A stretch of DNA of 64,000 bases from Alphaproteobacteria bacterium (lineage in GTDB: Bacteria > Pseudomonadota > Alphaproteobacteria > JAUHZY01), in NCBI GenBank assembly GCA_030425825.1, contig JAUHZY010000001.1, positions 1,212,834 through 1,276,833 on the forward strand, read 5' to 3'. A model generated the notes under the pieces. It worked only from the letters and a program-made list of their open reading frames with translations. It made no database searches and had not been told where the DNA came from. Position 1 is the stretch's first letter; every line of letters begins with the position of its first letter. The position numbers and the translations under genes were made by a program. Positions 1 to 64,000 of this stretch are shown in pieces.

Positions 1-51
1 CAAAACAGTTAAAACTGATAATTCTTCTACAATTTTATCTAAATTAGCCAT
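1..51 (-). CDS. rplL: 50S ribosomal protein L7/L12 (5' end only)
   Basis: Only the first 17 codons are inside the window; the gene runs off the left edge. The product starts MANLDKIVEELSVLTVL, the usual start of the L7/L12 N-terminal dimerisation domain. It follows rplJ by 70 bp on the same strand, the universal rplJ-rplL order. L7/L12 dimers bind the C-terminal tail of L10 to form the ribosomal stalk that recruits translation factors. The identification rests on this short stretch plus position. Confidence 0.9.
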   Translation of the reverse strand, partial: MANLDKIVEELSVLTVL

Positions 52-121
52 TTTAAATTCCTTTTCTAACTTCTAATTTTTAAACAAATTTTGTTCAAGA
101 GCTTGTAAATTTCCAAACAGA

Positions 122-634
122 TTAACTGTTTGAAGATCCATAAGCACCGAAAACACGTGCCAATTGCCCCGCTGGAGCCTGAGTCACGCTGGCAATTTTC
201 CCTGCAGGTGCTTGCAAAAGACCCACAATTTTGCCGCGCAGCTCGTCCAGTGAAGGAAGAGAGGCGAGTGCTTTCACTTGATTAACTTCTAGTACCTGGT
301 CGTTATACCCAGCACACAAAACGACAAGTTTCTCGTTCTTTTTCGCGAAATCGACTGTTACCTTCGCAGCAGTCACGGGATCATTAGAATAAGCAATCGC
401 CGTTGTTCCTGAAAAATAGGATTCCAACGCTTCATACTTTGTTCCTTTGAGAGCTAATTTCGTTAAACGATTCTTTGTCACTCGAAACTGAGCACCAGCT
501 TCACGAACCTGCTCGCGAAGAGACGTCATCTCTTCTGCGTCAAGACCATTCTGCTGAGCAACGACAACAAGCTGAGCTTCTTGAAAAACTTGATTCAAGG
601 ACTCAACAACTTCTATTTTTTGAGCTCGTTGCAC
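122..634 (-). CDS. rplJ: 50S ribosomal protein L10
   Basis: The protein is 170 aa, the normal bacterial L10 length. The first ~110 residues form the rRNA-binding domain (typical LREQVREAG and RVTKNRLTKLAL segments) and the C-terminal part is the helical tail that holds L7/L12 dimers. L10 anchors the stalk to 23S rRNA and represses its own mRNA. It lies between rplA and rplL, with a 201-bp spacer upstream that carries the probable L10-binding leader. The start at 634 gives MQRAQKIEVVESL, a normal L10 beginning. Confidence 0.97.
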   Translation of the reverse strand: MQRAQKIEVVESLNQVFQEAQLVVVAQQNGLDAEEMTSLREQVREAGAQFRVTKNRLTKLALKGTKYEALESYFSGTTAIAYSNDPVTAAKVTVDFAKKNEKLVVLCAGYNDQVLEVNQVKALASLPSLDELRGKIVGLLQAPAGKIASVTQAPAGQLARVFGAYGSSNS

Positions 635-709
635 TTTTTTTCTCCGAACAAAAGTTAAACCAATAAACCAATCTGCCCGTAGAAAAAAAATAAAACTTTT
701 ATTTTCTTT

Positions 710-785
710 CTTCGTCTCATGCGGGCCATATATTTAAACCATTCACCCCTAAAGGCTTCAAGCACCCACAATCTCGGACAGCAAA
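710..785 (-). promoter_or_regulatory. probable L10 leader (autoregulatory mRNA element before rplJ)
   Basis: On the minus strand the rplA-rplJ spacer contains CCGAGATTGTGGGTGC (777 to 762), followed by a second conserved-looking block, GCATGAGACG, near 722-712. This resembles the kink-turn and bulge core of the rplJ leader to which the L10-L7/L12 complex binds in many bacteria. Two further hairpins lie between it and the end of rplA: ATATCG/CGATAT around 811-832 and GTTAAG/CTTAAC around 787-806. The match is by eye, so the borders are approximate. Confidence 0.55.
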
Positions 786-835
786 CAGTTAAGAGTTACC
801 CCTTAACCGATATCGACCCGAAAGCCGATATTCCG

Positions 836-1531
836 TTACGCTGCAAAACTTGCAACGTCAATCTTAACACCAGGACCCATCGTAGAACTGATCGCAACTT
901 TTTGCATATAAGTCCCTTTGGCACCTGATGGCTTTGCTTTATTTAAAGCGTCGATGAAAGCCAATACGTTCTCTTTAAGTTTTGGTAAATCAAAGCTTGC
1001 CTTACCAACACCTGCATGAATAATGCCTTCTTTTTCAACGCGAAACTCAATTTGACCAGCTTTTGCAGCATCAATAGCCTGTGTAACATCCATTGTTACC
1101 GTGCCAAGCTTTGGATTAGGCATCAAACCTTTAGGGCCAAGAACTTTACCTAGACGACCAACAACTGCCATCATATCAGGCGTTGCAACAATACGGTCAT
1201 AATCAAGGTTACCGGCCTGCATATCTTCCATAAGATCTTCAGCACCGACCTTGTCAGCCCCTGCTTTTTTTGCTTCTTCTGCTTTTGCGCCACGCGCAAA
1301 AACAGCAACCTTCATTGCTTTACCCAAACTGTTCGGCAGCGTGATCATGCCACGAACATTTTGATCAGCATGACGTGGATCAACACTTAATTGAATTGCA
1401 ACATCAATCGTCTCATCAAACTTTGTTTTTGAGTTTTCCTTAACAAGCTTCAAAGCATCATCCAAAGCGTAGAGCTTATCGATCTCAACAGCTTTTTGTG
1501 CTTCAACAAATCTTTTTCCTGCTTTTGCCAT
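836..1531 (-). CDS. rplA: 50S ribosomal protein L1
   Basis: 231 aa, the standard L1 length. It begins [15 protein letters not shown] and carries the L1 signature near [16 protein letters not shown]1 forms the mobile L1 stalk near the E site of the 50S subunit and in many bacteria represses the rplK-rplA mRNA. It starts 5 bp after rplK and is cotranscribed with it. Nothing unusual was seen. Confidence 0.98.
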
Positions 1532-1536
1532 TTTTA

Positions 1537-1971
1537 TTATCCTTCCAGTACTTCGATTCCCATGGAACGAGCTGTTCCAGCAATCATACTTGCAGCTGCA
1601 TCCATATCACCTGCGTTTAGATCTTGCATTTTTTGCTCTGCAATCTCATGAATTTGCTTCATTGTAACTTTACCAGCAAAACCACCGCGACCAACTGTCC
1701 CAGAACCTTTTTTGATTTTTGCTGCCTGCTTTAAGAAAAAGCTCACAGGAGGCTGCTTTGTTACAAATGTAAAGCTACGATCTGCATAAACAGTAATCTT
1801 TACAGGAATAGGAATTCCTGGCTGCAAAGACTGTGTTGCCGCATTAAACGCCTTACAGAATTCCATAATATTTACACCTTTTTGACCCAAAGCTGGACCA
1901 ACAGGAGGAGAAGGGTTCGCCTTCCCCGCCGCAATCTGTAGACTTATATATCCATCAATTTTTTTTGCCAT
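1537..1971 (-). CDS. rplK: 50S ribosomal protein L11
   Basis: 144 aa. It shows the N-terminal domain [20 protein letters not shown], whose prolines are the thiostrepton-contact region, and the C-terminal rRNA-binding domain ending in [14 protein letters not shown]11 with 23S rRNA forms the GTPase-associated centre and is needed for RelA activation. It follows nusG by 25 bp and precedes rplA. Confidence 0.98.
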
Positions 1972-1996
1972 TTTATTGCCTCACCTTACTTTTAAT

Positions 1997-2533
1997 TTAT
2001 GACACGCGTTCAACTTGCTCGAACTCCAGCTCAACCGGCGTTGATCGACCAAAAATAGAAACTGCGACTTTTAACTTGCCCTTTTCATCATCAACCTCTT
2101 CAACCATACCGTTGAAAGATGCAAAAGGACCATCGTTAACACGAACCTGCTCACCAACATCAAATGTGATAGAAGACTTCGGACGATCAACACCCTCTTC
2201 AAGCTGCCTCAAGATCTCCTGCGCCTCACGCTCACTAATTGGTGATGGCTTATTACCACGGCCACCCAAGAACCCTGTAACTTTTGGTGTGTCTTTCACC
2301 AAAACCCAAGACTCATCATTCATTTCCATTTTTACCAAGATATAACCTGGGAAAAACTTACGTTCGGCATTAACTTTCTTACCACGACGGACTTCAACAA
2401 CTTCTTCTGTTGGCACAAGAACCTGCTCAAAATAACCTTCAATACCTTTTCGACGCGCCTGTTCGTTAATTGAGGCTGCTACTTTCTTTTCACCACCCGA
2501 CAAAACATGTACGACATACCATCTATGAGCCAT
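1997..2533 (-). CDS. nusG: transcription termination/antitermination factor NusG
   Basis: 178 aa. The N-terminal NGN domain begins AHRWYVVHVLSGGEKKV and binds the RNA polymerase clamp. The C-terminal KOW domain (DVGEQVRVNDGPFASFNG) contacts Rho or ribosomal protein S10. It lies between secE and rplK, its usual place. Length and domain order are those of an ordinary housekeeping NusG rather than a specialised paralogue. Confidence 0.97.
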   Translation of the reverse strand: MAHRWYVVHVLSGGEKKVAASINEQARRKGIEGYFEQVLVPTEEVVEVRRGKKVNAERKFFPGYILVKMEMNDESWVLVKDTPKVTGFLGGRGNKPSPISEREAQEILRQLEEGVDRPKSSITFDVGEQVRVNDGPFASFNGMVEEVDDEKGKLKVAVSIFGRSTPVELEFEQVERVS

Positions 2534-2553
2534 TGTTTTTTTAAACCTTCTCT

Positions 2554-2850
2554 TTACGCACCAAGACCTAAAATAGTCCGAACACCTACCGCTAAAATCT
2601 TATCAACAAAGAAAAAGAAGAAAGCCGCTGCAACAACCATCGCAAAAACCATCAAAGTTGCCGATACAGTCTCTTTTCGCGTCGGCCAAGTAACCTTAGA
2701 AACCTCTGAACGCACATCTTTAAAAAAACGAAAAAGATTAAATCTCTTTTTCTTAACAGATGCTTGAACTGCTGACTTCGACTCGCTCGTTGCTGTATTT
2801 TTAGCAACTGAACGCTTTTTAACTTTATTTTTTCTTTTTTTTGCCATCAC
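2554..2850 (-). CDS. secE: preprotein translocase subunit SecE
   Basis: 98 aa. A Lys-rich cytoplasmic N-terminus is followed by the SecE core FFKDVRSEVSKVTWPTRKE and one membrane segment (about residues 65-95). SecE clamps SecY in the Sec channel. The core motif makes the call secure despite the small size. The frame opens with two adjacent Met codons and either could be used. The N-terminal basic extension (about 35 residues) is low-complexity. An AT-only inverted repeat (CTCTTTTTT/AAAAAAGAG) lies directly upstream of the start. Confidence 0.95.
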   Translation of the reverse strand: MMAKKRKNKVKKRSVAKNTATSESKSAVQASVKKKRFNLFRFFKDVRSEVSKVTWPTRKETVSATLMVFAMVVAAAFFFFFVDKILAVGVRTILGLGA

Positions 2851-2882
2851 AAAACTCTTTTTTAAAAAAAGAGCATATCCTT

Positions 2883-2905
2883 AAAATTAAAAGGAGAAGC
2901 TCTCC
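2883..2905 (-). terminator. possible weak terminator or attenuator between tRNA-Trp and secE
   Basis: On the minus strand GGAGA-GCT-TCTCC (2905-2893) forms a short hairpin followed by TTTTAATTTT. It lies after the tRNA-Trp 3' end and before secE. It could reduce readthrough from the tuf-tRNA part into the secE-rpl part, or help tRNA 3' processing. The stem is only 5 bp. Confidence 0.35.
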
Positions 2906-2926
2906 CCTACCCCTGCTCTTATAAAG

Positions 2927-3002
2927 TGGCAGGAGCGAAGGGAATCGAACCCCCAACCCCCGGTTTTGGAGACCGGTGCTCTACCAATTGAGCTACACTC
3001 CT
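2927..3002 (-). tRNA. tRNA-Trp (CCA)
   Basis: A 76-nt cloverleaf with encoded 3' CCA. The acceptor stem is AGGAGTG/CGCTCCT, the D arm GCTC...GAGC, the anticodon stem CCGGT/ACCGG with loop CTCCAAA (anticodon CCA), and the T loop TTCGATT. It lies between tuf and secE, a very common position for the single tRNA-Trp gene. Confidence 0.97.
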
Positions 3003-3017
3003 ACAACCCAACTAAAA

Positions 3018-4208
3018 CTATTCAATAATTTTAGAGACGACCCCTGCACCGACGGTACGGCCACCTTCACGAATCGCAAAGCGTAAACCTTCATCCATCG
3101 CAATCGGCGCACCCAATGTCACAGACATCTTAATGTTATCACCAGGCATAACCATCTCAACACCATCAGGCAACACAACATCACCCGTCACATCCGTCGT
3201 ACGGAAGTAAAACTGTGGACGATAACCACTAAAAAATGGTGTATGACGACCACCTTCTTCTTTCGTCAAAATATAAGCCTCAGCTTCAAACTTCGTATGA
3301 GGCTTAATCGAACCAGGCGCACACAACACCTGACCACGCTCAACATCCTCACGCTTCAAACCACGAAGCAAAGCACCTACATTATCGCCAGCCTCACCAC
3401 TATCAAGAAGCTTACGGAACATCTCAACACCTGTAATCGTCGTCTTCTGTGTATCACGAATACCAACAATCTCAATCTCGTCACCAACGTTCACAACACC
3501 CTGCTCAATACGACCCGTCGTCACTGTACCACGACCAGAAATACTAAACACATCCTCAATCGGCATCAAAAATGGCTTGTCCTTCGGACGATTAGGCTCA
3601 GGAATATAAGTATCAACAGCATCCATCAATTCCATAATCTTCTTCGAACCAATCTCCTCATCACGACCCTCAAGGGCAGCCAAAGCTGAACCAGCAATAA
3701 TCGGAATATCGTCGCCAGGAAAATCATAAGAACTTAAAAGCTCACGAACTTCAAGCTCAACCAACTCTAACAACTCAGCATCATCAACCATGTCAACTTT
3801 GTTCAAAAAGACAACCAAAGCAGGAACACCAACCTGACGCGCCAACAAAATATGCTCACGTGTCTGTGGCATAGGACCATCAGCAGCGTTCACAACCAAA
3901 ATCGCACCATCCATCTGAGCAGCACCAGTAATCATGTTCTTCACATAATCAGCGTGACCAGGACAATCAACGTGCGCATAGTGACGATTCGCAGTCTCAT
4001 ACTCAATATGAGCAGCACTAATCGTAATACCACGCTCCTTCTCCTCAGGAGCCTTATCAATACCATCAAAATCAACCTTCGCAGCCAAACCAGCATCACT
4101 CAATACACGACTAATCGCAGCCGTCAAAGTCGTCTTACCGTGATCAACGTGACCAATCGTCCCAACATTCACATGTGGCTTATTACGCTCAAACTTCTCT
4201 TTAGACAT
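3018..4208 (-). CDS. tuf: elongation factor Tu
   Basis: 396 aa, the standard EF-Tu length. The GTPase motifs are intact: GHVDHGKTT (P-loop), DCPGHADY (G3) and NKVD (G4). Domains II and III follow through [22 protein letters not shown]-Tu carries aminoacyl-tRNA to the ribosome. It lies directly after tRNA-Tyr and tRNA-Gly and before tRNA-Trp, so it is the tufB-type copy. Whether a second copy exists cannot be seen here. Confidence 0.98.
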
Positions 4209-4271
4209 ATCGAATCTTCTCCATTTTTACTTTTTGCAATACACTCTACCTACAAACCATTCCGCCCTAGC

Positions 4272-4345
4272 TGGAGCGGGTGAAGGGAATCGAACCCTCA
4301 TGACCAGCTTGGAAGGCTGGGGCTTTACCATTAAGCTACACCCGC
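4272..4345 (-). tRNA. tRNA-Gly (TCC)
   Basis: 74 nt including CCA. The acceptor stem is GCGGGTG/CACCCGC, the anticodon stem CCAGC/GCTGG with loop CTTCCAA (anticodon TCC), and the T loop TTCGATT. It lies 63 bp before tuf in the same transcript as tRNA-Tyr. Confidence 0.96.
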
Positions 4346-4387
4346 ACTATCCGTGCTACTCTTCAACTATCCCTCACCTTTTTAAGG

Positions 4388-4473
4388 TGGTGGAGGGGGT
4401 AGGATTCGAACCTACGTAGACCGAAGTCGGCGGATTTACAGTCCGCTGCATTTGACCGCTCTGCCACCCCTCC
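4388..4473 (-). tRNA. tRNA-Tyr (GTA)
   Basis: 86 nt with a long variable arm (CCGACTTCGGTC region), as expected for a class II tRNA. The acceptor stem is GGAGGGG/CCCCTCC, the anticodon loop is CTGTAAA (anticodon GTA) and the 3' CCA is encoded. It is the first gene of the transcript starting near 4565. Confidence 0.96.
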
Positions 4474-4572
4474 GAAACTCACTACGGAACCCAAAAAACA
4501 CCACATACCCCAGAAATTTTAAAAGCCAAAATCCAGGCACACTTCTAGAGTATAAAAAGGATAGGGGAGCGC

Positions 4573-4600
4573 ATTATGCCTGGTTTACACCTTAAGTCAA
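4573..4600 (-). promoter_or_regulatory. sigma70 promoter of the tRNA-tuf-secE-nusG-rpl transcript
   Basis: On the minus strand TTGACT (4600-4595) and CATAAT (4578-4573) are 16 bp apart, followed by GCGCTCCCC. The predicted start is near 4565, about 90 nt before tRNA-Tyr. The GC-rich stretch just after the -10 resembles the discriminator of stable-RNA promoters under stringent control; that part is inference. Confidence 0.7.
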
Positions 4601-4661
4601 GGAGAAAGTTGCGATTTTTGAAGGAAAATACACATAAATTTTTTACAAAATAAAATTACTA

Positions 4662-5495
4662 CTAACGTGCTTTTTCTATGCGATCTTGAGAAGGTTTTTT
4701 TGCAGGCCTTGGGAAAGTCGTTGTGCCTTCTTCTTTGATAATAGGGTTAGGCAAATTCAAACCACCCCTGACAACCCCCTTAAAACGAGATGTCATGTAG
4801 CTGCTATACAAACCTTGAAGAGTATCAATATATGCATCGGCACCCTTTAGCCTATGAACTTCTGAAAATATAATATCTGAAAACCTTTCATCTGCATCGT
4901 TTTTGTCATTGGCAGACTGAAACTCTTCTTGGAGCACAAGAGGATCTTTTTTACCAACAAAACCCGGAACCAGCAGGGCAGTGTTTTCTAATGAAGTTAA
5001 ATGACATCCTTTTCTAAGAGTCCTTAACACTCTTCGACGCCAAATCTCTTGAGCACTCCGATCAAGGAAAACAAGCGCATCAACAGGCAGCTCATCTTGC
5101 CCTGCACCTAATGGCTTACGCGTTTTCTCGCCATACTCATGATCTGGTGAGACATCAAAAATATCTGGCCGAGGATGATAGTAAACCCCCTTGTATCCCT
5201 CTGTTCTATTGATACGATTAGAATCCCTAAAAAAATACTCACCACTTCTTATCTCATAAAAAGGCTGCTCCAAGTCTTTCAAGAAAGTACGTACAGTTGT
5301 ATCCCTGTCGTGAAACATCACACCAACCGAACAGACAATATCCCTTTTTTCTGAAAGGAACTTCGCCAATTCTTGCTTTAAGATGGTATATTTACCGCCA
5401 GATTGACTCGTATAATCCTTGCCAACAAGATGAATATGAAACTTATCTGTCATTTCACTGACAGCTTCAGCATATGATGGATTTACAGCATGCAT
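4662..5495 (-). CDS. hypothetical protein, 277 aa
   Basis: I do not recognise this protein. It is a soluble, charged protein with no signal peptide or membrane segment. N-terminal stretches such as FHIHLVGKDYTSQSGG and a mixed alpha/beta pattern suggest a globular domain. The C-terminal ~45 residues are Pro/Lys-rich and look disordered. An in-frame Met at residue 15 (MTDKFHIHL) is an equally plausible start. It is the last gene on the strand after valS (70-bp gap) and ends 62 bp from the -35 box of the tuf transcript. Uninterrupted length and codon use like its neighbours support a real gene. Confidence 0.65.
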   Translation of the reverse strand: MHAVNPSYAEAVSEMTDKFHIHLVGKDYTSQSGGKYTILKQELAKFLSEKRDIVCSVGVMFHDRDTTVRTFLKDLEQPFYEIRSGEYFFRDSNRINRTEGYKGVYYHPRPDIFDVSPDHEYGEKTRKPLGAGQDELPVDALVFLDRSAQEIWRRRVLRTLRKGCHLTSLENTALLVPGFVGKKDPLVLQEEFQSANDKNDADERFSDIIFSEVHRLKGADAYIDTLQGLYSSYMTSRFKGVVRGGLNLPNPIIKEEGTTTFPRPAKKPSQDRIEKAR

Positions 5496-5565
5496 TTTTT
5501 ATTTCTCAAAAAGATCATTTTTGAATAATAACAACACAGGTGTATCTTTTCAAGAAAATATATTC

Positions 5566-8202
5566 TTAGGTATCCGCTAACAACTTTAATGCATCTTGTA
5601 ATTTTTGTCGCTTCATCTGCAAATCGCTCTGCTCTTTTTTCGCCTTAGCAACAACTTCTGGCTTCGCCTTCTGGCTGAACTGCGGGTTTGACAAACGCTT
5701 ATCAAGCTTCTCAAGATCAGTAGCCAACTTATCAAGCTCTTTACCCAAACGCGCACGCTCTGCACCCGCATCTATGATATCAGCCAACGGTAATAAGATA
5801 GTTGTCTGTCCAAAAACAGACTGCATAGCACCTTCAGGAACCTGATCAACAAAATCGATCTTCTCGATACGTGTTATTTTATGGATCATATTTTGATGAA
5901 TATGATACCAGTTTTGCAATTCTTCTGTAGCGTCTTTCATCATAACAGGAATAATGTTTTTTGGTGGCACATTGACCTCGGACCGCAAAGATCTGATATG
6001 TGCAACCAAGCTTTGCACCCAAGACACTTGTTCTGCAGCAGACATATCTATCCCCGCAAGATCGCCCTGAATCTCTTGGTTCATTAACATGTTACGTTGA
6101 CTTAACTCTTGCCAAAGATGCTCCGTCACAAATGGCATCAAAGGGTGAAGTGTTTTCAAAATTTGGTCGAACACCCATCCTGTCACAAGCCTAATTTCGG
6201 ACTTAGCAGCATCATCATCGCCCTGCAAAACAGGCTTTGTGAACTCTAAATACCAATCACAGAACGTGCCCCACACAAAGTGATAAAGGTGATCCGCAAT
6301 TTGATCAAAACGATAATTTTCATAATCAGCTTGAAGCTGGGATTGCAGTTTCAAGAGCTCGCTTAATATCCAATGATTTAAAGGGTGCTTAACATCATCA
6401 ATACTTAGGTCAGATCCAAATACAGCCTCATTCATTTGGCAATATTTTGCGGCATTCCAGATTTTTGTAACAAAGTTACGCCCCAACTCAACCTGACTTT
6501 CAGCCAACTTAATATCTTGACCAGGAACTGAAAGAGAAGCCAGCGTGTAACGCAACGCATCAGCACCAAACTTATCAATCAAAACACGTGGGTCTATTAC
6601 ATTCCCTTTTGATTTTGACATCTTATTACCGTGCTCATCACGCACAAGCGCATGCACATACACATCCTTAAACGGCACATCTTCCATAAAATGCATGCCC
6701 ATCATCATCATGCGTGCTACCCAAAAGAAAATAATATCAAAACCAGTCACCAAAACAGATGTTGGATAGTACTGCTTCAGCTCACCGCTTTCTTCTGGCC
6801 AATCAAGCGTAGAAAATGGCCAAAGCGCGGAAGAAAACCAAGTGTCTAACACATCTTCATCTTGAGTCAGCGCAACATCCCTGCCATAATGCACCTTTGC
6901 TTTTTCAAGTGCCTCTGCTTCATTATGCGCAACAAAGAATTCGCCATCTGGTCCATACCATGCAGGAATACGATGCCCCCACCAAAGCTGGCGGGAAATA
7001 CACCAAGGCTGTATGTTTTCAAGCCAGTTAAAGTATGTTTTCTCCCAAAGCTCGGGGACAAATTTTGTGTCACCTTTTTTGACTGCTTCAAGTGCCGGTT
7101 GAGCAAGCGTTTCCGCATCCACATACCATTGATCAGTCAGCCAAGGCTCAATCACCACACCACCACGATCACCATATGGCACCATATGTGTTGTTGGTTC
7201 AATTTTTTCTAGTAATCCTAATTCTTCAAAAGCCTTCACGACTTCTTTTCTGGCCTTAAAGCGTTCCATTCCTTGGAATTTTTCTGGAACATTTTCATTT
7301 AAATGTGCCGTCTCGTCCAAGATATTAATCATTTCCAGATTATTGCGCTGCCCAACCTCATAATCATTAAAGTCGTGTGCAGGGGTAATTTTCACAGCAC
7401 CTGTCCCTTTTTCAGGATCAGAATACTCATCAGCAATAATAGGAATTTTACGACTGACCAACGGCAAAAGAATATTCTTACCGACTAAGTCTTTATAACG
7501 CTCATCGTCTGGATGAACAGCAACGCCGCTGTCCCCAAACATCGTTTCAGGACGTGTTGTTGCAACAACAACGAACTGATCAGAATTTTCGATTGGATAT
7601 TTAAAATAATAATAATTGCCTTGAGACTCTTTCTGCTCAACTTCTAAATCTGAAATGGCTGTTTTTAGCTTTGGATCCCAGTTTACTAAGCGTTTATCAC
7701 GGTAGATCAAGCCTTGGTCAAAAAGCGTTACAAAAACTTCACGTACAGCTTTTGAAAGCCCTTCATCCATCGTGAAACGTTCGCGCTCCCAGTCTGGTGA
7801 GATACCCAAACGACGGAAAGCATTCATAATCATGCCGCCAGATTCTTCTTTCCACTGCCAAACACGTTCTAGAAACTTTTCTCGGCCCAAATCATGGCGT
7901 GATACACCTTCACCATCCAGCATACGCTCGACAAGATTTTGCGTTGCAATTCCTGCATGGTCCATTCCTGGCTGCCACAAAACATCACGGCCTTGTGTGC
8001 GGTGATAGCGCACCAAAACATCTTGCAAGGTAAACGTCAGCGCATGACCAATATGAAGCGATCCTGTCACGTTTGGGGGCGGCATCATGATACAAAAAGG
8101 CTCTTTAGAAGAGTCTATTTTTGACTCAAAGCACCCAGCATCTTCCCAGGATTTGTATAAAGATTCTTCGACCGCCTGAGCGTTAAATGATTTTTCTAGC
8201 AT
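5566..8202 (-). CDS. valS: valyl-tRNA synthetase
   Basis: 878 aa class Ia synthetase. The nucleotide-binding motif is HIGH (PNVTGSLHIGHALTF, near residue 50) and the second signature is KMSKSKGNVIDP. The editing (CP1) domain contains TTRPETMFGDSGVAVHP. The C-terminal ~65 residues form the coiled-coil tRNA arm typical of ValRS. It charges tRNA-Val and hydrolyses mischarged Thr-tRNA. It starts 12 bp after popZ and follows the order tolC-popZ-valS common in alphaproteobacteria. Confidence 0.98.
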   Translation of the reverse strand: MLEKSFNAQAVEESLYKSWEDAGCFESKIDSSKEPFCIMMPPPNVTGSLHIGHALTFTLQDVLVRYHRTQGRDVLWQPGMDHAGIATQNLVERMLDGEGVSRHDLGREKFLERVWQWKEESGGMIMNAFRRLGISPDWERERFTMDEGLSKAVREVFVTLFDQGLIYRDKRLVNWDPKLKTAISDLEVEQKESQGNYYYFKYPIENSDQFVVVATTRPETMFGDSGVAVHPDDERYKDLVGKNILLPLVSRKIPIIADEYSDPEKGTGAVKITPAHDFNDYEVGQRNNLEMINILDETAHLNENVPEKFQGMERFKARKEVVKAFEELGLLEKIEPTTHMVPYGDRGGVVIEPWLTDQWYVDAETLAQPALEAVKKGDTKFVPELWEKTYFNWLENIQPWCISRQLWWGHRIPAWYGPDGEFFVAHNEAEALEKAKVHYGRDVALTQDEDVLDTWFSSALWPFSTLDWPEESGELKQYYPTSVLVTGFDIIFFWVARMMMMGMHFMEDVPFKDVYVHALVRDEHGNKMSKSKGNVIDPRVLIDKFGADALRYTLASLSVPGQDIKLAESQVELGRNFVTKIWNAAKYCQMNEAVFGSDLSIDDVKHPLNHWILSELLKLQSQLQADYENYRFDQIADHLYHFVWGTFCDWYLEFTKPVLQGDDDAAKSEIRLVTGWVFDQILKTLHPLMPFVTEHLWQELSQRNMLMNQEIQGDLAGIDMSAAEQVSWVQSLVAHIRSLRSEVNVPPKNIIPVMMKDATEELQNWYHIHQNMIHKITRIEKIDFVDQVPEGAMQSVFGQTTILLPLADIIDAGAERARLGKELDKLATDLEKLDKRLSNPQFSQKAKPEVVAKAKKEQSDLQMKRQKLQDALKLLADT

Positions 8203-8214
8203 GCCTTTTTATCT

Positions 8215-9171
8215 TTAATCTTTGCGACGTGCTTGGTGGGAAATACGCTCAACTTCTTCTTTGACAACATTTTCAACAACAGAAGCAAGGTTATTATCCA
8301 GCCATTCTTTCAGCATTGGTTTTAATAATTGCATCGTCATCTGTTCTAAAGTCATACCGCTTGCTCCAATTGAAACCGATTGCACAACCTGTGATTCAAC
8401 CGTTTTTGATAGATCGGCAAAAGCCGAACCAGCTTTTGACACAACGCCTTCATCCGACAGCATTGTAGGATTATCGTCTTGAACAGCTTCTGCCGAAGCT
8501 TCTTCAATAACAGGCTCTTGTGTAGCCGTTACACTTGGCTCCTCTTTTTGCACCTCAACAACTGGCGCGCCATAATCTTCATCATCCTCTGCGGGGGCCA
8601 GCTCTTCTTCGCTATCATCATCGGCCAATGCAGATGCCATCGCAGCCTTCAAGTCTAAGGGCTTTGCATCCTGGATAATTTCTATTTCTTCTTCTGAATT
8701 ATCTGTCATTTCTTGCTCGTCTGCCTGATCTTCTGCCTGATCTTGACTGACTTCCTCAGCAGATTCAAGAATTTCTTGATTTTCTTCTTCCACTTTTGGG
8801 GGTGCTTCACTTTCTTGCAAGGGCTCTGCCTCTACAGCTTCTGGCTCTTCAGCAAGCGTCTCTTCCTCAACGGGAGCGGACTCTGCTGGCTCTTCCGCAA
8901 CAGATTCTTCTACAACCTCTTCTTCAGGTGCTTGTTCTTCCACACCTCCCTCTTCCTTCGCAGGCTCTTCTACGGCTTCTTCTTTGAGGTCTTTAATTGT
9001 TCCGTCTTCTTCCACAACTTCTGTCAATTCGATCATCTCATCCTCACTTGCAGCTTCAGCATTTGAATCACCCTCGACAACACTTCCATCACCATCCTCT
9101 GAGATGATTTGTCTTATGGATGATAAAATTTCATCCATTGAAGGTTCATTTTCTTTTGCTTCTTCACTCAT
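8215..9171 (-). CDS. popZ: PopZ-like polar organising protein (DUF2497 family)
   Basis: 318 aa from the Met at 9171 (MSEEAKENEPSMDEIL); another in-frame Met three codons upstream is possible. The N-terminal helix SMDEILSSIRQIISEDG and the C-terminal helical block MLKEWLDNNLASVVENVV are the two conserved parts of PopZ. The ~200 residues between them are extremely acidic (Glu/Asp/Ala/Pro-rich) and presumably disordered. In Caulobacter PopZ (177 aa) forms a polar matrix that anchors the ParB-parS centromere; this protein is clearly longer because of its linker. It overlaps the end of tolC by 8 bp, so it is translationally coupled. Confidence 0.85.
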   Translation of the reverse strand: MSEEAKENEPSMDEILSSIRQIISEDGDGSVVEGDSNAEAASEDEMIELTEVVEEDGTIKDLKEEAVEEPAKEEGGVEEQAPEEEVVEESVAEEPAESAPVEEETLAEEPEAVEAEPLQESEAPPKVEEENQEILESAEEVSQDQAEDQADEQEMTDNSEEEIEIIQDAKPLDLKAAMASALADDDSEEELAPAEDDEDYGAPVVEVQKEEPSVTATQEPVIEEASAEAVQDDNPTMLSDEGVVSKAGSAFADLSKTVESQVVQSVSIGASGMTLEQMTMQLLKPMLKEWLDNNLASVVENVVKEEVERISHQARRKD

Positions 9172-10525
9172 CTTCGCCAAACACCGACCAATTGGTTAAA
9201 TTATTCCAAAGACTTTCTTGCACTTCTTCTTGACTTAAATAATCTTCTAAGACAGGCAAGCCTATATATTCAGGCGTTAAGCGCCCCATAACAGCCAAAA
9301 GTTCAAAACGCTGAACAATCTCTTCTCTAGAAGCACGCACAAGATTTACCTCAGCTTGAAGAAGCTCTTGCTGTGCATCTAAAACGTCCAAAACAGTTCT
9401 TGAGCCAACTTTTGCTTCTTGTTGAACACCATCATAAGCAAGCTCTGCTGACCTAACAGCAGCCTTAAATGCCTTAATTTGTGCGATAGCTGTCTGCCAC
9501 GCTTGCCAAGAGGACGCCGTATCATCTGTTGCCGCACGACGGCCTTCCAAAACACGCTGAACACTTAGGTCTGCATTATGCTTCGATTGTCTTTCGCGCG
9601 ATGCCAAAGAGCCACCTTGATAAAGAGGCATGCGCAACTGTGCTTTTAACTCCCATTCGTCATAATCATGACCGGCATTACTGTTGTCATGAGAAGTCTC
9701 ATAGGTCCCGACAACATCTACCTCAGGAAGCATTTCGCCTCTTGCTTCACGAATACGCTCTTGCGCAGACTTCTCTTCTGCCATTAATTGTAACACCCTT
9801 GGGTTTCCTTGCAACGCAATTTGCGTGGCTTCTGCTAAGCTTTGAGGTAGAGGAAAATTCATCAAAGGCGGCTGCAAATCTTGTGGTGCACGCCCAACAA
9901 CTCTTTCAAAAGCACTGTAAGATGTTTCTAGATCACCTTTTGCTCGCAGCTTTTCTGCTGTGGCTTGGGAGAAACGAGACTCAGCCTGTGAAACATCTGT
10001 TTTTGTAACTTCGCCAACACTTCGCCTTGCAAGGGTAGCATCCAATTGTTGCTTCAGCCTGTCTTCGTTTTTAATTGTTAAATCATAAACTGCTTTATTG
10101 CGAATAACATCCGTGTAAGCACGCACTGTACGCAGGAATATTTCCTGGTTTACATCTTGAATAGCTGCAAGACCTGCGGCGATCTCGTTTTTCACACGTG
10201 CATTTTGTGCATCTGTTTTCCATCCCTTGAAAATAGGTTGCGTCACAATAACAGCACCATACAGTGGCGCTCTATCAGTTGGCTCCCCAGAACCAAAATC
10301 TATTTCTGCATCAAACTTTGACACTTCTAACGAAACGCTCGGCAAGTAACCTGCCTTGGCTTGTTCCAAGTTTTCTTTTGTTGCAGCAAGGCGCGACTTC
10401 TCACCTATAATATTAGGGTTTGTTTTGTAAGCAGATATCAGTGCTTCCTCCAAAGTCATCGCATGCGCTGGAAGCGATAAGAGGACAAACGCTATCAAAA
10501 AATATTTGATGTTATTTAATTTCAT
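9164..10525 (-). CDS. tolC: TolC family outer-membrane efflux/secretion protein
   Basis: 453 aa. It has a signal peptide (KYFLIAFVLLSLPAHA, cleaved near residue 22) and then the two-fold repeated TolC/OEP helical domains: MTLEEALISAYKTNPNI starts the first and a second repeat begins around residue 240. The trimer forms an outer-membrane beta-barrel and periplasmic tunnel for type I secretion and RND pumps. It lies between a rhodanese gene and popZ in the pcm-tolC-popZ-valS order. No partner pump is in the window. Confidence 0.93.
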   Translation of the reverse strand: MKLNNIKYFLIAFVLLSLPAHAMTLEEALISAYKTNPNIIGEKSRLAATKENLEQAKAGYLPSVSLEVSKFDAEIDFGSGEPTDRAPLYGAVIVTQPIFKGWKTDAQNARVKNEIAAGLAAIQDVNQEIFLRTVRAYTDVIRNKAVYDLTIKNEDRLKQQLDATLARRSVGEVTKTDVSQAESRFSQATAEKLRAKGDLETSYSAFERVVGRAPQDLQPPLMNFPLPQSLAEATQIALQGNPRVLQLMAEEKSAQERIREARGEMLPEVDVVGTYETSHDNSNAGHDYDEWELKAQLRMPLYQGGSLASRERQSKHNADLSVQRVLEGRRAATDDTASSWQAWQTAIAQIKAFKAAVRSAELAYDGVQQEAKVGSRTVLDVLDAQQELLQAEVNLVRASREEIVQRFELLAVMGRLTPEYIGLPVLEDYLSQEEVQESLWNNLTNWSVFGEDE

Positions 10526-10538
10526 TTAAAAAACCTTT

Positions 10539-10874
10539 TTAGTATTTTGCCATTTGTGGCTCACAGTCATCTGCCCATTTATCTATACCACCTTGCAAGT
10601 TGACAACACCCTCAACATTGTTTGACAAGAGCCAACGACAAGCATGATAACTTCTTACACCATGATGACAGACCACAACAAGAAGCTTACCTTTACGTAC
10701 TTCATCCTCTATTTTATCTAATGAATTGGGTAAATTGTCCAGAGGAACATGCATAAATTGAGGAAATGAGCAAATATCAGTCTCCCATTTCTGGCGCACA
10801 TCCAATATGGTGATCGGAATATTATTATCAAGCTTGTCACGAAGCTCTGAACAGGAAATATTTTGAACTGACAT
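10539..10874 (-). CDS. rhodanese-like domain protein
   Basis: 111 aa single-domain rhodanese. TILDVRQKWE is the substrate-side motif, and CHHGVRS is the active-site loop with the catalytic Cys near residue 69. Single-domain rhodaneses carry persulfide sulfur; the acceptor here is unknown. It is 18 bp downstream of the pcm-like gene and 13 bp upstream of tolC. The identification of the fold is secure, the specific role is not. Confidence 0.9.
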   Translation of the reverse strand: MSVQNISCSELRDKLDNNIPITILDVRQKWETDICSFPQFMHVPLDNLPNSLDKIEDEVRKGKLLVVVCHHGVRSYHACRWLLSNNVEGVVNLQGGIDKWADDCEPQMAKY

Positions 10875-10892
10875 AATGCTTAAAGCTTCTAA

Positions 10893-11603
10893 CTAAAATT
10901 CAAAACGTTCGCGAAGAGCCGAGAACGCAGATATTTCGGGGGTTACCGTTTCCATTAGAACATGAGATGTGACCGCATCTCCATGTTTCTTATACTTTAC
11001 AAGTCGTGATAGAGAAGCGTCTCCTTCAACTGCTACCAAGCGACCTTTCTCAGCAAGTTGATCGAGCAATGATTGTGGCACTTCCGCAACGTTACCTTCA
11101 ATCAAAATAACATCAAAAGGAGCCAATTTAGGCAGGCCTTTTTCGATATGCCCCATTTGATATGTGACGTTATCAACTTCAAGTGCAGCAAGCGCTTTCT
11201 TACCATGCTCAACTAAAGACATCTGATCTTCCATAATATAAACATGCAAGCAAAATGGCGATAACAACGCTGCGCTATATCCTGTTCCTCCAGCAATACT
11301 TAAAACAACATCTGTTTTCTTAACATCAGCCATTTGCAGCATCTTTGCCATAACCATCGGTTCTAGCACAAAACGGTTTGTATCTAAAAGCTCTAGCGGC
11401 CTGTCCATGTAGCAAATAGAGCGCTGCTCTTCGCCAACGAAGATTTCCTTTGGAACTGACTTGAAAGAAGCAATTAATTTTTCGTCCATGATTTGGTTTG
11501 TAAGAAGTTGTGTATTGACCATATTCTTGCGTACCTGGTCATATTTCGTTTTTAACTTCTTCTTTGAAACTGACTTGTTTGATTTTCTCGCTGGTGTTGC
11601 CAT
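10893..11603 (-). CDS. pcm: protein-L-isoaspartate O-methyltransferase family protein
   Basis: 236 aa. After a basic N-terminal extension (~25 residues) the PIMT fold follows: the helix NMVNTQLLTNQIMDEKL, DRPLELLDTNRFVLEP, and the SAM-binding loop VVLSIAGGTGYSAALLSPF. The SAM loop reads AGGTGY rather than the classical GTGSGY, as in the alphaproteobacterial branch that sits upstream of tolC. True repair activity on isoaspartate is less certain than the family. It heads the rhodanese-tolC-popZ-valS series. Confidence 0.85.
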   Translation of the reverse strand: MATPARKSNKSVSKKKLKTKYDQVRKNMVNTQLLTNQIMDEKLIASFKSVPKEIFVGEEQRSICYMDRPLELLDTNRFVLEPMVMAKMLQMADVKKTDVVLSIAGGTGYSAALLSPFCLHVYIMEDQMSLVEHGKKALAALEVDNVTYQMGHIEKGLPKLAPFDVILIEGNVAEVPQSLLDQLAEKGRLVAVEGDASLSRLVKYKKHGDAVTSHVLMETVTPEISAFSALRERFEF

Positions 11604-11693
11604 TGATCAATCACCCCCTCGTTTGTTAAGCATGATATGCACACAATATGACGAAACTCGACTTAAAAAACAATTTTTTTCTTCACGCATCTC

Positions 11694-11722
11694 TTGACCA
11701 AAGGACACAAAACACCTTATAT
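11694..11722 (+). promoter_or_regulatory. sigma70 promoter of tRNA-Cys
   Basis: TTGACC (11694-11699) and TTATAT (11717-11722) are separated by 17 bp, with the tRNA starting 29 bp downstream. The 148-bp gap that contains it is also the divergent upstream region of pcm; no other signal was seen there. Confidence 0.55.
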
Positions 11723-11751
11723 CTCTTGATCCATTTTGAATTTATTCCAAA

Positions 11752-11825
11752 GGCCGGGTGGCAGAGTGGTTATGCAGAGGACTGCAAATCCTTGTAGGCC
11801 CGTTCGATTCGGGTCCCGGCCTCCA
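11752..11825 (+). tRNA. tRNA-Cys (GCA)
   Basis: 74 nt with encoded CCA. The acceptor stem is GGCCGGG/CCCGGCC, the anticodon stem GAGGA/TCCTT (one G-T pair) with loop CTGCAAA (anticodon GCA), and the T loop TTCGATT. It points towards the end of the CorC-like gene, which stops 7 bp away on the other strand. Confidence 0.96.
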
Positions 11826-11832
11826 CAAATGA

Positions 11833-13098
11833 TTAGCTTTTTGCAGGAATGATTTTGACAGATGTAATTTGATTTTTACGTCGACGAAGTACTTCGAAGC
11901 GAAAGCCATGAAAACTAAATTCTTTACCAACTTCTGGAATTTCTCTGGCTTCATGAATCATAAGGCCTGCGATCGTTGCGGCTTCTTCATCGGGCAGCCC
12001 CCAATCAAATTCACGGTTTAGGTCACGAATCGTCACATCGCCATCTACTGTTACAAAACCATCTTTTTTCACTTTGATACCAAGCACGCTAATATCGCTT
12101 TCATCCTTAATATCGCCAACAATTTCTTCTAAAATATCTTCCAGAGTCACAATACCCATGAAAGTACCATATTCATCAACAACAACTGCGAAATGTGCAT
12201 TTCTTTTTTGAAAGGCCTGCAACTGATCAAGCAAGCTCGTACTCTCTGAAATAAACCAAGGATCAACCGTAATGTCTTCAACCTTCAGGTCTTTTAAATC
12301 TTTCCCTTGCAAGGCATGCTCACGTACCTCTCGTAACACAAGCTTGCTGTTTAAAACGCCGATAATGTTATCAGGGTTTTTTCGCCACACAGGGATGCGC
12401 GAATAAGGACTTTTAATGACTTCATCGACCAAAACATCAATCCCAAGATTAGCATCTAAAAGGGTGACATTTTTACGGTGCGTCATAATTTCATCAACGG
12501 TCACATCATCTAAGTCTAGGATAGAGCGCAGCATTTGACGCTCTTGCTGCTCATCCTCACCTTTAACACCATGCAAATCAATCGCACCAAGCAACTCTTC
12601 CAAACTAACATGAAGATGGTGGTCAGAAGGAACACCGCCGACTGTTTTCATACAAAAATGAGATATTTTCCGTAAAATTTTTGTAATTGGCCCCAATAAA
12701 ACTGAGATCAAATGAATCATTGGTGCAAAAATAAGCGCAATTTTTTCGGCATGATAAATGGCATATGTTTTCGGAATAACCTCAGCGATGATAAGCACTA
12801 AAACAGTCATCACAATCGTCGCATAAATAACACCCGCCGAACCAAAGATCTGTACGAATAAATTTGTTGCCAATGCAGAGGCCAAAATATTAACAAGATT
12901 ATTCCCCAGCAATAATGTCGTGATCAACTGGTCTGTATCTTGGCGCAACCTATTAACAAGCCCTGCCTTTTTATTTCCTTGCTGCTCAAGCCTATACATA
13001 CGCGGCCTTGAAGCAGCTGTCAGCGCTGTCTCAGAAGACGAGAAAAAGGCAGAGCAAAGCAATAAAACCAAAACGATTAATGCCACGGTGATGATCAT
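11833..13098 (-). CDS. CNNM/CBS-domain membrane protein (HlyC/CorC family)
   Basis: 421 aa. The N-terminal ~175 residues form a CNNM (DUF21) transmembrane domain: one segment at 3-20, then helices around 60-80, 90-110 and 120-140. A CBS pair follows (MTHRKNVTLLDANLGIDVLV; FAVVVDEYGTFMGIVTLEDI), and the C-terminal CorC_HlyC domain (VDGDVTIRDLNREF) closes the protein. Such proteins are linked to Mg2+/Co2+ efflux. The start overlaps the aroB stop by 4 bp. Transported ion unproven. Confidence 0.9.
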   Translation of the reverse strand: MIITVALIVLVLLLCSAFFSSSETALTAASRPRMYRLEQQGNKKAGLVNRLRQDTDQLITTLLLGNNLVNILASALATNLFVQIFGSAGVIYATIVMTVLVLIIAEVIPKTYAIYHAEKIALIFAPMIHLISVLLGPITKILRKISHFCMKTVGGVPSDHHLHVSLEELLGAIDLHGVKGEDEQQERQMLRSILDLDDVTVDEIMTHRKNVTLLDANLGIDVLVDEVIKSPYSRIPVWRKNPDNIIGVLNSKLVLREVREHALQGKDLKDLKVEDITVDPWFISESTSLLDQLQAFQKRNAHFAVVVDEYGTFMGIVTLEDILEEIVGDIKDESDISVLGIKVKKDGFVTVDGDVTIRDLNREFDWGLPDEEAATIAGLMIHEAREIPEVGKEFSFHGFRFEVLRRRKNQITSVKIIPAKS

Positions 13099-14210
13099 TC
13101 AGCGCATACCTTTTCTAAATAATGTTGCAAATCAGCTTCTTTAACATTTTCTTCAATATAGGACTGCCCTATCGCTTTTGCCAGAATCAGACGAAGCTTG
13201 CCATCAACAACCTTCTTATCACGTGACATGTGTTCTAAAAATCTATCAGCACTCACAGAAGAAAGCAGATCAGAAGGCTTTGATGGCATCTGCAACGAAG
13301 TCAGCAAGGCTGCAAGCCTCTCAACATCTTTGATGTCACACTGCCCAACGGCATGGCTAAACTGGAATGCCATTAGTAACCCAACAGAAACAGCCTCGCC
13401 ATGTAAAACAGTTCCGTCATAACCAGCTTCAATTTCAATAGCATGCGCAAATGTATGTCCTAAATTTAACAAAGCACGTACATTTGACTCTTTTTCATCA
13501 GCGGCAACAATTTCAGCTTTCAGCTCACAACTTCTACGAATGGCTTTCGCCAAGACTTCCGAATCTCCCTTAAGAATCTTTTCAGCACCATCAATAAGAT
13601 AGTCGAAAAACACAACATCATTGATCAAACCATATTTGATAATTTCTGCCAAACCTGCCTTAAGGTGCCTTTGAGGTAATGTTTTAAGAACAGCCAAGTC
13701 AATTAAAACCGCTTGCGGCTGATAAAACGTACCAATCAAGTTCTTACCAAAACCTGAGTTAATGGCCGTCTTCCCCCCAACACTACTGTCAACCTGAGAA
13801 AGAAGTGTTGTTGGCACCTGGATAAAAGGAATGCCACGCAACACAATGCTTGCCGCAAACCCTGTTAGGTCGCCAATGACGCCACCACCTAATGCAATAA
13901 GTGTCGTTTTGCGATCTATTTTTTTCTCAAGAAGCGTATTCAAAACTTCTTGCAAAACATTAAATGATTTTAGGTTTTCCCCTTCTGAAGGCAAAACAAT
14001 TGTTTCAAGATGTATATCATTTGCACAAAAATCTTTTTCTAATACTGGTAAATACTGATCCGCAACAGTTTGCTCTGTCAAAATGACCGCACGTTTTGTC
14101 GCAAGAAAGGGCTTAAGATAGCCCAATGAGTCTTCCAGCATTCCTTCCCCAACAAAAATAGGGTAAGAACGGTCGCCGAGCTGAACTGTGACAGTGTGAT
14201 GAAGAGACAT
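13095..14210 (-). CDS. aroB: 3-dehydroquinate synthase
   Basis: 371 aa. The NAD-binding motif is GGGVIGDLTGFAAS. The metal-binding residues are visible in EIIKYGLI (Glu), LNLGHTFAHAIE (His) and LHGEAVSVG (His). It converts DAHP to 3-dehydroquinate, the second step of the shikimate pathway. It is cotranscribed with aroK, separated from it by the small membrane gene at 14217, and overlaps the CorC-like gene by 4 bp. Confidence 0.97.
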   Translation of the reverse strand: MSLHHTVTVQLGDRSYPIFVGEGMLEDSLGYLKPFLATKRAVILTEQTVADQYLPVLEKDFCANDIHLETIVLPSEGENLKSFNVLQEVLNTLLEKKIDRKTTLIALGGGVIGDLTGFAASIVLRGIPFIQVPTTLLSQVDSSVGGKTAINSGFGKNLIGTFYQPQAVLIDLAVLKTLPQRHLKAGLAEIIKYGLINDVVFFDYLIDGAEKILKGDSEVLAKAIRRSCELKAEIVAADEKESNVRALLNLGHTFAHAIEIEAGYDGTVLHGEAVSVGLLMAFQFSHAVGQCDIKDVERLAALLTSLQMPSKPSDLLSSVSADRFLEHMSRDKKVVDGKLRLILAKAIGQSYIEENVKEADLQHYLEKVCAE

Positions 14211-14216
14211 AATATT

Positions 14217-14555
14217 TTAGTACATGCCTCCGCCTAGGCCTTCGGCTTTGAAATTATAATTCATCTTATCTTGATCTGATTGAAACCCATGATGATCCAC
14301 CAGTGTTGCTTTGATGCTGATACCACAAAAGTTACGAAGACGCATCAACAAGGAAGGAATAAATAAGAACTGAAAACAACTAAGAATAATGGCCGGGTAC
14401 CCTGAATACATTGTTTTTGTCGCAGGGAAAGCCTCAACAATGAAAGGGTAAATAAGGAATGCAACAACCCCTGCACCAACACAGCACATAACACCTGTCA
14501 AAAACAACATGCCATAGTAAAGTATGTTTGCAATTATTGTCATAATAATAGACAT
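14217..14555 (-). CDS. small membrane protein, 112 aa
   Basis: No family recognised. Two or three membrane segments are visible (about residues 5-40 and 48-70), followed by a hydrophilic C-terminal tail of ~40 residues ending in GLGGGMY. It lies between aroK (13-bp gap) and aroB (6-bp gap) in the same direction, where many alphaproteobacteria have the two aro genes adjacent. A link to aromatic synthesis is not implied by the sequence. Confidence 0.65.
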   Translation of the reverse strand: MSIIMTIIANILYYGMLFLTGVMCCVGAGVVAFLIYPFIVEAFPATKTMYSGYPAIILSCFQFLFIPSLLMRLRNFCGISIKATLVDHHGFQSDQDKMNYNFKAEGLGGGMY

Positions 14556-14568
14556 TTTGTCATTTTCC

Positions 14569-15090
14569 TCAAATTTTCTTTAGGACCGATTCTACCACAT
14601 TTTTAGGGGCCACGCCACTACTATCAACGGCGACCATAGCCCTTGAATAGAAAGGGTTTCGCTGTTCAAACAACATTCTAAATTTAGTTTCTGGGTCTTC
14701 ATCTTTCAACATCGGCATTGTTTTTTTTCTTGCGCTGACGCGTTGAAAAAGTTCTTCAAAACTTGCACGCAGCCAAACTGTCGTGGTTTTTTCATCTAAG
14801 ACAGACCTTGTTTGGTCATGAATGTAAGCGCCGCCACCTGTTGAAAGTACACAAACACCTTTTTTCAATATGTTTTCAATAACCTCTTTTTCTTTTTGTC
14901 GGAAATAACCCTCACCATAGAGGTCAAAAATTTCTTCTATGGTTTGTTGTGAGCGCGCCTCAATTTCAGCATCACTGTCATAAAAAGGAACATCCAATGC
15001 CTTTGCTAAAGCACGACCAATCGTCGTTTTGCCAGCGCCCATCATACCAATAAGAGAAATTGATCTCGAAATTCCAAAAGAAGACATCAT
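14569..15090 (-). CDS. aroK: shikimate kinase
   Basis: 173 aa P-loop kinase. The Walker A is GMMGAGKTTIGR, followed by the shikimate-binding DSDAEIE and GGGAYIHDQTR segments and the lid-region arginine. It phosphorylates shikimate at O3. It is the first gene of the aroK-hyp-aroB-corC transcript and is divergent from the small ORF and xerD on plus. The start is preceded by one further in-frame Met codon (MMSSFG). Confidence 0.96.
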   Translation of the reverse strand: MMSSFGISRSISLIGMMGAGKTTIGRALAKALDVPFYDSDAEIEARSQQTIEEIFDLYGEGYFRQKEKEVIENILKKGVCVLSTGGGAYIHDQTRSVLDEKTTTVWLRASFEELFQRVSARKKTMPMLKDEDPETKFRMLFEQRNPFYSRAMVAVDSSGVAPKNVVESVLKKI

Positions 15091-15116
15091 TAAATCCGTT
15101 TGCGTTCTTACATTTT

Positions 15117-15145
15117 TTGACTTAGGCTGGTGCCTAGAGTTAAAA
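15117..15145 (+). promoter_or_regulatory. possible promoter for the small ORF-xerD-accA-argJ series
   Basis: TTGACT (15117-15122) is followed after 17 bp by TTAAAA (15140-15145). The -10 is poor. The spacer holds a short inverted repeat, TAGGC/GCCTA, which could be an operator. It is the only candidate in the 89-bp divergent gap with aroK. Confidence 0.35.
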
Positions 15146-15179
15146 ATTTAATATTTAATTGTTAAGGTAAGCCTAGCAG

Positions 15180-15332
15180 ATGAGACGCTCTTCTTCACGA
15201 AAAAATTGGAAAACACCCCTTATTTTAGGTATTATTATTGCTGCGCTCTTTTATTTTTCGCGCGACATTCCACCGCCACAGCAAACATTGGTAGAAAAAC
15301 CTCTTTCCATAACGCTTAAAAAACACCCTTAA
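15180..15332 (+). CDS. small membrane protein, 50 aa
   Basis: A short open frame from ATG to TAA. It has a basic N-terminus (RRSSSRKNW), one membrane segment (about residues 13-27, LILGIIIAALFYFS) and a short exported tail with a PPPQQ stretch. The positive-inside pattern and the fit exactly between the divergent promoter region and xerD support it. The xerD start lies 10 bp after the stop. Function unknown; it may simply be a membrane-anchored linker peptide. Confidence 0.6.
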   Translation: MRRSSSRKNWKTPLILGIIIAALFYFSRDIPPPQQTLVEKPLSITLKKHP

Positions 15333-15341
15333 AGTTTGTCA

Positions 15342-16250
15342 ATGAAAGAAATTGACTTTTTTATCGAAATGCTGGTTGCCGAAAGAGGGGCCTCAGAAAA
15401 CACTGTGGAGTCTTATCGTCGAGATCTAGATGACTTTACACGTTTTATCAAAAAAACGCCTGTAGAAAAAATCTCTGAAAAACACATTGAAGACTTTTTA
15501 AGTGATCTAAAAAAAAGAGCCTTTGCAGCAACAAGTATGGCACGCAAACTTTCAACATTACGCCAATTTTTTAAGTTCTTACTGGCAGAAGAAATAATAA
15601 CCCAAAACCCAACACATATCATAGACAGCCCCAAGCAATCTAAGCCTCTACCCAAAACACTTGCCGTGGATGATGTTCTAAAACTTCTTAATGCTATTTA
15701 TAATGACCAAAAAACGCCCGAGAAACTGAGGCTTGGCGCATTACTTGAGCTGCTTTATGCAACAGGCATGCGTGTCTCCGAGCTTGTTTCCCTTCCTCTT
15801 TCAACCATCAATGCCAAAGAATTCATGGTGATTAGAGGAAAAGGTGATAAAGAAAGAATGGTGCCACTTTCAACGCCCGCACAAAAAGCTGTTAAACAAT
15901 ACTTAGAGACACGTAAGTTTTTTCTTAAAAAAGGGCAAAAAGAATCGCCATATCTATTTCCTTCCTCTTCAAAACAAGGATATCTAACACGGCAACGTTT
16001 TGGACAGCTACTTAAAGAACTTGCTGTTGAAGCAGGGCTTGATTCTTCAAAAGTTTCTCCACATGTTATTCGCCATGCATTTGCAACACATCTTCTGGAA
16101 TACGGTGCAGATTTACGCAGTGTACAACAAATGTTAGGACATGCAGATATCTCAACAACACAGATTTATACACATGTTTTAGAAAGCAAGCTGAAAGACC
16201 TTGTTGAGACACATCATCCGCTTGCAACACAAAATAAAAAGAGGAAATAG
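15342..16250 (+). CDS. xerD: tyrosine recombinase XerD
   Basis: 302 aa from the ATG at 15342; an in-frame TTG two codons earlier is also possible. An N-terminal SAM-like core-binding domain (about 1-90) precedes the catalytic domain. The catalytic set is visible: Arg in TGMRVSELV, Lys in GKGDKERMVPL, HxxR in HVIRHAFATH, His in LGHADISTT and Tyr in IYTHV. With XerC it resolves chromosome dimers at dif. The genomic place (xerD-accA opposite aroK) marks it as the housekeeping enzyme, not a phage integrase. Confidence 0.93.
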   Translation: MKEIDFFIEMLVAERGASENTVESYRRDLDDFTRFIKKTPVEKISEKHIEDFLSDLKKRAFAATSMARKLSTLRQFFKFLLAEEIITQNPTHIIDSPKQSKPLPKTLAVDDVLKLLNAIYNDQKTPEKLRLGALLELLYATGMRVSELVSLPLSTINAKEFMVIRGKGDKERMVPLSTPAQKAVKQYLETRKFFLKKGQKESPYLFPSSSKQGYLTRQRFGQLLKELAVEAGLDSSKVSPHVIRHAFATHLLEYGADLRSVQQMLGHADISTTQIYTHVLESKLKDLVETHHPLATQNKKRK

Positions 16251-16310
16251 ACAAAGATGATAAAATCTGCTAGATTCCCTGACCGATTAAAAACAATTAA
16301 GAGCTAAGAA

Positions 16311-17273
16311 ATGCGTTTATTTTTAGATTTTGAAAAGCCAATTGCCGAACTTGAAAGCCGCATCGAAGACCTAAGGCGTCTTGATGGGAACAAGACAGAT
16401 AACGGATTAAATATTTCTGAGGAAGTGTCACGCCTGCAAAAGAAAGCAGATAAGCTTCTGAAAGAAACTTACAAAAAACTCTCACCATGGCAAAAAGTTC
16501 AGGTCGCAAGACACCCTGACAGGCCTCACTTTGAAGATATCGAGAAGTACTTACTAGAAGACTTTATGCCTCTTGCTGGTGATCGTGGATTTGCAGAAGA
16601 CCACGCTATTGTCGGAGGACTGGCAAAGTTTCGTGGGACATCTGTTATGGTGATCTCACATGAAAAAGGACGCGAAACAGAAGAGCGTTTAAAACACAAC
16701 TTTGGGATGGCGCGCCCTGAAGGCTACCGTAAAGCACAACGCCTCATGGATATGGCTGATCGCTTTAAATTACCTGTTTTGTCTTTTGTTGACACACCAG
16801 GTGCCTACCCAGGTGTCGGTGCAGAACAACGCGGTCAAGCAGAGGCGATTGCAAGATCAATTGAAAAATGTCTTTCAATCAAAGTACCTTTTATCTCAAC
16901 CATTGTTGGTGAAGGAGGGTCGGGTGGTGCCATTGCATTGGCAGCATCAAATGTCGTTTTAATGCTTGAGCATTCTGTCTATTCTGTTATCTCACCAGAA
17001 GGATGTGCTTCTATTTTATGGAGAAGTTCTGATTACGCAAAACAGGCAGCAGAAGCCCTCAAAATGACTTCTGAAGATTTGTTAGAGCTGAAAGTGATTG
17101 ATGAAATTATCACTGAACCTGTTGGGGGTGCTCACAGGGATAAAGCAAAAACACTGCAAGATTTGGGTAACGTGATTGAGAAGTCACTTAAAAGCCTTGT
17201 TAACTACGATGGACAGCAACTTAAAAGCCACCGTCGTGAGAAGTTCCTAAAAATGGGTCGCGATTTTAACTAG
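16311..17273 (+). CDS. accA: acetyl-CoA carboxylase carboxyltransferase subunit alpha
   Basis: 320 aa, normal AccA length. The N-terminal helical pair leads into the crotonase-fold carboxyltransferase domain, with FVDTPGAYPGVGAEQRGQAE and the oxyanion/CoA segment GEGGSGGAIALAASN. Together with AccD it transfers CO2 from biotin to acetyl-CoA, the first step of fatty acid synthesis. It follows xerD by 60 bp and precedes argJ by 10 bp. Confidence 0.97.
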   Translation: MRLFLDFEKPIAELESRIEDLRRLDGNKTDNGLNISEEVSRLQKKADKLLKETYKKLSPWQKVQVARHPDRPHFEDIEKYLLEDFMPLAGDRGFAEDHAIVGGLAKFRGTSVMVISHEKGRETEERLKHNFGMARPEGYRKAQRLMDMADRFKLPVLSFVDTPGAYPGVGAEQRGQAEAIARSIEKCLSIKVPFISTIVGEGGSGGAIALAASNVVLMLEHSVYSVISPEGCASILWRSSDYAKQAAEALKMTSEDLLELKVIDEIITEPVGGAHRDKAKTLQDLGNVIEKSLKSLVNYDGQQLKSHRREKFLKMGRDFN

Positions 17274-17283
17274 GAGTCCCCCA

Positions 17284-18516
17284 ATGACATCGCAAAAATC
17301 TCCTTTTGCACCAGATCAGTTCCCTATCGTTCATCCTGTCAAAGGTGTGAAACTAGGAGGTATTGAAGTTGGAATTCGATATAAAGATAGACCTGACCTT
17401 TTTCTAGCAGAGCTTTGTGAAGGCACAACGATTGCAGGTGTTTTGACAACATCATCAACATGCTCTGCGGCCGTTAATATTTGTAAAAAGCACCTAAAAC
17501 AAGGCCACGCACGCGCGATCATCGTTAATGCAGGTAATGCAAACACCTTTACTGGTGACAAAGAAAAAACATCTGCAACCGCAATTGTCGAAGCAACAGC
17601 CAACATATTAGAATGCCCTGTTGACAATGTGTTTCATGCGTCGACAGGCGTTATTGGTGAACCGCTAGCACATGAGAGGATTATTGAAAAGATTGCACCA
17701 CTACATGATGCAATTGATGAAAACAGCTGGCAAGAAGCAGCACACGCTATTTTAACAACGGATACCTTCGCCAAAGCAGCCTCTGTACAAACCGAAATTG
17801 ACGGTAAAACTATTACAATATCAGGCTTCACAAAAGGATCAGGCATGATCGCACCAAACATGGCAACGATGCTGGGATTCATTTTTACAGACGCGAAAAT
17901 TCCGGCAACTCTTTTACAAGAAATGTTGACAGATATTAACCAAAAAACGTTCAACTCCATCACAGTTGATAGTGATACATCAACAAGTGATACAGTGTTA
18001 TTGTGTGCAACAGGGCAGGTTCCTCACAAAGAGGTCTTAGGGATAAATGACACGCATATGCAGGCTTTTAAAACAGCTCTTTTCAATTTGATGAAAGATT
18101 TGGCACATCAAATTGTCAAAGATGGTGAAGGGGCTTCAAAATTCATAACAATTAATGTAAAAGGCGCAACATCAAATCAATCGGCCCATATTATTGCACT
18201 CTCAATCGCAAATTCACCTTTGGTCAAAACCGCGCTAGCAGCAAGTGACGCAAACTGGGGACGTGTGGTTGCAGCCGTTGGAAAGTCAGGCGAACCTGTT
18301 GACCGAAACAAACTTTCCGTTGGCTTTGGCGGCATTACGATTGCACAAGAAGGCCAACTTAAAGACGACTTTGATGAAACGCCTGTTGCAAAACACCTCC
18401 AAAATCGTGAGATTAATATCGATGTCGACCTCAATCTAAGCGATGGAAGCGCAACTGTTTGGACATGCGACCTGACGCACGGCTACATTGATATTAACGC
18501 AAGCTACCGCTCATAG
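17284..18516 (+). CDS. argJ: bifunctional ornithine acetyltransferase/N-acetylglutamate synthase
   Basis: 410 aa. The autocleavage site is seen in KGSGMIAPNMATMLGF, where cutting between Ala and Thr frees the catalytic Thr of the beta chain; the alpha part ends just before. NAGNANTFTGDK and the C-terminal NASYRS ending are family-typical. It recycles the acetyl group in arginine synthesis. The 10-bp gap to accA suggests cotranscription without a clear functional link. Confidence 0.95.
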   Translation: MTSQKSPFAPDQFPIVHPVKGVKLGGIEVGIRYKDRPDLFLAELCEGTTIAGVLTTSSTCSAAVNICKKHLKQGHARAIIVNAGNANTFTGDKEKTSATAIVEATANILECPVDNVFHASTGVIGEPLAHERIIEKIAPLHDAIDENSWQEAAHAILTTDTFAKAASVQTEIDGKTITISGFTKGSGMIAPNMATMLGFIFTDAKIPATLLQEMLTDINQKTFNSITVDSDTSTSDTVLLCATGQVPHKEVLGINDTHMQAFKTALFNLMKDLAHQIVKDGEGASKFITINVKGATSNQSAHIIALSIANSPLVKTALAASDANWGRVVAAVGKSGEPVDRNKLSVGFGGITIAQEGQLKDDFDETPVAKHLQNREINIDVDLNLSDGSATVWTCDLTHGYIDINASYRS

Positions 18517-18591
18517 CACTGCACCTAGTTTTATCACGAAAAATAGGGTATAATAGAGTAGTAACAGGTTAACGATAGGTAAAACCACTAT

Positions 18592-19020
18592 ATGTTTCGT
18601 ATCATTATTATTTTTCTATCCTTATCAGGGTTTGCATATATTTTTGGCTTCACAAGCTCGCAACCTTCTTTCGAATTAGAACCTGATGCTACTATTCCTA
18701 GCTTGGCCAAAAAGGCTGCCAAATTTAACCCCCTTGATATTTCACCTGGACAATTAGAAGCGCTAAGCAAAGTGCCTCTCGCACAGTCACAAAAAGACAT
18801 TCGAAGACGCAGCGAACAGGTCAAAAGAACTTACTGGAACACGATGGTTGATTGGACAAAAGATTTCAACCTCGGCGCAATGGCGCGCGTCATGAAAAGC
18901 TTCCCGACTGTTGTCTCAAATCTTTTTAGTAAATTATCCCTGACAGGGAACGAAAGTAGAGCGACATCTGGCAGTCGCGGTAATATCATTCTTAAAAGCA
19001 AAGCCGATACAGGAAGGTAG
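18592..19020 (+). CDS. hypothetical membrane-anchored or secreted protein, 142 aa
   Basis: No family recognised. The N-terminus is a signal peptide or anchor (FRIIIIFLSLSGFAYIFGF) followed by an exported, basic, largely helical region. A good -10 box, TATAAT at 18549-18554, with a weak -35 (TAGTTT) lies 38 bp upstream, so it probably has its own promoter. It ends 3 bp from the end of convergent motE. Placed beside flagellar genes, but nothing in the sequence proves a flagellar role. Confidence 0.6.
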   Translation: MFRIIIIFLSLSGFAYIFGFTSSQPSFELEPDATIPSLAKKAAKFNPLDISPGQLEALSKVPLAQSQKDIRRRSEQVKRTYWNTMVDWTKDFNLGAMARVMKSFPTVVSNLFSKLSLTGNESRATSGSRGNIILKSKADTGR

Positions 19021-19023
19021 ACG

Positions 19024-19722
19024 TTACTTTTTAAGTCTTCTTGCGGCTTCTGCACGTAATTTTTCACCTTCTCTGGCGAGCAATCCTGTCACCTGTTTTG
19101 CCTTTTCAGGGTCCATTTTTGCAAGGATTAAGGCTGTTTTATTTTCTTTCATACGGGCGAATAGATTTAGCAGAATCATGTTATCCATTTCATTGAAAAT
19201 GATTGCTGCGTTCTTTGCCTTCATTGTTTCGTAGATCTTAACCAAGCTACGCATTTTCTCTTCTTCATGGCTTTCAAGATTGCCAATTAACGTTTGAATT
19301 TCTTTTTTGATAGAGGACAAGTCATCAATTTTCTTATCAAGACGCTTTTCTGCAGCCTTCAAAAGGGCTTCACGGTTTTCAACATTTTCAATTCTTGATT
19401 CAATCTCTTTACGTCTTTCAGCAAGAGCCTGCAAAAGTTCAACTTCCGACTGTTCAAAAATGAGTTCTCCTGTTAAATCATTCTTCTTCTTTTTTTTCTT
19501 TTTCTTCTTCTTTTTTTTGTCACTTTCACCGTCTTCAGCTTTTTCGTCTTCTTTTTTTGTTGTTTTTTTCTTCTTCTCTTTTTTTTCTTCGCTTTTCTTT
19601 TCTGAAGCGGCGCTTGCGTCAATGACTTGATATGCCGAATAGTTTGACAACCAAAAGCTTTCAATCACCTTAACGCCAAAAAGCAGAAACAATGCAAATA
19701 TTGTTATTGGTAAAATTCTCAT
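19024..19722 (-). CDS. motE: MotE-type flagellar protein (MgtE N-domain-like)
   Basis: 232 aa. One N-terminal membrane anchor (about 3-25, PITIFALFLLFGVKVIES) is followed by a very charged Lys/Glu region with 12 Lys in a row, then a coiled coil, then the MgtE_N-like C-terminal part (AAIIFNEMDNMILLNLFARM, ALILAKMDPEKA). In rhizobia MotE stabilises periplasmic MotC and supports the motor; no motC is in this window. It is the last gene of fliL-fliM-DUF6468-motE. The poly-Lys codons include two runs of eight A. Confidence 0.8.
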   Translation of the reverse strand: MRILPITIFALFLLFGVKVIESFWLSNYSAYQVIDASAASEKKSEEKKEKKKKTTKKEDEKAEDGESDKKKKKKKKKKKKNDLTGELIFEQSEVELLQALAERRKEIESRIENVENREALLKAAEKRLDKKIDDLSSIKKEIQTLIGNLESHEEEKMRSLVKIYETMKAKNAAIIFNEMDNMILLNLFARMKENKTALILAKMDPEKAKQVTGLLAREGEKLRAEAARRLKK

Positions 19723-19734
19723 AAAAAAGATGTC

Positions 19735-20316
19735 CTATCGCATTGATCTAAGTGTTTTAAGTAGCTCTTCTTCTTCCTTCGATCTTGGGGCAAGATCTTT
19801 ATCGGATGACAAAGGAGAAGGTTTTTCTGACTCAGGATAATACGGTGCGGAAGAAGCTTCAAGTTCAATATTTTGTGAGTCACCCTCAAAATCACCAGCA
19901 CCAAGAATTGGCTCTCGCTTAATAGGTGAGTGATCAAGGTTCGCGGCACGCTCTTTAAAGTCAACACCTCTATCCATAGCTGTTTTTTCTTGCTTCTGTG
20001 CTTCACCAAGAACTTTATCAAGGCGTGTCACAGCTAGCTCTCCTCTTTCGACCATAAAGGTGATTTCGTCACGAATCAGTTCAGCTTTACGCATTGAACC
20101 ACTAATAATCTGATCTGCTTCTGATGCTGCATTCTTAAGGTCAACAATACATGCCTCGGCCTGCATCGCTGCTTGTGTTATCTGCAACGCAAGCGCTTCA
20201 AACTCACCTTTATTTGCACGAAGATTAGATAGTCTTTTGTTGAGCTTCATAGAATAATAAATCGTGACAGCAAGAAGAAGCATCACCAAGGCGTCAACAA
20301 AAGGCGGTATTGTCAT
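19735..20316 (-). CDS. DUF6468-like flagellar-operon protein
   Basis: 193 aa. An N-terminal membrane segment (about residues 6-22) precedes a long helical, probably coiled-coil stretch, LNKRLSNLRANKGEFEALA, through about residue 120; the tail is Ser/Pro/Glu-rich and likely disordered. Proteins of this shape lie between fliM and motE in many alphaproteobacteria. It follows fliM by 6 bp. The biochemical role is unknown; membership of the flagellar operon is the main clue. Confidence 0.7.
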   Translation of the reverse strand: MTIPPFVDALVMLLLAVTIYYSMKLNKRLSNLRANKGEFEALALQITQAAMQAEACIVDLKNAASEADQIISGSMRKAELIRDEITFMVERGELAVTRLDKVLGEAQKQEKTAMDRGVDFKERAANLDHSPIKREPILGAGDFEGDSQNIELEASSAPYYPESEKPSPLSSDKDLAPRSKEEEELLKTLRSMR

Positions 20317-20322
20317 GACAAA

Positions 20323-21390
20323 TTAATCCATTTTCTTAAGTTGTTTATCAATTTGAATGGCAATGTTACCATTACGTTGGCCCATATAACCAGAATAAAG
20401 CGTCACATTCTCACAACGTAAATTAATCGGCGAGTCTGACTTCGCAGGCAAGATAACCTGGGAGCCAACCTCCCAGTTTAAGACGTCATTCAAAGAAATT
20501 TCAGCCTCCATCAGAACAGCCTCCATATCAACGTCTGTGTTCCATAAGCGACCCGCAAGGTGGCCCTCCCAAATAGAGTCACGACCAAACTTCTCACCCA
20601 TAAACATTTGCAAAAGAAGCTCACGAATAGGCTCGAGCGTTGCATAAGGAAGAAGAAGTTCAATGTTACCGCCACGGTCATCCATATCAACAGAGAATTT
20701 TGTCAGGATAGAAACATTTGCAGGACGCACAATGACAGCAAAACGCGGATTAATTTCTAATCGATCAAATCGGAATGTTACTGGACTTAATGGGTCAAAA
20801 GCTGCACTTAGATCATTCAAAATAATAACCAACATACGCTCAACCAAAGAACGTTCAATTGTTGTATAAGGGCGCCCTTCAACTTTCATAGGCTCTCCAC
20901 GACGTCCCCCAAGAAGCACATCGACAATCGAGTAAATGAGCTCACTATCAACTGTGATAAGACCATGATTATCCCACTCTTCAGCCTTAAAAACACCAAT
21001 CATTGCAGGCAGAGAAATCGTATCAAGATAATCGCCAAAGCGAACAGATGTAATAGACTCTAGAGTTATTTCAACATTGTCAGAAGTAAAGTTACGCAAA
21101 GATGTAGACATCATCCGCACAAGGCGGTCAAACACAACTTCAAGCATTGGTAGGCGCTCAGAAGTTACATTTGAAGTATCAAGCAGTTTTAAAAGCGCGC
21201 TTTTGGTGTCATCACCTTCGTTACCGTCCATACCAAGAAGATTATCAATTTCATCTTGGTCTAATGTCCGGCCATCACCTGCTTCAGCCATGGCTTCGGC
21301 CATGGCGTCGTCATCACCACCTTCGCCCATGCCCTCCATGGCCTTGGCCATGTCTTCTTCCGAAGTCGCTGCGCCTTCTTCGTCAGCCAT
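20323..21390 (-). CDS. fliM: flagellar motor switch protein FliM
   Basis: 355 aa. The CheY-P binding motif LDQDEIDNLLG lies near residues 49-59, not at the extreme N-terminus as in E. coli, because about 45 acidic/Met/Ala-rich residues precede it. The middle CheC-like domain and the C-terminal SpoA (FliN-like) domain (LNWEVGSQVILPAKSD...) follow. FliM forms the C-ring middle layer and links CheY signals to switching. It is downstream of fliL in the same operon. Confidence 0.93.
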   Translation of the reverse strand: MADEEGAATSEEDMAKAMEGMGEGGDDDAMAEAMAEAGDGRTLDQDEIDNLLGMDGNEGDDTKSALLKLLDTSNVTSERLPMLEVVFDRLVRMMSTSLRNFTSDNVEITLESITSVRFGDYLDTISLPAMIGVFKAEEWDNHGLITVDSELIYSIVDVLLGGRRGEPMKVEGRPYTTIERSLVERMLVIILNDLSAAFDPLSPVTFRFDRLEINPRFAVIVRPANVSILTKFSVDMDDRGGNIELLLPYATLEPIRELLLQMFMGEKFGRDSIWEGHLAGRLWNTDVDMEAVLMEAEISLNDVLNWEVGSQVILPAKSDSPINLRCENVTLYSGYMGQRNGNIAIQIDKQLKKMD

Positions 21391-21434
21391 AAAACTAAAC
21401 GCCTTCCTTCATTTTTACGTCCCGTTGACTACCT

Positions 21435-22088
21435 CTATTGTACCAACATTTCCTGGAATAGAACATCAGAAATTACAATAGGGTCAGAAACAGCATTTGC
21501 TCTGGTCAACAATTCTTCACGAAGCCTGTACAAACCTGCAGATCCACGAAGGTCTTGAACGCGTAATTCTCTGAGGTAAATATGGAATTTATCAATAATT
21601 CTCGGCAGAAGCTTCTCTAACTTCACACGCTCAGCCTCAGACTCAACCTGAAGACTTAATCTTAACTTTAGGAAGTTTGTCCGCCTACCAGTACCATGAA
21701 GATCAACAACAAACTCTGGAAGCTCAAGAAATGCTGGTCCAGCAGCGGCACCATGACCGTCACCATCCTCGCCATGATCGTCTGACTCATCACCATGGTC
21801 ATCGGCCTCGTCACCATGCTCTTCTTCGCCATGCTCTTCTTCCTCGTCACTGTGCTCTTCCTCAACAGCTTCTTCAGGCTGCGTCAATGCAGGCACAACA
21901 AAAGTTCCTATCAAAGCACCACCAACAAGCATGAGAACTAAAAGAACAATAAGAAGTAGTTTTTTCTTGCGACGACTTTTGTCATCACCGCCTGACTCAC
22001 CTTCTTCACCCTCTTTACCTTCTTCAGCTTCTGTTGTTTCGCCTTCTGCTGCTGGCTCTTTTTTTTCTTCTTCCAAAAAGTCTGACAT
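21435..22088 (-). CDS. fliL: flagellar basal body-associated protein FliL
   Basis: 217 aa. A cytoplasmic acidic N-terminus (~38 residues) and a basic RRKKK patch are followed by one membrane segment (LLLIVLLVLMLVGGALIG), then a periplasmic FliL domain from about residue 120 (LPEFVVDLHGTGRRTNFLKL). Between them is a ~45-residue His/Asp/Glu-rich stretch of repeated HGDE/DDHG units. FliL surrounds the stators and increases torque. First gene of its operon. Confidence 0.9.
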   Translation of the reverse strand: MSDFLEEEKKEPAAEGETTEAEEGKEGEEGESGGDDKSRRKKKLLLIVLLVLMLVGGALIGTFVVPALTQPEEAVEEEHSDEEEEHGEEEHGDEADDHGDESDDHGEDGDGHGAAAGPAFLELPEFVVDLHGTGRRTNFLKLRLSLQVESEAERVKLEKLLPRIIDKFHIYLRELRVQDLRGSAGLYRLREELLTRANAVSDPIVISDVLFQEMLVQ

Positions 22089-22296
22089 TTCTTAAATCCC
22101 CTCTAAAAAATAAATCTCTAACATTTGTTATAATGAAAAATCTGTCTACAGAGTAGTATTTTCGACATATATAGACAAGATTATTAACAAAAAACGAAAA
22201 AAACCATCATCAAATCTTTTTATGTTGGCAAGGAAAGGAAAAGTAAAATAGTGGCCCCGCTACAACATTTCATTTTTTAACACCCGCCTCATAATT
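22089..22296. other. divergent intergenic region fliL / flgF
   Basis: Together with the promoter and leader that follow it, this is a 292-bp divergent gap. This part is strongly AT-rich and shows no convincing ORF or hairpin. A loose sigma70-like pair for fliL (TTGTCT and TACTCT on minus, near 22153-22181) can be drawn but is not convincing; no sigma54 box pointing at fliL was seen. Confidence 0.4.
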
Positions 22297-22313
22297 TTGG
22301 CACAATTCTTGCT
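22297..22313 (+). promoter_or_regulatory. sigma54 (RpoN) promoter of flgF-flgG-flgA-flgH
   Basis: The 17-mer TTGGCACAATTCTTGCT matches the -24/-12 consensus, with GG at -24 and GC at -12 at the invariant 12-nt register. The start would be near 22324, 57 bp before flgF. It implies an RpoN activator (FlbD/FleQ type), whose gene is not in the window. Confidence 0.85.
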
Positions 22314-22380
22314 TGAGGTAACAGGAAACTTTTGAACACAAGGGTTTCAGAAGATTTTTTAAAAACAAGTTTGGTCAAAA

Positions 22381-23130
22381 ATGGAAAATACATCTTACAT
22401 TAGCCTCTCAAGACAAATGGCTGTCGAAAGACAAATGGAAAGTGTTGCAAATAATCTCGCTAACGTTAACACGACCTCCTACAAAACAGATCGTACAATT
22501 TTTTCCGAATTTCTCACAACACCACCAAACCCTGAAGAGGCAACGTCTTTTGTGCATGACTTGCGTGTTTACAGAGTGCCAGAACAAGGCGCAATCAGGC
22601 AAACAGGTGAGATGACAGACTTTTCACTAAACGGTGATGGATATTTTATTGTTGAAACACCAGACAAGCGTGAACGCTATTACACACGTGACGGTATGTT
22701 GCGCCTGGACAATGAACGATATCTTTCAACGCAAGATGGATTACGCCTCGTCAGCGTTGATGAAAATGAGCAAGAGTCTTTTATCGAGGTGCCTGAAAGT
22801 GTCACAGATATGACAGTTGCTAGAGATGGATCTGTCTTGGACCAAGACGGCAGACGCCTAGGGCGCATAAAACTAGCCGGATTTGAAGATGAGCAAGAAC
22901 TAAAGAAAATTGGAGAAAACCGTTATAGCGGCGACAAAAAGCTTGAGCGCGACAGACCTGATACAGAAGTTGTTCAGTATACACTGGAATCTTCAAACGT
23001 TAATTCAATAACAGAGATTACAAATATGATGGAATTGCTTCGTCACTATGAGGCCGTTCAAAAAATGGTGGAAAATGACCACGATCGCCAAACAAAAGTT
23101 ATCCAAGCACTTTCATCTGCACCTAATTAA
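22381..23130 (+). CDS. flgF: flagellar basal-body rod protein FlgF
   Basis: 249 aa, the FlgF length. The N-terminal rod motif is SVANNLANVNTTSYKTDR, the middle holds the FlgE/F/G D1-type segment FSLNGDGYFIVET, and the C-terminal rod helix is YTLESSNVNSITEITNMMEL. It is a proximal rod subunit. First gene of the operon, directly behind the sigma54 promoter. Confidence 0.93.
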   Translation: MENTSYISLSRQMAVERQMESVANNLANVNTTSYKTDRTIFSEFLTTPPNPEEATSFVHDLRVYRVPEQGAIRQTGEMTDFSLNGDGYFIVETPDKRERYYTRDGMLRLDNERYLSTQDGLRLVSVDENEQESFIEVPESVTDMTVARDGSVLDQDGRRLGRIKLAGFEDEQELKKIGENRYSGDKKLERDRPDTEVVQYTLESSNVNSITEITNMMELLRHYEAVQKMVENDHDRQTKVIQALSSAPN

Positions 23131-23152
23131 TAAAGCTTAACAGGAGATAAAC

Positions 23153-23938
23153 ATGAGATCACTATACATTGGTACAACGGGCATGACGGCCCAACAATTC
23201 AACATTGATACGATTGCCAACAATATGGCCAACGTCACAACCAATGGCTATAAAAAGTCTCGTGCAAGCTTCCAAGACCTTCTATATCAACACCATCGTT
23301 CAGTCGGTGCCACATCATCTGATGCAGGAACAATCGTCCCAACAGGGAAATATCGTGGAACAGGTGTTCAAGTGGTAGGAACCTACAGAATCAACGAACA
23401 AGGAAGCCTGAAACAAACAGACAATGATTTTGATATGGCTATAAATGGCAAAGGATATTTCCAAGTTGAGCTGCCAAGTGGTGAAACAGCATATACACGC
23501 GATGGAGCCTTTCATGTGAGCGCCGATGGTGAGATTGTGACCTCGGAAGGGTATCGTGTTTTACCTGGCATCACAGTCCCAGAAGATGCCATTGAAATCG
23601 TTGTCAGCAAAACAGGGCTAGCGCAAGCCATCATCGAAGGAGACCCAGATCCACAAGAAATCGGTCAGTTTGAAATTTCTAACTTTATAAACCAAGCAGG
23701 ACTAAAGGCAATCGGAGATAACTTACTTCTTCAAACGGCCGCATCAGGAGACCCCATTCTTGGTAATCCAGGGGATCAAGGATTTGGCTCAATTGCTCAC
23801 AGGTTTCTTGAAACATCAAATGTTGACATTGTGACAGAAGTAACAGGCATGATCGAAGCACAAAGAGCTTATGAGTTAAACTCAAGAGTGCTTGAAACAA
23901 CGAATGAAATGATGGGTACAATCACCAACCTAAGATAA
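23153..23938 (+). CDS. flgG: flagellar distal rod protein FlgG
   Basis: 261 aa, exactly the usual FlgG size. It begins MRSLYIGTTGMTAQQFNIDT, continues ANNMANVTTNGYKKSRA, and ends in the C-terminal rod motif ETSNVDIVTEVTGMIEAQRA. FlgG builds the distal rod crossing the periplasm. It follows flgF by 22 bp with a clear AGGAGA ribosome site. Confidence 0.97.
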   Translation: MRSLYIGTTGMTAQQFNIDTIANNMANVTTNGYKKSRASFQDLLYQHHRSVGATSSDAGTIVPTGKYRGTGVQVVGTYRINEQGSLKQTDNDFDMAINGKGYFQVELPSGETAYTRDGAFHVSADGEIVTSEGYRVLPGITVPEDAIEIVVSKTGLAQAIIEGDPDPQEIGQFEISNFINQAGLKAIGDNLLLQTAASGDPILGNPGDQGFGSIAHRFLETSNVDIVTEVTGMIEAQRAYELNSRVLETTNEMMGTITNLR

Positions 23939-23950
23939 GGTAAATAAGTA

Positions 23951-24433
23951 GTGTTAAAATACATCTCACGAGTCTTTTTGATTCTCCTTTTCACTTTCCC
24001 AGCATTTGCTGTGGAAAGTGAAGAGATGATTCTTGTGCCTGTCCTAAAAGAAGCCATGGGACCAGGACAAATCATTCAACAATCTGATGTAGACCTCATC
24101 GACTTGCCCGCATCAAAGATCAATAAATATACGATTGCTGAAATTGATCAGCTTGTTGGCAAAACACCAAAACGCTTTTTAAAAGCAAATGAAACAATTC
24201 GTCACCGAGAAGTAAAAGACCCTATTATGGTAGAGCGAAAGAATCTTGTGACAATTGTTTTGAAAAGCTCGCGCATGCTTCTAACGGCTCAAGGACAAGC
24301 CATGGAAAGCGGCGCTGAGGGAGACGTTATACGTGTCATGAACATCAACTCGAGAAAAGTTGTTGCAGGAAGAATTGTTTCTGCCAACCGTGTTGATGTC
24401 GTATTATCTAACCAACTTGCTTTGCACGAATAG
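23951..24433 (+). CDS. flgA: flagellar P-ring assembly chaperone FlgA
   Basis: 160 aa. The signal peptide (YISRVFLILLFTFPAFA) is followed by the SAF/FlgA domain: VPVLKEAMGPGQIIQQSDVD and the C-terminal GAEGDVIRVMNINSRKVVAG, conserved in FlgA. It helps FlgI form the P ring in the periplasm. The start is GTG (GTGTTAAAA). It is shorter than enterobacterial FlgA because the N-terminal domain is missing, as in many alphaproteobacteria. Confidence 0.88.
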   Translation: MLKYISRVFLILLFTFPAFAVESEEMILVPVLKEAMGPGQIIQQSDVDLIDLPASKINKYTIAEIDQLVGKTPKRFLKANETIRHREVKDPIMVERKNLVTIVLKSSRMLLTAQGQAMESGAEGDVIRVMNINSRKVVAGRIVSANRVDVVLSNQLALHE

Positions 24434-24441
24434 AGGGCCGC

Positions 24442-25185
24442 ATGAACCATAAAATAGCACTTCTTATTATGATTTTTTTCGTTACAAATGCTTGCTCAGG
24501 GCTTTACGATAAAATCTCTAATGTTGGACAACCACCTGCAGTATCGAAAATTGAAAACCCTGTCAAAAGAGCTGATTATCGTCCAATCAGCATGCCAATG
24601 CCGCCTAAATGGGAAGAGAAAAGACAACCTAATTCTTTATGGCGCTCAGGTGCAAAAACATTTTTCAAAGATCAACGTGCAAGGCAAGTCGGTGATATCG
24701 TGACAATCACTGTCAACATTAGTGATAATGCATCTTTCGACGCAACCTCAACACGGTCACGCAACAACACAGAAAATGCAGGAATTGACAACCTACTTGG
24801 TATCGAAGGCAGCCTGAACAAAGTTCTGCCAGAAGCTGTTGATGCGGGCAGCCTTGTCGGCATGACAAATACAACAAACAACAGCGGCACAGGGTCAACA
24901 GATCGAACAGAAACGATCAGTTTAAAAGTTTCGGCTGTGATCACGCAAATTCTGCCTAATGGGAACATGGTTGTTCATGGTCGTCAGGAAACACGCCTAA
25001 ACTATGAAATCCGTGAGTTACAGATTTCAGGCATCATTCGTCCAGGTGATATCACCAGCACAAACACGATCAACTATGAACAAATTGCCGAGGCAAGATT
25101 GTCTTATGGTGGGCGCGGTCATATTTCTGACTTCCAACAACCTAGATATGGGTCACAAGTCTTGGATGTCGTTTTACCCTTCTAG
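24442..25185 (+). CDS. flgH: flagellar L-ring protein FlgH
   Basis: 247 aa lipoprotein: the signal segment ends TNAC at residue 18, with Cys as the lipidated residue. The mature part shows the FlgH core: SLWRSGAKTFFKDQRARQVGDIVTI broken across strands, then NGNMVVHGRQETRLNYE and GIIRPGDITSTNTI. It forms the outer-membrane bushing. The 3' end overlaps convergent folB by 12 bp. No flgI follows here. Confidence 0.95.
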   Translation: MNHKIALLIMIFFVTNACSGLYDKISNVGQPPAVSKIENPVKRADYRPISMPMPPKWEEKRQPNSLWRSGAKTFFKDQRARQVGDIVTITVNISDNASFDATSTRSRNNTENAGIDNLLGIEGSLNKVLPEAVDAGSLVGMTNTTNNSGTGSTDRTETISLKVSAVITQILPNGNMVVHGRQETRLNYEIRELQISGIIRPGDITSTNTINYEQIAEARLSYGGRGHISDFQQPRYGSQVLDVVLPF

Positions 25186-25512
25186 CGTAACAGAGACGTA
25201 ATGAGCGTTCTGAATAGCTTCTGGCTTACGAAGTTCTAGTGTCACATGATTTACGCGGTCAAAACTCTTAAGGCGTGAGAGCATTTCTGCCCCCAGCTTC
25301 TCAAGTAATTGAAAGCATGTTGACTCTGCATAATGAACAACTTCTTGCACTAAATCATAATCAAACGTATCTGCTAAGTTGTCTGACTGGCAAGAAGCTG
25401 TGCCATCAAAGTCTATCGTTATATTTGCAATCACTTTTTGTTTCGCATCACGCTCGTGCGGATAAACACCAATAATTGACTCAAACTCTAATTGATTAAT
25501 TTTTATTATCAT
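25174..25512 (-). CDS. folB: dihydroneopterin aldolase
   Basis: 112 aa FolB/FolX-fold protein. INQLEFESIIGVYPHERDAKQ contains the Gly-Val-x-x-x-E signature with the active-site Glu, LADTFDYDLVQEVV the Tyr region, and the end VTLELRKPEAIQNAHYVSV the catalytic Lys-Pro motif. It splits dihydroneopterin to the pterin precursor of folate. Start and folA stop overlap by 4 bp. It is the last gene of the folate operon. Confidence 0.88.
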   Translation of the reverse strand: MIIKINQLEFESIIGVYPHERDAKQKVIANITIDFDGTASCQSDNLADTFDYDLVQEVVHYAESTCFQLLEKLGAEMLSRLKSFDRVNHVTLELRKPEAIQNAHYVSVTLEG

Positions 25513-26024
25513 AAGACTTTATACCTTAGCAGCATTGCCCCTTCGTCATTGAGTGTTTGATGCCCTATTGCCTGCAAACTCTGATCATGATTCAGTTCAG
25601 AGAAAAGGGGCAAACCTTTGTTAAAAATAATCGGCTCGATTGTTAAGCGCAATTCATCCACAAACCCTTCATTCAAAAAGTATTTATAAACCTCTTGTCC
25701 ACCTAGAATAGAAACTTTTTGAAAGTTATGATCCTCAAGAAAAGTCCTTAAAGACGTTTTCTCAGGGTTCATTTTCCAATCTTTCTCTGACACCTTCACA
25801 AGACCATCAACACTTTTGGTTAAGATAAGGCATGGGTACTTCTCAAATGCAGATGACGAAAGATCATATGTTTTACGCCCGATAATGCAAATATCTGTTT
25901 GCTTCTCCAAGAATTCATGGAGCTGTGCTTTATCTTCTTTTGATGGCCAAGCCATTTCGTCATTCTCACAGCGCGCAAGATGTCCACCTAAACTTGTTAC
26001 AGCAACCAACGTTGATTTAATCAT
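25509..26024 (-). CDS. folA: dihydrofolate reductase family protein
   Basis: 171 aa. The N-terminal strand STLVAVTSLGGHLARCENDEMAW, IIGRKTYD and the NADPH segment VSILGGQEVYKYFL fit the DHFR/RibD-C fold, but the sequence departs from classical FolA (the segment after Trp reads PSKEDKAQL). In the context of folate genes it most likely reduces dihydrofolate. It overlaps the CofE-like gene by 8 bp. Alternative: a RibD-C type pteridine reductase. Confidence 0.75.
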   Translation of the reverse strand: MIKSTLVAVTSLGGHLARCENDEMAWPSKEDKAQLHEFLEKQTDICIIGRKTYDLSSSAFEKYPCLILTKSVDGLVKVSEKDWKMNPEKTSLRTFLEDHNFQKVSILGGQEVYKYFLNEGFVDELRLTIEPIIFNKGLPLFSELNHDQSLQAIGHQTLNDEGAMLLRYKVL

Positions 26025-26745
26025 TTTGGAATCTTTCTAAGATAGGATCATAAAGATCTTCGTTTCTTTTAATATAAAAGTTTTCGCTATAATCTTTTGT
26101 AGAAAACATAATATTTTCATAGCCTCTTAAAATGACGACAGGAACGCCCTCATTTCCTTCACCCATTAATAAAACAGCCATAGCTGATAAAGCATCTGCG
26201 ATATTCGACTGAGACATCTGAAGTTTTCTGTCGAACAAATCTTTCTCTCCACGATAGTCTCGCAGAGGATTAAAGCCATAAACGCCTGTCGAAATACCAA
26301 CAACACCACTGCGCAAAGGTAAGGTGTGGCTATCAGTCGAAACCAATCCCAGATTTTCAATGTTATTTTTCTTACATAAAAACAAATGGATTTCTTTTAA
26401 AAGCTCTCTGACATTTTCAGGCCACAAAACATAATGCTGGTTTGAATTGCTTTCATCAATACCAGCCGATGGAATAAGCGTATGATCTTTGATCGTCAGA
26501 ACAACATGGTGCTGCTGTGTTCCTGGACGTGGGATATAACTATCTGCTTCTTGAAAAATAAGAGCATCTTTGTTTTCAATATCATCCATTGCAATACAGC
26601 GACCTTGATGAATCGCCAGAATTTTTGATGTAATAAAAACCACGTCACCCTCATTCAAGGAAGGCATATTTTCTAACACGTCGAAAATATCATCTTGTGG
26701 TGGATTCAAAATACGTGTTTTAACAGGTAGAAATTGCATTTTCAT
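26017..26745 (-). CDS. CofE-like glutamate ligase, probable dihydrofolate synthase (FolC2 type)
   Basis: 242 aa from the Met at 26745 (MKMQFLPVKTRIL); a longer frame reaches 26778 but cuts deeper into pabC. The F420-0:gamma-glutamyl ligase (COG1478) motifs are present: EGDVVFITSKILAIHQG, SAGIDESN, SDSHTLPLRSGVVGISTGVYG, PLRDYRGEKDLF and MGEGNEGVPVVILRG. No F420 gene is seen; all five neighbours make folate. In Chlamydia a COG1478 protein replaces FolC by joining glutamate to dihydropteroate, and that is the favoured role here. Confidence 0.75.
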   Translation of the reverse strand: MKMQFLPVKTRILNPPQDDIFDVLENMPSLNEGDVVFITSKILAIHQGRCIAMDDIENKDALIFQEADSYIPRPGTQQHHVVLTIKDHTLIPSAGIDESNSNQHYVLWPENVRELLKEIHLFLCKKNNIENLGLVSTDSHTLPLRSGVVGISTGVYGFNPLRDYRGEKDLFDRKLQMSQSNIADALSAMAVLLMGEGNEGVPVVILRGYENIMFSTKDYSENFYIKRNEDLYDPILERFQND

Positions 26746-27514
26746 AAAGGCGTCTGACATTATTTGTGACAGGCGCATCCTTTGTATAAGTTACATTATC
26801 AAGTTGAATGACTGATCTAATGCCTTGAACGGCATTTGTCAAAAAGATTTCATCGACATTATATAGTTCATCAAGCAATACCTTTCTCTCTTCGACTTTT
26901 TCTCTCCCTAAAATCACCTGTCGCGTAACACCAGGCAAAGCACCAACAGAAAGAGGCGGCGTATAAAGCTGACCAGATTTAACCCAAAATAGGTTTGCTG
27001 TGATTGCCTCACACACATGACCTTGTGTATTTAAAAACACACCGTCATCGCAGTTTTTTTCTACAACCTCTTTTTTCGCCAGAATTGCTTCTAAATAATT
27101 AAGGCTTTTTATGCCAACCAAAGGGCTTTTTTCATTTTTAGGAAAAGAGATTGTTGAAATTGATATTGCAGTTTCGGCTGGCTTTAAAGGGTATGATTGT
27201 GCACAAACAAATGGCACAGAATCAACAGGCCATAATCCTCTTTCCTTTGAAGCGCCACGTGAAACTGTTAAACGAATAACATTGTTATCAGGAAACTTAT
27301 CAAACACATTTTCAAAATATTCTTCATCATAAGAAAGAAACAAGTCCAACCGTTTTAAAGAAGAAAACAAACGCGCCATATGCGCTTTGAAAAAAGGAAT
27401 GCGACCATCTTTTTTGATAAAGGTTTCAAAAAGACCATCTCCCAATAAAAACCCCCTATCAAAAGCAGACAGTTTGTTGTCTTCCGAAAACTGTCCATTA
27501 ATCCACAACATCAA
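26720..27514 (-). CDS. pabC: aminodeoxychorismate lyase-type class IV aminotransferase
   Basis: 264 aa PLP enzyme of fold type IV. MLWINGQFSEDNKLSAFDRGFLLGDGLFET is the family start (two pieces); IKSLNYLEAILAK contains the PLP lysine; GVFLNTQGHVCEAITANLFW and the C-terminal VDEIFLTNAVQGI complete the pattern. PabC turns aminodeoxychorismate into p-aminobenzoate. Start and pabA stop overlap by 4 bp, supporting PabC rather than IlvE or D-amino-acid transaminase. Confidence 0.85.
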   Translation of the reverse strand: MMLWINGQFSEDNKLSAFDRGFLLGDGLFETFIKKDGRIPFFKAHMARLFSSLKRLDLFLSYDEEYFENVFDKFPDNNVIRLTVSRGASKERGLWPVDSVPFVCAQSYPLKPAETAISISTISFPKNEKSPLVGIKSLNYLEAILAKKEVVEKNCDDGVFLNTQGHVCEAITANLFWVKSGQLYTPPLSVGALPGVTRQVILGREKVEERKVLLDELYNVDEIFLTNAVQGIRSVIQLDNVTYTKDAPVTNNVRRLYENAISTC

Positions 27515-28077
27515 GCACCCTCCAAAAAGTTTTTAATCAACGCATGCCCATGTTCTGTCATGTAAGCTTCCGGATGAAACTGAACACCATAAACAGGGTG
27601 TTCTTTATGACGCAAGGCCATAACTGAACCATCATTCAGCCATGCCGTTTTTTCTAAACAGACTGGAAATCCATCTTCTGAAACAGTCAGTGAATGATAA
27701 CGCGTTACCATATAAGGTGAAGGAATGTCTTTAAAAACATCATTCCCTGTATGTGAAATAGAAGAAGTAATACCATGAATCGGAGGCGTATATTTTTCTA
27801 CTTTTGCGCCAAAAACCTGTGCGATGGCCTGATGACCTAAACAAACGCCCAGTATTGGCAATGCTTTATAAAAATGTTTAATTGCTGACAGAGAAACCCC
27901 TGCTTCATTTGGCGTACAGGGTCCAGGAGATACAATTAAGTGAGATGGTTTCTCCCTCTCAATATCTTGAAGATCAACAGCATCATTCCGCACTATTTTT
28001 GTTGCATATCCTAACTCACGCACATACATAGCAAGAATATCAACAAAAGAGTCATAATTATCAATAATCAAAATCAT
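27511..28077 (-). CDS. pabA: aminodeoxychorismate synthase glutaminase subunit
   Basis: 188 aa class I glutamine amidotransferase. The triad is visible as Cys in GVCLGHQAIAQ and His-Glu in VQFHPEAYMTEHG; SPGPCTPNEAG is the oxyanion strand. It supplies ammonia to PabB. In some bacteria the same subunit also serves TrpE, and this cannot be excluded. It overlaps both neighbours by 4 bp. Confidence 0.9.
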   Translation of the reverse strand: MILIIDNYDSFVDILAMYVRELGYATKIVRNDAVDLQDIEREKPSHLIVSPGPCTPNEAGVSLSAIKHFYKALPILGVCLGHQAIAQVFGAKVEKYTPPIHGITSSISHTGNDVFKDIPSPYMVTRYHSLTVSEDGFPVCLEKTAWLNDGSVMALRHKEHPVYGVQFHPEAYMTEHGHALIKNFLEGA

Positions 28078-29441
28078 ATCAGTAAACCTTGCAGCTTGCT
28101 CAAAGCTTCTTCATATTCTTCATCAGGATTAGATAATGCCGTAATACCACACCCTGCCGACGTTTTAATTTTTGTTCCTTTTGCTTCTAACGTTCTGATC
28201 GCGATACTGAGATCAGCATCGCCATTAAAAGAAATATAACCTATAGAGCCGCAATACACACCTCTGCCATATTGCTCAAGCTCGGATATTATTTGCATGG
28301 CACGCACCTTAGGAACACCTGTGATGGACCCACCAGGAAACACAGCGCGCAAAACATCTACTGCATCCATGTCGGGATTTAGGTGCCCTTCCACATGTGA
28401 TATTAAGTGGTGAACTTTTGCAAAAGAATTGGGCGATGCAAACTCTTTCACCTTTATAGAATGAGGCCGACAAACTTTTGCTAGATCATTTCGCAACAAA
28501 TCAACAATCATCAAGTTTTCTGCCCTGTCCTTGTCACTTTCTAAAAGCTCTTTTAAAAAGTCTTTGTCTTGTTGTTTAGTTTTTCCTCTGGGACGCGTTC
28601 CTTTTATCGGGCTTGTTAAAACCTGATCATTTCTTATTTTGATAAATCTTTCTGGCGATGCAGATAAAACATAAACATCATCAAAATTAACAAAAGCAGA
28701 AAAAGGAGCGGGATTTTTTATTTTCATTTTTTGATAATAATCATAAGGATGAAAGTCTTTAGAAAGCGCACCCAAATAAGACATCGAAATATTAGCCTGA
28801 TAAATATCGCCTTCTTCAATATAGCGTATCGTTCTCTTCACGCTATGAATGAAATCATCCTTTGACCATTTATGCTGCCAAACAATCGCTGGCGGTGATG
28901 TTGTTTTTCTTTTTGGTATTTGGGTAAAGCTTTGTGCCAAAACAGTGGCCTTCTTACGCGCTTCTTGTCGCCTGACACCTTCACTGTCACCAGGCAATCC
29001 AGTCGAAATCAAATACGTTTTTTCGGATTTGTGATCTCTAGCAAGAACCGTATCATAAAAACCAAGAATCATATCAGGGTTACTGATCTCGTCTCGAACA
29101 AGTGGGAAACCTATACTTTCTAATTGGTGCAATAAATCATAGCCAAAATAACCACAGATACCACCTTGGAAAGAGGGCATACCTTCACACGTTTCTAGTC
29201 GCCACCTTTTTAAATAAGCTTGAAGTGTTCTGAAAGGATCTCCTTCAATTTTTTCTGTATGCCCATCATCAAATTGAAAAATCATTTGATTATTTTTTGC
29301 ATACATCACCATAAAAGGAGAGAAAGAAAGATAACTATACCCATCTCCACAAGAGTCCAAAAATATTGTGCCTGGAATATGCGCTAAATGGTCCGCAATA
29401 ACCTGAAAGTCGGTATCAATTTCTATAAAAATAGGCTTCAC
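28074..29441 (-). CDS. pabB: aminodeoxychorismate synthase component I
   Basis: 455 aa chorismate-binding enzyme. The motif SPIKGTRPRG has Lys in PIKGT, the residue that separates PabB from anthranilate synthase (PIAGT). PGGSITGVPKVRAMQII and GCGITALSNPDEEYEEAL line the active site. With PabA it aminates chorismate, which links folate synthesis to the shikimate genes aroK and aroB in this window. It heads the folate operon, with 20 bp to the upstream membrane gene. Confidence 0.93.
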   Translation of the reverse strand: MKPIFIEIDTDFQVIADHLAHIPGTIFLDSCGDGYSYLSFSPFMVMYAKNNQMIFQFDDGHTEKIEGDPFRTLQAYLKRWRLETCEGMPSFQGGICGYFGYDLLHQLESIGFPLVRDEISNPDMILGFYDTVLARDHKSEKTYLISTGLPGDSEGVRRQEARKKATVLAQSFTQIPKRKTTSPPAIVWQHKWSKDDFIHSVKRTIRYIEEGDIYQANISMSYLGALSKDFHPYDYYQKMKIKNPAPFSAFVNFDDVYVLSASPERFIKIRNDQVLTSPIKGTRPRGKTKQQDKDFLKELLESDKDRAENLMIVDLLRNDLAKVCRPHSIKVKEFASPNSFAKVHHLISHVEGHLNPDMDAVDVLRAVFPGGSITGVPKVRAMQIISELEQYGRGVYCGSIGYISFNGDADLSIAIRTLEAKGTKIKTSAGCGITALSNPDEEYEEALSKLQGLLI

Positions 29442-29461
29442 GTTTTTACCGATATAGTTGA

Positions 29462-29899
29462 TTATCTTTGTGGTTGCCCACCAGAATTAGGCTTAACTTC
29501 AGCCCCCCATTCTTCAACAATTTCATTTTGTTTTTTACGAAAACGAATGATTTTTTCTTCAAACCAAAAAACAAAAATATATGTCACAATCGTAGAAACA
29601 ATATAAAAAATAACTAGCCCAGCAAAAGATGCACCATACATAACAAACCAAGTATACGGGTCTTGAAGAATATAAAACACCATTGCCAAGTCATGCTGTT
29701 CAAACCAAAGACGAGAAAGGTATGGAAGTACACCAGCGACGTTCATAACGCCAATACTTGTTAATCTGTATGGCTCACTTTTAACAGCAACAACATACGC
29801 CACCAAAGTCGGTAACATACCACAAGCTGCCAACACACCGGTAGGCAGGTAGAATGTACCAAACAAAGCCAACGCTATCCATATTCCTACATGATTCAT
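29462..29899 (-). CDS. membrane protein, partner of the pseudokinase gene
   Basis: 145 aa with about four membrane segments (roughly 5-25, 28-40, 50-60 and 85-115) and a hydrophilic, charged C-terminal tail (~30 residues, IIRFRKKQNEIVEEWGAE). No family recognised. Its start overlaps the stop of the 729-aa gene by 4 bp, so the two are translated together and probably act together at the inner membrane. Confidence 0.7.
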   Translation of the reverse strand: MNHVGIWIALALFGTFYLPTGVLAACGMLPTLVAYVVAVKSEPYRLTSIGVMNVAGVLPYLSRLWFEQHDLAMVFYILQDPYTWFVMYGASFAGLVIFYIVSTIVTYIFVFWFEEKIIRFRKKQNEIVEEWGAEVKPNSGGQPQR

Positions 29900-32085
29900 G
29901 GCATTATAAACCCTGCTATTAGTGTTATGTAAGAGATGACAGCAGCCAATACAAAACAGACAAATGCACCAAGCTTGCGTCCAAAAGAATTTTCAGGTGA
30001 AAGAAGTTCATCCTTCTTTTTTGTGAGCATTTTTATATTCATGCCAAAAAGTGCATAATTACGCCTTGCTTCAATAAAGCCTGCGCGATCTTTCTTGCGC
30101 TCATCTTCATCGTCAATTAAGTCAACCAAGTCTTTCAACATGCCTGACTTCGCTGCAGCAGTCATTTTCTTTTCTATTTTCGCGCGTCTTTTTCGGTTGT
30201 GATAAACCTTTACAACAGGCATAAGCTTGTCTGCCAGCCATGTCGTAAGCTGGTTTAAGGGGCCTTCTTTCGTTTTCTCCTGAATATGAGACAACATTCG
30301 AATAATGTTAAGCCAAATGCCCGCTTGGCCTTGTGTTGTTTTTAACTCGGCCAGCCAATGTGAAGGAAACGTTTCACAGCGCGCCAATAAGAAAGATATA
30401 AAATGCTGTTCATTAAGTGTTTCTGGTTTTTTACGACTACTCGCAATTTTCTCAAGCGCTGGTAAAATATCACTTAGTTTATAAACATAATACTGACTCA
30501 AGAAAGGGCTGAAGCATTTCAAATAAGGATTTTGCTCATACAAACATCTCTCATAACCATATCCAGCAGCATTGATTCTTAAAAAATTACTGACAATCGT
30601 AACTTCTTTTTCTTCCTTTTTTTGTATTTTTAATCTTTCTTCAGAAAGCGCGTCATCATCTTCATCTTTATACCTGTTAAGGTACTCACGATGGAGTTTT
30701 TTATCAAAAATCTCTAATATTTGACCTTGTATCTCTGGATGCGTAAGCCCTTCAACAAAAGCCGGACCCAAGCCATCTAGCATATATCCTGATGATTTAA
30801 AACGGAGAGGCGATCTGGGATCAAGCTTCATACAAATACGCGCGATCTGAACATCATCTCCACTTTTAACACCGCCGCCCTGAACTTGGCGAAAAGGATC
30901 AACCAAAGATGTCCAACGAACATCCAGGTTATTATCTTCAATTTGTTGTTTAATCCAATTATCTAAAGGTGTTCTTTCTGCTAAATGCTTCGCTGTTTTA
31001 CGCCAATTTCTATTGAAGTTTTGTGTAAGTGAACGAAGAGATTCATGTTCGTGAGACAAAAACTCGACTGTTCTAGAGGCACTTTTTCTAACCTGGGAAC
31101 GGTTTTCATCAACTGTCATACCACCAGCCCAGGACCTTATTTTATCTAAGTTCCACCTTGTTACTACATCATCGCGCAAAACCCCACCAAGAAAACGACG
31201 CATCGACCCTGATAAGTTTAACCCCGCAGTTAATGCATCAAAAGAACCTTCATCTAATTTTTTATATAATAAGGAGGTATTATCCATTTGAATAGGTCGC
31301 CCGCCCTCATGTAAAAACAAGGCTAAAACACCTAGTGCATATATATCATCTGCAATTGTCCCCTCGCCTCTTGCTGAAATATGCGTCATGGCACTTTCAA
31401 CTGTCTCAAAGATATCGTCCTGAGCATAGGCTGGTGGCTCTGTAACTGCATCGCCAAAAAATATTTTCCGGGTATCATCGTTTGAAACATAAATATTGGA
31501 AATACGGAAACTACGAAAAGTTTTATCAGAGGCCGCTAGTTCACCCAAAATCTCAATAGCTGGCGCAATAAGATTTTTTTTAATTTCTTCTTCGCTGAAT
31601 GGTGTAAAAGGTGAAGATGTTGAGGGCGCCAATTTATTTGCATCAGGCTTAGAAACAACTAAAACAAGACGCTCAATACCGTCAGACCAAACAACACGCC
31701 CCCAATCATATGGCTTCAACAAAGACCTAGAAGCACTTCCAGCAAGAACAGATGCTAAATCAAGCCTAAAGGCATGAACAGATGTTGCAACGTAACAAAA
31801 CTTATGTTCAATACCACCATCATTTACAAGGTAAGCTGACGCAGTTTGCGTATCAAACTCTTCAAGGCGTTGGTTTGCCAAAAGCGTAAAGCTATTCTTT
31901 GTTCTCTCACCAACAAACTTGAAGCCTTCAGCAGATTTCTGTGCTGTATCTTGTGCTTCTTTCTGTTGTTTAGATTGAGACAAAGAAACTTCTTTTTTAG
32001 GCGTCACCTCTGCAGGTGCCTTGGGCTTCACACTATCGGCTGCTTTTGCTAGTTTCTCTAGCTCTTCATCTGTAGGTAATGCCAT
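29896..32085 (-). CDS. membrane-anchored pseudokinase-like protein, 729 aa
   Basis: After a Lys/Ala-rich disordered N-terminus (~55 residues), residues ~75-320 follow the order of a protein-kinase fold: FRSFRISNIYVS (190-201) sits where HRDLKPEN belongs, FFGDAV (209-214) where DFG belongs, ADDIYALGVLAL (245-256) matches subdomain IX, and RDDVVTRWNLDKIRSW (304-319) matches subdomain XI. The catalytic Asp of HRD is missing, so kinase activity is unlikely. The C-terminal ~25 residues are a membrane anchor. The ~380 residues in between are unassigned and helical. Start and stop overlap no upstream gene; purA ends 23 bp upstream. Confidence 0.7.
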   Translation of the reverse strand: MALPTDEELEKLAKAADSVKPKAPAEVTPKKEVSLSQSKQQKEAQDTAQKSAEGFKFVGERTKNSFTLLANQRLEEFDTQTASAYLVNDGGIEHKFCYVATSVHAFRLDLASVLAGSASRSLLKPYDWGRVVWSDGIERLVLVVSKPDANKLAPSTSSPFTPFSEEEIKKNLIAPAIEILGELAASDKTFRSFRISNIYVSNDDTRKIFFGDAVTEPPAYAQDDIFETVESAMTHISARGEGTIADDIYALGVLALFLHEGGRPIQMDNTSLLYKKLDEGSFDALTAGLNLSGSMRRFLGGVLRDDVVTRWNLDKIRSWAGGMTVDENRSQVRKSASRTVEFLSHEHESLRSLTQNFNRNWRKTAKHLAERTPLDNWIKQQIEDNNLDVRWTSLVDPFRQVQGGGVKSGDDVQIARICMKLDPRSPLRFKSSGYMLDGLGPAFVEGLTHPEIQGQILEIFDKKLHREYLNRYKDEDDDALSEERLKIQKKEEKEVTIVSNFLRINAAGYGYERCLYEQNPYLKCFSPFLSQYYVYKLSDILPALEKIASSRKKPETLNEQHFISFLLARCETFPSHWLAELKTTQGQAGIWLNIIRMLSHIQEKTKEGPLNQLTTWLADKLMPVVKVYHNRKRRAKIEKKMTAAAKSGMLKDLVDLIDDEDERKKDRAGFIEARRNYALFGMNIKMLTKKKDELLSPENSFGRKLGAFVCFVLAAVISYITLIAGFIMP

Positions 32086-32108
32086 CTCTCAACTCTTTTT
32101 GCCCTTTT

Positions 32109-33395
32109 CTAAAAAGGGTCATTTATCAAAATTGTGTCTTCTCTTTCTGGCCCTGTCGATAAAACAGTGACAGGAATACCAACAAGTTCTTCTATACGGC
32201 CAATATATTCTTTTGCAGCAGTGGGAAGCTCATCCCAGTTTCTTACGCCCTCAACAGGCTCATCCCACCCTGGAAGCGTTTGATAAACAGGCTTCATCAC
32301 CGACTGGCCTACAGCGTTGGCCGGCAGATAGTCGTATTTTACACCATTGTCTTCATATCCAACACAAATTTTCAGTTCTTTTAAACCATCAAGCACATCT
32401 ATTTTTGTCATAGCAAGGCCTGTGATGCCTGAAAGCTGCACAATCTGGCGCACTGCAACGGCATCAAACCACCCACATCTTCGAGCCCGCCCTGTCACGG
32501 TCCCAAATTCATGGCCTTTTTCACCAATCTGCTGACCAATTTCATCGTTTAACTCTGTTGGGAAGGGCCCTTCACCAACACGTGTTGTATATGCTTTAAT
32601 AAGGCCTAAAACATTTTGTATATGTGTTGGTCCAAAACCTGACCCGACACAAGCTTGCCCCGCAATTGTGTTTGATGATGTCACGAATGGATACGTCCCA
32701 TGATCAACATCAAGAAGAGCGCCCTGCGCCCCTTCAAATAAAATTTTATTGCCTTGCTCTTTCGCTTCGTGCAATACACGCCACACAGGGACAGCATAAG
32801 GAAGTATTTTTGGCGCAACATCCAAAAGATCCTGAAACAGCTTCTCTTTGCACACTTCTTCTTCACCAAAACCTCTTAAAATTGCATTATGGTGATTCAA
32901 CAAAACATCTAAACGTTTTGACAAAGATGCTGGATCAGCTAGATCACAAACACGTATAGAACGACGCCCTGCTTTATCTTCATACGCAGGGCCAATACCG
33001 CGACCTGTCGTTCCAATTTTATCTTGGCCTCTCGCGCGCTCTCTTGCTTGGTCAACAAGACGATGTGGTGGCAAAATAAGTGTCGCGCTTTCTGAAATTT
33101 TTAAGCGCTCTGGGTTCACATCAATGCCTTGTGAACGAATTTTTTCTGCCTCTTCGAGAAAAACCCAAGGCTCGACCACAACACCATTCCCAATCAAAGA
33201 AACCGTATCCTGACGCACAATACCAGACGGGATAACACTTAACTTGTAAACTTTCTCACCAACAACAAGCGTATGACCTGCATTATGACCGCCCTGGAAG
33301 CGCACAACATAATCCGCACGCTCAGACAACCAATCAACAATTTTACCTTTTCCTTCATCGCCCCATTGGGCACCAACAACAATAAGATTTGTCAT
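32109..33395 (-). CDS. purA: adenylosuccinate synthetase
   Basis: 428 aa. The GTP-binding start is [16 protein letters not shown], followed by [12 protein letters not shown] and the IMP-site residues [13 protein letters not shown]; the GTP-base motif is near TKIDVLDGL. It commits IMP to AMP. It lies 10 bp after serC; in many alphaproteobacteria serA (and hisZ) sit between serC and purA, but not here. Confidence 0.97.
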
Positions 33396-33405
33396 GTGTC
33401 TTCCT

Positions 33406-34548
33406 CTATTTTTTATATTTATCTCTTATAATGTTATAGGCATATTCAATCCAGGGATATAATTTTTCTAAATCTTCTGCCTCGATTGTAATACCAGACC
33501 AAATGCGAAGACTTGGAGGAGCCGCCTTATGATTATTAAAATCAAACCCTGCGCCCTCAGCCTCTACAATTGAAACCATTTCTTTTAGAATTGTGCGTTG
33601 CTTTTCTTCTGTTTCTTCTTGAAACCAGTTTGCAACAACTTTTAAGCAAACAGATGTCTTAGAACGAATATCTTCACGTGCAACAAAATACTCTAACCAG
33701 CTTGTGCCCCAAACCCATTTGTCATGCACCTGAAGATTCTTATCCAGACGAAGGCACATAGCCTGGGCACCACCAGACTTCTCAATCCAATCAAGCGCAT
33801 CCAACACGTCTTCAACGCATAGCATCGAAGGGGTATTAATCGTAACACCTGTGTATATATCACGAAACTGCTTTAACCGAAAAAGCTTAGGTATTGGCCA
33901 GGGTGGTTGATAGTTGTCCAGGCGCTCCATCGCGCGCGGGCTCATCACAACAATACCATGCTGGGCCTCACCTCCCATGACTTTTTGCCAAGAATAAGTT
34001 GTCACATCCAATTTAGACCAAGGTAAATCATAAATATTTGCAGATGTCGCATCACAGATCGTCAGACCTGTCCTGGTATCAGAAATCCAATCACCATCAG
34101 GCACACAAACACCTGATGTTGTACCATTCCATGTAAAAACAATATCTCTTGTAGGGTCTGCTTGACTGAGGTTGGGCAGATCTCCATAATCTGCAATATA
34201 GGCCTTAACATCTTTGATTTTCAGCTCTTCTTGAATATCACGCACCCAGTCTAGTCCAAATGACTCCCAAGCGAAAACATCAACACCACGCGCACCCAAA
34301 AAGTTCCAAAGCACCATCTCAACTGCCCCTGTATCAGATGCTGGCACAAGACCTATCAGATAATCATCAGGAATACCTAAAACCCTCCTGGAACGGAGCA
34401 AAACCTCATTTAAGCGGTCTTTACCTAACTGTGAACGATGCGAGCGCCCTCGTGTTAGATACGCATAAGACCCATCCCATCCAGGTCGTTTAGCACACGG
34501 TCCTGATGCAAAATGTGGCGTCTTTGGTTTTTCTGTTGGTTTATTCAT
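33406..34548 (-). CDS. serC: phosphoserine aminotransferase
   Basis: 380 aa, alphaproteobacterial/methanogen-type SerC. It starts [12 protein letters not shown], and the PLP lysine lies in [14 protein letters not shown]. Substrate-contact segments [13 protein letters not shown] and [10 protein letters not shown] are present. It makes phosphoserine from phosphohydroxypyruvate, and can also serve pyridoxine synthesis. It is cotranscribed with purA. Confidence 0.93.
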
Positions 34549-34595
34549 TTTTATACACCTTAAGCAAACAACTCACTATAATATGTAGCCGCAAT

Positions 34596-35378
34596 CTAGT
34601 CCACAGCCATATGATTTAAGGGGCCATGCCCACTTCCTATTTTAGGTGCCTGACGAATCGCCTCTAAAACATATTCTCTGGCTTTTTCAACAGCATCAAC
34701 CATTGTTATTTCTTGTGCGAGACTTGTTGCAATAGCACTTGCAAGTGTACAGCCAGTACCATGTGTATGTTTTGTATGTATACGAGACGACGTAAAAATA
34801 TGGTTTTGTGTTGGCGTGATAAGTAAATCAACGATCATATCACCTTCAAGATGCCCACCTTTTAAAAGAATGTTTTCAGCACCTAGTGCCAAAAGATCTG
34901 GTACGGCAGACTGCATATCATCAATTGTTACTATTTTTTTTCCCGTAAGAATTTCTGCTTCTGGTATATTGGGCGTAATCAAGTTGGATAAAGGAATCAA
35001 ATGATTTTTGAGTGCATCAACTGCCGCATCTTCTAAAAGCGAAGCACCCCCTTTTGCAACCATGACGGGGTCAACCACAACAGGACAATCAAAAGCGTCA
35101 AGTTGCTCTGCCACTGCCGTGACAATATCAGCGTTAGACAGCATGCCTGTTTTAAACGCATCAATTTCAAAATCGGATGTAACTGATTTAAGTTGTTCAA
35201 GGATAAAGTCTTGAGGAATATCTAAAATATTCTGAACACCTGTTGTGTTTTGAGCTGTCAATGCTGTCACAGTCGTTGAAGCATACCCACCAAGCGCTGT
35301 AACCGTCTTAATATCAGCCTGGATACCTGCACCACCACCACTATCTGACCCAGCAATAATGTGAATATGCCCCTTCAT
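34596..35378 (-). CDS. thiD: hydroxymethylpyrimidine (phosphate) kinase
   Basis: 260 aa ribokinase-fold enzyme. AGSDSGGGAGIQADIKT is the N-terminal substrate motif, DPVMVAKGG the middle, and THGTGCTLASAIA the anion-hole/catalytic Asp-equivalent region. It phosphorylates HMP to HMP-PP for thiamine. It overlaps glmM by 4 bp. No other thiamine gene is present. Confidence 0.94.
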   Translation of the reverse strand: MKGHIHIIAGSDSGGGAGIQADIKTVTALGGYASTTVTALTAQNTTGVQNILDIPQDFILEQLKSVTSDFEIDAFKTGMLSNADIVTAVAEQLDAFDCPVVVDPVMVAKGGASLLEDAAVDALKNHLIPLSNLITPNIPEAEILTGKKIVTIDDMQSAVPDLLALGAENILLKGGHLEGDMIVDLLITPTQNHIFTSSRIHTKHTHGTGCTLASAIATSLAQEITMVDAVEKAREYVLEAIRQAPKIGSGHGPLNHMAVD

Positions 35379-36724
35379 GAGGCAAGTTCTTTTGTCAAAT
35401 GGTTAGAAATATTACTAACAAGTGTTTTATTTTTTCCTTCGACCATAATACGAAGAATTGCTTCAGTGCCTGACTTGCGGATAAGAAGGCGTCCTTCTCC
35501 ATTCAATTCTTTTTCATGCCGCGCAACCAAATCTTTAATCTTAGCATCATGCATCGGATCCTCTGCAGATGTATAAGGAACGCTTGTAAGAAGCTGTGGA
35601 AAGGGATCAAAACAATGTGCAAGTTTAGAAACTTTTTGTTGCTTGCTGACCATAAGAGCCAGCACCTGAAGCGCGCAAATCAAACCATCGCCCGTTGTTG
35701 CATAATCATTTAAAATCATATGCCCAGATTGCTCACCACCAACATTACAATTTTTATCCTTCATCATCTCAACAACATGTCTGTCACCGACTTTGGCGCG
35801 GTGTAAAGTCAATCCAAGGTCTTCAAGGTACTTCTCAAGACCCATATTTGACATAACAGTCGCGACAACACCATTACCTGACAACTGTTTATTTTCGTGC
35901 CACGACGATGCAATCATCGCCATAATTTGATCACCATCAATAATGCGGCCTTTTTCATCAGCAAGAATCAGACGGTCTGCATCACCATCCAAGGCAATAC
36001 CAATATCTGCGTCTTCTTCTTTCACTTTTTCACTCATTTTTCCAGGCGATGTTGCACCACAAGAGTCATTGATATTGGTGCCATTGGGTTGAACGCCGAT
36101 CGCAACAACTTCAGCGCCAAGCTCGCTCAATACTTTTGGCGCAACCTTATAAGCAGCACCATGCGCACAATCAATGACAACTTTAACCCCATCCAAACGG
36201 AGTGTTTCTGGGAAACTATTCTTCGCAAACTCAATATAACGACCTGCGACGTCATCAAGACGTCTTGCACGTCCTAAAAGCTCTGGCGCAACAAGTCCAT
36301 GCTCAACGCCTTTGTCAAAGTTTTCTTCAATTTGTGCTTCAACATCATCTGATAGCTTTGCGCCGTCAGGACCAAAAAGCTTTATACCATTGTCAGAAAA
36401 AACATTATGAGATGCTGAAAGCATAACACCTAGGTTCGCACGCAAAGAAGGTGTCAGCATTGCAATTGCTGGTGTAGGCATTGGCCCAACCAGGACAACA
36501 TCCATTCCCATCCCAATAAACCCTGCTGTCAACGCAGGCTCTAACATATAACCAGAAAGCCTTGTGTCCTTACCAATGACAACCAGTGGACGACGCTGAT
36601 TTGCATAAATAGCCTCACGAAACTGGTACGCAGCTGCCATCGCAATTTGAACAACACTCAAAGCTGTAATCGGGTTAGAATTTGTAACACCACGAATACC
36701 ATCTGTTCCAAACAATTTTTTCAT
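35375..36724 (-). CDS. glmM: phosphoglucosamine mutase
   Basis: 449 aa. GTDGIRGVTN at the start, the phosphoserine loop SASHNVFSDNGIK, the metal loop DGDADR and the C-terminal phosphate-binding RKSGTEAILRIM are all intact. It converts glucosamine-6-P to glucosamine-1-P for peptidoglycan and LPS. It is the first gene of its strand run, with thiD downstream. Confidence 0.97.
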   Translation of the reverse strand: MKKLFGTDGIRGVTNSNPITALSVVQIAMAAAYQFREAIYANQRRPLVVIGKDTRLSGYMLEPALTAGFIGMGMDVVLVGPMPTPAIAMLTPSLRANLGVMLSASHNVFSDNGIKLFGPDGAKLSDDVEAQIEENFDKGVEHGLVAPELLGRARRLDDVAGRYIEFAKNSFPETLRLDGVKVVIDCAHGAAYKVAPKVLSELGAEVVAIGVQPNGTNINDSCGATSPGKMSEKVKEEDADIGIALDGDADRLILADEKGRIIDGDQIMAMIASSWHENKQLSGNGVVATVMSNMGLEKYLEDLGLTLHRAKVGDRHVVEMMKDKNCNVGGEQSGHMILNDYATTGDGLICALQVLALMVSKQQKVSKLAHCFDPFPQLLTSVPYTSAEDPMHDAKIKDLVARHEKELNGEGRLLIRKSGTEAILRIMVEGKNKTLVSNISNHLTKELAS

Positions 36725-36811
36725 GCTTTTATTTCACTTTTTTCTTATTTAAGATCAAATATGATATAAATATATCGTTTTATTAAAGCGAAGGCAAAAC
36801 AAGTTAAAGAC

Positions 36812-36973
36812 ATGGAACAATTTCTTCTCTCAACCGCCTTAATATCAATTATAACAACGGCTGTAAGCCTGACAGTTAGCGACCTGTTCCCCAGCATAAA
36901 CTTGTCACTTGTGACGAAATTATCATTTTTTACATCAATCTTTGCGGGTGGAGCGTATGTTGTATACTACTAA
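36812..36973 (+). CDS. small membrane protein, 53 aa
   Basis: A short ATG-TAA frame with two hydrophobic segments (about residues 5-22 and 36-52) separated by a short loop (SDLFPSINLS). It lies in the 307-bp divergent gap between glmM and the response regulator, 58 bp before the latter, in the same direction. The ribosome site is weak (AAGTTAAAGAC), so support is moderate. If real it could be a small membrane partner of the regulator. Confidence 0.45.
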   Translation: MEQFLLSTALISIITTAVSLTVSDLFPSINLSLVTKLSFFTSIFAGGAYVVYY

Positions 36974-37031
36974 TGAGGGTGAATCTGTATAATGCCTGCA
37001 TGCAAATATCATAAAATTGAGAGATGTTAGA

Positions 37032-37919
37032 ATGACACAAACTAAAATTCTGGCCATTGATGATGAAGACTTTAACCTTGAAATCATAGAAGAGATTCTT
37101 GGATTTGCTGATTACAATGTCATCACCGCATTAAATGGCGAAGAAGGATTAAAAGCCCTAGAAGAGAACAACGATATCTCCGTTATTGTTCTGGATCGTA
37201 TGATGCCTGTTATGAACGGCATACAATTTATGAGCCACCTAAAAGAAAATGAAGATTATGCACAAATACCCGTTATCATGCAAACTGCAGCAACCAGCCA
37301 AAAAGAAATCATGGAAGGCATCAACACAGGTGTCTATTACTACCTGACAAAGCCTTATGATGCCGAAGTACTTCTTTCAATTGTTAGAGCCGCCGAAAAA
37401 GATGCGCAGCATAAACACAAAATGCTGGCGAATGTGCAGGATTATCAATTTGCTCTTGGCATGATGGAATCCGCTGTTTTTAAATTTAAGTCACTGCAAG
37501 AAACGGCTAACCTTGCTTGCTTTATTGCAAATTGCTTCCCTGTGCCAGAGCGCGTTGTCCTGGGGATTTCAGAATTAATGGTCAATGCTATTGAACACGG
37601 CAACTTGGGAATAAGCTGTGAAGAAAAAACGGCCCTCATACAGGATGGCAGGTGGAAAAACGAAGTGGAAAACAGACTTGATCAAAAAAAATATGAAGAC
37701 AAGGCAGCAACTCTAAAATACGAAAACCTAACAGACAAGATCCAAATCACAATCACGGATCAAGGCAAGGGATTTGATTGGAAAAGCAAACTAGACTTCA
37801 GCAATATTGATATGACAGCGCCTAATGGGCGCGGCATCATGATGGCAAAAACGATAAGTTTTGACGAATTATTTTACAACAAAGTAGGAAACGAAGTGAC
37901 CTGTATCGTCACCAAATAA
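37032..37919 (+). CDS. response regulator with C-terminal HATPase domain
   Basis: 295 aa from the ATG at 37032; an upstream TTG in frame is less likely. Residues 1-120 form a CheY-like receiver (LAIDDED acidic pocket, phospho-Asp in VIVLDRMMPVMNG, Lys in LTKPYD). The C-terminal half is a GHKL/anti-sigma type ATPase: GISELMVNAIEHG (N box), TDQGKGFDW (G1) and NGRGIMMAK (G2). There is no histidine-phosphotransfer helix, so it is more like an RsbW-type binder controlled by a receiver. Its 3' end overlaps the convergent M16 peptidase by 11 bp. Confidence 0.85.
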   Translation: MTQTKILAIDDEDFNLEIIEEILGFADYNVITALNGEEGLKALEENNDISVIVLDRMMPVMNGIQFMSHLKENEDYAQIPVIMQTAATSQKEIMEGINTGVYYYLTKPYDAEVLLSIVRAAEKDAQHKHKMLANVQDYQFALGMMESAVFKFKSLQETANLACFIANCFPVPERVVLGISELMVNAIEHGNLGISCEEKTALIQDGRWKNEVENRLDQKKYEDKAATLKYENLTDKIQITITDQGKGFDWKSKLDFSNIDMTAPNGRGIMMAKTISFDELFYNKVGNEVTCIVTK

Positions 37920-39129
37920 TTTCTTTCTTCACGGGCCCTAACAAAGTCAAGGTCGGCGCAGAAGACAGCAGCCTTTCTTGAACTCTTTTTAAATCACCAA
38001 CGGTGACAGACTCTATTTTCCTACTCATTTCTTCCATGGTCTCAACCCCGCCATGAATGAGAACTTGCTGAGCAATATAATCACAAAGAGAAGATGTTTT
38101 TTCTAAAGACATTATCGTGTTCGACTTTGTTGCTGCCTTTGCCCTTTCAACTTCTTCATCTGAAAAATTATCAAGCTCTATTTGCTGGCGAACAACACCA
38201 CATAATTCATCAATATGTTCAGGCCCTGTGCCTGCATAGATATTGAAAAGCCCACCATCTAAGTAATAAGATGCATAACTATACACAGAGTAAACAAGCC
38301 CTCTTTTTTCACGAACTTCTTGGAAAAGTCTGGACGAAAGCCCTCCTCCCATAATGTTTGAAAACACTGTTAACGCATAATAATCATTATCAGTATGCTT
38401 AAAACCTTCGAAGCCGAGAAGAAAATGAACCTGGTCTAAATCTCTCTCTTTTATTGTTTGCCCTCCTTGATAAGAGGCTTTTTCAAACGCTATTTCCTTC
38501 ACAGATGAAAGGTGAGAAAATCGTTCCTCAACCTCTTTGACAAGTGCATCATGATCAATATGTCCTGCTGCTGCAAACACCATCTGAGACGGTCCATAAT
38601 TCGAAATAAATGCTTTCAATTGATCTGCTGTAATTGACTTAACATTTTCTTCTGGCCCCAGAATCGGACGCCCAAGAGCCTGATTCGGGTAAGCTGCTTC
38701 TTGGAAATAATCAAAAACAATATCATCTGGTGTATCATTTGTTTGACCTATCTCTTGCAGGATAACACCTCTTTCACGTTCTAACTCGACCTCATCAAAA
38801 GTCGGGTCTAAGACAATGTCCGAAATAATATCAACGCCCAAGCGCCAATCTTCTTTCATCACTTTCGCATAATAAGACGTATACTCTCTAGATGTGCATG
38901 CATTTAAATACCCGCCGACGCGCTCTATTTCTTCTGCAATCTGTAAAGCTGTTCTTTTCGTTGTTCCTTTAAAAACCATATGCTCAAGAAAATGTGCGAT
39001 GCCATTTATTTCGGGACGCTCATGTCGTGACCCTACATTCACCCAAACACCCAAAGAGACACTATGAATAGCCGGCATAAATGCAGAAACGACGCGGAAG
39101 CCATTCTTTAATGTTGTTGTTCTTATCAT
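37909..39129 (-). CDS. M16 family zinc metallopeptidase
   Basis: 406 aa processing-peptidase-type protein. The inverted zinc motif HFLEHMVFKGT (HxxEH) and the downstream Glu in ERGVILQEI are intact, so it should be active. Bacterial members of this group resemble mitochondrial processing peptidase beta and are common in alphaproteobacteria. It overlaps SURF1 by 4 bp at the end of the ctaE cluster. Confidence 0.92.
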   Translation of the reverse strand: MIRTTTLKNGFRVVSAFMPAIHSVSLGVWVNVGSRHERPEINGIAHFLEHMVFKGTTKRTALQIAEEIERVGGYLNACTSREYTSYYAKVMKEDWRLGVDIISDIVLDPTFDEVELERERGVILQEIGQTNDTPDDIVFDYFQEAAYPNQALGRPILGPEENVKSITADQLKAFISNYGPSQMVFAAAGHIDHDALVKEVEERFSHLSSVKEIAFEKASYQGGQTIKERDLDQVHFLLGFEGFKHTDNDYYALTVFSNIMGGGLSSRLFQEVREKRGLVYSVYSYASYYLDGGLFNIYAGTGPEHIDELCGVVRQQIELDNFSDEEVERAKAATKSNTIMSLEKTSSLCDYIAQQVLIHGGVETMEEMSRKIESVTVGDLKRVQERLLSSAPTLTLLGPVKKEIIW

Positions 39130-39788
39130 TTATTATCTTTTCTTTTGTAAAAAAGGACGACAATCCCGATTAAAGCAATTGCCAAGCTAAACCAGGTCGC
39201 TGCATATTGTAAATGATGATTGTGAAAATCTATAGAAAGTGGTTGGGGGTGAATAGAGCGCGAGATCTTATCTTGTAGATGCACAAGATTCGGATAATAT
39301 TTTTTACACCCCATTGCCAAGCACATTTCAGCAAAATCCATTTTAAACCAATGGTTATCCTCAACATCATTTTTAGGTGTATAACTGTTACTTGACCACA
39401 CAGGCACGACAATGCCTTGAAAACGGTTTTTTGACAGCACCTGAAAATTTTCTTTCTGGTCCTCTGCAAGCCAACCAGCAAAAACAAAAACCGTTTCACC
39501 GGCTGCTAAAGACACAGGCAAGACAACGAAAACACCAGGTTTTCCATTTTTTGGTGGAGCCTGGAAGAAAAACCTATGCGCTTTATCTACTGTTCCTGAA
39601 AGTAAAACATCTTGGTATATCAAAGGTAAATCATTGGCCGTTTTGATAACAAAAGCCTTATGCTGTCGCACGCGTTCATAGTCTTGAATAATCTCTTGTT
39701 TCCATGCATGGCGCTGAAGCTGCCAAATACATAATGCAACCAAAACCAAAAACACGATAAAAACTGAGGCAAGCTGGTAAGGTTTCAT
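39126..39788 (-). CDS. SURF1 family cytochrome oxidase assembly protein
   Basis: 220 aa from the Met at 39788 (MKPYQLASVF); an open extension upstream has no membrane logic and runs into the DUF983 gene. There are two membrane segments, one near residues 7-24 (with WQLQRHAWK after it) and one near 195-212, with a periplasmic domain between. SURF1 helps place heme a in subunit I. It follows ctaE-DUF983. Confidence 0.88.
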   Translation of the reverse strand: MKPYQLASVFIVFLVLVALCIWQLQRHAWKQEIIQDYERVRQHKAFVIKTANDLPLIYQDVLLSGTVDKAHRFFFQAPPKNGKPGVFVVLPVSLAAGETVFVFAGWLAEDQKENFQVLSKNRFQGIVVPVWSSNSYTPKNDVEDNHWFKMDFAEMCLAMGCKKYYPNLVHLQDKISRSIHPQPLSIDFHNHHLQYAATWFSLAIALIGIVVLFYKRKDNK

Positions 39789-39796
39789 CAAACTTT

Positions 39797-40156
39797 TCAC
39801 GTGTCCTTTTTTGATGCACGGAAATACCACTGGCAATAAATCCAAACTGCTTTGACAGGCCGTAACATCAAAACTGTACCGATAAAAATCAACGCTGTCC
39901 AAGCAACAATATGAACCCATAAAGCAGGCTCAAAAGCGACCTCTACCCAAATTGCTAACGGCACAACAACAGCACAAAGAATCGATAACACAAAAAAAGC
40001 AGGACCATCATCTTTGACCCATTGTGTATACTCAAAAGAACACGATGGACATTGAGGAAGAAAACCTACAAATTTTTGGAATAAGTAACCATCACCGCAT
40101 GCTGGACAGCGCGGCCTAAAGAGAGTTCTCCAGAACCCTTCTTGGAAAGATTTCAT
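39797..40156 (-). CDS. DUF983 zinc-ribbon membrane protein
   Basis: 119 aa. Two CxxC pairs, RPRCPACGDGYLF and PQCPSCSFEY, form a zinc ribbon, followed by two membrane segments (about 50-70 and 75-95). It lies between ctaE and SURF1 in alphaproteobacteria and is thought to take part in oxidase assembly; the exact role is unproven. Confidence 0.88.
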   Translation of the reverse strand: MKSFQEGFWRTLFRPRCPACGDGYLFQKFVGFLPQCPSCSFEYTQWVKDDGPAFFVLSILCAVVVPLAIWVEVAFEPALWVHIVAWTALIFIGTVLMLRPVKAVWIYCQWYFRASKKDT

Positions 40157-40191
40157 GACGCTACCTTAAAATATTGTGGGCTTATCTACAG

Positions 40192-40983
40192 TTAGGCATT
40201 TCCATACCAATAAACCGCGACAAACAAGAACAACCATACAACATCAACAAAATGCCAATACCATGCAGCAGCTTCAAAGCCGACATGCCTATTTGGTGTA
40301 AAGTGCCCTTTTCTTGCACGGAAGAAACACACGGCTAAGAAAATCGTTCCGACAATCACATGAAAACCATGAAAACCTGTCGCCATATAAAATACCGAAG
40401 GATATATACCATCCTTAAACCCAAAAGCCAGCTCTGCATATTCGTAGGCTTGAAGGCCTAAAAATAAGATACCAAGAAGAACCGAAAAACCTAACCCCTT
40501 GATTAACTGATCTCTTTTTCCTTCAAGCAAAGCATGGTGCGCCCAAGTAACCGTTGTACCGGACAACAAAAGAAGCAATGTGTTTAAGAAAGGCAGATCA
40601 AATGTATGTGGCGTTTTGATATCGCTTGGGGGCCAAATGCCGCCTATTGCCTCTGTCGGAAAAAGACTTGCATTGAAATACGCCCAGAAAAAAGCAAAAA
40701 AGAACATCACCTCAGAAGAAATAAATAAAGCCATTCCCATACGAAGCCCCGTTCTGGCCTCAACACTATGTGCTTTTTGAAAATGCGCTTCATGAATAAC
40801 ATCTTTCCACCAGCCATACATTGTAAAAACAATCGCAGCAATACCAATTGGAACACCCCAAGTCGTAATATCATGCATGTATAAGATCATGCCAACCGAA
40901 AATAAAAGGCCTGCAAAAGCACCAATAATGGGCCATGGGCTTGGATCAACAAGATGGTATGGGTGTTGTGGTTTACCAGACAT
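40192..40983 (-). CDS. ctaE: cytochrome c oxidase subunit III
   Basis: 263 aa with seven membrane segments. Family-typical pieces include HPYHLVDPSPWPI at the N-terminus, FFFAFFWAYFNAS, and the C-terminal FHGFHVIVGTIFL and WYWHFVDVVWLFLF. It is part of the aa3 proton-pumping oxidase; subunits I and II are outside the window. It heads the series to DUF983, SURF1 and the M16 peptidase. Confidence 0.96.
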   Translation of the reverse strand: MSGKPQHPYHLVDPSPWPIIGAFAGLLFSVGMILYMHDITTWGVPIGIAAIVFTMYGWWKDVIHEAHFQKAHSVEARTGLRMGMALFISSEVMFFFAFFWAYFNASLFPTEAIGGIWPPSDIKTPHTFDLPFLNTLLLLLSGTTVTWAHHALLEGKRDQLIKGLGFSVLLGILFLGLQAYEYAELAFGFKDGIYPSVFYMATGFHGFHVIVGTIFLAVCFFRARKGHFTPNRHVGFEAAAWYWHFVDVVWLFLFVAVYWYGNA

Positions 40984-41120
40984 TTTTTTCCCTCTTCCTC
41001 TGTCTAAAAAAACATATAAGGCGAATATACACGATATGATGTAAAAAAAGGAAAGATTTTTTATAATTTTCCTTGATTATAGGTAGAAAGTTGTGATTAA
41101 AATGCGTTCTTCTAAAAAAT

Positions 41121-41197
41121 GCCGCTTTAGCTCAGTTCGGTAGAGCAACTGATTTGTAATCAGTGGGTCGGGAGTTCGAATCTCTCAAGCGGCACCA
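41121..41197 (+). tRNA. tRNA-Thr (TGT)
   Basis: 77 nt with encoded CCA. The acceptor stem is GCCGCTT/AAGCGGC, the anticodon stem ACTGA/TCAGT with loop TTTGTAA (anticodon TGT), and the T loop TTCGAAT. A loose promoter, TTGATT (41073-41078) and TAAAAT (41098-41103) 19 bp apart, is upstream. It lies alone in the 225-bp gap between ctaE and the LpxR-like gene. Confidence 0.96.
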
Positions 41198-41208
41198 TTT
41201 TCAATACT

Positions 41209-42213
41209 CTAGAATCTAACTGATACACTTAATGCGCCGAATTTATCGCGTGCTTGCTGCTGTTTAAATTCCTTACTTCTGACAACATGCGTATAGGCAA
41301 TACGTAGATCTCCATAAGTAAAAGCAACACCAGCTTGGATATCACCGACGAAGCCTTTTCTATCAACGCTGTGACTGTCATCAAATGTGTTACCATCTAG
41401 AAAGATATTCCTTGCAATAGCACGCCCCTCAGCGCCTGCAAATAGATACCAACCAACTTGCTTGGTTGGTACAAAAAAGTCAGATCCTGGTAAAGATGGT
41501 TGAATGCGAGGGGGGCCGAAATCTGATGGCAAGTCATAACCTATACGGGCTGTTAGACCTGTTGCTGCATAGGTATAAACATTACCAATAGCACCACCAA
41601 GATGAGGGGTAAAATCCATTGCTAAACCAAAAGGAGAAAACTGATAAATATTTCTCCACTTTGTTTCATATCTTAGAATCACACCCAGCTCGTCGCTCAA
41701 CTGATGTGACCACCCTTTAGGGTCTTGAGAATCTGTCCATTCATGCACTCTTTTCTGAGAAAGCTCACTTCCTGAAGAAGGCCCAACAACACCAACCGTT
41801 AACTGAATGTTATCATAAGAAGTTCCTTTATCTGAAATAATACCAAATCCCAGATAGCTCCATCCTGCGTAAGGACGATCAGACACGATCAGATCACTAC
41901 GTGTAATATCTCGAGGAGTGAAAATATTTTGACCGACAGAAAGTGAGTATCTTTTCTGACCTGATTCATCAAAAAAAGGAAGAAGCTCTGAAAAAGAATA
42001 CAACCATTTTGGAATCTCTTCTTCTGCAGAGAGCCAAGAAAAGCGTACGCCATTTGTAAAATGACGATCCCTGTCTGCAAAGTAATCATTCTCAAAGTTG
42101 AACGTCAAGATACCTGCATCATCTTCTTCATCACGATAAACGTGGCTTTCCTCAGCAAAAACCGGTAAAGAAAAGAAGCAAAAAAACAAAAAGAATATAA
42201 AAGATATTTTCAT
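41209..42213 (-). CDS. LpxR-like outer-membrane lipid A deacylase (DUF2219)
   Basis: 334 aa from MKISFIFFLF; a longer open frame runs into the flagellin gene. The signal peptide is cleaved after PVFA. The mature protein shows the family motifs NFENDYFADRDRHFTNG (Asn/Asp site), SDRPYAGW and the active-site His in QKRVHEW, and ends in an aromatic SVSVRF as expected for a beta-barrel. LpxR removes the 3'-acyloxyacyl chain of lipid A. It starts 50 bp after the last flagellin on the same strand. Confidence 0.83.
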   Translation of the reverse strand: MKISFIFFLFFCFFSLPVFAEESHVYRDEEDDAGILTFNFENDYFADRDRHFTNGVRFSWLSAEEEIPKWLYSFSELLPFFDESGQKRYSLSVGQNIFTPRDITRSDLIVSDRPYAGWSYLGFGIISDKGTSYDNIQLTVGVVGPSSGSELSQKRVHEWTDSQDPKGWSHQLSDELGVILRYETKWRNIYQFSPFGLAMDFTPHLGGAIGNVYTYAATGLTARIGYDLPSDFGPPRIQPSLPGSDFFVPTKQVGWYLFAGAEGRAIARNIFLDGNTFDDSHSVDRKGFVGDIQAGVAFTYGDLRIAYTHVVRSKEFKQQQARDKFGALSVSVRF

Positions 42214-42262
42214 GTCAAAATTATTCCCTAGTAACATAAACATTAAGCTGATGGAATAAGTT

Positions 42263-43987
42263 CTAACGACCTCCAAACAAGATATCAATCAAGTTTTGTA
42301 TCGATTGGTGTGAGTTCGTCATTGAGAACAAACTCAATTGCTCGCGTGTCTCAAGGGCCAGTCTGTTAGCAGATTCTTCTTCTAAATCTGCCAGCGTCAG
42401 TTTATCGCCTGCTTCTTCATGCGTATTGACTAAGTCTTCTGTCAGCTCTAGGCGGGTTTGTAATAATGCAAAATCTGCTGCATATGAAGCAGCTGTTGTT
42501 TTCAGTTTGTTTAAAGCACGGTCTAATTTTTCGATTGTAAAGTCAACGGTTTGATAACTTAAGAAATTGATTTCACTTTTTGGAATACCCAATGCTTCTT
42601 GACGCACATCCGTTCCTTCAATTGAAAGAGATGTATCATCTGAAAAATCGACAACAAACTCTATAGGCTTTCCACTATCATAGACTGTTAATCCATCTGT
42701 TGAATCCGTTACATAAATCAAATCTTCATAAGGATGTAAGTACCCTGCGTTTGCAGTTGTTGGAATATTATTAAGGTAATTTAACGTTCCATCATTGTTA
42801 ACTTCATAGACTTCTATACCATTTGTTGTTGTTGCATAAACATAGTCATCATCACCACGTACGCTGCTGTAATCTCCTGCTTGCTTATCTGTATCAATTG
42901 CTGTCAGTGCACCATTGGCGTCAACACTATGTGATCGTATACCACCTGTACGAGAAACACTGTAAATATATTGACCATCACCCCATATGCCTGTTTCATC
43001 ATCAGCTGCGCCAGGATTTGTAGACATGTGTGTGAGTGTACCATCTTCTGCGATATCATATGTGTGAATACCACCGGCTTGTGCCGCAACATACAAAAAG
43101 TTGCCATCACTAAATATGTCGTTATAAGACCCGCCTTGATCATCTGTATCAACAAGGCTCAGCTGGCCATTGCCATCCACATCATAAACGTAAATACCAG
43201 AAGAATAGCCTGTTTGATAAATATAATCACCATCGCCATAAATACGACGTGTTTCTCCAGGACCTGGTGTAATTTGATCAACAAGAACGGCCGTACCGTC
43301 ATCAGCAACATCATAAACACTAACATTCGAAGTAGCTACACCTGCAGGATATGTTGTATAAGCAACATACAAAAAGTTGCCATCGCTCCAAGAGTCTTGA
43401 ACATCATTTCCAGCAATCGTACTCACATTGGTTAACGTTCCATCATCATTTTGTGTGTATATTTCAACGTTGCTGCGGTTAGACAAGTAGACAAAGCGAT
43501 CATCTACTTCCATGCGCACTGGAGTCCCCCCAGGATTATCACTGTCCAATAATGTTGGTGTTGTAGTATTATCTTCAACGAGAAGATTGACGCCATTATG
43601 ATGTGAGTCTTCAGCAATCTTTGTGATTTCCTCCATAAGTTTTTGTGCCTGAGCTTGAAGAATAGTGCGCTGTTCTCCATTCGCTGTTTTTGCTTCTTCG
43701 GCCAGACCTTTTGCCTGCTTAACAAGTGTTTCTATTGCCACAATGCCATGCTGCGTTGCTTTCAACGTACTGATCGCCTGATCAATATCGTCTTTGCGTT
43801 TCAGTAGGCTATCCGCCTTGTCATAAAGGCCCTTCGCTTTGAAGTACTCAACAGGACCATCCAGAATGTCGTTGACCTTCTTACCTGTCGCCAGGCGCTT
43901 CTCAACAGTCGCTGTCAGATCCTTGATCTGCTGATGGTTCAACAAACTGTTTCTCATCGCAGAGGTGAGCTTAATGTCATTGATCAT
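42263..43987 (-). CDS. flagellin with a seven-bladed beta-propeller insert (fourth in the array)
   Basis: 574 aa from the ATG at 43987 behind GGAGG. Residues 1-~135 are the flagellin N-terminal domain (MINDIKLTSAMRNSLL; RLATGKKVNDILDGP; AKGLYDKAD) and the last ~95 the C-terminal domain (LLQTRLELTEDLVNTHEEAG; NRLALETREQLSLFSM). Between them seven repeats of about 37 residues carry the pattern W-x-D-G-x-x-(L/I)-Y-V... Y-D-V... G-x-L, for example DIFSDGNFLYVAA and SVRGDDDYVYATT, as in a YVTN/lactonase-like propeller. It ends FGGR, unlike the other three (FGGGS), and has no repeat at its 3' end, so it closes the array. Confidence 0.85.
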   Translation of the reverse strand: MINDIKLTSAMRNSLLNHQQIKDLTATVEKRLATGKKVNDILDGPVEYFKAKGLYDKADSLLKRKDDIDQAISTLKATQHGIVAIETLVKQAKGLAEEAKTANGEQRTILQAQAQKLMEEITKIAEDSHHNGVNLLVEDNTTTPTLLDSDNPGGTPVRMEVDDRFVYLSNRSNVEIYTQNDDGTLTNVSTIAGNDVQDSWSDGNFLYVAYTTYPAGVATSNVSVYDVADDGTAVLVDQITPGPGETRRIYGDGDYIYQTGYSSGIYVYDVDGNGQLSLVDTDDQGGSYNDIFSDGNFLYVAAQAGGIHTYDIAEDGTLTHMSTNPGAADDETGIWGDGQYIYSVSRTGGIRSHSVDANGALTAIDTDKQAGDYSSVRGDDDYVYATTTNGIEVYEVNNDGTLNYLNNIPTTANAGYLHPYEDLIYVTDSTDGLTVYDSGKPIEFVVDFSDDTSLSIEGTDVRQEALGIPKSEINFLSYQTVDFTIEKLDRALNKLKTTAASYAADFALLQTRLELTEDLVNTHEEAGDKLTLADLEEESANRLALETREQLSLFSMTNSHQSIQNLIDILFGGR

Positions 43988-43998
43988 GACCCACCTCC
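43966..43998 (-). repeat. 33-bp SD-start repeat, copy at the start of the fourth flagellin
   Basis: Reads GGAGGTGGGTCATGATCAAT then GACATTAAGCTCA on the minus strand. It covers the Shine-Dalgarno, the start codon and the first codons of the gene, and also the last codons and stop (TCATGA) of the mini-ORF upstream. Confidence 0.9.
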
Positions 43999-44094
43999 AT
44001 ATGTTGTCCCAACATCTCGCGATAAGATGATGATACGCCACGCGCTACGCGCTTCGGCTATGAGGGCAGAGATGAGCTTAATGTCATTGATCAT
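43984..44094 (-). CDS. 36-aa mini-ORF between third and fourth flagellins
   Basis: Starts with the flagellin beginning MINDIKLISA and ends TTYGGGS with its TGA overlapping the next ATG. The middle reads LIAEARSAWRIIILSRD. It begins on the end repeat of the gene before it (ATGA overlap). It looks like a flagellin frame from which nearly everything has been removed, or a coupling peptide. Confidence 0.45.
   Translation of the reverse strand: MINDIKLISALIAEARSAWRIIILSRDVGTTYGGGS
44001..44015 (-). promoter_or_regulatory. hairpin directly before the ribosome site of the fourth flagellin
   Basis: ATGTTG-GGA-CAACAT on the minus strand, a perfect 6-bp stem with a 3-nt loop, ending 2 nt before GGAGG. 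It is inside the mini-ORF, so moving ribosomes would open it. Confidence 0.5.
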
Positions 44095-44105
44095 GACCCA
44101 CCTCC
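44073..44105 (-). repeat. 33-bp SD-start repeat, copy at the end of the third flagellin
   Basis: Identical core to the start copies. Here it supplies the last codons (GGGS) and stop of the third flagellin and the start of the mini-ORF. Confidence 0.9.
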
Positions 44106-45869
44106 AAACAAGATATCAATCAAGTTCTGTACCGACTGGTGCGAGTTCGTCATTGAGAACAAACTCAGTTGCTCACGTGTCTCAAGAGCCAATCTATTCG
44201 CAGATTCTTCTTCTAAATCTGCCAGCGTCAGTTTATCGCCTGCTTCTTCATGCGTGTTGACTAAGTCTTCTGTCAGCTCTAGGCGGGTTTGTAATAACGC
44301 AAAGTCTGTGGCGTAAGATGCGGCTGCTGTATCCGTTTTTGCGATTGCCTGATCTAAGCGTTCAAGAAAGCCGTCAATATGTTTCGCGCTACCAAAGTCA
44401 ATCGTAGGCGCTTGAATACCAAGATTATAGCTGTTCAGGTTTGTACCATATATTGTTTGTGAGGTGTCATCACTAAACTCAACTTCCATTTGGAAACCGT
44501 TTGTGCGAACATCGAACACATCAATCCCATTCTCATGGTTGGCTAAGTAAACATGAGTCCCATTGGCCCAAATATCAATCCGTGTATTGGCTGAAACAGT
44601 TGGTGGACTCATCGCACCAACGCTGGTAATCTGTCCAGCATCATCAACGGTGTAAATTTCAACACCATCTGTTAATGTTGCGCCGTAGTAATAAGTTCCA
44701 TCAAGCGCAATAGAATAAACATTATCGTTCAAATCATCAGCATCTATTTGAACAAGTGTGTTTGTTGCTTCATCAAATCGCATTGATCTGACATCATTTC
44801 CTCCATCGGCAACTAAAAGATTTACCCCATCACCTTTAATTTCGTGAGCATCAAATGTATCTCTTTCATCAAGCCAAGTAAGTTGGCCTGTGTTTGGATC
44901 AACATCATAAACATGCACACCATCACGTGTCGTATTGAAATAGAGGTGGTTACCATCTGTAAAGATGCCAGCTGGACCTGTGCTACCAGCAGGGGTTGTG
45001 ACTGCTGAGATATCCTGTCGATCTAACTCCGTTAGTGTGCCATCCTCATGGCGTTCTAGAACGATGATCTCAGCATTGTTTCCACCCGTATCGTTAGCAA
45101 CATATAGAAATTTGTCATCTCCCCATACATCGGTCAGATCAACACTAGATCCTAAAGTATAATATGTTGTATATGATAGTGTTCCATCCGAACGATTAAT
45201 CTCATGAAGGTAAAGTCGGTTGCTTTGTGATACTGTATACAGATGTGTTTCATCTCCCCATACATCGTAAGAGTTCTGTGTTCCACCATAATATGTAAGC
45301 GTTAACTCGCCTGTTATATCATCAATTTCATAAACTGAAACAAACTCGCTTTCCCCAGCAACATAAACATAATCATCATCACCCCAAATAGACATTGCGT
45401 GACCTGAACCAGAGAGCGGAACATTCTGAACATGACTCCCTCCTATATTTGGCTCATTGTAAATAAGGTTTGTGCCATTCATGCTTGAATCTTTCAATAT
45501 TTTGTCGTACTCGCGCATAAGTTTCTGAGCCTGGTCTTGTAGCTTCTGTTTTTTAGCAGCCGATGCGTTGCGCGCCTCTTCTGCCAAACCTTTGATTTGA
45601 TCTAAGATCACGCTGGCATGTGTAATGCCATTTTGTGCGCCCTTCAATACACTAATACCTTGAGCAATCCCCTCTTTGCGTTTTAAGAGATCATCTGCCT
45701 TGTCATAAAGACCCTTCGCTTTGAAGTACTCAACAGGACCATCCAGAATGTCGTTGACCTTCTTACCTGTCGCCAGGCGCTTCTCAACAGTCGCTGTCAG
45801 ATCCTTGATCTGTTGATGGTTCAACAAGCTGTTTCTCATCGCGGAAGTGAGCTTAATGTCATTGATCAT
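44091..45869 (-). CDS. flagellin with a seven-bladed beta-propeller insert (third in the array)
   Basis: 592 aa. The N-terminal flagellin domain starts MINDIKLTSAMRNSLLNHQQ and the C-terminal one ends QSVQNLIDILFGGGS. The insert (about residues 145-490) again has seven propeller blades, among them SIWGDDDYVYVAG, DVWGDETHLYTVS, GIFTDGNHLYFNT and DIWANGTHVYLAN. Its insert is closest to that of the first flagellin (shared NEPNI start and ELDRQ/ELDRE, GELTLT pieces). The stop lies inside the end repeat. Confidence 0.85.
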   Translation of the reverse strand: MINDIKLTSAMRNSLLNHQQIKDLTATVEKRLATGKKVNDILDGPVEYFKAKGLYDKADDLLKRKEGIAQGISVLKGAQNGITHASVILDQIKGLAEEARNASAAKKQKLQDQAQKLMREYDKILKDSSMNGTNLIYNEPNIGGSHVQNVPLSGSGHAMSIWGDDDYVYVAGESEFVSVYEIDDITGELTLTYYGGTQNSYDVWGDETHLYTVSQSNRLYLHEINRSDGTLSYTTYYTLGSSVDLTDVWGDDKFLYVANDTGGNNAEIIVLERHEDGTLTELDRQDISAVTTPAGSTGPAGIFTDGNHLYFNTTRDGVHVYDVDPNTGQLTWLDERDTFDAHEIKGDGVNLLVADGGNDVRSMRFDEATNTLVQIDADDLNDNVYSIALDGTYYYGATLTDGVEIYTVDDAGQITSVGAMSPPTVSANTRIDIWANGTHVYLANHENGIDVFDVRTNGFQMEVEFSDDTSQTIYGTNLNSYNLGIQAPTIDFGSAKHIDGFLERLDQAIAKTDTAAASYATDFALLQTRLELTEDLVNTHEEAGDKLTLADLEEESANRLALETREQLSLFSMTNSHQSVQNLIDILFGGGS

Positions 45870-45880
45870 GACCCACCTCC
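45848..45880 (-). repeat. 33-bp SD-start repeat, copy at the start of the third flagellin
   Basis: Followed on the minus strand by CTTCCGCGATGAG, the variant also found in the first flagellin but not in the second and fourth. Confidence 0.9.
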
Positions 45881-45976
45881 ATATGTTGTCCCAACATCTC
45901 GCGATGAGATGATGATACGCCACGCGCTACGCGCTTCGGCTATGAGGGCAGAGATGAGCTTAATGTCATTGATCAT
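45866..45976 (-). CDS. 36-aa mini-ORF between second and third flagellins
   Basis: Same length and layout as its neighbours (MINDIKLISA ... TTYGGGS), with one residue changed: RIIISSRD instead of RIIILSRD (TCA for TTA). One-base variation without frame loss hints at selection on the frame or recent duplication. Confidence 0.45.
   Translation of the reverse strand: MINDIKLISALIAEARSAWRIIISSRDVGTTYGGGS
45883..45897 (-). promoter_or_regulatory. hairpin directly before the ribosome site of the third flagellin
   Basis: Same ATGTTG/CAACAT stem 2 nt before GGAGG as in the other spacers. Confidence 0.5.
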
Positions 45977-45987
45977 GACCCACCTCC
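45955..45987 (-). repeat. 33-bp SD-start repeat, copy at the end of the second flagellin
   Basis: Gives the second flagellin its GGGS ending and the following mini-ORF its start codon. Confidence 0.9.
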
Positions 45988-47349
45988 AAACAAGATATCA
46001 ATCAAGTTCTGTACCGACTGGTGCGAGTTCGTCATTGAGAACAAACTCAATTGCTCACGTGTCTCAAGAGCCAATCTATTCGCAGATTCTTCTTCTAAAT
46101 CTGCCAGCGTCAGTTTATCGCCTGCTTCTTCATGCGTGTTGATCAGATCTTCTGTGAACTCAAGGCGGGTTTGTAATAATGCAAAGTCCGTCGCAAAACT
46201 GGCAGCAGTGCTGTCCATCCTGCTCAGGGCAGCGTCAATTCTGTCTATTGTTGTATCAACCCCTAAGGAAGAAAAATCAAGGAAGGAAAGACCGATGCCG
46301 CTTGACCTTAGATTAACACCATCAATGAGATGTGAGGTATCATCTGAGAAGTCAACATTCAGATTGTGTGCAAAGTCTTCGTCAAAAGAGTTCGCCCAGA
46401 AGTCAGCTGGTGTAATGTTGCCCAAGGTTCCATCATTACCATTCCCAGAGTTATCATACGCAATTGTTCCAGATCCTTCAATTAACGGATAATCAAAGAG
46501 AATGGCACCACCACTTGTCATGCTCGCACCATCCATCATGCCGCCGAAAGAATTGGACCCACCAGTCGCACGCGCACCCACCCAGAAACCTGACCCTGTC
46601 GTTGGAGACCCTGCTGCAGGAATACTAATAACCTGGACACCATTTACGCTCACCGTCGCAACACCGCCGCTGTAAGTCATCGTAATATCTTGATAATTGT
46701 TAACATCAATCACGTTATTAGCCGTGACTGTCGAACCATTTATCAGAAGGCTAATATCGCCATTAGATATGTAAAGATCAAAGCGGGCAGTGCTATCTAT
46801 CGGAGAAAGTAATGTTTGACGTGATGTATCACCATCAGGATTCATGCTTGTTCTAAAGGTAAAGTCATTTCCTGCAGGCACACCATAAGGGGCAACAAGA
46901 CGGTCATCAACCCCATCAAAGGTTGCAACAGGAGATTCTTCCAATAAGTTAACGCCATCTTTATGAGTGTCATGAATAAGGTTGTTATACTCACCCAGCA
47001 GTTTATTAGCCTGCGCTTCTAGGATGATTCTCTGTGCTGCAGATGCATTGCGTGCTTCTTCAGCCAGGCCCTTGACCTGCTCAATAATCATGCGACCATT
47101 TGTGATACCATGCTGTGTTGCTTTCAACGTGCTGATCGCCTGATCAATATCGTCTTTACGTTTCAGTAACCCATCCGCCTTGTCATAAAGACCCTTCGCT
47201 TTGAAGTACTCAACAGGACCGTCCAGAATGTCGTTGACCTTCTTACCTGTCGCCAGGCGCTTCTCAACAGTCGCTGTCAGATCCTTGATCTGCTGATGGT
47301 TCAACAAACTGTTTCTCATCGCAGAGGTGAGCTTAATGTCATTGATCAT
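45973..47349 (-). CDS. flagellin with a LamG/concanavalin-like insert (second in the array)
   Basis: 458 aa. The flagellin N- and C-terminal domains match the other three, but residues ~145-330 are a jelly-roll LamG_3-like domain: VATFDGVDDRLVAPYG at its start, FTFRTSMNPDGD, RFDLYISNGDISLLING, ITMTYSGGVATVSVNGV, GFWVGARATGG and NGNDGTLGN. LamG domains commonly bind glycans or proteins. C-terminal part DSTAASFATDFALLQTRLEF resembles the first flagellin most. Confidence 0.85.
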   Translation of the reverse strand: MINDIKLTSAMRNSLLNHQQIKDLTATVEKRLATGKKVNDILDGPVEYFKAKGLYDKADGLLKRKDDIDQAISTLKATQHGITNGRMIIEQVKGLAEEARNASAAQRIILEAQANKLLGEYNNLIHDTHKDGVNLLEESPVATFDGVDDRLVAPYGVPAGNDFTFRTSMNPDGDTSRQTLLSPIDSTARFDLYISNGDISLLINGSTVTANNVIDVNNYQDITMTYSGGVATVSVNGVQVISIPAAGSPTTGSGFWVGARATGGSNSFGGMMDGASMTSGGAILFDYPLIEGSGTIAYDNSGNGNDGTLGNITPADFWANSFDEDFAHNLNVDFSDDTSHLIDGVNLRSSGIGLSFLDFSSLGVDTTIDRIDAALSRMDSTAASFATDFALLQTRLEFTEDLINTHEEAGDKLTLADLEEESANRLALETREQLSLFSMTNSHQSVQNLIDILFGGGS

Positions 47350-47360
47350 GACCCACCTCC
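47328..47360 (-). repeat. 33-bp SD-start repeat, copy at the start of the second flagellin
   Basis: Followed on minus by CCTCTGCGATGAG, the variant shared with the fourth flagellin. Confidence 0.9.
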
Positions 47361-47456
47361 ATATGTTGTCCCAACATCTCGCGATAAGATGATGATACGC
47401 CACGCGCTACGCGCTTCGGCTATGAGGGCGGAAGTGAGCTTAATGTCATTGATCAT
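47346..47456 (-). CDS. 36-aa mini-ORF between first and second flagellins
   Basis: Reads MINDIKLTSA, one residue closer to a true flagellin start than the other two mini-ORFs (LISA), and its DNA there (CTTCCGC) equals that of the first flagellin. It ends TTYGGGS on the ATG of the next gene. Confidence 0.45.
   Translation of the reverse strand: MINDIKLTSALIAEARSAWRIIILSRDVGTTYGGGS
47363..47377 (-). promoter_or_regulatory. hairpin directly before the ribosome site of the second flagellin
   Basis: Third copy of the ATGTTG/CAACAT stem next to GGAGG. Confidence 0.5.
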
Positions 47457-47467
47457 GACCCACCTCC
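47435..47467 (-). repeat. 33-bp SD-start repeat, copy at the end of the first flagellin
   Basis: Contains the first flagellin's stop codon and the mini-ORF start in a TCATGA overlap. Confidence 0.9.
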
Positions 47468-49225
47468 AAACAAGATATCAATCAAGTTCTGTATTGATCG
47501 GTTTGAGTTCGTCATTGAGAAAATGCTCAATTGCTCACGTGTCTCAAGGGCCAATCTGTTAGCAGATTCTTCTTCTAAATCTGCCAGTGTCAGTTTGTCG
47601 CCGGCTTCTTCATGCGTGTTGATCAGATCTTCTGTCAACTCTAGGCGGGTTTGTAATAATGCAAAGTCTGTTGCAAAGCTGGCAGCAGTGCTGTCCATCC
47701 TGTTCAGGGCTGTATCCATACGTGCAATAAACCCATCAATATGCTCGGCACTGCCGAAATTAATCGTAGGCGCTTGAATGCCTAGGCTGTAACTGCTTAG
47801 ATTTGTGCCATTAATTGTATGGAATGTCGTATCAGAAAAATCGACCGTGATGTCAAAACTATTAGAACGTATATCAAAAACATCAACACCTGTACTGTAA
47901 TTTGCATAATAGACATGAGTGCCATTTGTCCAAACATCGACCTGAGAGTTGCCGTTGACAGCAGGAGGTGACAGGGTCGTTTCTCTTGTTATTTGGCCTG
48001 TGTCATCTAGGCTGTAAACTGTTATGCCTGTTGTGCTATTGGCGCCATAATAATAAGTACCATCTGTTGCGATACCATAAATATTATCATTGACATCAAT
48101 TCCATCATTTTGAATCAGTTGTCCAGTTGCGCTATCAAAATAGAAAGAGCGTGCATCTCTTCCTGCATCTGCAAGGAAGAGGTTTTCACCATCTCCTGTA
48201 ATTTGTCTTGCGTCAAATGTGTCATACTCATCAATCCATGTTAATTGTCCTGTATTTGGATCGACTTCAAAAGTGTGCACCCCGTCACGTGTTGTTGAAA
48301 GATATGTATAATCACCATCAGTAAACATGCCAGCAGGATCAGTACCAGCTGCAGGCGCTGTGAAGTTGGCAATTTCTTCTCTATCAAGCTCTGTTAATGT
48401 GCCATCCGCGTGTCTTTCAAGAACAATAAGCTCCGCAGTGCTTCCGCCAGAGTCATTTGCGACAAATAGATATTTATCATCTCCCCAAACATCCGTGAGT
48501 TGAACTGTGCCAAGGGTATAGTTAGCAACAGTTGTGTAGGTTCCTGTTGTGCGGTCAATATCATAAACGTAAACACGGTTGGCATTAGAAATAGAATAGA
48601 GGTACTCACCATCTGACCAAATATCATATGAATCTGTGCCACCGCCAGATTGTGTTAATGTCAGCTCTCCAGTGACATCATCAATCTCATAAACAGATGG
48701 AGCAGACCCTCTCCCCGAGACATATAAAAAGTCACTATCACCCCATAAAGCAACTGCATCGCCTGCTGGAGTGACATTTTGAACATGCTGCGCACCAATA
48801 ATATTTGGCTCATTGTATACAAGGTTTACATTGTTAACAGACGCATCTTTTAAGATTTTGTCATATTCTTTGATAAGCTTTTTCGCCTGGTTTTCTAAAA
48901 TCTGCTTTTGCACAGGACTTGCGTTGCGTGCCTCCTCAGCCAACCCTTTAATTTGCTCTAACAATAATTGGCTGTTATCAATACCATTCTGTGCGCCTTT
49001 CAACGCGCTGATCGCCTGATCTATTCCTTCTTTACGCCTCAACAATCCATCCGCCTTGTCATAAAGGCCCTTCGCTTTGAAGTACTCAACAGGACCGTCC
49101 AGAATGTCATTAACCTTCTTACCTGTCGCCAGGCGCTTCTCAACAGTCGCTGTCAGATCCTTGATCTGTTGATGGTTCAACAAGCTGTTTCTCATCGCGG
49201 AAGTGAGCTTAATGTCATTGATCAT
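47453..49225 (-). CDS. flagellin with a seven-bladed beta-propeller insert (first in the array)
   Basis: 590 aa from the ATG at 49225. Flagellin domains at both ends (MINDIKLTSAMRNSLL; DKLTLADLEEESANRLALET). The insert has seven blades: ALWGDSDFLYVSG, DIWSDGEYLYSIS, DVWGDDKYLFVAN, GMFTDGDYTYLST, QITGDGENLFLAD, GIATDGTYYYGAN and DVWTNGTHVYYAN. It is the first gene transcribed, behind the leader ORF and a sigma54-like promoter. The flagellin ends drive type III export and filament packing, so the propeller would lie on the filament surface. Confidence 0.85.
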   Translation of the reverse strand: MINDIKLTSAMRNSLLNHQQIKDLTATVEKRLATGKKVNDILDGPVEYFKAKGLYDKADGLLRRKEGIDQAISALKGAQNGIDNSQLLLEQIKGLAEEARNASPVQKQILENQAKKLIKEYDKILKDASVNNVNLVYNEPNIIGAQHVQNVTPAGDAVALWGDSDFLYVSGRGSAPSVYEIDDVTGELTLTQSGGGTDSYDIWSDGEYLYSISNANRVYVYDIDRTTGTYTTVANYTLGTVQLTDVWGDDKYLFVANDSGGSTAELIVLERHADGTLTELDREEIANFTAPAAGTDPAGMFTDGDYTYLSTTRDGVHTFEVDPNTGQLTWIDEYDTFDARQITGDGENLFLADAGRDARSFYFDSATGQLIQNDGIDVNDNIYGIATDGTYYYGANSTTGITVYSLDDTGQITRETTLSPPAVNGNSQVDVWTNGTHVYYANYSTGVDVFDIRSNSFDITVDFSDTTFHTINGTNLSSYSLGIQAPTINFGSAEHIDGFIARMDTALNRMDSTAASFATDFALLQTRLELTEDLINTHEEAGDKLTLADLEEESANRLALETREQLSIFSMTNSNRSIQNLIDILFGGGS

Positions 49226-49236
49226 GACCCACCTCC
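49204..49236 (-). repeat. 33-bp SD-start repeat, copy at the start of the first flagellin
   Basis: Most upstream of the seven copies. On its 5' side the sequence keeps only CAACATAT of the spacer and then diverges into the leader ORF. Confidence 0.9.
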
Positions 49237-49335
49237 ATATGTTGTGTGCAGACACAAAACAGTACGCAGGAGCAAGCCCATGGCATCTGCCATGTTCTCT
49301 TTCCTTCTAAACTGTCTTGCGCACATCTTCAGCAC
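49222..49335 (-). CDS. 37-aa leader ORF before the flagellin array
   Basis: GTG start at 49335 with GGAG 6 nt upstream (49345-49342). It reads through MCARQFRRKEN and MADAMGLLLRTVLCLH to TTYGGGS, and its TGA overlaps the ATG of the first flagellin exactly as the mini-ORFs do. Its body is unrelated to the mini-ORF bodies. The shared tail is partly forced by the ribosome-binding sequence, so it may be a non-selected frame. Confidence 0.4.
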   Translation of the reverse strand: MLKMCARQFRRKENMADAMGLLLRTVLCLHTTYGGGS

Positions 49336-49360
49336 GTTATTCTCCATATAATTTGAACTT

Positions 49361-49379
49361 CAAAGCTCATAGAGCTTTG
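49361..49379. promoter_or_regulatory. palindrome at the predicted transcript start
   Basis: CAAAGCTC-ATA-GAGCTTTG, a perfect 8-bp inverted repeat with 3-nt centre. It spans the expected start (about 49371) of the sigma54-like promoter. It could be an operator or a 5' mRNA hairpin. Confidence 0.5.
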
Positions 49380-49382
49380 GAT

Positions 49383-49396
49383 GCCAAATACGTGCC
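49383..49396 (-). promoter_or_regulatory. sigma54-like promoter of the flagellin array
   Basis: GGCACGTATTTGGC on minus: GG and GC are 12 nt apart in first-base register, as required, and the -24 half GGCACG is perfect; the -12 half TGGC has one mismatch to TTGC. The 5' leader would be about 145 nt. Confidence 0.5.
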
Positions 49397-49541
49397 GAAG
49401 AAGTGTTCTTTCTAAAATCAGAAGAGAAATAAAAAAGAAAAAGAAAGTCTCGTTGCAAACGCACAACGGATAAAAGAGAAATAGCTATGATTATGTTCCT
49501 GAACGGAATATGCTGACGGATAGATATATGTGGAACATGTG
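49397..49541. other. divergent region upstream of the flagellin array and the DadA-like gene
   Basis: No gene is supported here. An inverted repeat CGTTG/CAACG (49451-49468) lies about 60-75 bp upstream of the sigma54-like box, a typical distance for an activator site. The part next to the DadA-like gene is AT-rich without a clear promoter. Confidence 0.35.
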
Positions 49542-50756
49542 ATGAAAGTTATTATTTTTGGTGGTGGTGTAATTGGCGTTATCAGCGCCTACTATCTCTT
49601 GAAAAAAGGGGCTAGTGTTACGCTCCTAGAATCCTCATCAGATGTTGCAACTAAGGCCAGCGGTTCGAATGCAGCACAACTCTCCTACACCTATATCAAC
49701 CCCATCGGTAATCCGGATATTTTTAGATTAATCCCAAAACTTATTTTAGGAAAAAATGAAAACTTTAAAATCAAGCGCTTTGACCCTATGTTTTTGGCTT
49801 GGGCATCAAAGCTGCTTATGCAAAGCACCAAAAGCCAGTTCGAAAGAAACCGTCAAACACTTCTAGCGCTTTCTCTAAGAAGCCAAAGTTTATTGGTAGA
49901 AATGGCAAAAGAAATGAACCTTAACTTTGGATACAAAAAGCCAGGGAAACTTCATATTTTTGAAAAAAGAAGAAGCTTTCATCAGCTCAAGGACTTTTCG
50001 GATCAGTTAAAAGAATACTCTATATATCAAAAAATAATGAACGAAAAAGAGTGTAGAGATTTTTCACCACGTTTTTGCAAAACAATTCAAAGTATTGCTG
50101 GTGGTATTTTTTCTGACGTGGACGCGATCGGAGAATGTCATCAATTTACAAAACAGCTTTTGATAAATCTAGAAAATAACTTCTCCAACTTTAGGATTGT
50201 ATTCGATGCACATGTCAAAAAAATAGTGAGAGAAAAAAGAGTAATAGAAGCTGTGGAAACGACTGATGGAAAGACCTATCAGGGCGATAAGTTTCTGATC
50301 ACAGCAGGAGCTTATACCAACAAAATACTTCGCCCCATCAACCTCTCTCTTCCCATATATCCTATCAAAGGGTATTCGGTAACAGTGCCTGCTGAAAAAC
50401 CAAACGACTACATTCCCTGCAGTATCACAGACCACAGCGCTAAGATGGTTTATGTTCCCTTGGAAAAATCAATACGTATCTCAGGCCTTTTCCGCTTCAA
50501 TAAATTTGACGAAGGGTTGACAATAAAAACGGTGGAATATATCAAAAAATTAGCGCGACAAAGGTTTCCCGATTTAGCTTTTAATAAAGCAACTGTCAAA
50601 ACAGGGCTTCGACCAACGACGCCTTCCTGTGTCCCCTACATTCAAAGAATGAAATATGAGAATTTATATATCAACGCAGGACACGGAATGCTGGGATGGA
50701 CATTGGCACATGCATCAGGCGAAAGAATAGCAGAGACAATCCTTCATCAACCATAG
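49542..50756 (+). CDS. FAD-dependent D-amino-acid dehydrogenase-like protein
   Basis: 404 aa from the ATG of MKVIIFGGGVIGVIS; a Met four codons earlier is possible. The dinucleotide fold GGGVIGVISAYYLL and ESSSDVATKASGSNAAQL start the DAO domain; the C-terminal NLYINAGHGMLGWTLAHASG closes the FAD site as in DadA. DadA-type enzymes oxidise D-amino acids and pass electrons to quinone. The protein is close in type but substrate is unproven. The end overlaps the convergent permease gene by 10 bp. Confidence 0.8.
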   Translation: MKVIIFGGGVIGVISAYYLLKKGASVTLLESSSDVATKASGSNAAQLSYTYINPIGNPDIFRLIPKLILGKNENFKIKRFDPMFLAWASKLLMQSTKSQFERNRQTLLALSLRSQSLLVEMAKEMNLNFGYKKPGKLHIFEKRRSFHQLKDFSDQLKEYSIYQKIMNEKECRDFSPRFCKTIQSIAGGIFSDVDAIGECHQFTKQLLINLENNFSNFRIVFDAHVKKIVREKRVIEAVETTDGKTYQGDKFLITAGAYTNKILRPINLSLPIYPIKGYSVTVPAEKPNDYIPCSITDHSAKMVYVPLEKSIRISGLFRFNKFDEGLTIKTVEYIKKLARQRFPDLAFNKATVKTGLRPTTPSCVPYIQRMKYENLYINAGHGMLGWTLAHASGERIAETILHQP

Positions 50757-51790
50757 AAATTCATTAAATATCCTAAGACAAGAATTTGCGGCAATGTGAA
50801 AAGAGGCAAAAATAATGCTATTTTCCATGATCCAGTTGTCTCACGAAGACTCAGCATTTCAGTGTAGTCCGTCGACACACCTGCCATTAGAAAAGTAAAG
50901 GCATTTCCCGGCGCAGCCGCGCGTGTAAACAAATCATACGCAATGGGTATTGAGCCTTCTGAACATACCTCAAATAAAGTCGCAAACACTAATGTCATCC
51001 CCAGCCCCATTAATGATGGACCAAAATATTGACGCATCATGTCGCCATCAACAAAAACTTGAATCAGTCCCGCCAACACAACGCCGAAAAAAAGCCAGCG
51101 TAAAACCATTTGACTTTCAATGACTGCACGGCCTAATAGCCTGCCAACACCCAAAACAGACAAGTCAGCTTCTTTTCTTTTTATTGCAAAAGCTTGCTTA
51201 ACCGTTTCTTCAGAAAGCTTCTGAGGCGTGTTTGGATTTGCTGGCAAGACACCGCGATGGACAAGTGCATCAAAGATATAACCTGTAACAAATGCCATGA
51301 TCATTGAGAGGATAAGAAACAAAGCCGTCCATCCCCAGCCAATAAAAGAAACTAAAATAACCGTCAATGAAATTGAATTCCAAGGACTGGCAATTAAAAA
51401 GGCCATAACCTGCCCCAAACGCGCACCTTGCTTATAAAGCTTCATACCAATTAATAAAATACCATGCGAACAGAGGTCAAACAAAACACCTGCCAGCGTT
51501 GCACGCCACAAGCCTTTCATTTTTTTCTCACTTGCGAGAAATTTTAGAAGTACATTTTTGGGAATAAGATCCATCACAGCAATAAAGAAAACGCCCGTCA
51601 AAATACCAATCCACATCTTATCGAGAAGCTCTGAAATTTTTTGGCTGTACTCAAAAACAAACCCAGGATGAAAGCTTTCTATATATAAAAAATCATATAT
51701 ATAAAATGGAACTGTTAGAAAAAGGGACCCCCACAAAATCCAATCAAATTTTTTCTCTGATTTATTTTGGGATGGACAACAGCTAGACAT
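50747..51790 (-). CDS. predicted permease (COG0701, SO_0444/ArsP type)
   Basis: 347 aa with about eight membrane segments. LWRATLAGVLFDLCSHGILL and RLGQVMAFLIASPWNS give the repeated Cys/Gly/Pro core of this permease family; a second copy of the pattern is FEVCSEGSIPIAYDL and NAFTFLMAGVSTDY. A cytoplasmic loop (~50 residues) separates the halves, and CCPS lies at the N-terminus. Related proteins export metals or arsenicals; the substrate is unknown. Overlaps the Ddl fusion by 8 bp. Confidence 0.75.
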   Translation of the reverse strand: MSSCCPSQNKSEKKFDWILWGSLFLTVPFYIYDFLYIESFHPGFVFEYSQKISELLDKMWIGILTGVFFIAVMDLIPKNVLLKFLASEKKMKGLWRATLAGVLFDLCSHGILLIGMKLYKQGARLGQVMAFLIASPWNSISLTVILVSFIGWGWTALFLILSMIMAFVTGYIFDALVHRGVLPANPNTPQKLSEETVKQAFAIKRKEADLSVLGVGRLLGRAVIESQMVLRWLFFGVVLAGLIQVFVDGDMMRQYFGPSLMGLGMTLVFATLFEVCSEGSIPIAYDLFTRAAAPGNAFTFLMAGVSTDYTEMLSLRETTGSWKIALFLPLFTLPQILVLGYLMNFYG

Positions 51791-54197
51791 GTTTTCCTAC
51801 TCTCTTAAACTGACTTACCACTTCATCTCCCTTTGCAAGTTCAATAAGCTTTTCCAAGAAAGCCGTTGGATATAGCGAGGGCGTTTCAGCAAGGGCCTGA
51901 TGGTAAATCACTGTTGAAGGCGTTAAGCCTGGTAGTGAATTGGCTTCAATCACAATCACATCACCTGAATCAATGTTGAGAAAATAATCAATGCGGCTAT
52001 AATTCCCAATGCCAATGGCATTCGCAACACGTGCGATTTTCTCACGAGAAGCATCCACAATTTCTTGTGAAACAATTGATGTTGGTGGTGGTGTAATATT
52101 CACGCCTGTCCCACCTTGGAACTTCTCTTCCAATGATAAAACATTTCCTTCTGCAACCGTGATGCTAGGGTTCATGGGGTAGTAATTTCTACCCTGCTCT
52201 AGCACGCCAAGCGTCAACTCGATCCAGCCTTCATTTTTCACATGTTTTAATTGTGCGCCTTCGATAATCACTTCATCTGTTTCAATAAAACTTTCAACTA
52301 AGAAGAAAAAGTTCTCCATCTCTGACAACTCGATAATCTCGGTTTGGTTTGTAAACGTGCCAGGTGGAATAAGCGTGCTGCGATCAAGTGTCATTTCAAC
52401 ATAAGATTGCAGTTCATTGGCATTATAAAGTCTAACGATACCTGCAGAGCAACCATCACCATTTGGCTTGATAATAAATGTTTGTGTTTTTAATTTATCC
52501 TGTAAATCTTTCCAGAATTCCTGAAAATCCGAAGCCGTATAATCTCGGAATAATCTAAAATCCATTTCAATCTTTGGGGCTGTCATAATGGTTGAATCAC
52601 CCAAAGCTTCGACGACCTTCCCTGTTTGCGCCTTATCCATCGCAATTTGCGCGCCATCAAAACCCGAACCATTATGACCTATTCCTTTTGCCTCAAGACG
52701 TTTTGCCCAATGACCATCTTCGCCTTCGCCGCCATGCAAAGCCAAAAAGACAAATGTCTTGTCATCAAGAAAATCTTCCATTGCGATAGGCTGAGGTGAA
52801 ATTTTTAAATCAGTTTCATTGTTTAAGCTAAGTTTCTTACGCACCTGCTCTGCCATTGGCAGCAAGCGCGCCATAATTTCATTTGCATGGCGACAATGAT
52901 GATGAATTTCTTCTACTGTATGGTTTAAAGTGAAAGCATAAGGTAATGTCCAGATCTGTCCCTTTTTATCTAACAGATAAGGAGATGGATCATATTTTTC
53001 AGATTGCTTTAGTTTTAACCAAACGTTCGTGCCGCTCATTAATGAAACTTGGCGCTCAGCAGTTTTACCACCAAATAAAATGCGGATTTTTTCTTTATTT
53101 TTTACAGCCAATTTTTCAGCAGGAAAGGTCAGATCTTCGCGCTTGCAAGCAGAACCAACAACATAAGACAACATATCACGATGCGTCATACCAACACGGG
53201 CACCTTGTTGGAACAAAAAGCTGTTTTGTTCCATGCCACTAAGTGGGTTAATGTCAGAGAACCAAATATTCCCATCATCCAAAACCCATCCATCAATACG
53301 TACAAAGTCTCGCATCCCAAAAAGGTCAAAAATCTTTTCTGCTTGCGACTGGATACTTGTAATAACTTCATCCGAGAAACGCGGTGGCGTATGATAAATA
53401 ACCTGAGCAGTCGGCAGGTATTTATTACGATAATCAAAAATGCGGCGCTTATCATCTGCGCGACCAACAAGCATTTCAATTTCTGAAGGGACAAGCGCAA
53501 CAGGGTCTCCATCAGGATTCTGCAAAATAATAACCGTAAATTCCTTACCTTCAGCATATGGCTCAATATAAGCATCTGTGCCAGGAGTATCTTTCAATGC
53601 TTGGCGTGTCATTTCAATAGCTTCTTCTTCGCCAATGGCCACCTGAACACCAATACTTGAACCACCTTCAGCAGGCTTTATCACACATCTTAGTAAATCA
53701 TTTTTATCAAAAAACTGTAAAATGCGTTGTTTGATATCTTGTGTTTTTGTTGAAACTGTCAAAGAGTCTGGAATATAAAAACCTGCATCTTTCAGCGTTT
53801 TTTGTGCCAATGATTTATTAAACATTTTACGACAGGCTTGTGCATTTGAAGCGACAAAAGGAATATCATTTCTTTCCAATAAGTCTTGCAACCCACCATC
53901 TTCACCAAACTCACCGTGCATAGCCGGAAAAACAAGATCGACTGACTTCAAACGCTCAATCAACTGGTCTTGTGTTAATGTCGTTGCGGTTTGTTTTAAT
54001 TTGAAATCAAAATCAGAAGGTGTATTAGAATAAAGCTGAGAAGGTGAAACTTCGTAGAATTCTTTTTCAAGATCAACATAAATAGGAACAATTTGAACAG
54101 CATCACTTTGCAAATGATCCATCACTGAACGTGCAGAATTAAGAGATATGCCTCTCTCGGCCGATGGCCCTCCACAAATTACAGCAAGCTTAAACAT
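51783..54197 (-). CDS. tandem fusion of two D-alanine-D-alanine ligase-like ATP-grasp units
   Basis: 804 aa, more than twice normal Ddl. The first unit (~1-365) has ICGGPSAERGISLNSARS, AMHGEFGEDGGLQDLL, IKPAEGGSSIG and DINPLSGMEQ at the metal site. The second (~370-804) has ILFGGKTAERQVSLMSG, ALHGGEGEDGHW, IKPNGDGCSAGI and the canonical EANSLPGLTPST. Only the second keeps the classical metal-site motif (E-x-N-x-x-P-G-[LM]-T). Ddl makes the dipeptide for peptidoglycan; with two units it may make a different dipeptide or work as an internal dimer. It has an SD, GAGGAG, before the start. Confidence 0.85.
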   Translation of the reverse strand: MFKLAVICGGPSAERGISLNSARSVMDHLQSDAVQIVPIYVDLEKEFYEVSPSQLYSNTPSDFDFKLKQTATTLTQDQLIERLKSVDLVFPAMHGEFGEDGGLQDLLERNDIPFVASNAQACRKMFNKSLAQKTLKDAGFYIPDSLTVSTKTQDIKQRILQFFDKNDLLRCVIKPAEGGSSIGVQVAIGEEEAIEMTRQALKDTPGTDAYIEPYAEGKEFTVIILQNPDGDPVALVPSEIEMLVGRADDKRRIFDYRNKYLPTAQVIYHTPPRFSDEVITSIQSQAEKIFDLFGMRDFVRIDGWVLDDGNIWFSDINPLSGMEQNSFLFQQGARVGMTHRDMLSYVVGSACKREDLTFPAEKLAVKNKEKIRILFGGKTAERQVSLMSGTNVWLKLKQSEKYDPSPYLLDKKGQIWTLPYAFTLNHTVEEIHHHCRHANEIMARLLPMAEQVRKKLSLNNETDLKISPQPIAMEDFLDDKTFVFLALHGGEGEDGHWAKRLEAKGIGHNGSGFDGAQIAMDKAQTGKVVEALGDSTIMTAPKIEMDFRLFRDYTASDFQEFWKDLQDKLKTQTFIIKPNGDGCSAGIVRLYNANELQSYVEMTLDRSTLIPPGTFTNQTEIIELSEMENFFFLVESFIETDEVIIEGAQLKHVKNEGWIELTLGVLEQGRNYYPMNPSITVAEGNVLSLEEKFQGGTGVNITPPPTSIVSQEIVDASREKIARVANAIGIGNYSRIDYFLNIDSGDVIVIEANSLPGLTPSTVIYHQALAETPSLYPTAFLEKLIELAKGDEVVSQFKRVGKHV

Positions 54198-54288
54198 AAA
54201 AGCACTCCTCTTTAAAGCATTCCCACTATAAAAGGAGTTGAAGAGAGATACTAGATCTTATTTTTCTGTTACCTAGCTTGGAAAGTAT

Positions 54289-54993
54289 TTAAAACAATGT
54301 CGGTATCATATTTTTGGCTTGCGCATAGGTTTCAGGTAAACCTATATCAAGGAAAAATCCAGGATACTCACGGCCCATGATTTTACCGTCTTCAACCAGC
54401 CTGGGGAAAACATCTTGTTCAAGATTGGAAAATCCGGGCTCAATATAGTCCAAGACATTACGACTCATATGGTAAACACCACCATTAATGAGACCTTCTT
54501 CTGCTTGCTCTTTCTTTTCATGAAAAGCTGTGACTTTTGGTCCTGTCAATTCAACAGATCCATAACGTGACGCATCTTTGACGCGACGCAAAGCCAGCTG
54601 TGCATAATTTGTTGTTAATGGATCTATAACAAACTCGCGGTAATCAAACTGAAATAGCGAGTCTCCATTCATTAATAAGAACTCGTCTTCCAAAACATCT
54701 GCGGCATTCTTTAGCGCACCTGCTGTACCAAGCGGCTCGCTTTCTGAAAGAATTGTATAATAATCTTTGTCATAACCTTGAAAATGCTTATTCACAACAG
54801 CAGCTTTGTAACCTGCCAAGAAAACAAAACGTGAAAAACCATAAATCTCACATTGATGAATTAAATAATCTAGAAAGGTTTGATCTCCCACAGGAAGAAG
54901 CGGCTTAGGTGTGTCCGCAACAATTTCGCCGAGACGCGACCCCATTCCACCAATAAGAAAAACAACCTGCCTAATACGTGCGTTCTGCGTCAT
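54289..54993 (-). CDS. sugar-1-phosphate nucleotidyltransferase
   Basis: 234 aa. The signature GGMGSRLGEIVADTPKPLLP, the metal Asp in LLMNGDSLFQF, and INGGVYHMSR fit the HddC/RmlA-like group of NTP transferases. HddC-type (D-glycero-manno-heptose-1-P guanylyltransferase) is the closest by eye. It is the last gene of the glycan locus on this strand. Sugar and nucleotide unproven. Confidence 0.82.
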   Translation of the reverse strand: MTQNARIRQVVFLIGGMGSRLGEIVADTPKPLLPVGDQTFLDYLIHQCEIYGFSRFVFLAGYKAAVVNKHFQGYDKDYYTILSESEPLGTAGALKNAADVLEDEFLLMNGDSLFQFDYREFVIDPLTTNYAQLALRRVKDASRYGSVELTGPKVTAFHEKKEQAEEGLINGGVYHMSRNVLDYIEPGFSNLEQDVFPRLVEDGKIMGREYPGFFLDIGLPETYAQAKNMIPTLF

Positions 54994-55005
54994 GAGCCAC
55001 CTTCT

Positions 55006-55980
55006 TTAAAAATTAAAATCTTGACGACGATACCACGCCATTGTTTTTTTGAAGCCTTCTTCTAAAGACACTTCTGTCTCAAACCCTAACATATTTTTTG
55101 CACGCTCAACATTAAATAATTTAATAGGTGCCGTTGATGGTTTGCTTGGGTCATAGTTAACAACAGCATCCGTATAATCATCAACCTTCATTGCAGTTTC
55201 TAAAAGCTGCTTGATGGAATGGCCCTGACCTGAAGCAATATTAACTTCTAAGTAGTCATCTGTTTTTTCAAATGCTGTCATGATGCCACGAATAAAGTCA
55301 TCAATGTAAATGAGGTCGCGAACATCTTCACCTGTTCCCCAAATATCCATTGGATTTTCACGTGTGACAACACGGCGAATCAAAGCTGCTGTGACATGCG
55401 ACTTTTCAGGATGAAATTTGTCCCATGGTCCATAAGCATTACTGGGACGCACAACAACACAAGGCATTGGCTTTTTGATTTTTGTAGCATAGGTTTTACA
55501 CAAGATTTCGGTATAACGCTTCATCCAAGCAACTGCAAAATAAACACCCAGCGGATCACCATCATGCATCTCATCTTCTTGGGCAGGATGTGCGCCTGCA
55601 TCAGGATAAGCTGCCCCACTAGAAATAAAGAGAAATTTGCTGACACCCGCAGCATAAGCAGCCTCTAACATATAAGCATTCATCACAACATTTGGTGTCA
55701 CATGGACAAGGGGCGTCTCAACCATAACAGCAGCACCTGCTGTATTTGCAGCAGCATGAAAAACATAGTCCATGCCCTCCATAACTTTCTGACAATTTTC
55801 TTGCAATCTTAGGTCTGCCTTCACCCATTCAACACCAGGAGTTTCACATTTTGGATCATTCTCAAAGTGTACTGCACGGATTTTTTCACACCCCTGCTCG
55901 GCCAAGTGCAACAAGATATTTGTGCCTAAAAATCCACTACCACCGGCAACTAAAATATTTTTACCTTTAAATTGTAACAT
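55006..55980 (-). CDS. NAD-dependent sugar epimerase/dehydratase (extended SDR)
   Basis: 324 aa. NAD fold at ILVAGGSGFLGTNILLHL; the catalytic Ser/Thr lies in LFISSGAAYPDAG; the usual Tyr-x-x-x-Lys is replaced by a GVYFAVAWMKRYTE segment, with the Lys present but Val four residues before it. VRPSNAYGPWD and YIDDFIRGIM are family-typical. It is 12 bp from the nucleotidyltransferase. Resembles GDP-L-fucose synthase-type enzymes. Confidence 0.82.
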   Translation of the reverse strand: MLQFKGKNILVAGGSGFLGTNILLHLAEQGCEKIRAVHFENDPKCETPGVEWVKADLRLQENCQKVMEGMDYVFHAAANTAGAAVMVETPLVHVTPNVVMNAYMLEAAYAAGVSKFLFISSGAAYPDAGAHPAQEDEMHDGDPLGVYFAVAWMKRYTEILCKTYATKIKKPMPCVVVRPSNAYGPWDKFHPEKSHVTAALIRRVVTRENPMDIWGTGEDVRDLIYIDDFIRGIMTAFEKTDDYLEVNIASGQGHSIKQLLETAMKVDDYTDAVVNYDPSKPSTAPIKLFNVERAKNMLGFETEVSLEEGFKKTMAWYRRQDFNF

Positions 55981-56101
55981 CTTCTTTTCCTCTCCATTTC
56001 AATACACCAACATCATACTGCCTAAGGTAAAAAAATATCAAAATGATTCTCTGTCAACAGAATGATATTAAAACAAATTGTTTCTCTTTTATTATAATCA
56101 C

Positions 56102-56130
56102 TTGAAATGATTCCTTTTAGGATATATAAT
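56102..56130 (+). promoter_or_regulatory. strong sigma70 promoter of the zeta-like gene
   Basis: TTGAAA (56102-56107) and TATAAT (56125-56130) are 17 bp apart, the best sigma70 match seen in the window. The start would be near 56137, about 30 nt before the ATG. It lies in the 185-bp divergent gap with the epimerase gene. Confidence 0.75.
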
Positions 56131-56165
56131 TGCCTCAACAATATCACAAAAAATAGGGAAGTATT

Positions 56166-57239
56166 ATGAGTAATGAGAAATACCGCTGGAAACCAGAGCA
56201 TGTTGAAGCTGTTCAGGCGCAAAGAAATAAACTGCCAAAAACAAAACGGCATCCCAAACAAGGCCTTATTGATGACATGGTTCCCTTGGAGTTCTTCAAA
56301 GATGACAAACCCCTTCACCTTGTGATACCAGAAAACATTAATTTTGAAGCTGTTTTTAATTTTATTCAGAAAAAAATTACAGATCTTGACATCCAGCCAT
56401 CACAAAACCCAGAAGTTCTTTTCGTTGTGGGACTTCCCGCATCTGGCAAAAAAACCTTTATTGAGCAAAGCGCTCAAAAGAAGCTTGTAGAAGGCAAACC
56501 ATATTTACGTGACAATGCTGCAATTGGCACAGAAATCAGTAATGACCAGGAACTTCTAAACAGCTTCCATCTTGACCCTTCGAAGGAACAAACAAACCCT
56601 TGGAAACTAGCTAACTTCATCAGTAACGAGTTGATGCGTTATGCTCTTTCTATTGGTGCAACAATGGCCTGGAAATCAAGTGGCGCAGAGGCATCAACGC
56701 AAGAAACAATTAAGAAGCTTGGAGCAATTGGATATAAACGTGACCTCGTAGTGATCTCACGTGACCTGAATAAAAGCTGGGAAAGCAAACAAGAGTTTGA
56801 CAATGCGCACACAAATCCAAAATTCCGCATGCAAAAAGAACAGTTTCACCACTTTGCTGAAGGGCTTTATCAGAATTTACCTGAAATGCTGAATGGCAAT
56901 GAATATGAATCAAAGATTATTCTTGATAATAATGGCGAAAAGGATGATTACACCGTTGCAGTCACTGTGGATAAAAAAGGTAAAACAACTGTTTATGACC
57001 TAGGCGCCTATGATGAATTTGCAAAAACAGATTACAAAATTGAATATTCAGGGCTAGACATGGCTGAGAAAGGCAGAGCAGCAATGGAAACTTATCAAAA
57101 AATATTCAAAAGCTCGGCAGATAGCAGCCCACCACTCAATGCACTTCTAATGGAGCTTCATAAAGGAGAAGCTCAAGAGGGCGATACTTTCACAGACAGT
57201 ATTCTTAGCGCCTACAAACGTCACCGCAGTCGCGCTTAA
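56166..57239 (+). CDS. zeta-toxin-like P-loop protein, 357 aa
   Basis: The Walker A-like loop GLPASGKKT (residues ~89-97) follows the strand VLFVVG, preceded by ~80 mostly charged residues. The segment SIGATMAWKSSGAEASTQETIKK and DLVVISRDLNKSWESKQ resemble zeta/PezT kinases. The usual Ser/Thr directly after the P-loop Lys is Lys here, and Thr comes one residue later. Zeta toxins phosphorylate UDP-GlcNAc-type sugars. It is the only plus-strand gene in the glycan locus, has its own promoter, and lacks an antitoxin gene. It overlaps the RmlC-like stop by 4 bp. Confidence 0.6.
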   Translation: MSNEKYRWKPEHVEAVQAQRNKLPKTKRHPKQGLIDDMVPLEFFKDDKPLHLVIPENINFEAVFNFIQKKITDLDIQPSQNPEVLFVVGLPASGKKTFIEQSAQKKLVEGKPYLRDNAAIGTEISNDQELLNSFHLDPSKEQTNPWKLANFISNELMRYALSIGATMAWKSSGAEASTQETIKKLGAIGYKRDLVVISRDLNKSWESKQEFDNAHTNPKFRMQKEQFHHFAEGLYQNLPEMLNGNEYESKIILDNNGEKDDYTVAVTVDKKGKTTVYDLGAYDEFAKTDYKIEYSGLDMAEKGRAAMETYQKIFKSSADSSPPLNALLMELHKGEAQEGDTFTDSILSAYKRHRSRA

Positions 57240-57748
57240 AGACCTTGGTCTCGCGGTGACAAAATAGGATTCTCAACAGGCCACCAAAAATTGAACGCCG
57301 GGTCATTCCACAAAATCGTAAATTGGCCGTCACGGTTATAATACGTGTTTTGCTTATAGTGAAAAATTGCATCATCAGACATAACAAGGTGACCATTACC
57401 AAACTTTGGCGGAATAAGAACTTGTTTTCTGTTTTTATCCGATAATGTAAATTTGGTCCATTTTTTGTACTGTGGTGAATCAGGGTCATTGTTCACAACG
57501 ATCAAATAAAAAGACCCTTTTAAGCAACTTACCAATTTCCATGTTTTTTGATCACCATGCAGTCCACGCAAAACATGTTTACGTGAAACAGAAATATCAT
57601 CTTGGATAAAATCAACCGATATACCTGCGTCTTTATACATTTGCTGATTATAAGTTTCTATGTACTCACCACGATAGTCTTCAAAAATAGTTGGTGGTGT
57701 TATCAGCAAAACGCCATCTAAGTCTGTTTGCTCTACATGAAGCTTCAT
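57236..57748 (-). CDS. dTDP-4-dehydrorhamnose 3,5-epimerase-like (RmlC cupin)
   Basis: 170 aa. TIFEDYRGEYIETYN, the catalytic His in HVLRGLHGD, Lys in KTWKLVSCLKG and Tyr in AIFHYKQNTYY match RmlC. The segment PPKFGNGHLVMSD replaces the more common HGF order. No rmlA, rmlB or rmlD is next to it, so the substrate may be a different nucleotide sugar. Confidence 0.8.
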   Translation of the reverse strand: MKLHVEQTDLDGVLLITPPTIFEDYRGEYIETYNQQMYKDAGISVDFIQDDISVSRKHVLRGLHGDQKTWKLVSCLKGSFYLIVVNNDPDSPQYKKWTKFTLSDKNRKQVLIPPKFGNGHLVMSDDAIFHYKQNTYYNRDGQFTILWNDPAFNFWWPVENPILSPRDQGL

Positions 57749-57879
57749 GTGATTCTCCCTTAAGTAATAAGAAAAATCATAATCAGAATTAAAGGAAAGG
57801 GAAAGAACTTAATCTTATAAGCGTCAAGTCATGCTTGTTTTTATTGCGACAAAATCACTTGATTTTTTGGTGATAAAAT
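57749..57879. other. intergenic gap in the glycan locus
   Basis: On minus an ATCAC/GTGAT hairpin with following TTTTG (about 57869-57849) could be a weak terminator after the 162-aa gene, and TTGACGCTTATAAG-like sequence precedes the RmlC gene. Neither is strong. Confidence 0.3.
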
Positions 57880-58368
57880 TTAGCGCTCCTTATCCATTTC
57901 ATCACGCACGCTGATCACATCCTTCAGTCCACCCAATTGTATCATTTGTTTTTCCAAACTTTTAAGCATCAGAGAATGGTGTGAATATTTTTCAAAAACA
58001 TTTTCGCCAACAAAAGTAAAGGTTGTATAGGGATGACGTTTTTCTAATCCATCCTCCTTATACATCTCAATAATGTCATTTGGGTTACTAACACTTGTAA
58101 ACCTATTATGCTTTAACCAGCTCTCAATATATTCTAGGTCTTTCATAGCAACATTGTCGGAAACAAAGAATTTTTCCATAAACCACTTCAAGGCACTTAA
58201 AGCAGGCCTAGAGGTTTCGCGCGTCAAAGGAACATCCATTTCTGGATGACCATAATGGTTCTCAACCATACTTATGATATATTCCCCTGCACCCAAAGAA
58301 CGGGCCATCTTAAAGGGAAAAAGTTTTAAAGTTTCTGTCACAACCTTTGGTGAAATTTCTGGTGCCAT
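57880..58368 (-). CDS. hypothetical protein, 162 aa
   Basis: No family recognised. A soluble, mostly helical protein without signal peptide; MARSLGAGEYIISMVENHYG and the C-terminal KSLEKQMIQLGGLKDVISVR stand out. It lies between the RmlC-like and an SDR gene, with 41 bp to the latter. Because of its place it may act on a glycan intermediate, but nothing in the sequence shows this. Confidence 0.6.
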   Translation of the reverse strand: MAPEISPKVVTETLKLFPFKMARSLGAGEYIISMVENHYGHPEMDVPLTRETSRPALSALKWFMEKFFVSDNVAMKDLEYIESWLKHNRFTSVSNPNDIIEMYKEDGLEKRHPYTTFTFVGENVFEKYSHHSLMLKSLEKQMIQLGGLKDVISVRDEMDKER

Positions 58369-58409
58369 TTTATATTCTTCTCTTTTTCGAAGAATATTAA
58401 CAGAAATAC

Positions 58410-59399
58410 CTAATCTTTAAAATAGTTTTGTTTCTTTTCGAATTCATTTTGATTTTCTAGAAACCACTCCCACGTCTCTTTCAAGCCATCCTTTAAAGAA
58501 GTTGTGGGGTTATAATCAATCCATTCTTGCGCACGTGAAATATCCATCACGCGACGTGGAAAACCAGAATCCTTACTGACATCAAACTCATACGCAAAAC
58601 CGACAACCTCAGCCAAGGTTTCAACCAACTCTTTAATGCTTACACCCGTTCCACTAGCAAGATTCACAAAAGACCCTTTGGTACCGTGATATGCTGCCAA
58701 AATAACGCCCTCTGCTGCGTCACGCGAAAAAGCAAAATCACGAATTGCGCTGCCATCGCCCCAAACTTTCAGAGGGTTCTCACCATTATGTACGCGATAC
58801 ATTAATGACGGAATTACCATCGCGTTTTCAGGATCAAAATTATCACCGGGACCATAAACATTACAGGGGCGTGTTACTGCAAAATTCTTTAATCCATATT
58901 GAATTTGATAGGCTTCAACCTGCATTTCGGCCATGCGCTTTGCCCAACCAGGAAACATATCCATTGGTGGTTTCGAAGGGTCATGATCATCTTCATGGAA
59001 AACTTCGGCAGGTGAATAAGCGCCGATTGAGCTTGTATACACAACTTTCTCAACATTGTTACGACGCGCTGCTTCCAGCATGTTTGTATTCATCATCAAA
59101 AGCGGTACAAAAAAACTAGCAGGTTTTTCTTTTGTGACATTAATCGATCCTTTGATGCCTGCAACATGAAAAACTGCGTCCATATCTTTCGTCATTTCTT
59201 GACAGAAATTAAAATCTGTCAAATCCCCAAAAACATGTTCTGCCTTTGGATGAACTTCTAGCTTATCAAGTGAAACAGAGCGTACATTTGCGCCTGCATC
59301 AGCCAACATTTTGACAACCTCACGACCAATCAATCCTGTACCACCTGTCACCACACAGTTTTTGTCGTTAAAATAGTTTAACACTTCATCTTTAATCAT
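58410..59399 (-). CDS. NAD-dependent epimerase/dehydratase (extended SDR)
   Basis: 329 aa. NAD motif CVVTGGTGLIGREVVKML; catalytic Ser in VVYTSSIGAYSP; the Lys lies in FPGWAKRMAEM with Pro where the SDR Tyr is expected. TRPCNVYGPGDNFD is conserved with the two sister SDRs. It overlaps the end of the next SDR by 8 bp. Confidence 0.83.
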   Translation of the reverse strand: MIKDEVLNYFNDKNCVVTGGTGLIGREVVKMLADAGANVRSVSLDKLEVHPKAEHVFGDLTDFNFCQEMTKDMDAVFHVAGIKGSINVTKEKPASFFVPLLMMNTNMLEAARRNNVEKVVYTSSIGAYSPAEVFHEDDHDPSKPPMDMFPGWAKRMAEMQVEAYQIQYGLKNFAVTRPCNVYGPGDNFDPENAMVIPSLMYRVHNGENPLKVWGDGSAIRDFAFSRDAAEGVILAAYHGTKGSFVNLASGTGVSIKELVETLAEVVGFAYEFDVSKDSGFPRRVMDISRAQEWIDYNPTTSLKDGLKETWEWFLENQNEFEKKQNYFKD

Positions 59400-60342
59400 T
59401 TTTATTCTCCCTATACCACTTAACCGTTTCTATTAAACCTTCTTCTAAAGAAGTTTTGGCGGCAAATTCCAAAACTTCTTCCGCAAGCCCTGTATCAATG
59501 ATGCGCTGTGGAATTGCTGTTGGTTTTGTTACATCATACTCAATTTTTGGATCATACCCTGTTACTTTTATAACAGTTTCAACAAGCTGCTTAATCGTAA
59601 CTTTCTCACCTGCGGCAATATTGATAGGCATCGCATCATTTGAGGTTTCAACAGCTTTTAAAAAACCTTCTACAGCATCTTCTACAAAAATAAAATCACG
59701 AATCGCAGTGCCATCACCCCACACAGGGAAAGGATCCAACCCTTCAACGGCTTTATTGATTGTCGCAGGAATAACGTTACATCGTCCAAGATCAAAGCTG
59801 TCACGTGGGCCATAGATATTACTCATACGAACGACTGAAATATTCAAGCCACATGCTTGGTGAAAATATGCAGCGAGCTTTTCCATATATAAATTCATCC
59901 AACCAATCCCTAGATATCCTTCATATGGCTCATGACCCATCATATCAGACTCTTTAAGAGGTTCGCTAGAAAGTGGATAAACTGTTGTCGAGCTGACAAG
60001 ACCAAAATGAGAAACCTTTTTTTTAACTGCAGCCTCTAACATATTTTGTGTCATGCGGATTGTATCAAGAACAGGCTGCGTCGGATTATCCTGGAAAGAC
60101 CCAGCACCACCTTTAACAGCTGCACAGTGTAAAACAACATCCATTTCTTGGACAGCATTAAAACAATTATCCAAATTAAGGAGATCATTTTTAACCTGTA
60201 TCACGCCCTCTATATGGAATGATTTTTGGTGGGTATTGGCATAGACTTTTGCACCAAGTTTTACCAGCTCTTTCACACAGTGACTGCCCAACAATCCTGC
60301 TGCACCTGTTACAAGAACTTTCTTATCTTTATAAAAACTCAC
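59392..60342 (-). CDS. NAD-dependent epimerase/dehydratase (extended SDR)
   Basis: 316 aa from the GTG at 60342, which overlaps the methyltransferase TGA as GTGA; a longer frame from 60366 would overlap 28 bp and is less likely. NAD motif VLVTGAAGLLGSHCVKEL; catalytic Ser in GLVSSTTVYPLS. The YLGIGWMNLYMEK segment has Asn instead of the SDR Lys and Ile instead of Tyr. MSNIYGPRDSFD matches its sister enzymes. Confidence 0.83.
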   Translation of the reverse strand: MSFYKDKKVLVTGAAGLLGSHCVKELVKLGAKVYANTHQKSFHIEGVIQVKNDLLNLDNCFNAVQEMDVVLHCAAVKGGAGSFQDNPTQPVLDTIRMTQNMLEAAVKKKVSHFGLVSSTTVYPLSSEPLKESDMMGHEPYEGYLGIGWMNLYMEKLAAYFHQACGLNISVVRMSNIYGPRDSFDLGRCNVIPATINKAVEGLDPFPVWGDGTAIRDFIFVEDAVEGFLKAVETSNDAMPINIAAGEKVTIKQLVETVIKVTGYDPKIEYDVTKPTAIPQRIIDTGLAEEVLEFAAKTSLEEGLIETVKWYRENKND

Positions 60343-61262
60343 CCGACTGGCTCCCACACATGACAACTATAACTTTCATGATAAAGGCTGCCAAAATAAA
60401 GGCGCTTTGATTTAAGGATCTTAATTTTTCCTTCGACCTCTAATGCACGCAAGCGCGTGTAATAACCATCTAAGTACTCACGCCATTTGTGGTATCGAAT
60501 CGCAAGCGCATCGGTTGTGTTTTCAGGGTCGTAATACTCAATTGTAGGCTCCATATGCAAAACAATTTTAGGTTTTTTTGATAAGATAAAATCTAGGATC
60601 TGACCAAAATTACCACCAATTTGTTCCAGGGCACAAAATGTCATCACTGCTGAATTATCAGGAATTTCTAAAGATACATCCGGATTGAAAAAGTCAAAAC
60701 GACGACCAACCAAATTCATCTGGTGATGCCCAGCAAGTGCCTTCGCAATTTTTTGTGATGCCGGTGCCCAGTCAAGACCTGTTAATTTTTTTTGTGGGTA
60801 TAACTGCGCCAGCGCTGCAAGATTGAAAACACTGCCACAACCAAATTCAAAAACATGGTCTATTTCTTTGAGGTAAGTTTCAAAAAGCCAGTTCCTAAAA
60901 AGCGCGAAAAACGCAAGTTCGAAACGCGGATTCAACGCTTTTACAAAGCGCTGGTTTAGCCTTATAATGGGCGCAGCACTCATAAACTTAGGATCAAGTT
61001 CTGCAATATCATATCCACTTTTCTCAAACGCAAGCCATACATCTTCCCATGCATCACGCCATATATTCTCGCGATGTTGTCCTACTTTTGTAAACTGTTC
61101 TGCATCTATTTTTTGCGTAATATCACTGGCAACTTGCCGTGCTTCATCGGCCGAAAGCTCTTCGTAAGATAAGTTTGCTTTTTCTAAAGAATTTGCAAAA
61201 TCGGATGAAAAACTTTCAACGCCATATGACTTTTCCAAGTCTTTTAAATTTATTTTTTTCAT
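60339..61262 (-). CDS. class I SAM-dependent methyltransferase
   Basis: 307 aa. SAM motif I is HVFEFGCGSVFNLAALAQL and motif II LTGLDWAPAS. The N-terminal ~125 residues are helical and unassigned, probably the acceptor-recognition part. It lies in the glycan locus between an SDR and an FkbM gene, so a sugar or a lipid-linked glycan is a likely acceptor. Confidence 0.8.
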   Translation of the reverse strand: MKKINLKDLEKSYGVESFSSDFANSLEKANLSYEELSADEARQVASDITQKIDAEQFTKVGQHRENIWRDAWEDVWLAFEKSGYDIAELDPKFMSAAPIIRLNQRFVKALNPRFELAFFALFRNWLFETYLKEIDHVFEFGCGSVFNLAALAQLYPQKKLTGLDWAPASQKIAKALAGHHQMNLVGRRFDFFNPDVSLEIPDNSAVMTFCALEQIGGNFGQILDFILSKKPKIVLHMEPTIEYYDPENTTDALAIRYHKWREYLDGYYTRLRALEVEGKIKILKSKRLYFGSLYHESYSCHVWEPVG

Positions 61263-61268
61263 ACGTTT

Positions 61269-62303
61269 TCAACCAATATCTAAAATATCATTATAGTCAA
61301 ATGTTGAGCGTCTCTTGTCAAAAAATTTACCTAAATGAATATTTGCATTTTCAGGATCAGCCTTCATTTTTTTCAAAACAGCCTCAACATCCTCAATCGC
61401 ATCTTGTGGATCAGCAAACGCATAGCTTTCAATCATAGAAAGAACATTCTTTTGTTCATTTTTTGTTTTTGCCCACGTTTTTTCTGCAATTTCGAAGGCA
61501 AAGTCGTAATAGCCAAAAAGCATAGCAGATAAGAAAAGCGCATATTTTTGGCGCTGCGAGATTTCGACTTTTTTTTCATTGTAAGGGTCTTTAAAGAAAA
61601 TTGCATCAGTGTGTTGTAAGCGCTCACGACCAATCACATTTTTTTTACCCACACGACGGCGAGAGCGGAGGAACATGTCATCAAACCCATAAAAAGAAAA
61701 TCCTAAATCACGTAGGAATATTTCTATGTCTGAAAACAGCTTTTGATTTTGATAAATCTGAAAAAACTCAACCTCAACTGTCACTGCGACACATCGTTCT
61801 TGCAGCGTCTTTTTCGCACCTTCTAAAATATCAAACTCTGATCCTTGTGTGTCTAGCTTGATAAACTCACCCCAAAAAGGCTGGCTGATGCGTTCTTCAA
61901 AAAGAATCTTATCCAATGTCGTCGTACGCAGTTCACTTGATCCAGTTTGTACAAATTTTGGTGTGTTATAACGCTCAATAAAAAACTTGCTTGGCGGCAA
62001 TAGAGAGTCATTTGTTGACGCTTCTAGCAAATAAATTGTCGCGTCTTTTTCCTTTTCTGCAAGTGCTTGAGCCTCAACTTCGTACATCGCATAATGCAGC
62101 CCATTCACTTCTTTTAGAAGCCTTTCTTGTTCTTCTTTGTTCGGCTCAAAGCCCATCACAGCTGTTAACTTAGATGCAGGATCAATAATTTCATGAATCC
62201 CTCCTCTGGCACCTACATCAATAAACCCAAAAGGCGTTTGTGAGAGTGCCTCAAAAACGGGGGTTTTTTGAAAAAACTCGTTATCAAATAATGTATTACT
62301 CAT
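61269..62303 (-). CDS. FkbM family methyltransferase
   Basis: 344 aa. FIDVGARGGIHEI and VMGFEPNKEEQERLL form the SAM-binding part; TTLDKILF, EFIKLDTQGSEFDILEGAK and TVEVEFFQIY are typical FkbM segments. The C-terminal ~110 residues are an added helical tail. FkbM enzymes O-methylate sugars or polyketides. It overlaps the PhyH gene by 8 bp. Confidence 0.85.
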   Translation of the reverse strand: MSNTLFDNEFFQKTPVFEALSQTPFGFIDVGARGGIHEIIDPASKLTAVMGFEPNKEEQERLLKEVNGLHYAMYEVEAQALAEKEKDATIYLLEASTNDSLLPPSKFFIERYNTPKFVQTGSSELRTTTLDKILFEERISQPFWGEFIKLDTQGSEFDILEGAKKTLQERCVAVTVEVEFFQIYQNQKLFSDIEIFLRDLGFSFYGFDDMFLRSRRRVGKKNVIGRERLQHTDAIFFKDPYNEKKVEISQRQKYALFLSAMLFGYYDFAFEIAEKTWAKTKNEQKNVLSMIESYAFADPQDAIEDVEAVLKKMKADPENANIHLGKFFDKRRSTFDYNDILDIG

Positions 62304-62988
62304 AAACGTTTACAGCCTCTCTTTTTGCTTCTCGTCCTTCTCTGAAAGGCTCTCCTTCACGTACATAAGTAATCAGAAGAACACGACGAAAACGATCTTT
62401 TGACGTATTATCATGAGATTTATGTGCGACATGACCATGAATAAAAACACCTGATCCGGCCTCAGCATGAACGTCCAGCGGCTTGTATTTATCGGGCAGA
62501 ACAAGTTCTTGCCTTAGTGCATTTGGTGCCTGGCCAAAAGAATCTATCGGCCCTTCTACTTCTTCAAAAGGCAAGATGTCTTCTTTGTGACTTTCAGGAT
62601 AAACAATTAGTCCACCATTTCCAGGGTCTGTGTCTTCTAAGGGTATCCACGCAGAGCCAAAGCCATCTGGTTTCGCTTGCACATAGTAGTTATCTTGATG
62701 ACAGTTAAATCCTTTGGTGCCTGGCCTCCCAAAGAAAAATTGGGTTTGAATACCGCTGACACGGCCAAGGAGAAGTTTCTCCATAATTGCAATCAGCTTT
62801 GGGGTTTTCATTGCTTTGAGAAAAATATCATGCTCTTTATGTGGCTGGAAAACAGGAATCAAAGAACCGTCTTCATATGTTGGCAGTTTCTCAGAAAAAG
62901 CGATCAACGCATTACATTGTTCAGCAGAAAAAACATCAGGAACCTGACAAAAACCTTCATCAAAATACTGTTGCAATGCGATAGACAT
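62296..62988 (-). CDS. phytanoyl-CoA dioxygenase family (PhyH) protein
   Basis: 230 aa Fe(II)/2-oxoglutarate oxygenase. HQDNYYVQ supplies His and Asp of the iron triad, and VAHKSHDNTSKDRFRRVL the distal His and the 2-oxoglutarate Arg. Members of such loci hydroxylate sugars or acyl chains. Substrate unknown. Directly upstream is the E1 beta gene (21 bp). Confidence 0.85.
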   Translation of the reverse strand: MSIALQQYFDEGFCQVPDVFSAEQCNALIAFSEKLPTYEDGSLIPVFQPHKEHDIFLKAMKTPKLIAIMEKLLLGRVSGIQTQFFFGRPGTKGFNCHQDNYYVQAKPDGFGSAWIPLEDTDPGNGGLIVYPESHKEDILPFEEVEGPIDSFGQAPNALRQELVLPDKYKPLDVHAEAGSGVFIHGHVAHKSHDNTSKDRFRRVLLITYVREGEPFREGREAKREAVNVYE

Positions 62989-63009
62989 CAGAATTCTTTC
63001 CCTTTGATA

Positions 63010-64000
63010 TTAGAAAGGACCTTTAAATTTACGCTCGTGACTAAAGAGATCTTGTGATGATAGATCTGATTTCGGCAAACCAAGCTTTTCTTCAACAGCG
63101 CGAACAATCGTTTTAGCATTTGGATAAAAAGCGTTCTCAAGCTTACGAACAGTCGGACATGGAGTGTGTTCAAAACCAATTCTTGTAACCGGTTTTTTCA
63201 AACTATCAAAAGCTTTTTCTGCAACCAGTGCCGAAAGCTCTGCGCCAAACCCAGAAAAAGACCAATCATTATCCGCAACAATACAATGGCCTGTCTTACG
63301 AACAGATGAAAGAATAATTTCTTCGTCTAGTGGCGCAATTGTTCTAGGGTCAATAATTTCTACCTCAACACCATGATATTCTTTCAACATTTTTGCTGCT
63401 TCCATGGCCTCAATATTCATCCATGAGGTTGCGATGATACTAAGATCATTGCCTTCTCTTAAAACTTTACCTTTGCCCAAAGGAATAGAGAAGTCACCTT
63501 CTGGTACATCTTCTTCAGCAAAATAAAGCCAGCGATGTTCAATAAAAATAACAGGATTGTCATCACGGATCGCTGACGTCAAAAGACCTTTTGCATCACT
63601 TGGTGTCGTCGGCAAAACGACTTTTAAACCAGGAATATGGGAAAAATAAGAATGTAATGTTTTACTATGCTGATAGCCCTGCCCCCAACCTCGACCAATA
63701 ATGGCACGAATAACCATTGGAGCTTTGAGTTTTCCACAAGAACCATAAGAGGCACAAGATAACATGTTTACAATCTGATTCATGGCAAGCAAGACAAAAT
63801 CCATACGAATATGTACATGAATTGGGCGCATACCATTCATTGCCGCACCAAGACCAAACCCCGTCATAGAGTCTTCTGCCAGAGGCGTTTCTAAGCACCT
63901 ATTCTCACCAAATTTCTCAACAAGCCCTGTTGTTGTCCCAAAAATATTTTTGTGATCTGGCGCACCAATACCATATACAAAGACAGAGTCATCACGTGCC
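63010..64000 (-). CDS. 2-oxoacid dehydrogenase/transketolase-like E1 beta subunit (5' end missing)
   Basis: The frame is open to the right edge of the window, so 330 residues are seen and the start is outside. ETPLAEDSMTGFGLGAAMNG and IGRGWGQGYQHSKTLHSYFS are the E1 beta TPP/interface regions, and VVLPTTPSDAKGLLTSAIRD follows. The C-terminal domain VEIIDPRTIAPLDEEIILSS and the C-terminal swivel domain are present. Such E1 pairs act on 2-oxoacids; in glycan loci they may build branched or acyl precursors. The alpha subunit should be just outside the window. Confidence 0.88.
   Translation of the reverse strand, partial: ARDDSVFVYGIGAPDHKNIFGTTTGLVEKFGENRCLETPLAEDSMTGFGLGAAMNGMRPIHVHIRMDFVLLAMNQIVNMLSCASYGSCGKLKAPMVIRAIIGRGWGQGYQHSKTLHSYFSHIPGLKVVLPTTPSDAKGLLTSAIRDDNPVIFIEHRWLYFAEEDVPEGDFSIPLGKGKVLREGNDLSIIATSWMNIEAMEAAKMLKEYHGVEVEIIDPRTIAPLDEEIILSSVRKTGHCIVADNDWSFSGFGAELSALVAEKAFDSLKKPVTRIGFEHTPCPTVRKLENAFYPNAKTIVRAVEEKLGLPKSDLSSQDLFSHERKFKGPF

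Follow-up and report, generated by a model that had tools for sequence, protein, structure and literature searches.

Four minus-strand flagellin open reading frames (ORFs) were found in tandem at positions 42263-49225 of the window (the whole stretch of DNA analyzed, 64,000 nucleotides), each encoding a protein that begins MINDIKLTSAMRNSLL, and on balance they probably belong to a flagellin family that forms filaments and has its variable outer domain swapped for beta-rich binding modules (propeller, LamG/ConA-like sandwich, and CBM_4_9). The 1.95-Mb alphaproteobacterial genome harbored ten flagellin genes, eight with a foreign domain and two plain, so the four genes of the earlier note understated the scale; the six flagellins outside the array comprised three with LamG-like centers (one giving no Pfam match), one with CBM_4_9, and the two plain ones. 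Chance does not account for these domain-inserted flagellins, because of their E-values, their intact frames, and their presence at three further loci in the genome.

Flagellin ends and foreign centers of the array

The features of the array are collected in Table 1. PF00669 (Flagellin_N) passed the Pfam cut-off in all four proteins, and although PF00700 (Flagellin_C) stayed under its cut-off (listed for P0003 alone, E 0.2), the C-terminal ~130 residues aligned with both plain flagellins of this genome and matched solved alphaproteobacterial flagellins, e.g., FljK (E 5e-6). The intact N- and C-terminal flagellin domains claimed in the earlier note were thus upheld, and the ORFs and Pfam domains bore out its tandem array, in which foreign folds occupy the variable position exposed on the surface. 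The top NCBIfam models for P0001-P0004 were flagellin PRK12688/PRK14708, at E 1e-23 to 2e-28 and below the full-length cut-offs of those models; FlgL identity was rejected, TIGR02550 reaching only E 0.009-0.21 (P0001, P0002, and P0004).

Table 1. Features of the flagellin array (positions within the window)
Feature	Position	Strand	Description
P0004	47453..49225	-	590 aa; first array gene; flagellin ends with a seven-bladed propeller between (Pfam, AlphaFold2, Foldseek)
P0003	45973..47349	-	458 aa; flagellin ends with a LamG/ConA-like domain (PF13385, E 3.6e-11; Pfam only)
P0002	44091..45869	-	592 aa; flagellin ends with a propeller
P0001	42263..43987	-	574 aa; last array gene; flagellin ends with a divergent propeller
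Propeller-encoding stretch of P0004	47807..48793	-	Residues ~145-473
Propeller-encoding stretch of P0002	44499..45464	-	
Propeller-encoding stretch of P0001	42668..43579	-	
LamG_3 (ConA-like) stretch of P0003	46528..46908	-	Residues 148-274; Pfam
Sigma-54-type promoter site GGCACGTATTTGGCA	49382..49396	-	Sequence pattern
Leader ORF MENNVLKM...TTYGGGS	49222..49347	-	41 aa; stop overlaps P0004 start (ATGA)
Mini-ORF P0004/P0003, MINDIKLTSALIAEAR...TTYGGGS	47346..47456	-	36 aa; overlaps P0004 stop and P0003 start (ATGA at both)
Mini-ORF P0003/P0002	45866..45976	-	Anatomy as in P0004/P0003 mini-ORF
Mini-ORF P0002/P0001	43984..44094	-	Anatomy as in P0004/P0003 mini-ORF
33-bp direct repeat GGAGGTGGGTCATGATCAATGACATTAAGCTCA	43966..49236	-	Seven exact copies (49204-49236, 47435-47467, 47328-47360, 45955-45987, 45848-45880, 44073-44105, 43966-43998); Shine-Dalgarno plus start, and gene 3' end

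PF10282 (Lactonase, seven-bladed propeller) exceeded the Pfam cut-off in P0001 (E 3e-10), P0002 (1e-11), and P0004 (7e-12), and seven (W)GDGxYLYVx repeats were readable in P0001 and P0004; the propeller centers of P0002 and P0004 were 60% identical, and that of P0001 was ~31% identical to both (local matches). The AlphaFold2 model of P0004 displayed seven blades of four strands each, spanning residues ~156-462 with pLDDT of 70-93 in most blocks, and its Foldseek matches included (i) 6-phosphogluconolactonase 3scy at the top (E 1e-12) and (ii) propellers of viruses, among them a COG3391 protein of Caudovirales with an rmsd of 3.5 across 342 columns. Structure prediction with Foldseek, the check named in the earlier note, accordingly gave a seven-bladed propeller for P0004; the propeller centers claimed for three proteins hold at the profile level in all three and as a modeled fold in P0004 only, and their size was ~320 rather than about 350 residues. 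The LamG-like center claimed for one protein holds at the profile level: PF13385 (Laminin_G_3) scored 43.9 bits in P0003 against a cut-off of 27.6 (E 4e-11); its jelly-roll fold is putative, the single-sequence structure model having a pLDDT of 42.

The GPRH and following NE residues of lactonases are catalytic. This motif was not kept in the array, the profile alignment with 3scy reading GSGPRHLIF...INE vs. GSVELTDVY...AND (GPRH to VELT and NE to ND), and catalysis is therefore unlikely; HExxH, sought in the sequences of P0001-P0004, was absent from all four, and the similarity to enzymes was at the repeat level only. A filament made enzymatic by its propellers or LamG (lactonase, sialidase, or glycanase) in the manner of flagellinolysins is thus improbable, although the nearest PDB relatives of the propeller were 6-phosphogluconolactonases and flagellins with enzymes are described in PMC5595980; the enzymatic action on the filament raised in the earlier note is disfavored. 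As for flagellinolysin identity, NF033876 was listed for P0001 only, at the flagellin end, where it scored 21 bits (cut-off, 205), and this candidate was rejected.

Shared ends, promoters, and repeats across the genome

Seven of the foreign-domain flagellins were closely related, with near-identical, homogenized ends and mostly unrelated centers: residues 1-59 showed 97-100% identity, with fourfold sites 78-100% identical there vs. 6-53% in the centers. The last 180 nt (3') of P0004 and of L021a, which lies on a different contig, were identical. In all seven a small leader ORF overlapped the start of the flagellin, and sigma-54-type promoter sites were likewise common to them; the promoter pattern GGCACGNNNTTNGCA had four occurrences in the genome, each upstream of a foreign-domain flagellin locus (reversed-pattern control, 0 matches), with the pattern derived from these same loci and the promoter of three arrays being one duplicated sequence, so that two examples were independent. 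The frame conservation of the mini-ORFs was judged from substitutions alone, there being no indels by which to test the frame, and the 91-bp spacer gave good-scoring matches in flagellin arrays only. The genome also contained flagellar apparatus genes (FliF, FliG, and FliH/FliN-like), and the plain flagellins were adjoined by genes for FlbT, FlaF, and a TPR-GT41 protein.

Silent pilin loci show shared ends plus direct repeats. The same combination was found here, and most of the eight genes could be a silent cassette store recombining into one expressed locus; each locus, however, had a promoter site and a Shine-Dalgarno of its own as well as intact ORFs, and no promoterless truncated copies were seen, which leaves such a store highly improbable. 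Near-identical ends, unrelated centers, and end exchange also match the pattern of H-antigen variation, and flagellin variable regions are usually explained by diversifying selection (PMC7018530); the centers would then be surface camouflage with no specific ligand, diversified against flagellum-specific phages, grazers, or host immunity. Camouflage is rather unlikely, since the replacements were non-random (LamG, CBM_4_9, and propellers recur) and one center grouped with modules of tail-type proteins.

That center was the LamG module of L020, which grouped with modules from tail-type prophage proteins encoded in this genome (support 100/98), and therefore modules were captured more than once; the LamG modules found in flagellins originated separately at least twice. 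Near these tail-type proteins lay PHROG virion/tail families and an endolysin, and the phage link rests on these families and neighboring genes because phage records, searched with the propeller of P0002 and the LamG module of L020, gave no match.

Proposed role of the centers

LamG and propeller folds also have structural and enzymatic roles. Ligand binding is nevertheless the favored (predicted) role of the centers, because LamG and CBM_4_9 modules recurred in the same gene set; of the roles offered in the earlier note, adhesion or ligand binding is now preferred over enzymatic action. Outer domains that thicken or sheath the filament, or alter its stiffness for viscous swimming, would fit the finding that dimerized outer domains influence how other bacteria move through viscous media (PMC8931119), but eight different and mostly unrelated centers are unlikely to build one regular sheath, and we give a structural role little credence.

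Under the binding-module reading, the sigma-54 promoter would drive transcription alongside the flagellar program, and the ATGA overlaps would couple translation of the leader/mini-ORFs and the flagellins; the products would leave the cell through the flagellar type III system and polymerize via their D0/D1 ends, beside or replacing the two plain flagellins. The inserts, with chain ends brought together by the fold, would stand out from the filament in large numbers. They may attach to glycans or to surface proteins, so that the cell would adhere multivalently to a surface, host, or prey, or recognize it. Filament display of the inserted domains is plausible, and the sequences suggest that the flagellum, besides propelling the cell, presents domains for attachment or recognition. 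New heads would arise by recombination, the shared 5'/3' ends and 33-bp repeats allowing gene duplication and end exchange, and the head modules may be drawn from a pool that also serves phage-tail-type and RTX/adhesin-type proteins. More tentatively, the whole may be a flagellum with interchangeable heads, in which arrayed flagellins, alike in promoter type and in ends that recombine, are reloaded from a phage tail fiber/RTX/pilin-like adhesin pool, yielding a mosaic, multi-specific adhesive filament.

If true, the flagellar filament would be a general natural display scaffold into which whole folded binding domains are swapped, and phage receptor-binding-type modules and flagellin heads would share a pool. 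Natural tolerated inserts of about 160-330 residues would be ready for filament engineering, and there would be a testable link between the motility organelle and the way in which small-genome alphaproteobacteria, relatives of predatory Micavibrio among them, recognize their targets.

Occurrence elsewhere and comparison with known systems

No other propeller flagellin was found in about 1,000 searched genomes, among them 385 of the class, 399 of the phylum, and 104 of the Micavibrio-like family, whereas LamG flagellins did recur in the Micavibrio-like family (L085 and L113), at another insertion site and within a flagellar gene cluster. Four full-length profile matches in the Micavibrio-like set were ordinary Flagellin_IN-type flagellins, and the long-centered alphaproteobacterial flagellins tested or read (among L042-L048 and L079-L098) showed either the usual variable region or Flagellin_IN, with L084 and L085 as the exceptions. 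A first scan of genome contigs gave no close relatives of the array, those listed sharing the class only, and the plasmid search gave ordinary flagellins only, none spanning 80% of the query. In Micavibrio-like bacteria, large surface-type proteins combined similar propellers with LamG and with a region resembling C-type lectins; these proteins, and the position of the LamG flagellins in a flagellar cluster, speak for a binding role.

Sialidases have a propeller fold. In PMC5595980, 61 domain families were reported in flagellin centers in 2017 (vWFA, Peptidase_M26, and Sialidase in Table 1 of that paper), and with these and the Micavibrio-like LamG flagellins the novelty of foreign-domain flagellins had been overstated; no description of a propeller or LamG flagellin was found in the literature searched, mostly outside subscription journals. 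Insertion of foreign domains is itself known; what differs here is the lactonase-like propeller, LamG, and CBM heads, several kinds in one genome.

Flagellinolysins and the like (Eckhard et al. 2017, PMC5595980) resembled the array in a foreign fold within the surface-exposed center between conserved ends, in scattered distribution, and in insertion into a resident flagellin, but those characterized are HExxH metallopeptidases active on filaments, while lactonase-like propellers, LamG, and CBM were found here, with several insert kinds per genome and arrays with exchanged ends. The Micavibrio-like LamG flagellins were similar in having Laminin_G_3 inside a flagellin, next to an ordinary flagellin and in a flagellar cluster; their insert, however, lay before ..QYRGINLL, at the site where the neighbor has Flagellin_IN motifs, while that of the array came after NGVNLL, and their LamG sequences grouped apart, with no propeller flagellin among them. 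The array propellers agreed with the Lactonase family (PF10282; PDB 3scy and 1ri6) in fold, number of blades, and sequence profile; they differed in sitting inside flagellin and in the loss of GPRH/NE. H-antigen variation (PMC7018530) likewise has conserved ends, divergent centers, and recombination breakpoints in the ends, but its alleles swap between strains, while many heads of recognizable foreign families coexisted here in one genome. Caulobacter-type multi-flagellin alphaproteobacteria shared the FlaF/FlbT context, several flagellin genes (six in Caulobacter; PMC8306008), and D0/D1 homology; their solved flagellins were ~273 aa and had no outer domains, in contrast to the ten genes here, eight with foreign domains.

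Flagellin array and flagellin set of the genome

The earlier note had described four tandem flagellins with intact ends and foreign centres, and four tandem minus-strand ORFs were indeed present at 42263-49225: all four started with MINDIKLTSAMRNSLLNHQQIKDLTATVEKRL and matched Flagellin_N above the Pfam cut-off. None (0/4) matched Flagellin_C above the cut-off, but each carried a helical stretch (e.g., LQTRLELTEDLVNTHEEAGDKLTLADLEEESANRLALETREQLS) at the C-terminal end, and their C-terminal parts aligned with the genome's own plain flagellins and with solved FljK-type flagellins; the claim of intact ends thus stood by Pfam for the N-terminal end and by alignment for the C-terminal end.

Pfam assigned the centres as proposed: (i) a lactonase-type propeller in P0001, P0002, and P0004 and (ii) Laminin_G_3 in P0003. 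A seven-bladed propeller was recovered in the AlphaFold2 model of P0004 (input: an alignment of three sequences), which displayed seven four-stranded blades at residues ~156-462 (block pLDDT mostly 70-93) and low-scoring flagellin-like helices at both ends. Foldseek gave 6-phosphogluconolactonase 3scy as the top PDB match of this model, and propellers from Caudovirales and large DNA viruses as its BFVD matches. The P0003 model had a pLDDT of 42, so that the LamG assignment of P0003 derives from its profile match.

The genome (1.95 Mb, 11 contigs, 99% complete) harbored 10 flagellin genes, six or seven flagellins per cell being the upper end known (review, PMC8306008). The six outside the array comprised four foreign-centred ones (L020, the L021 pair, and L022) and two plain ones (L023), so that 8/10 contain a foreign beta-rich domain. 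The 462-aa L021 flagellin matched a protein of L140 that contains LamG (33% identity over 133 aa); the plain flagellins adjoined FlbT, FlaF, and a TPR/GT41 glycosyltransferase, and FliF, FliG, and FliH/FliN-like genes were also found in the genome.

Features of the window and of other loci
Location	Feature	Details
47453-49225	P0004	first array gene
45973-47349	P0003	
44091-45869	P0002	
42263-43987	P0001	last array gene
41209-42288	LpxR-like outer membrane lipid A deacylase	PF09982, E 1.5e-114; immediately downstream of the array; ORF as listed overlaps P0001 end
51783-54197	804-aa ORF	two D-alanine-D-alanine ligase units fused head-to-tail; two stretches each of PF01820 and PF07478 (Pfam)
L020	flagellin, 504 aa	LamG_3
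L021, first of tandem pair	flagellin, 462 aa	centre without Pfam match
L021, second of tandem pair	flagellin, 477 aa	LamG_3
L022	flagellin, 424 aa	CBM_4_9 above cut-off
L022:292-1050	overlapping low-complexity open frames 5' of the L022 flagellin	His/Tyr/Arg-rich or Ser/Pro-rich; probably the shadow of an other-strand repeat array
L023	two plain flagellins, 273 and 272 aa	
L138:1596-12209 (approx.)	RTX-repeat protein, ~3,530 aa	~six LamG modules; N-terminal part recurs at start of next large ORF
L139:3025-6186	prophage-like locus	same genome, contig C2, ~369-372 kb
L140:2929-9113	prophage-like locus	same genome, contig C2, ~586-592 kb

Flagellin ends, array anatomy, and putative promoter sites

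Seven closely related flagellins (MINDIK clade: P0001-P0004, L020, L021a, and L021b) were compared: (i) residues 1-59 had 97-100% identity, with 78-100% at fourfold-degenerate sites and (ii) the centres had 10-31% protein identity (except 60% for P0002/P0004), with 6-53% at fourfold sites. DNA identity fell from ~0.9-1.0 in the first 180 nt to ~0.5-0.7 further in, at a point varying by pair; the final 180 nt of P0004 (to LFGG) were identical to those of L021a on another contig. This end pattern fits gene conversion or end exchange.

Each of these seven genes (three loci) was preceded by a small ORF ending in TYGGGS or TYGGES, with its stop overlapping the flagellin ATG (ATGA); the leader upstream of P0004 had 41 residues, those of L020 and L021 were longer, and the mini-ORFs between array members had 36. 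The C-terminal GGGS codons of internal flagellins also formed the Shine-Dalgarno (GGAGG) for the ORF that follows; P0001 and L021b, which close the two arrays, had no GGGS tail. A 33-bp repeat was present in seven copies in the window array, and good-score matches of a 91-bp spacer were restricted to these flagellin arrays.

CGGCACGTATTTGGCA lay upstream of the three MINDIK-clade loci and TGGCACGTTTTTAGCA upstream of L022, both with the GG-N10-GC layout of sigma-54 promoters. The pattern GGCACGNNNTTNGCA occurred four times genome-wide, always at these sites, and its reversed control had zero occurrences in the whole genome; since the pattern was derived from these same sites, what carries information is that it is missing from the rest of the genome and that L022 matches the arrays.

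Distribution and module origins

A survey of other genomes, proposed earlier, found LamG flagellins in a Micavibrio-like family and no further propeller flagellin in 385 alphaproteobacterial, 399 Pseudomonadota, and 104 Micavibrio-like genomes (overlapping samples; two of the searches scored the top few candidates per genome only). The LamG flagellins were common there (full-length matches >300 bits in ~12/61 genomes, including one recorded as Micavibrio sp. DHS20C02; Pfam was run on two); some were tandem, and one was clustered with FlgE- and FliF-like genes. In these, the insert sat in the first conserved domain in place of the Flagellin_IN region; in the window flagellins it came after NGVNLL, and thus LamG insertion into flagellins would most likely have occurred independently.

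In the LamG tree, the L020 module clustered with those of L139 and L140 proteins (support 100/98), and the starred branches required the flagellin label to change at least twice. Proteins of L139 and L140 (1,013-1,054 aa, with several LamG modules) look like prophage tail proteins because two of the three matched PHROG families of virion structural and tail-fibre proteins and, in L139, an M15 endolysin lay nearby. The P0001 propeller was equally close to the propellers of its array neighbours and to those of giant prepilin-like proteins (32% over 192 aa, E 4e-17, for the latter) from Micavibrio-like genomes. Giant proteins at L145-L147 in Micavibrio-like genomes (1,300-2,500 aa) carried many WGDGxYIYVA propeller repeats, located behind a prepilin-like N-terminus in L145 and L146 and accompanied by LamG-like and C-type-lectin-like regions in L147.

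Proposed function and comparison with known flagellins

The products are presumably expressed and assembled into filaments, with the flagellin ends mediating export and polymerisation. The propeller fold and the sandwich folds of LamG and CBM domains are compact and have their two chain ends close together, which makes them suitable inserts for flagellin. The variable centre of flagellin faces outward and tolerates large changes (PMC5595980; PMC7018530). Multivalent adhesion or recognition, with ligands as yet presumed, is favoured for the centres, because binding-type folds recur and are related to modules found in tail-type, RTX, and lectin-like proteins. Enzymatic action on the filament, another option of the earlier note, has a precedent in metallopeptidase centres with activity shown on filaments (PMC5595980); for the propeller centres, catalysis seems less likely than binding because the lactonase GPRH/NE motif was not conserved in the alignment of the window propeller.

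Foreign centres as such were already known: PMC5595980 listed 61 domain families in 2017, and the ten most frequent included vWFA and sialidase. Compared to these, and within reach of our searches, the new features were (i) lactonase-type propeller heads, and LamG heads in two lineages, (ii) three or four head types in a single genome, and (iii) the array anatomy together with the exchanged ends and one prophage-related module.
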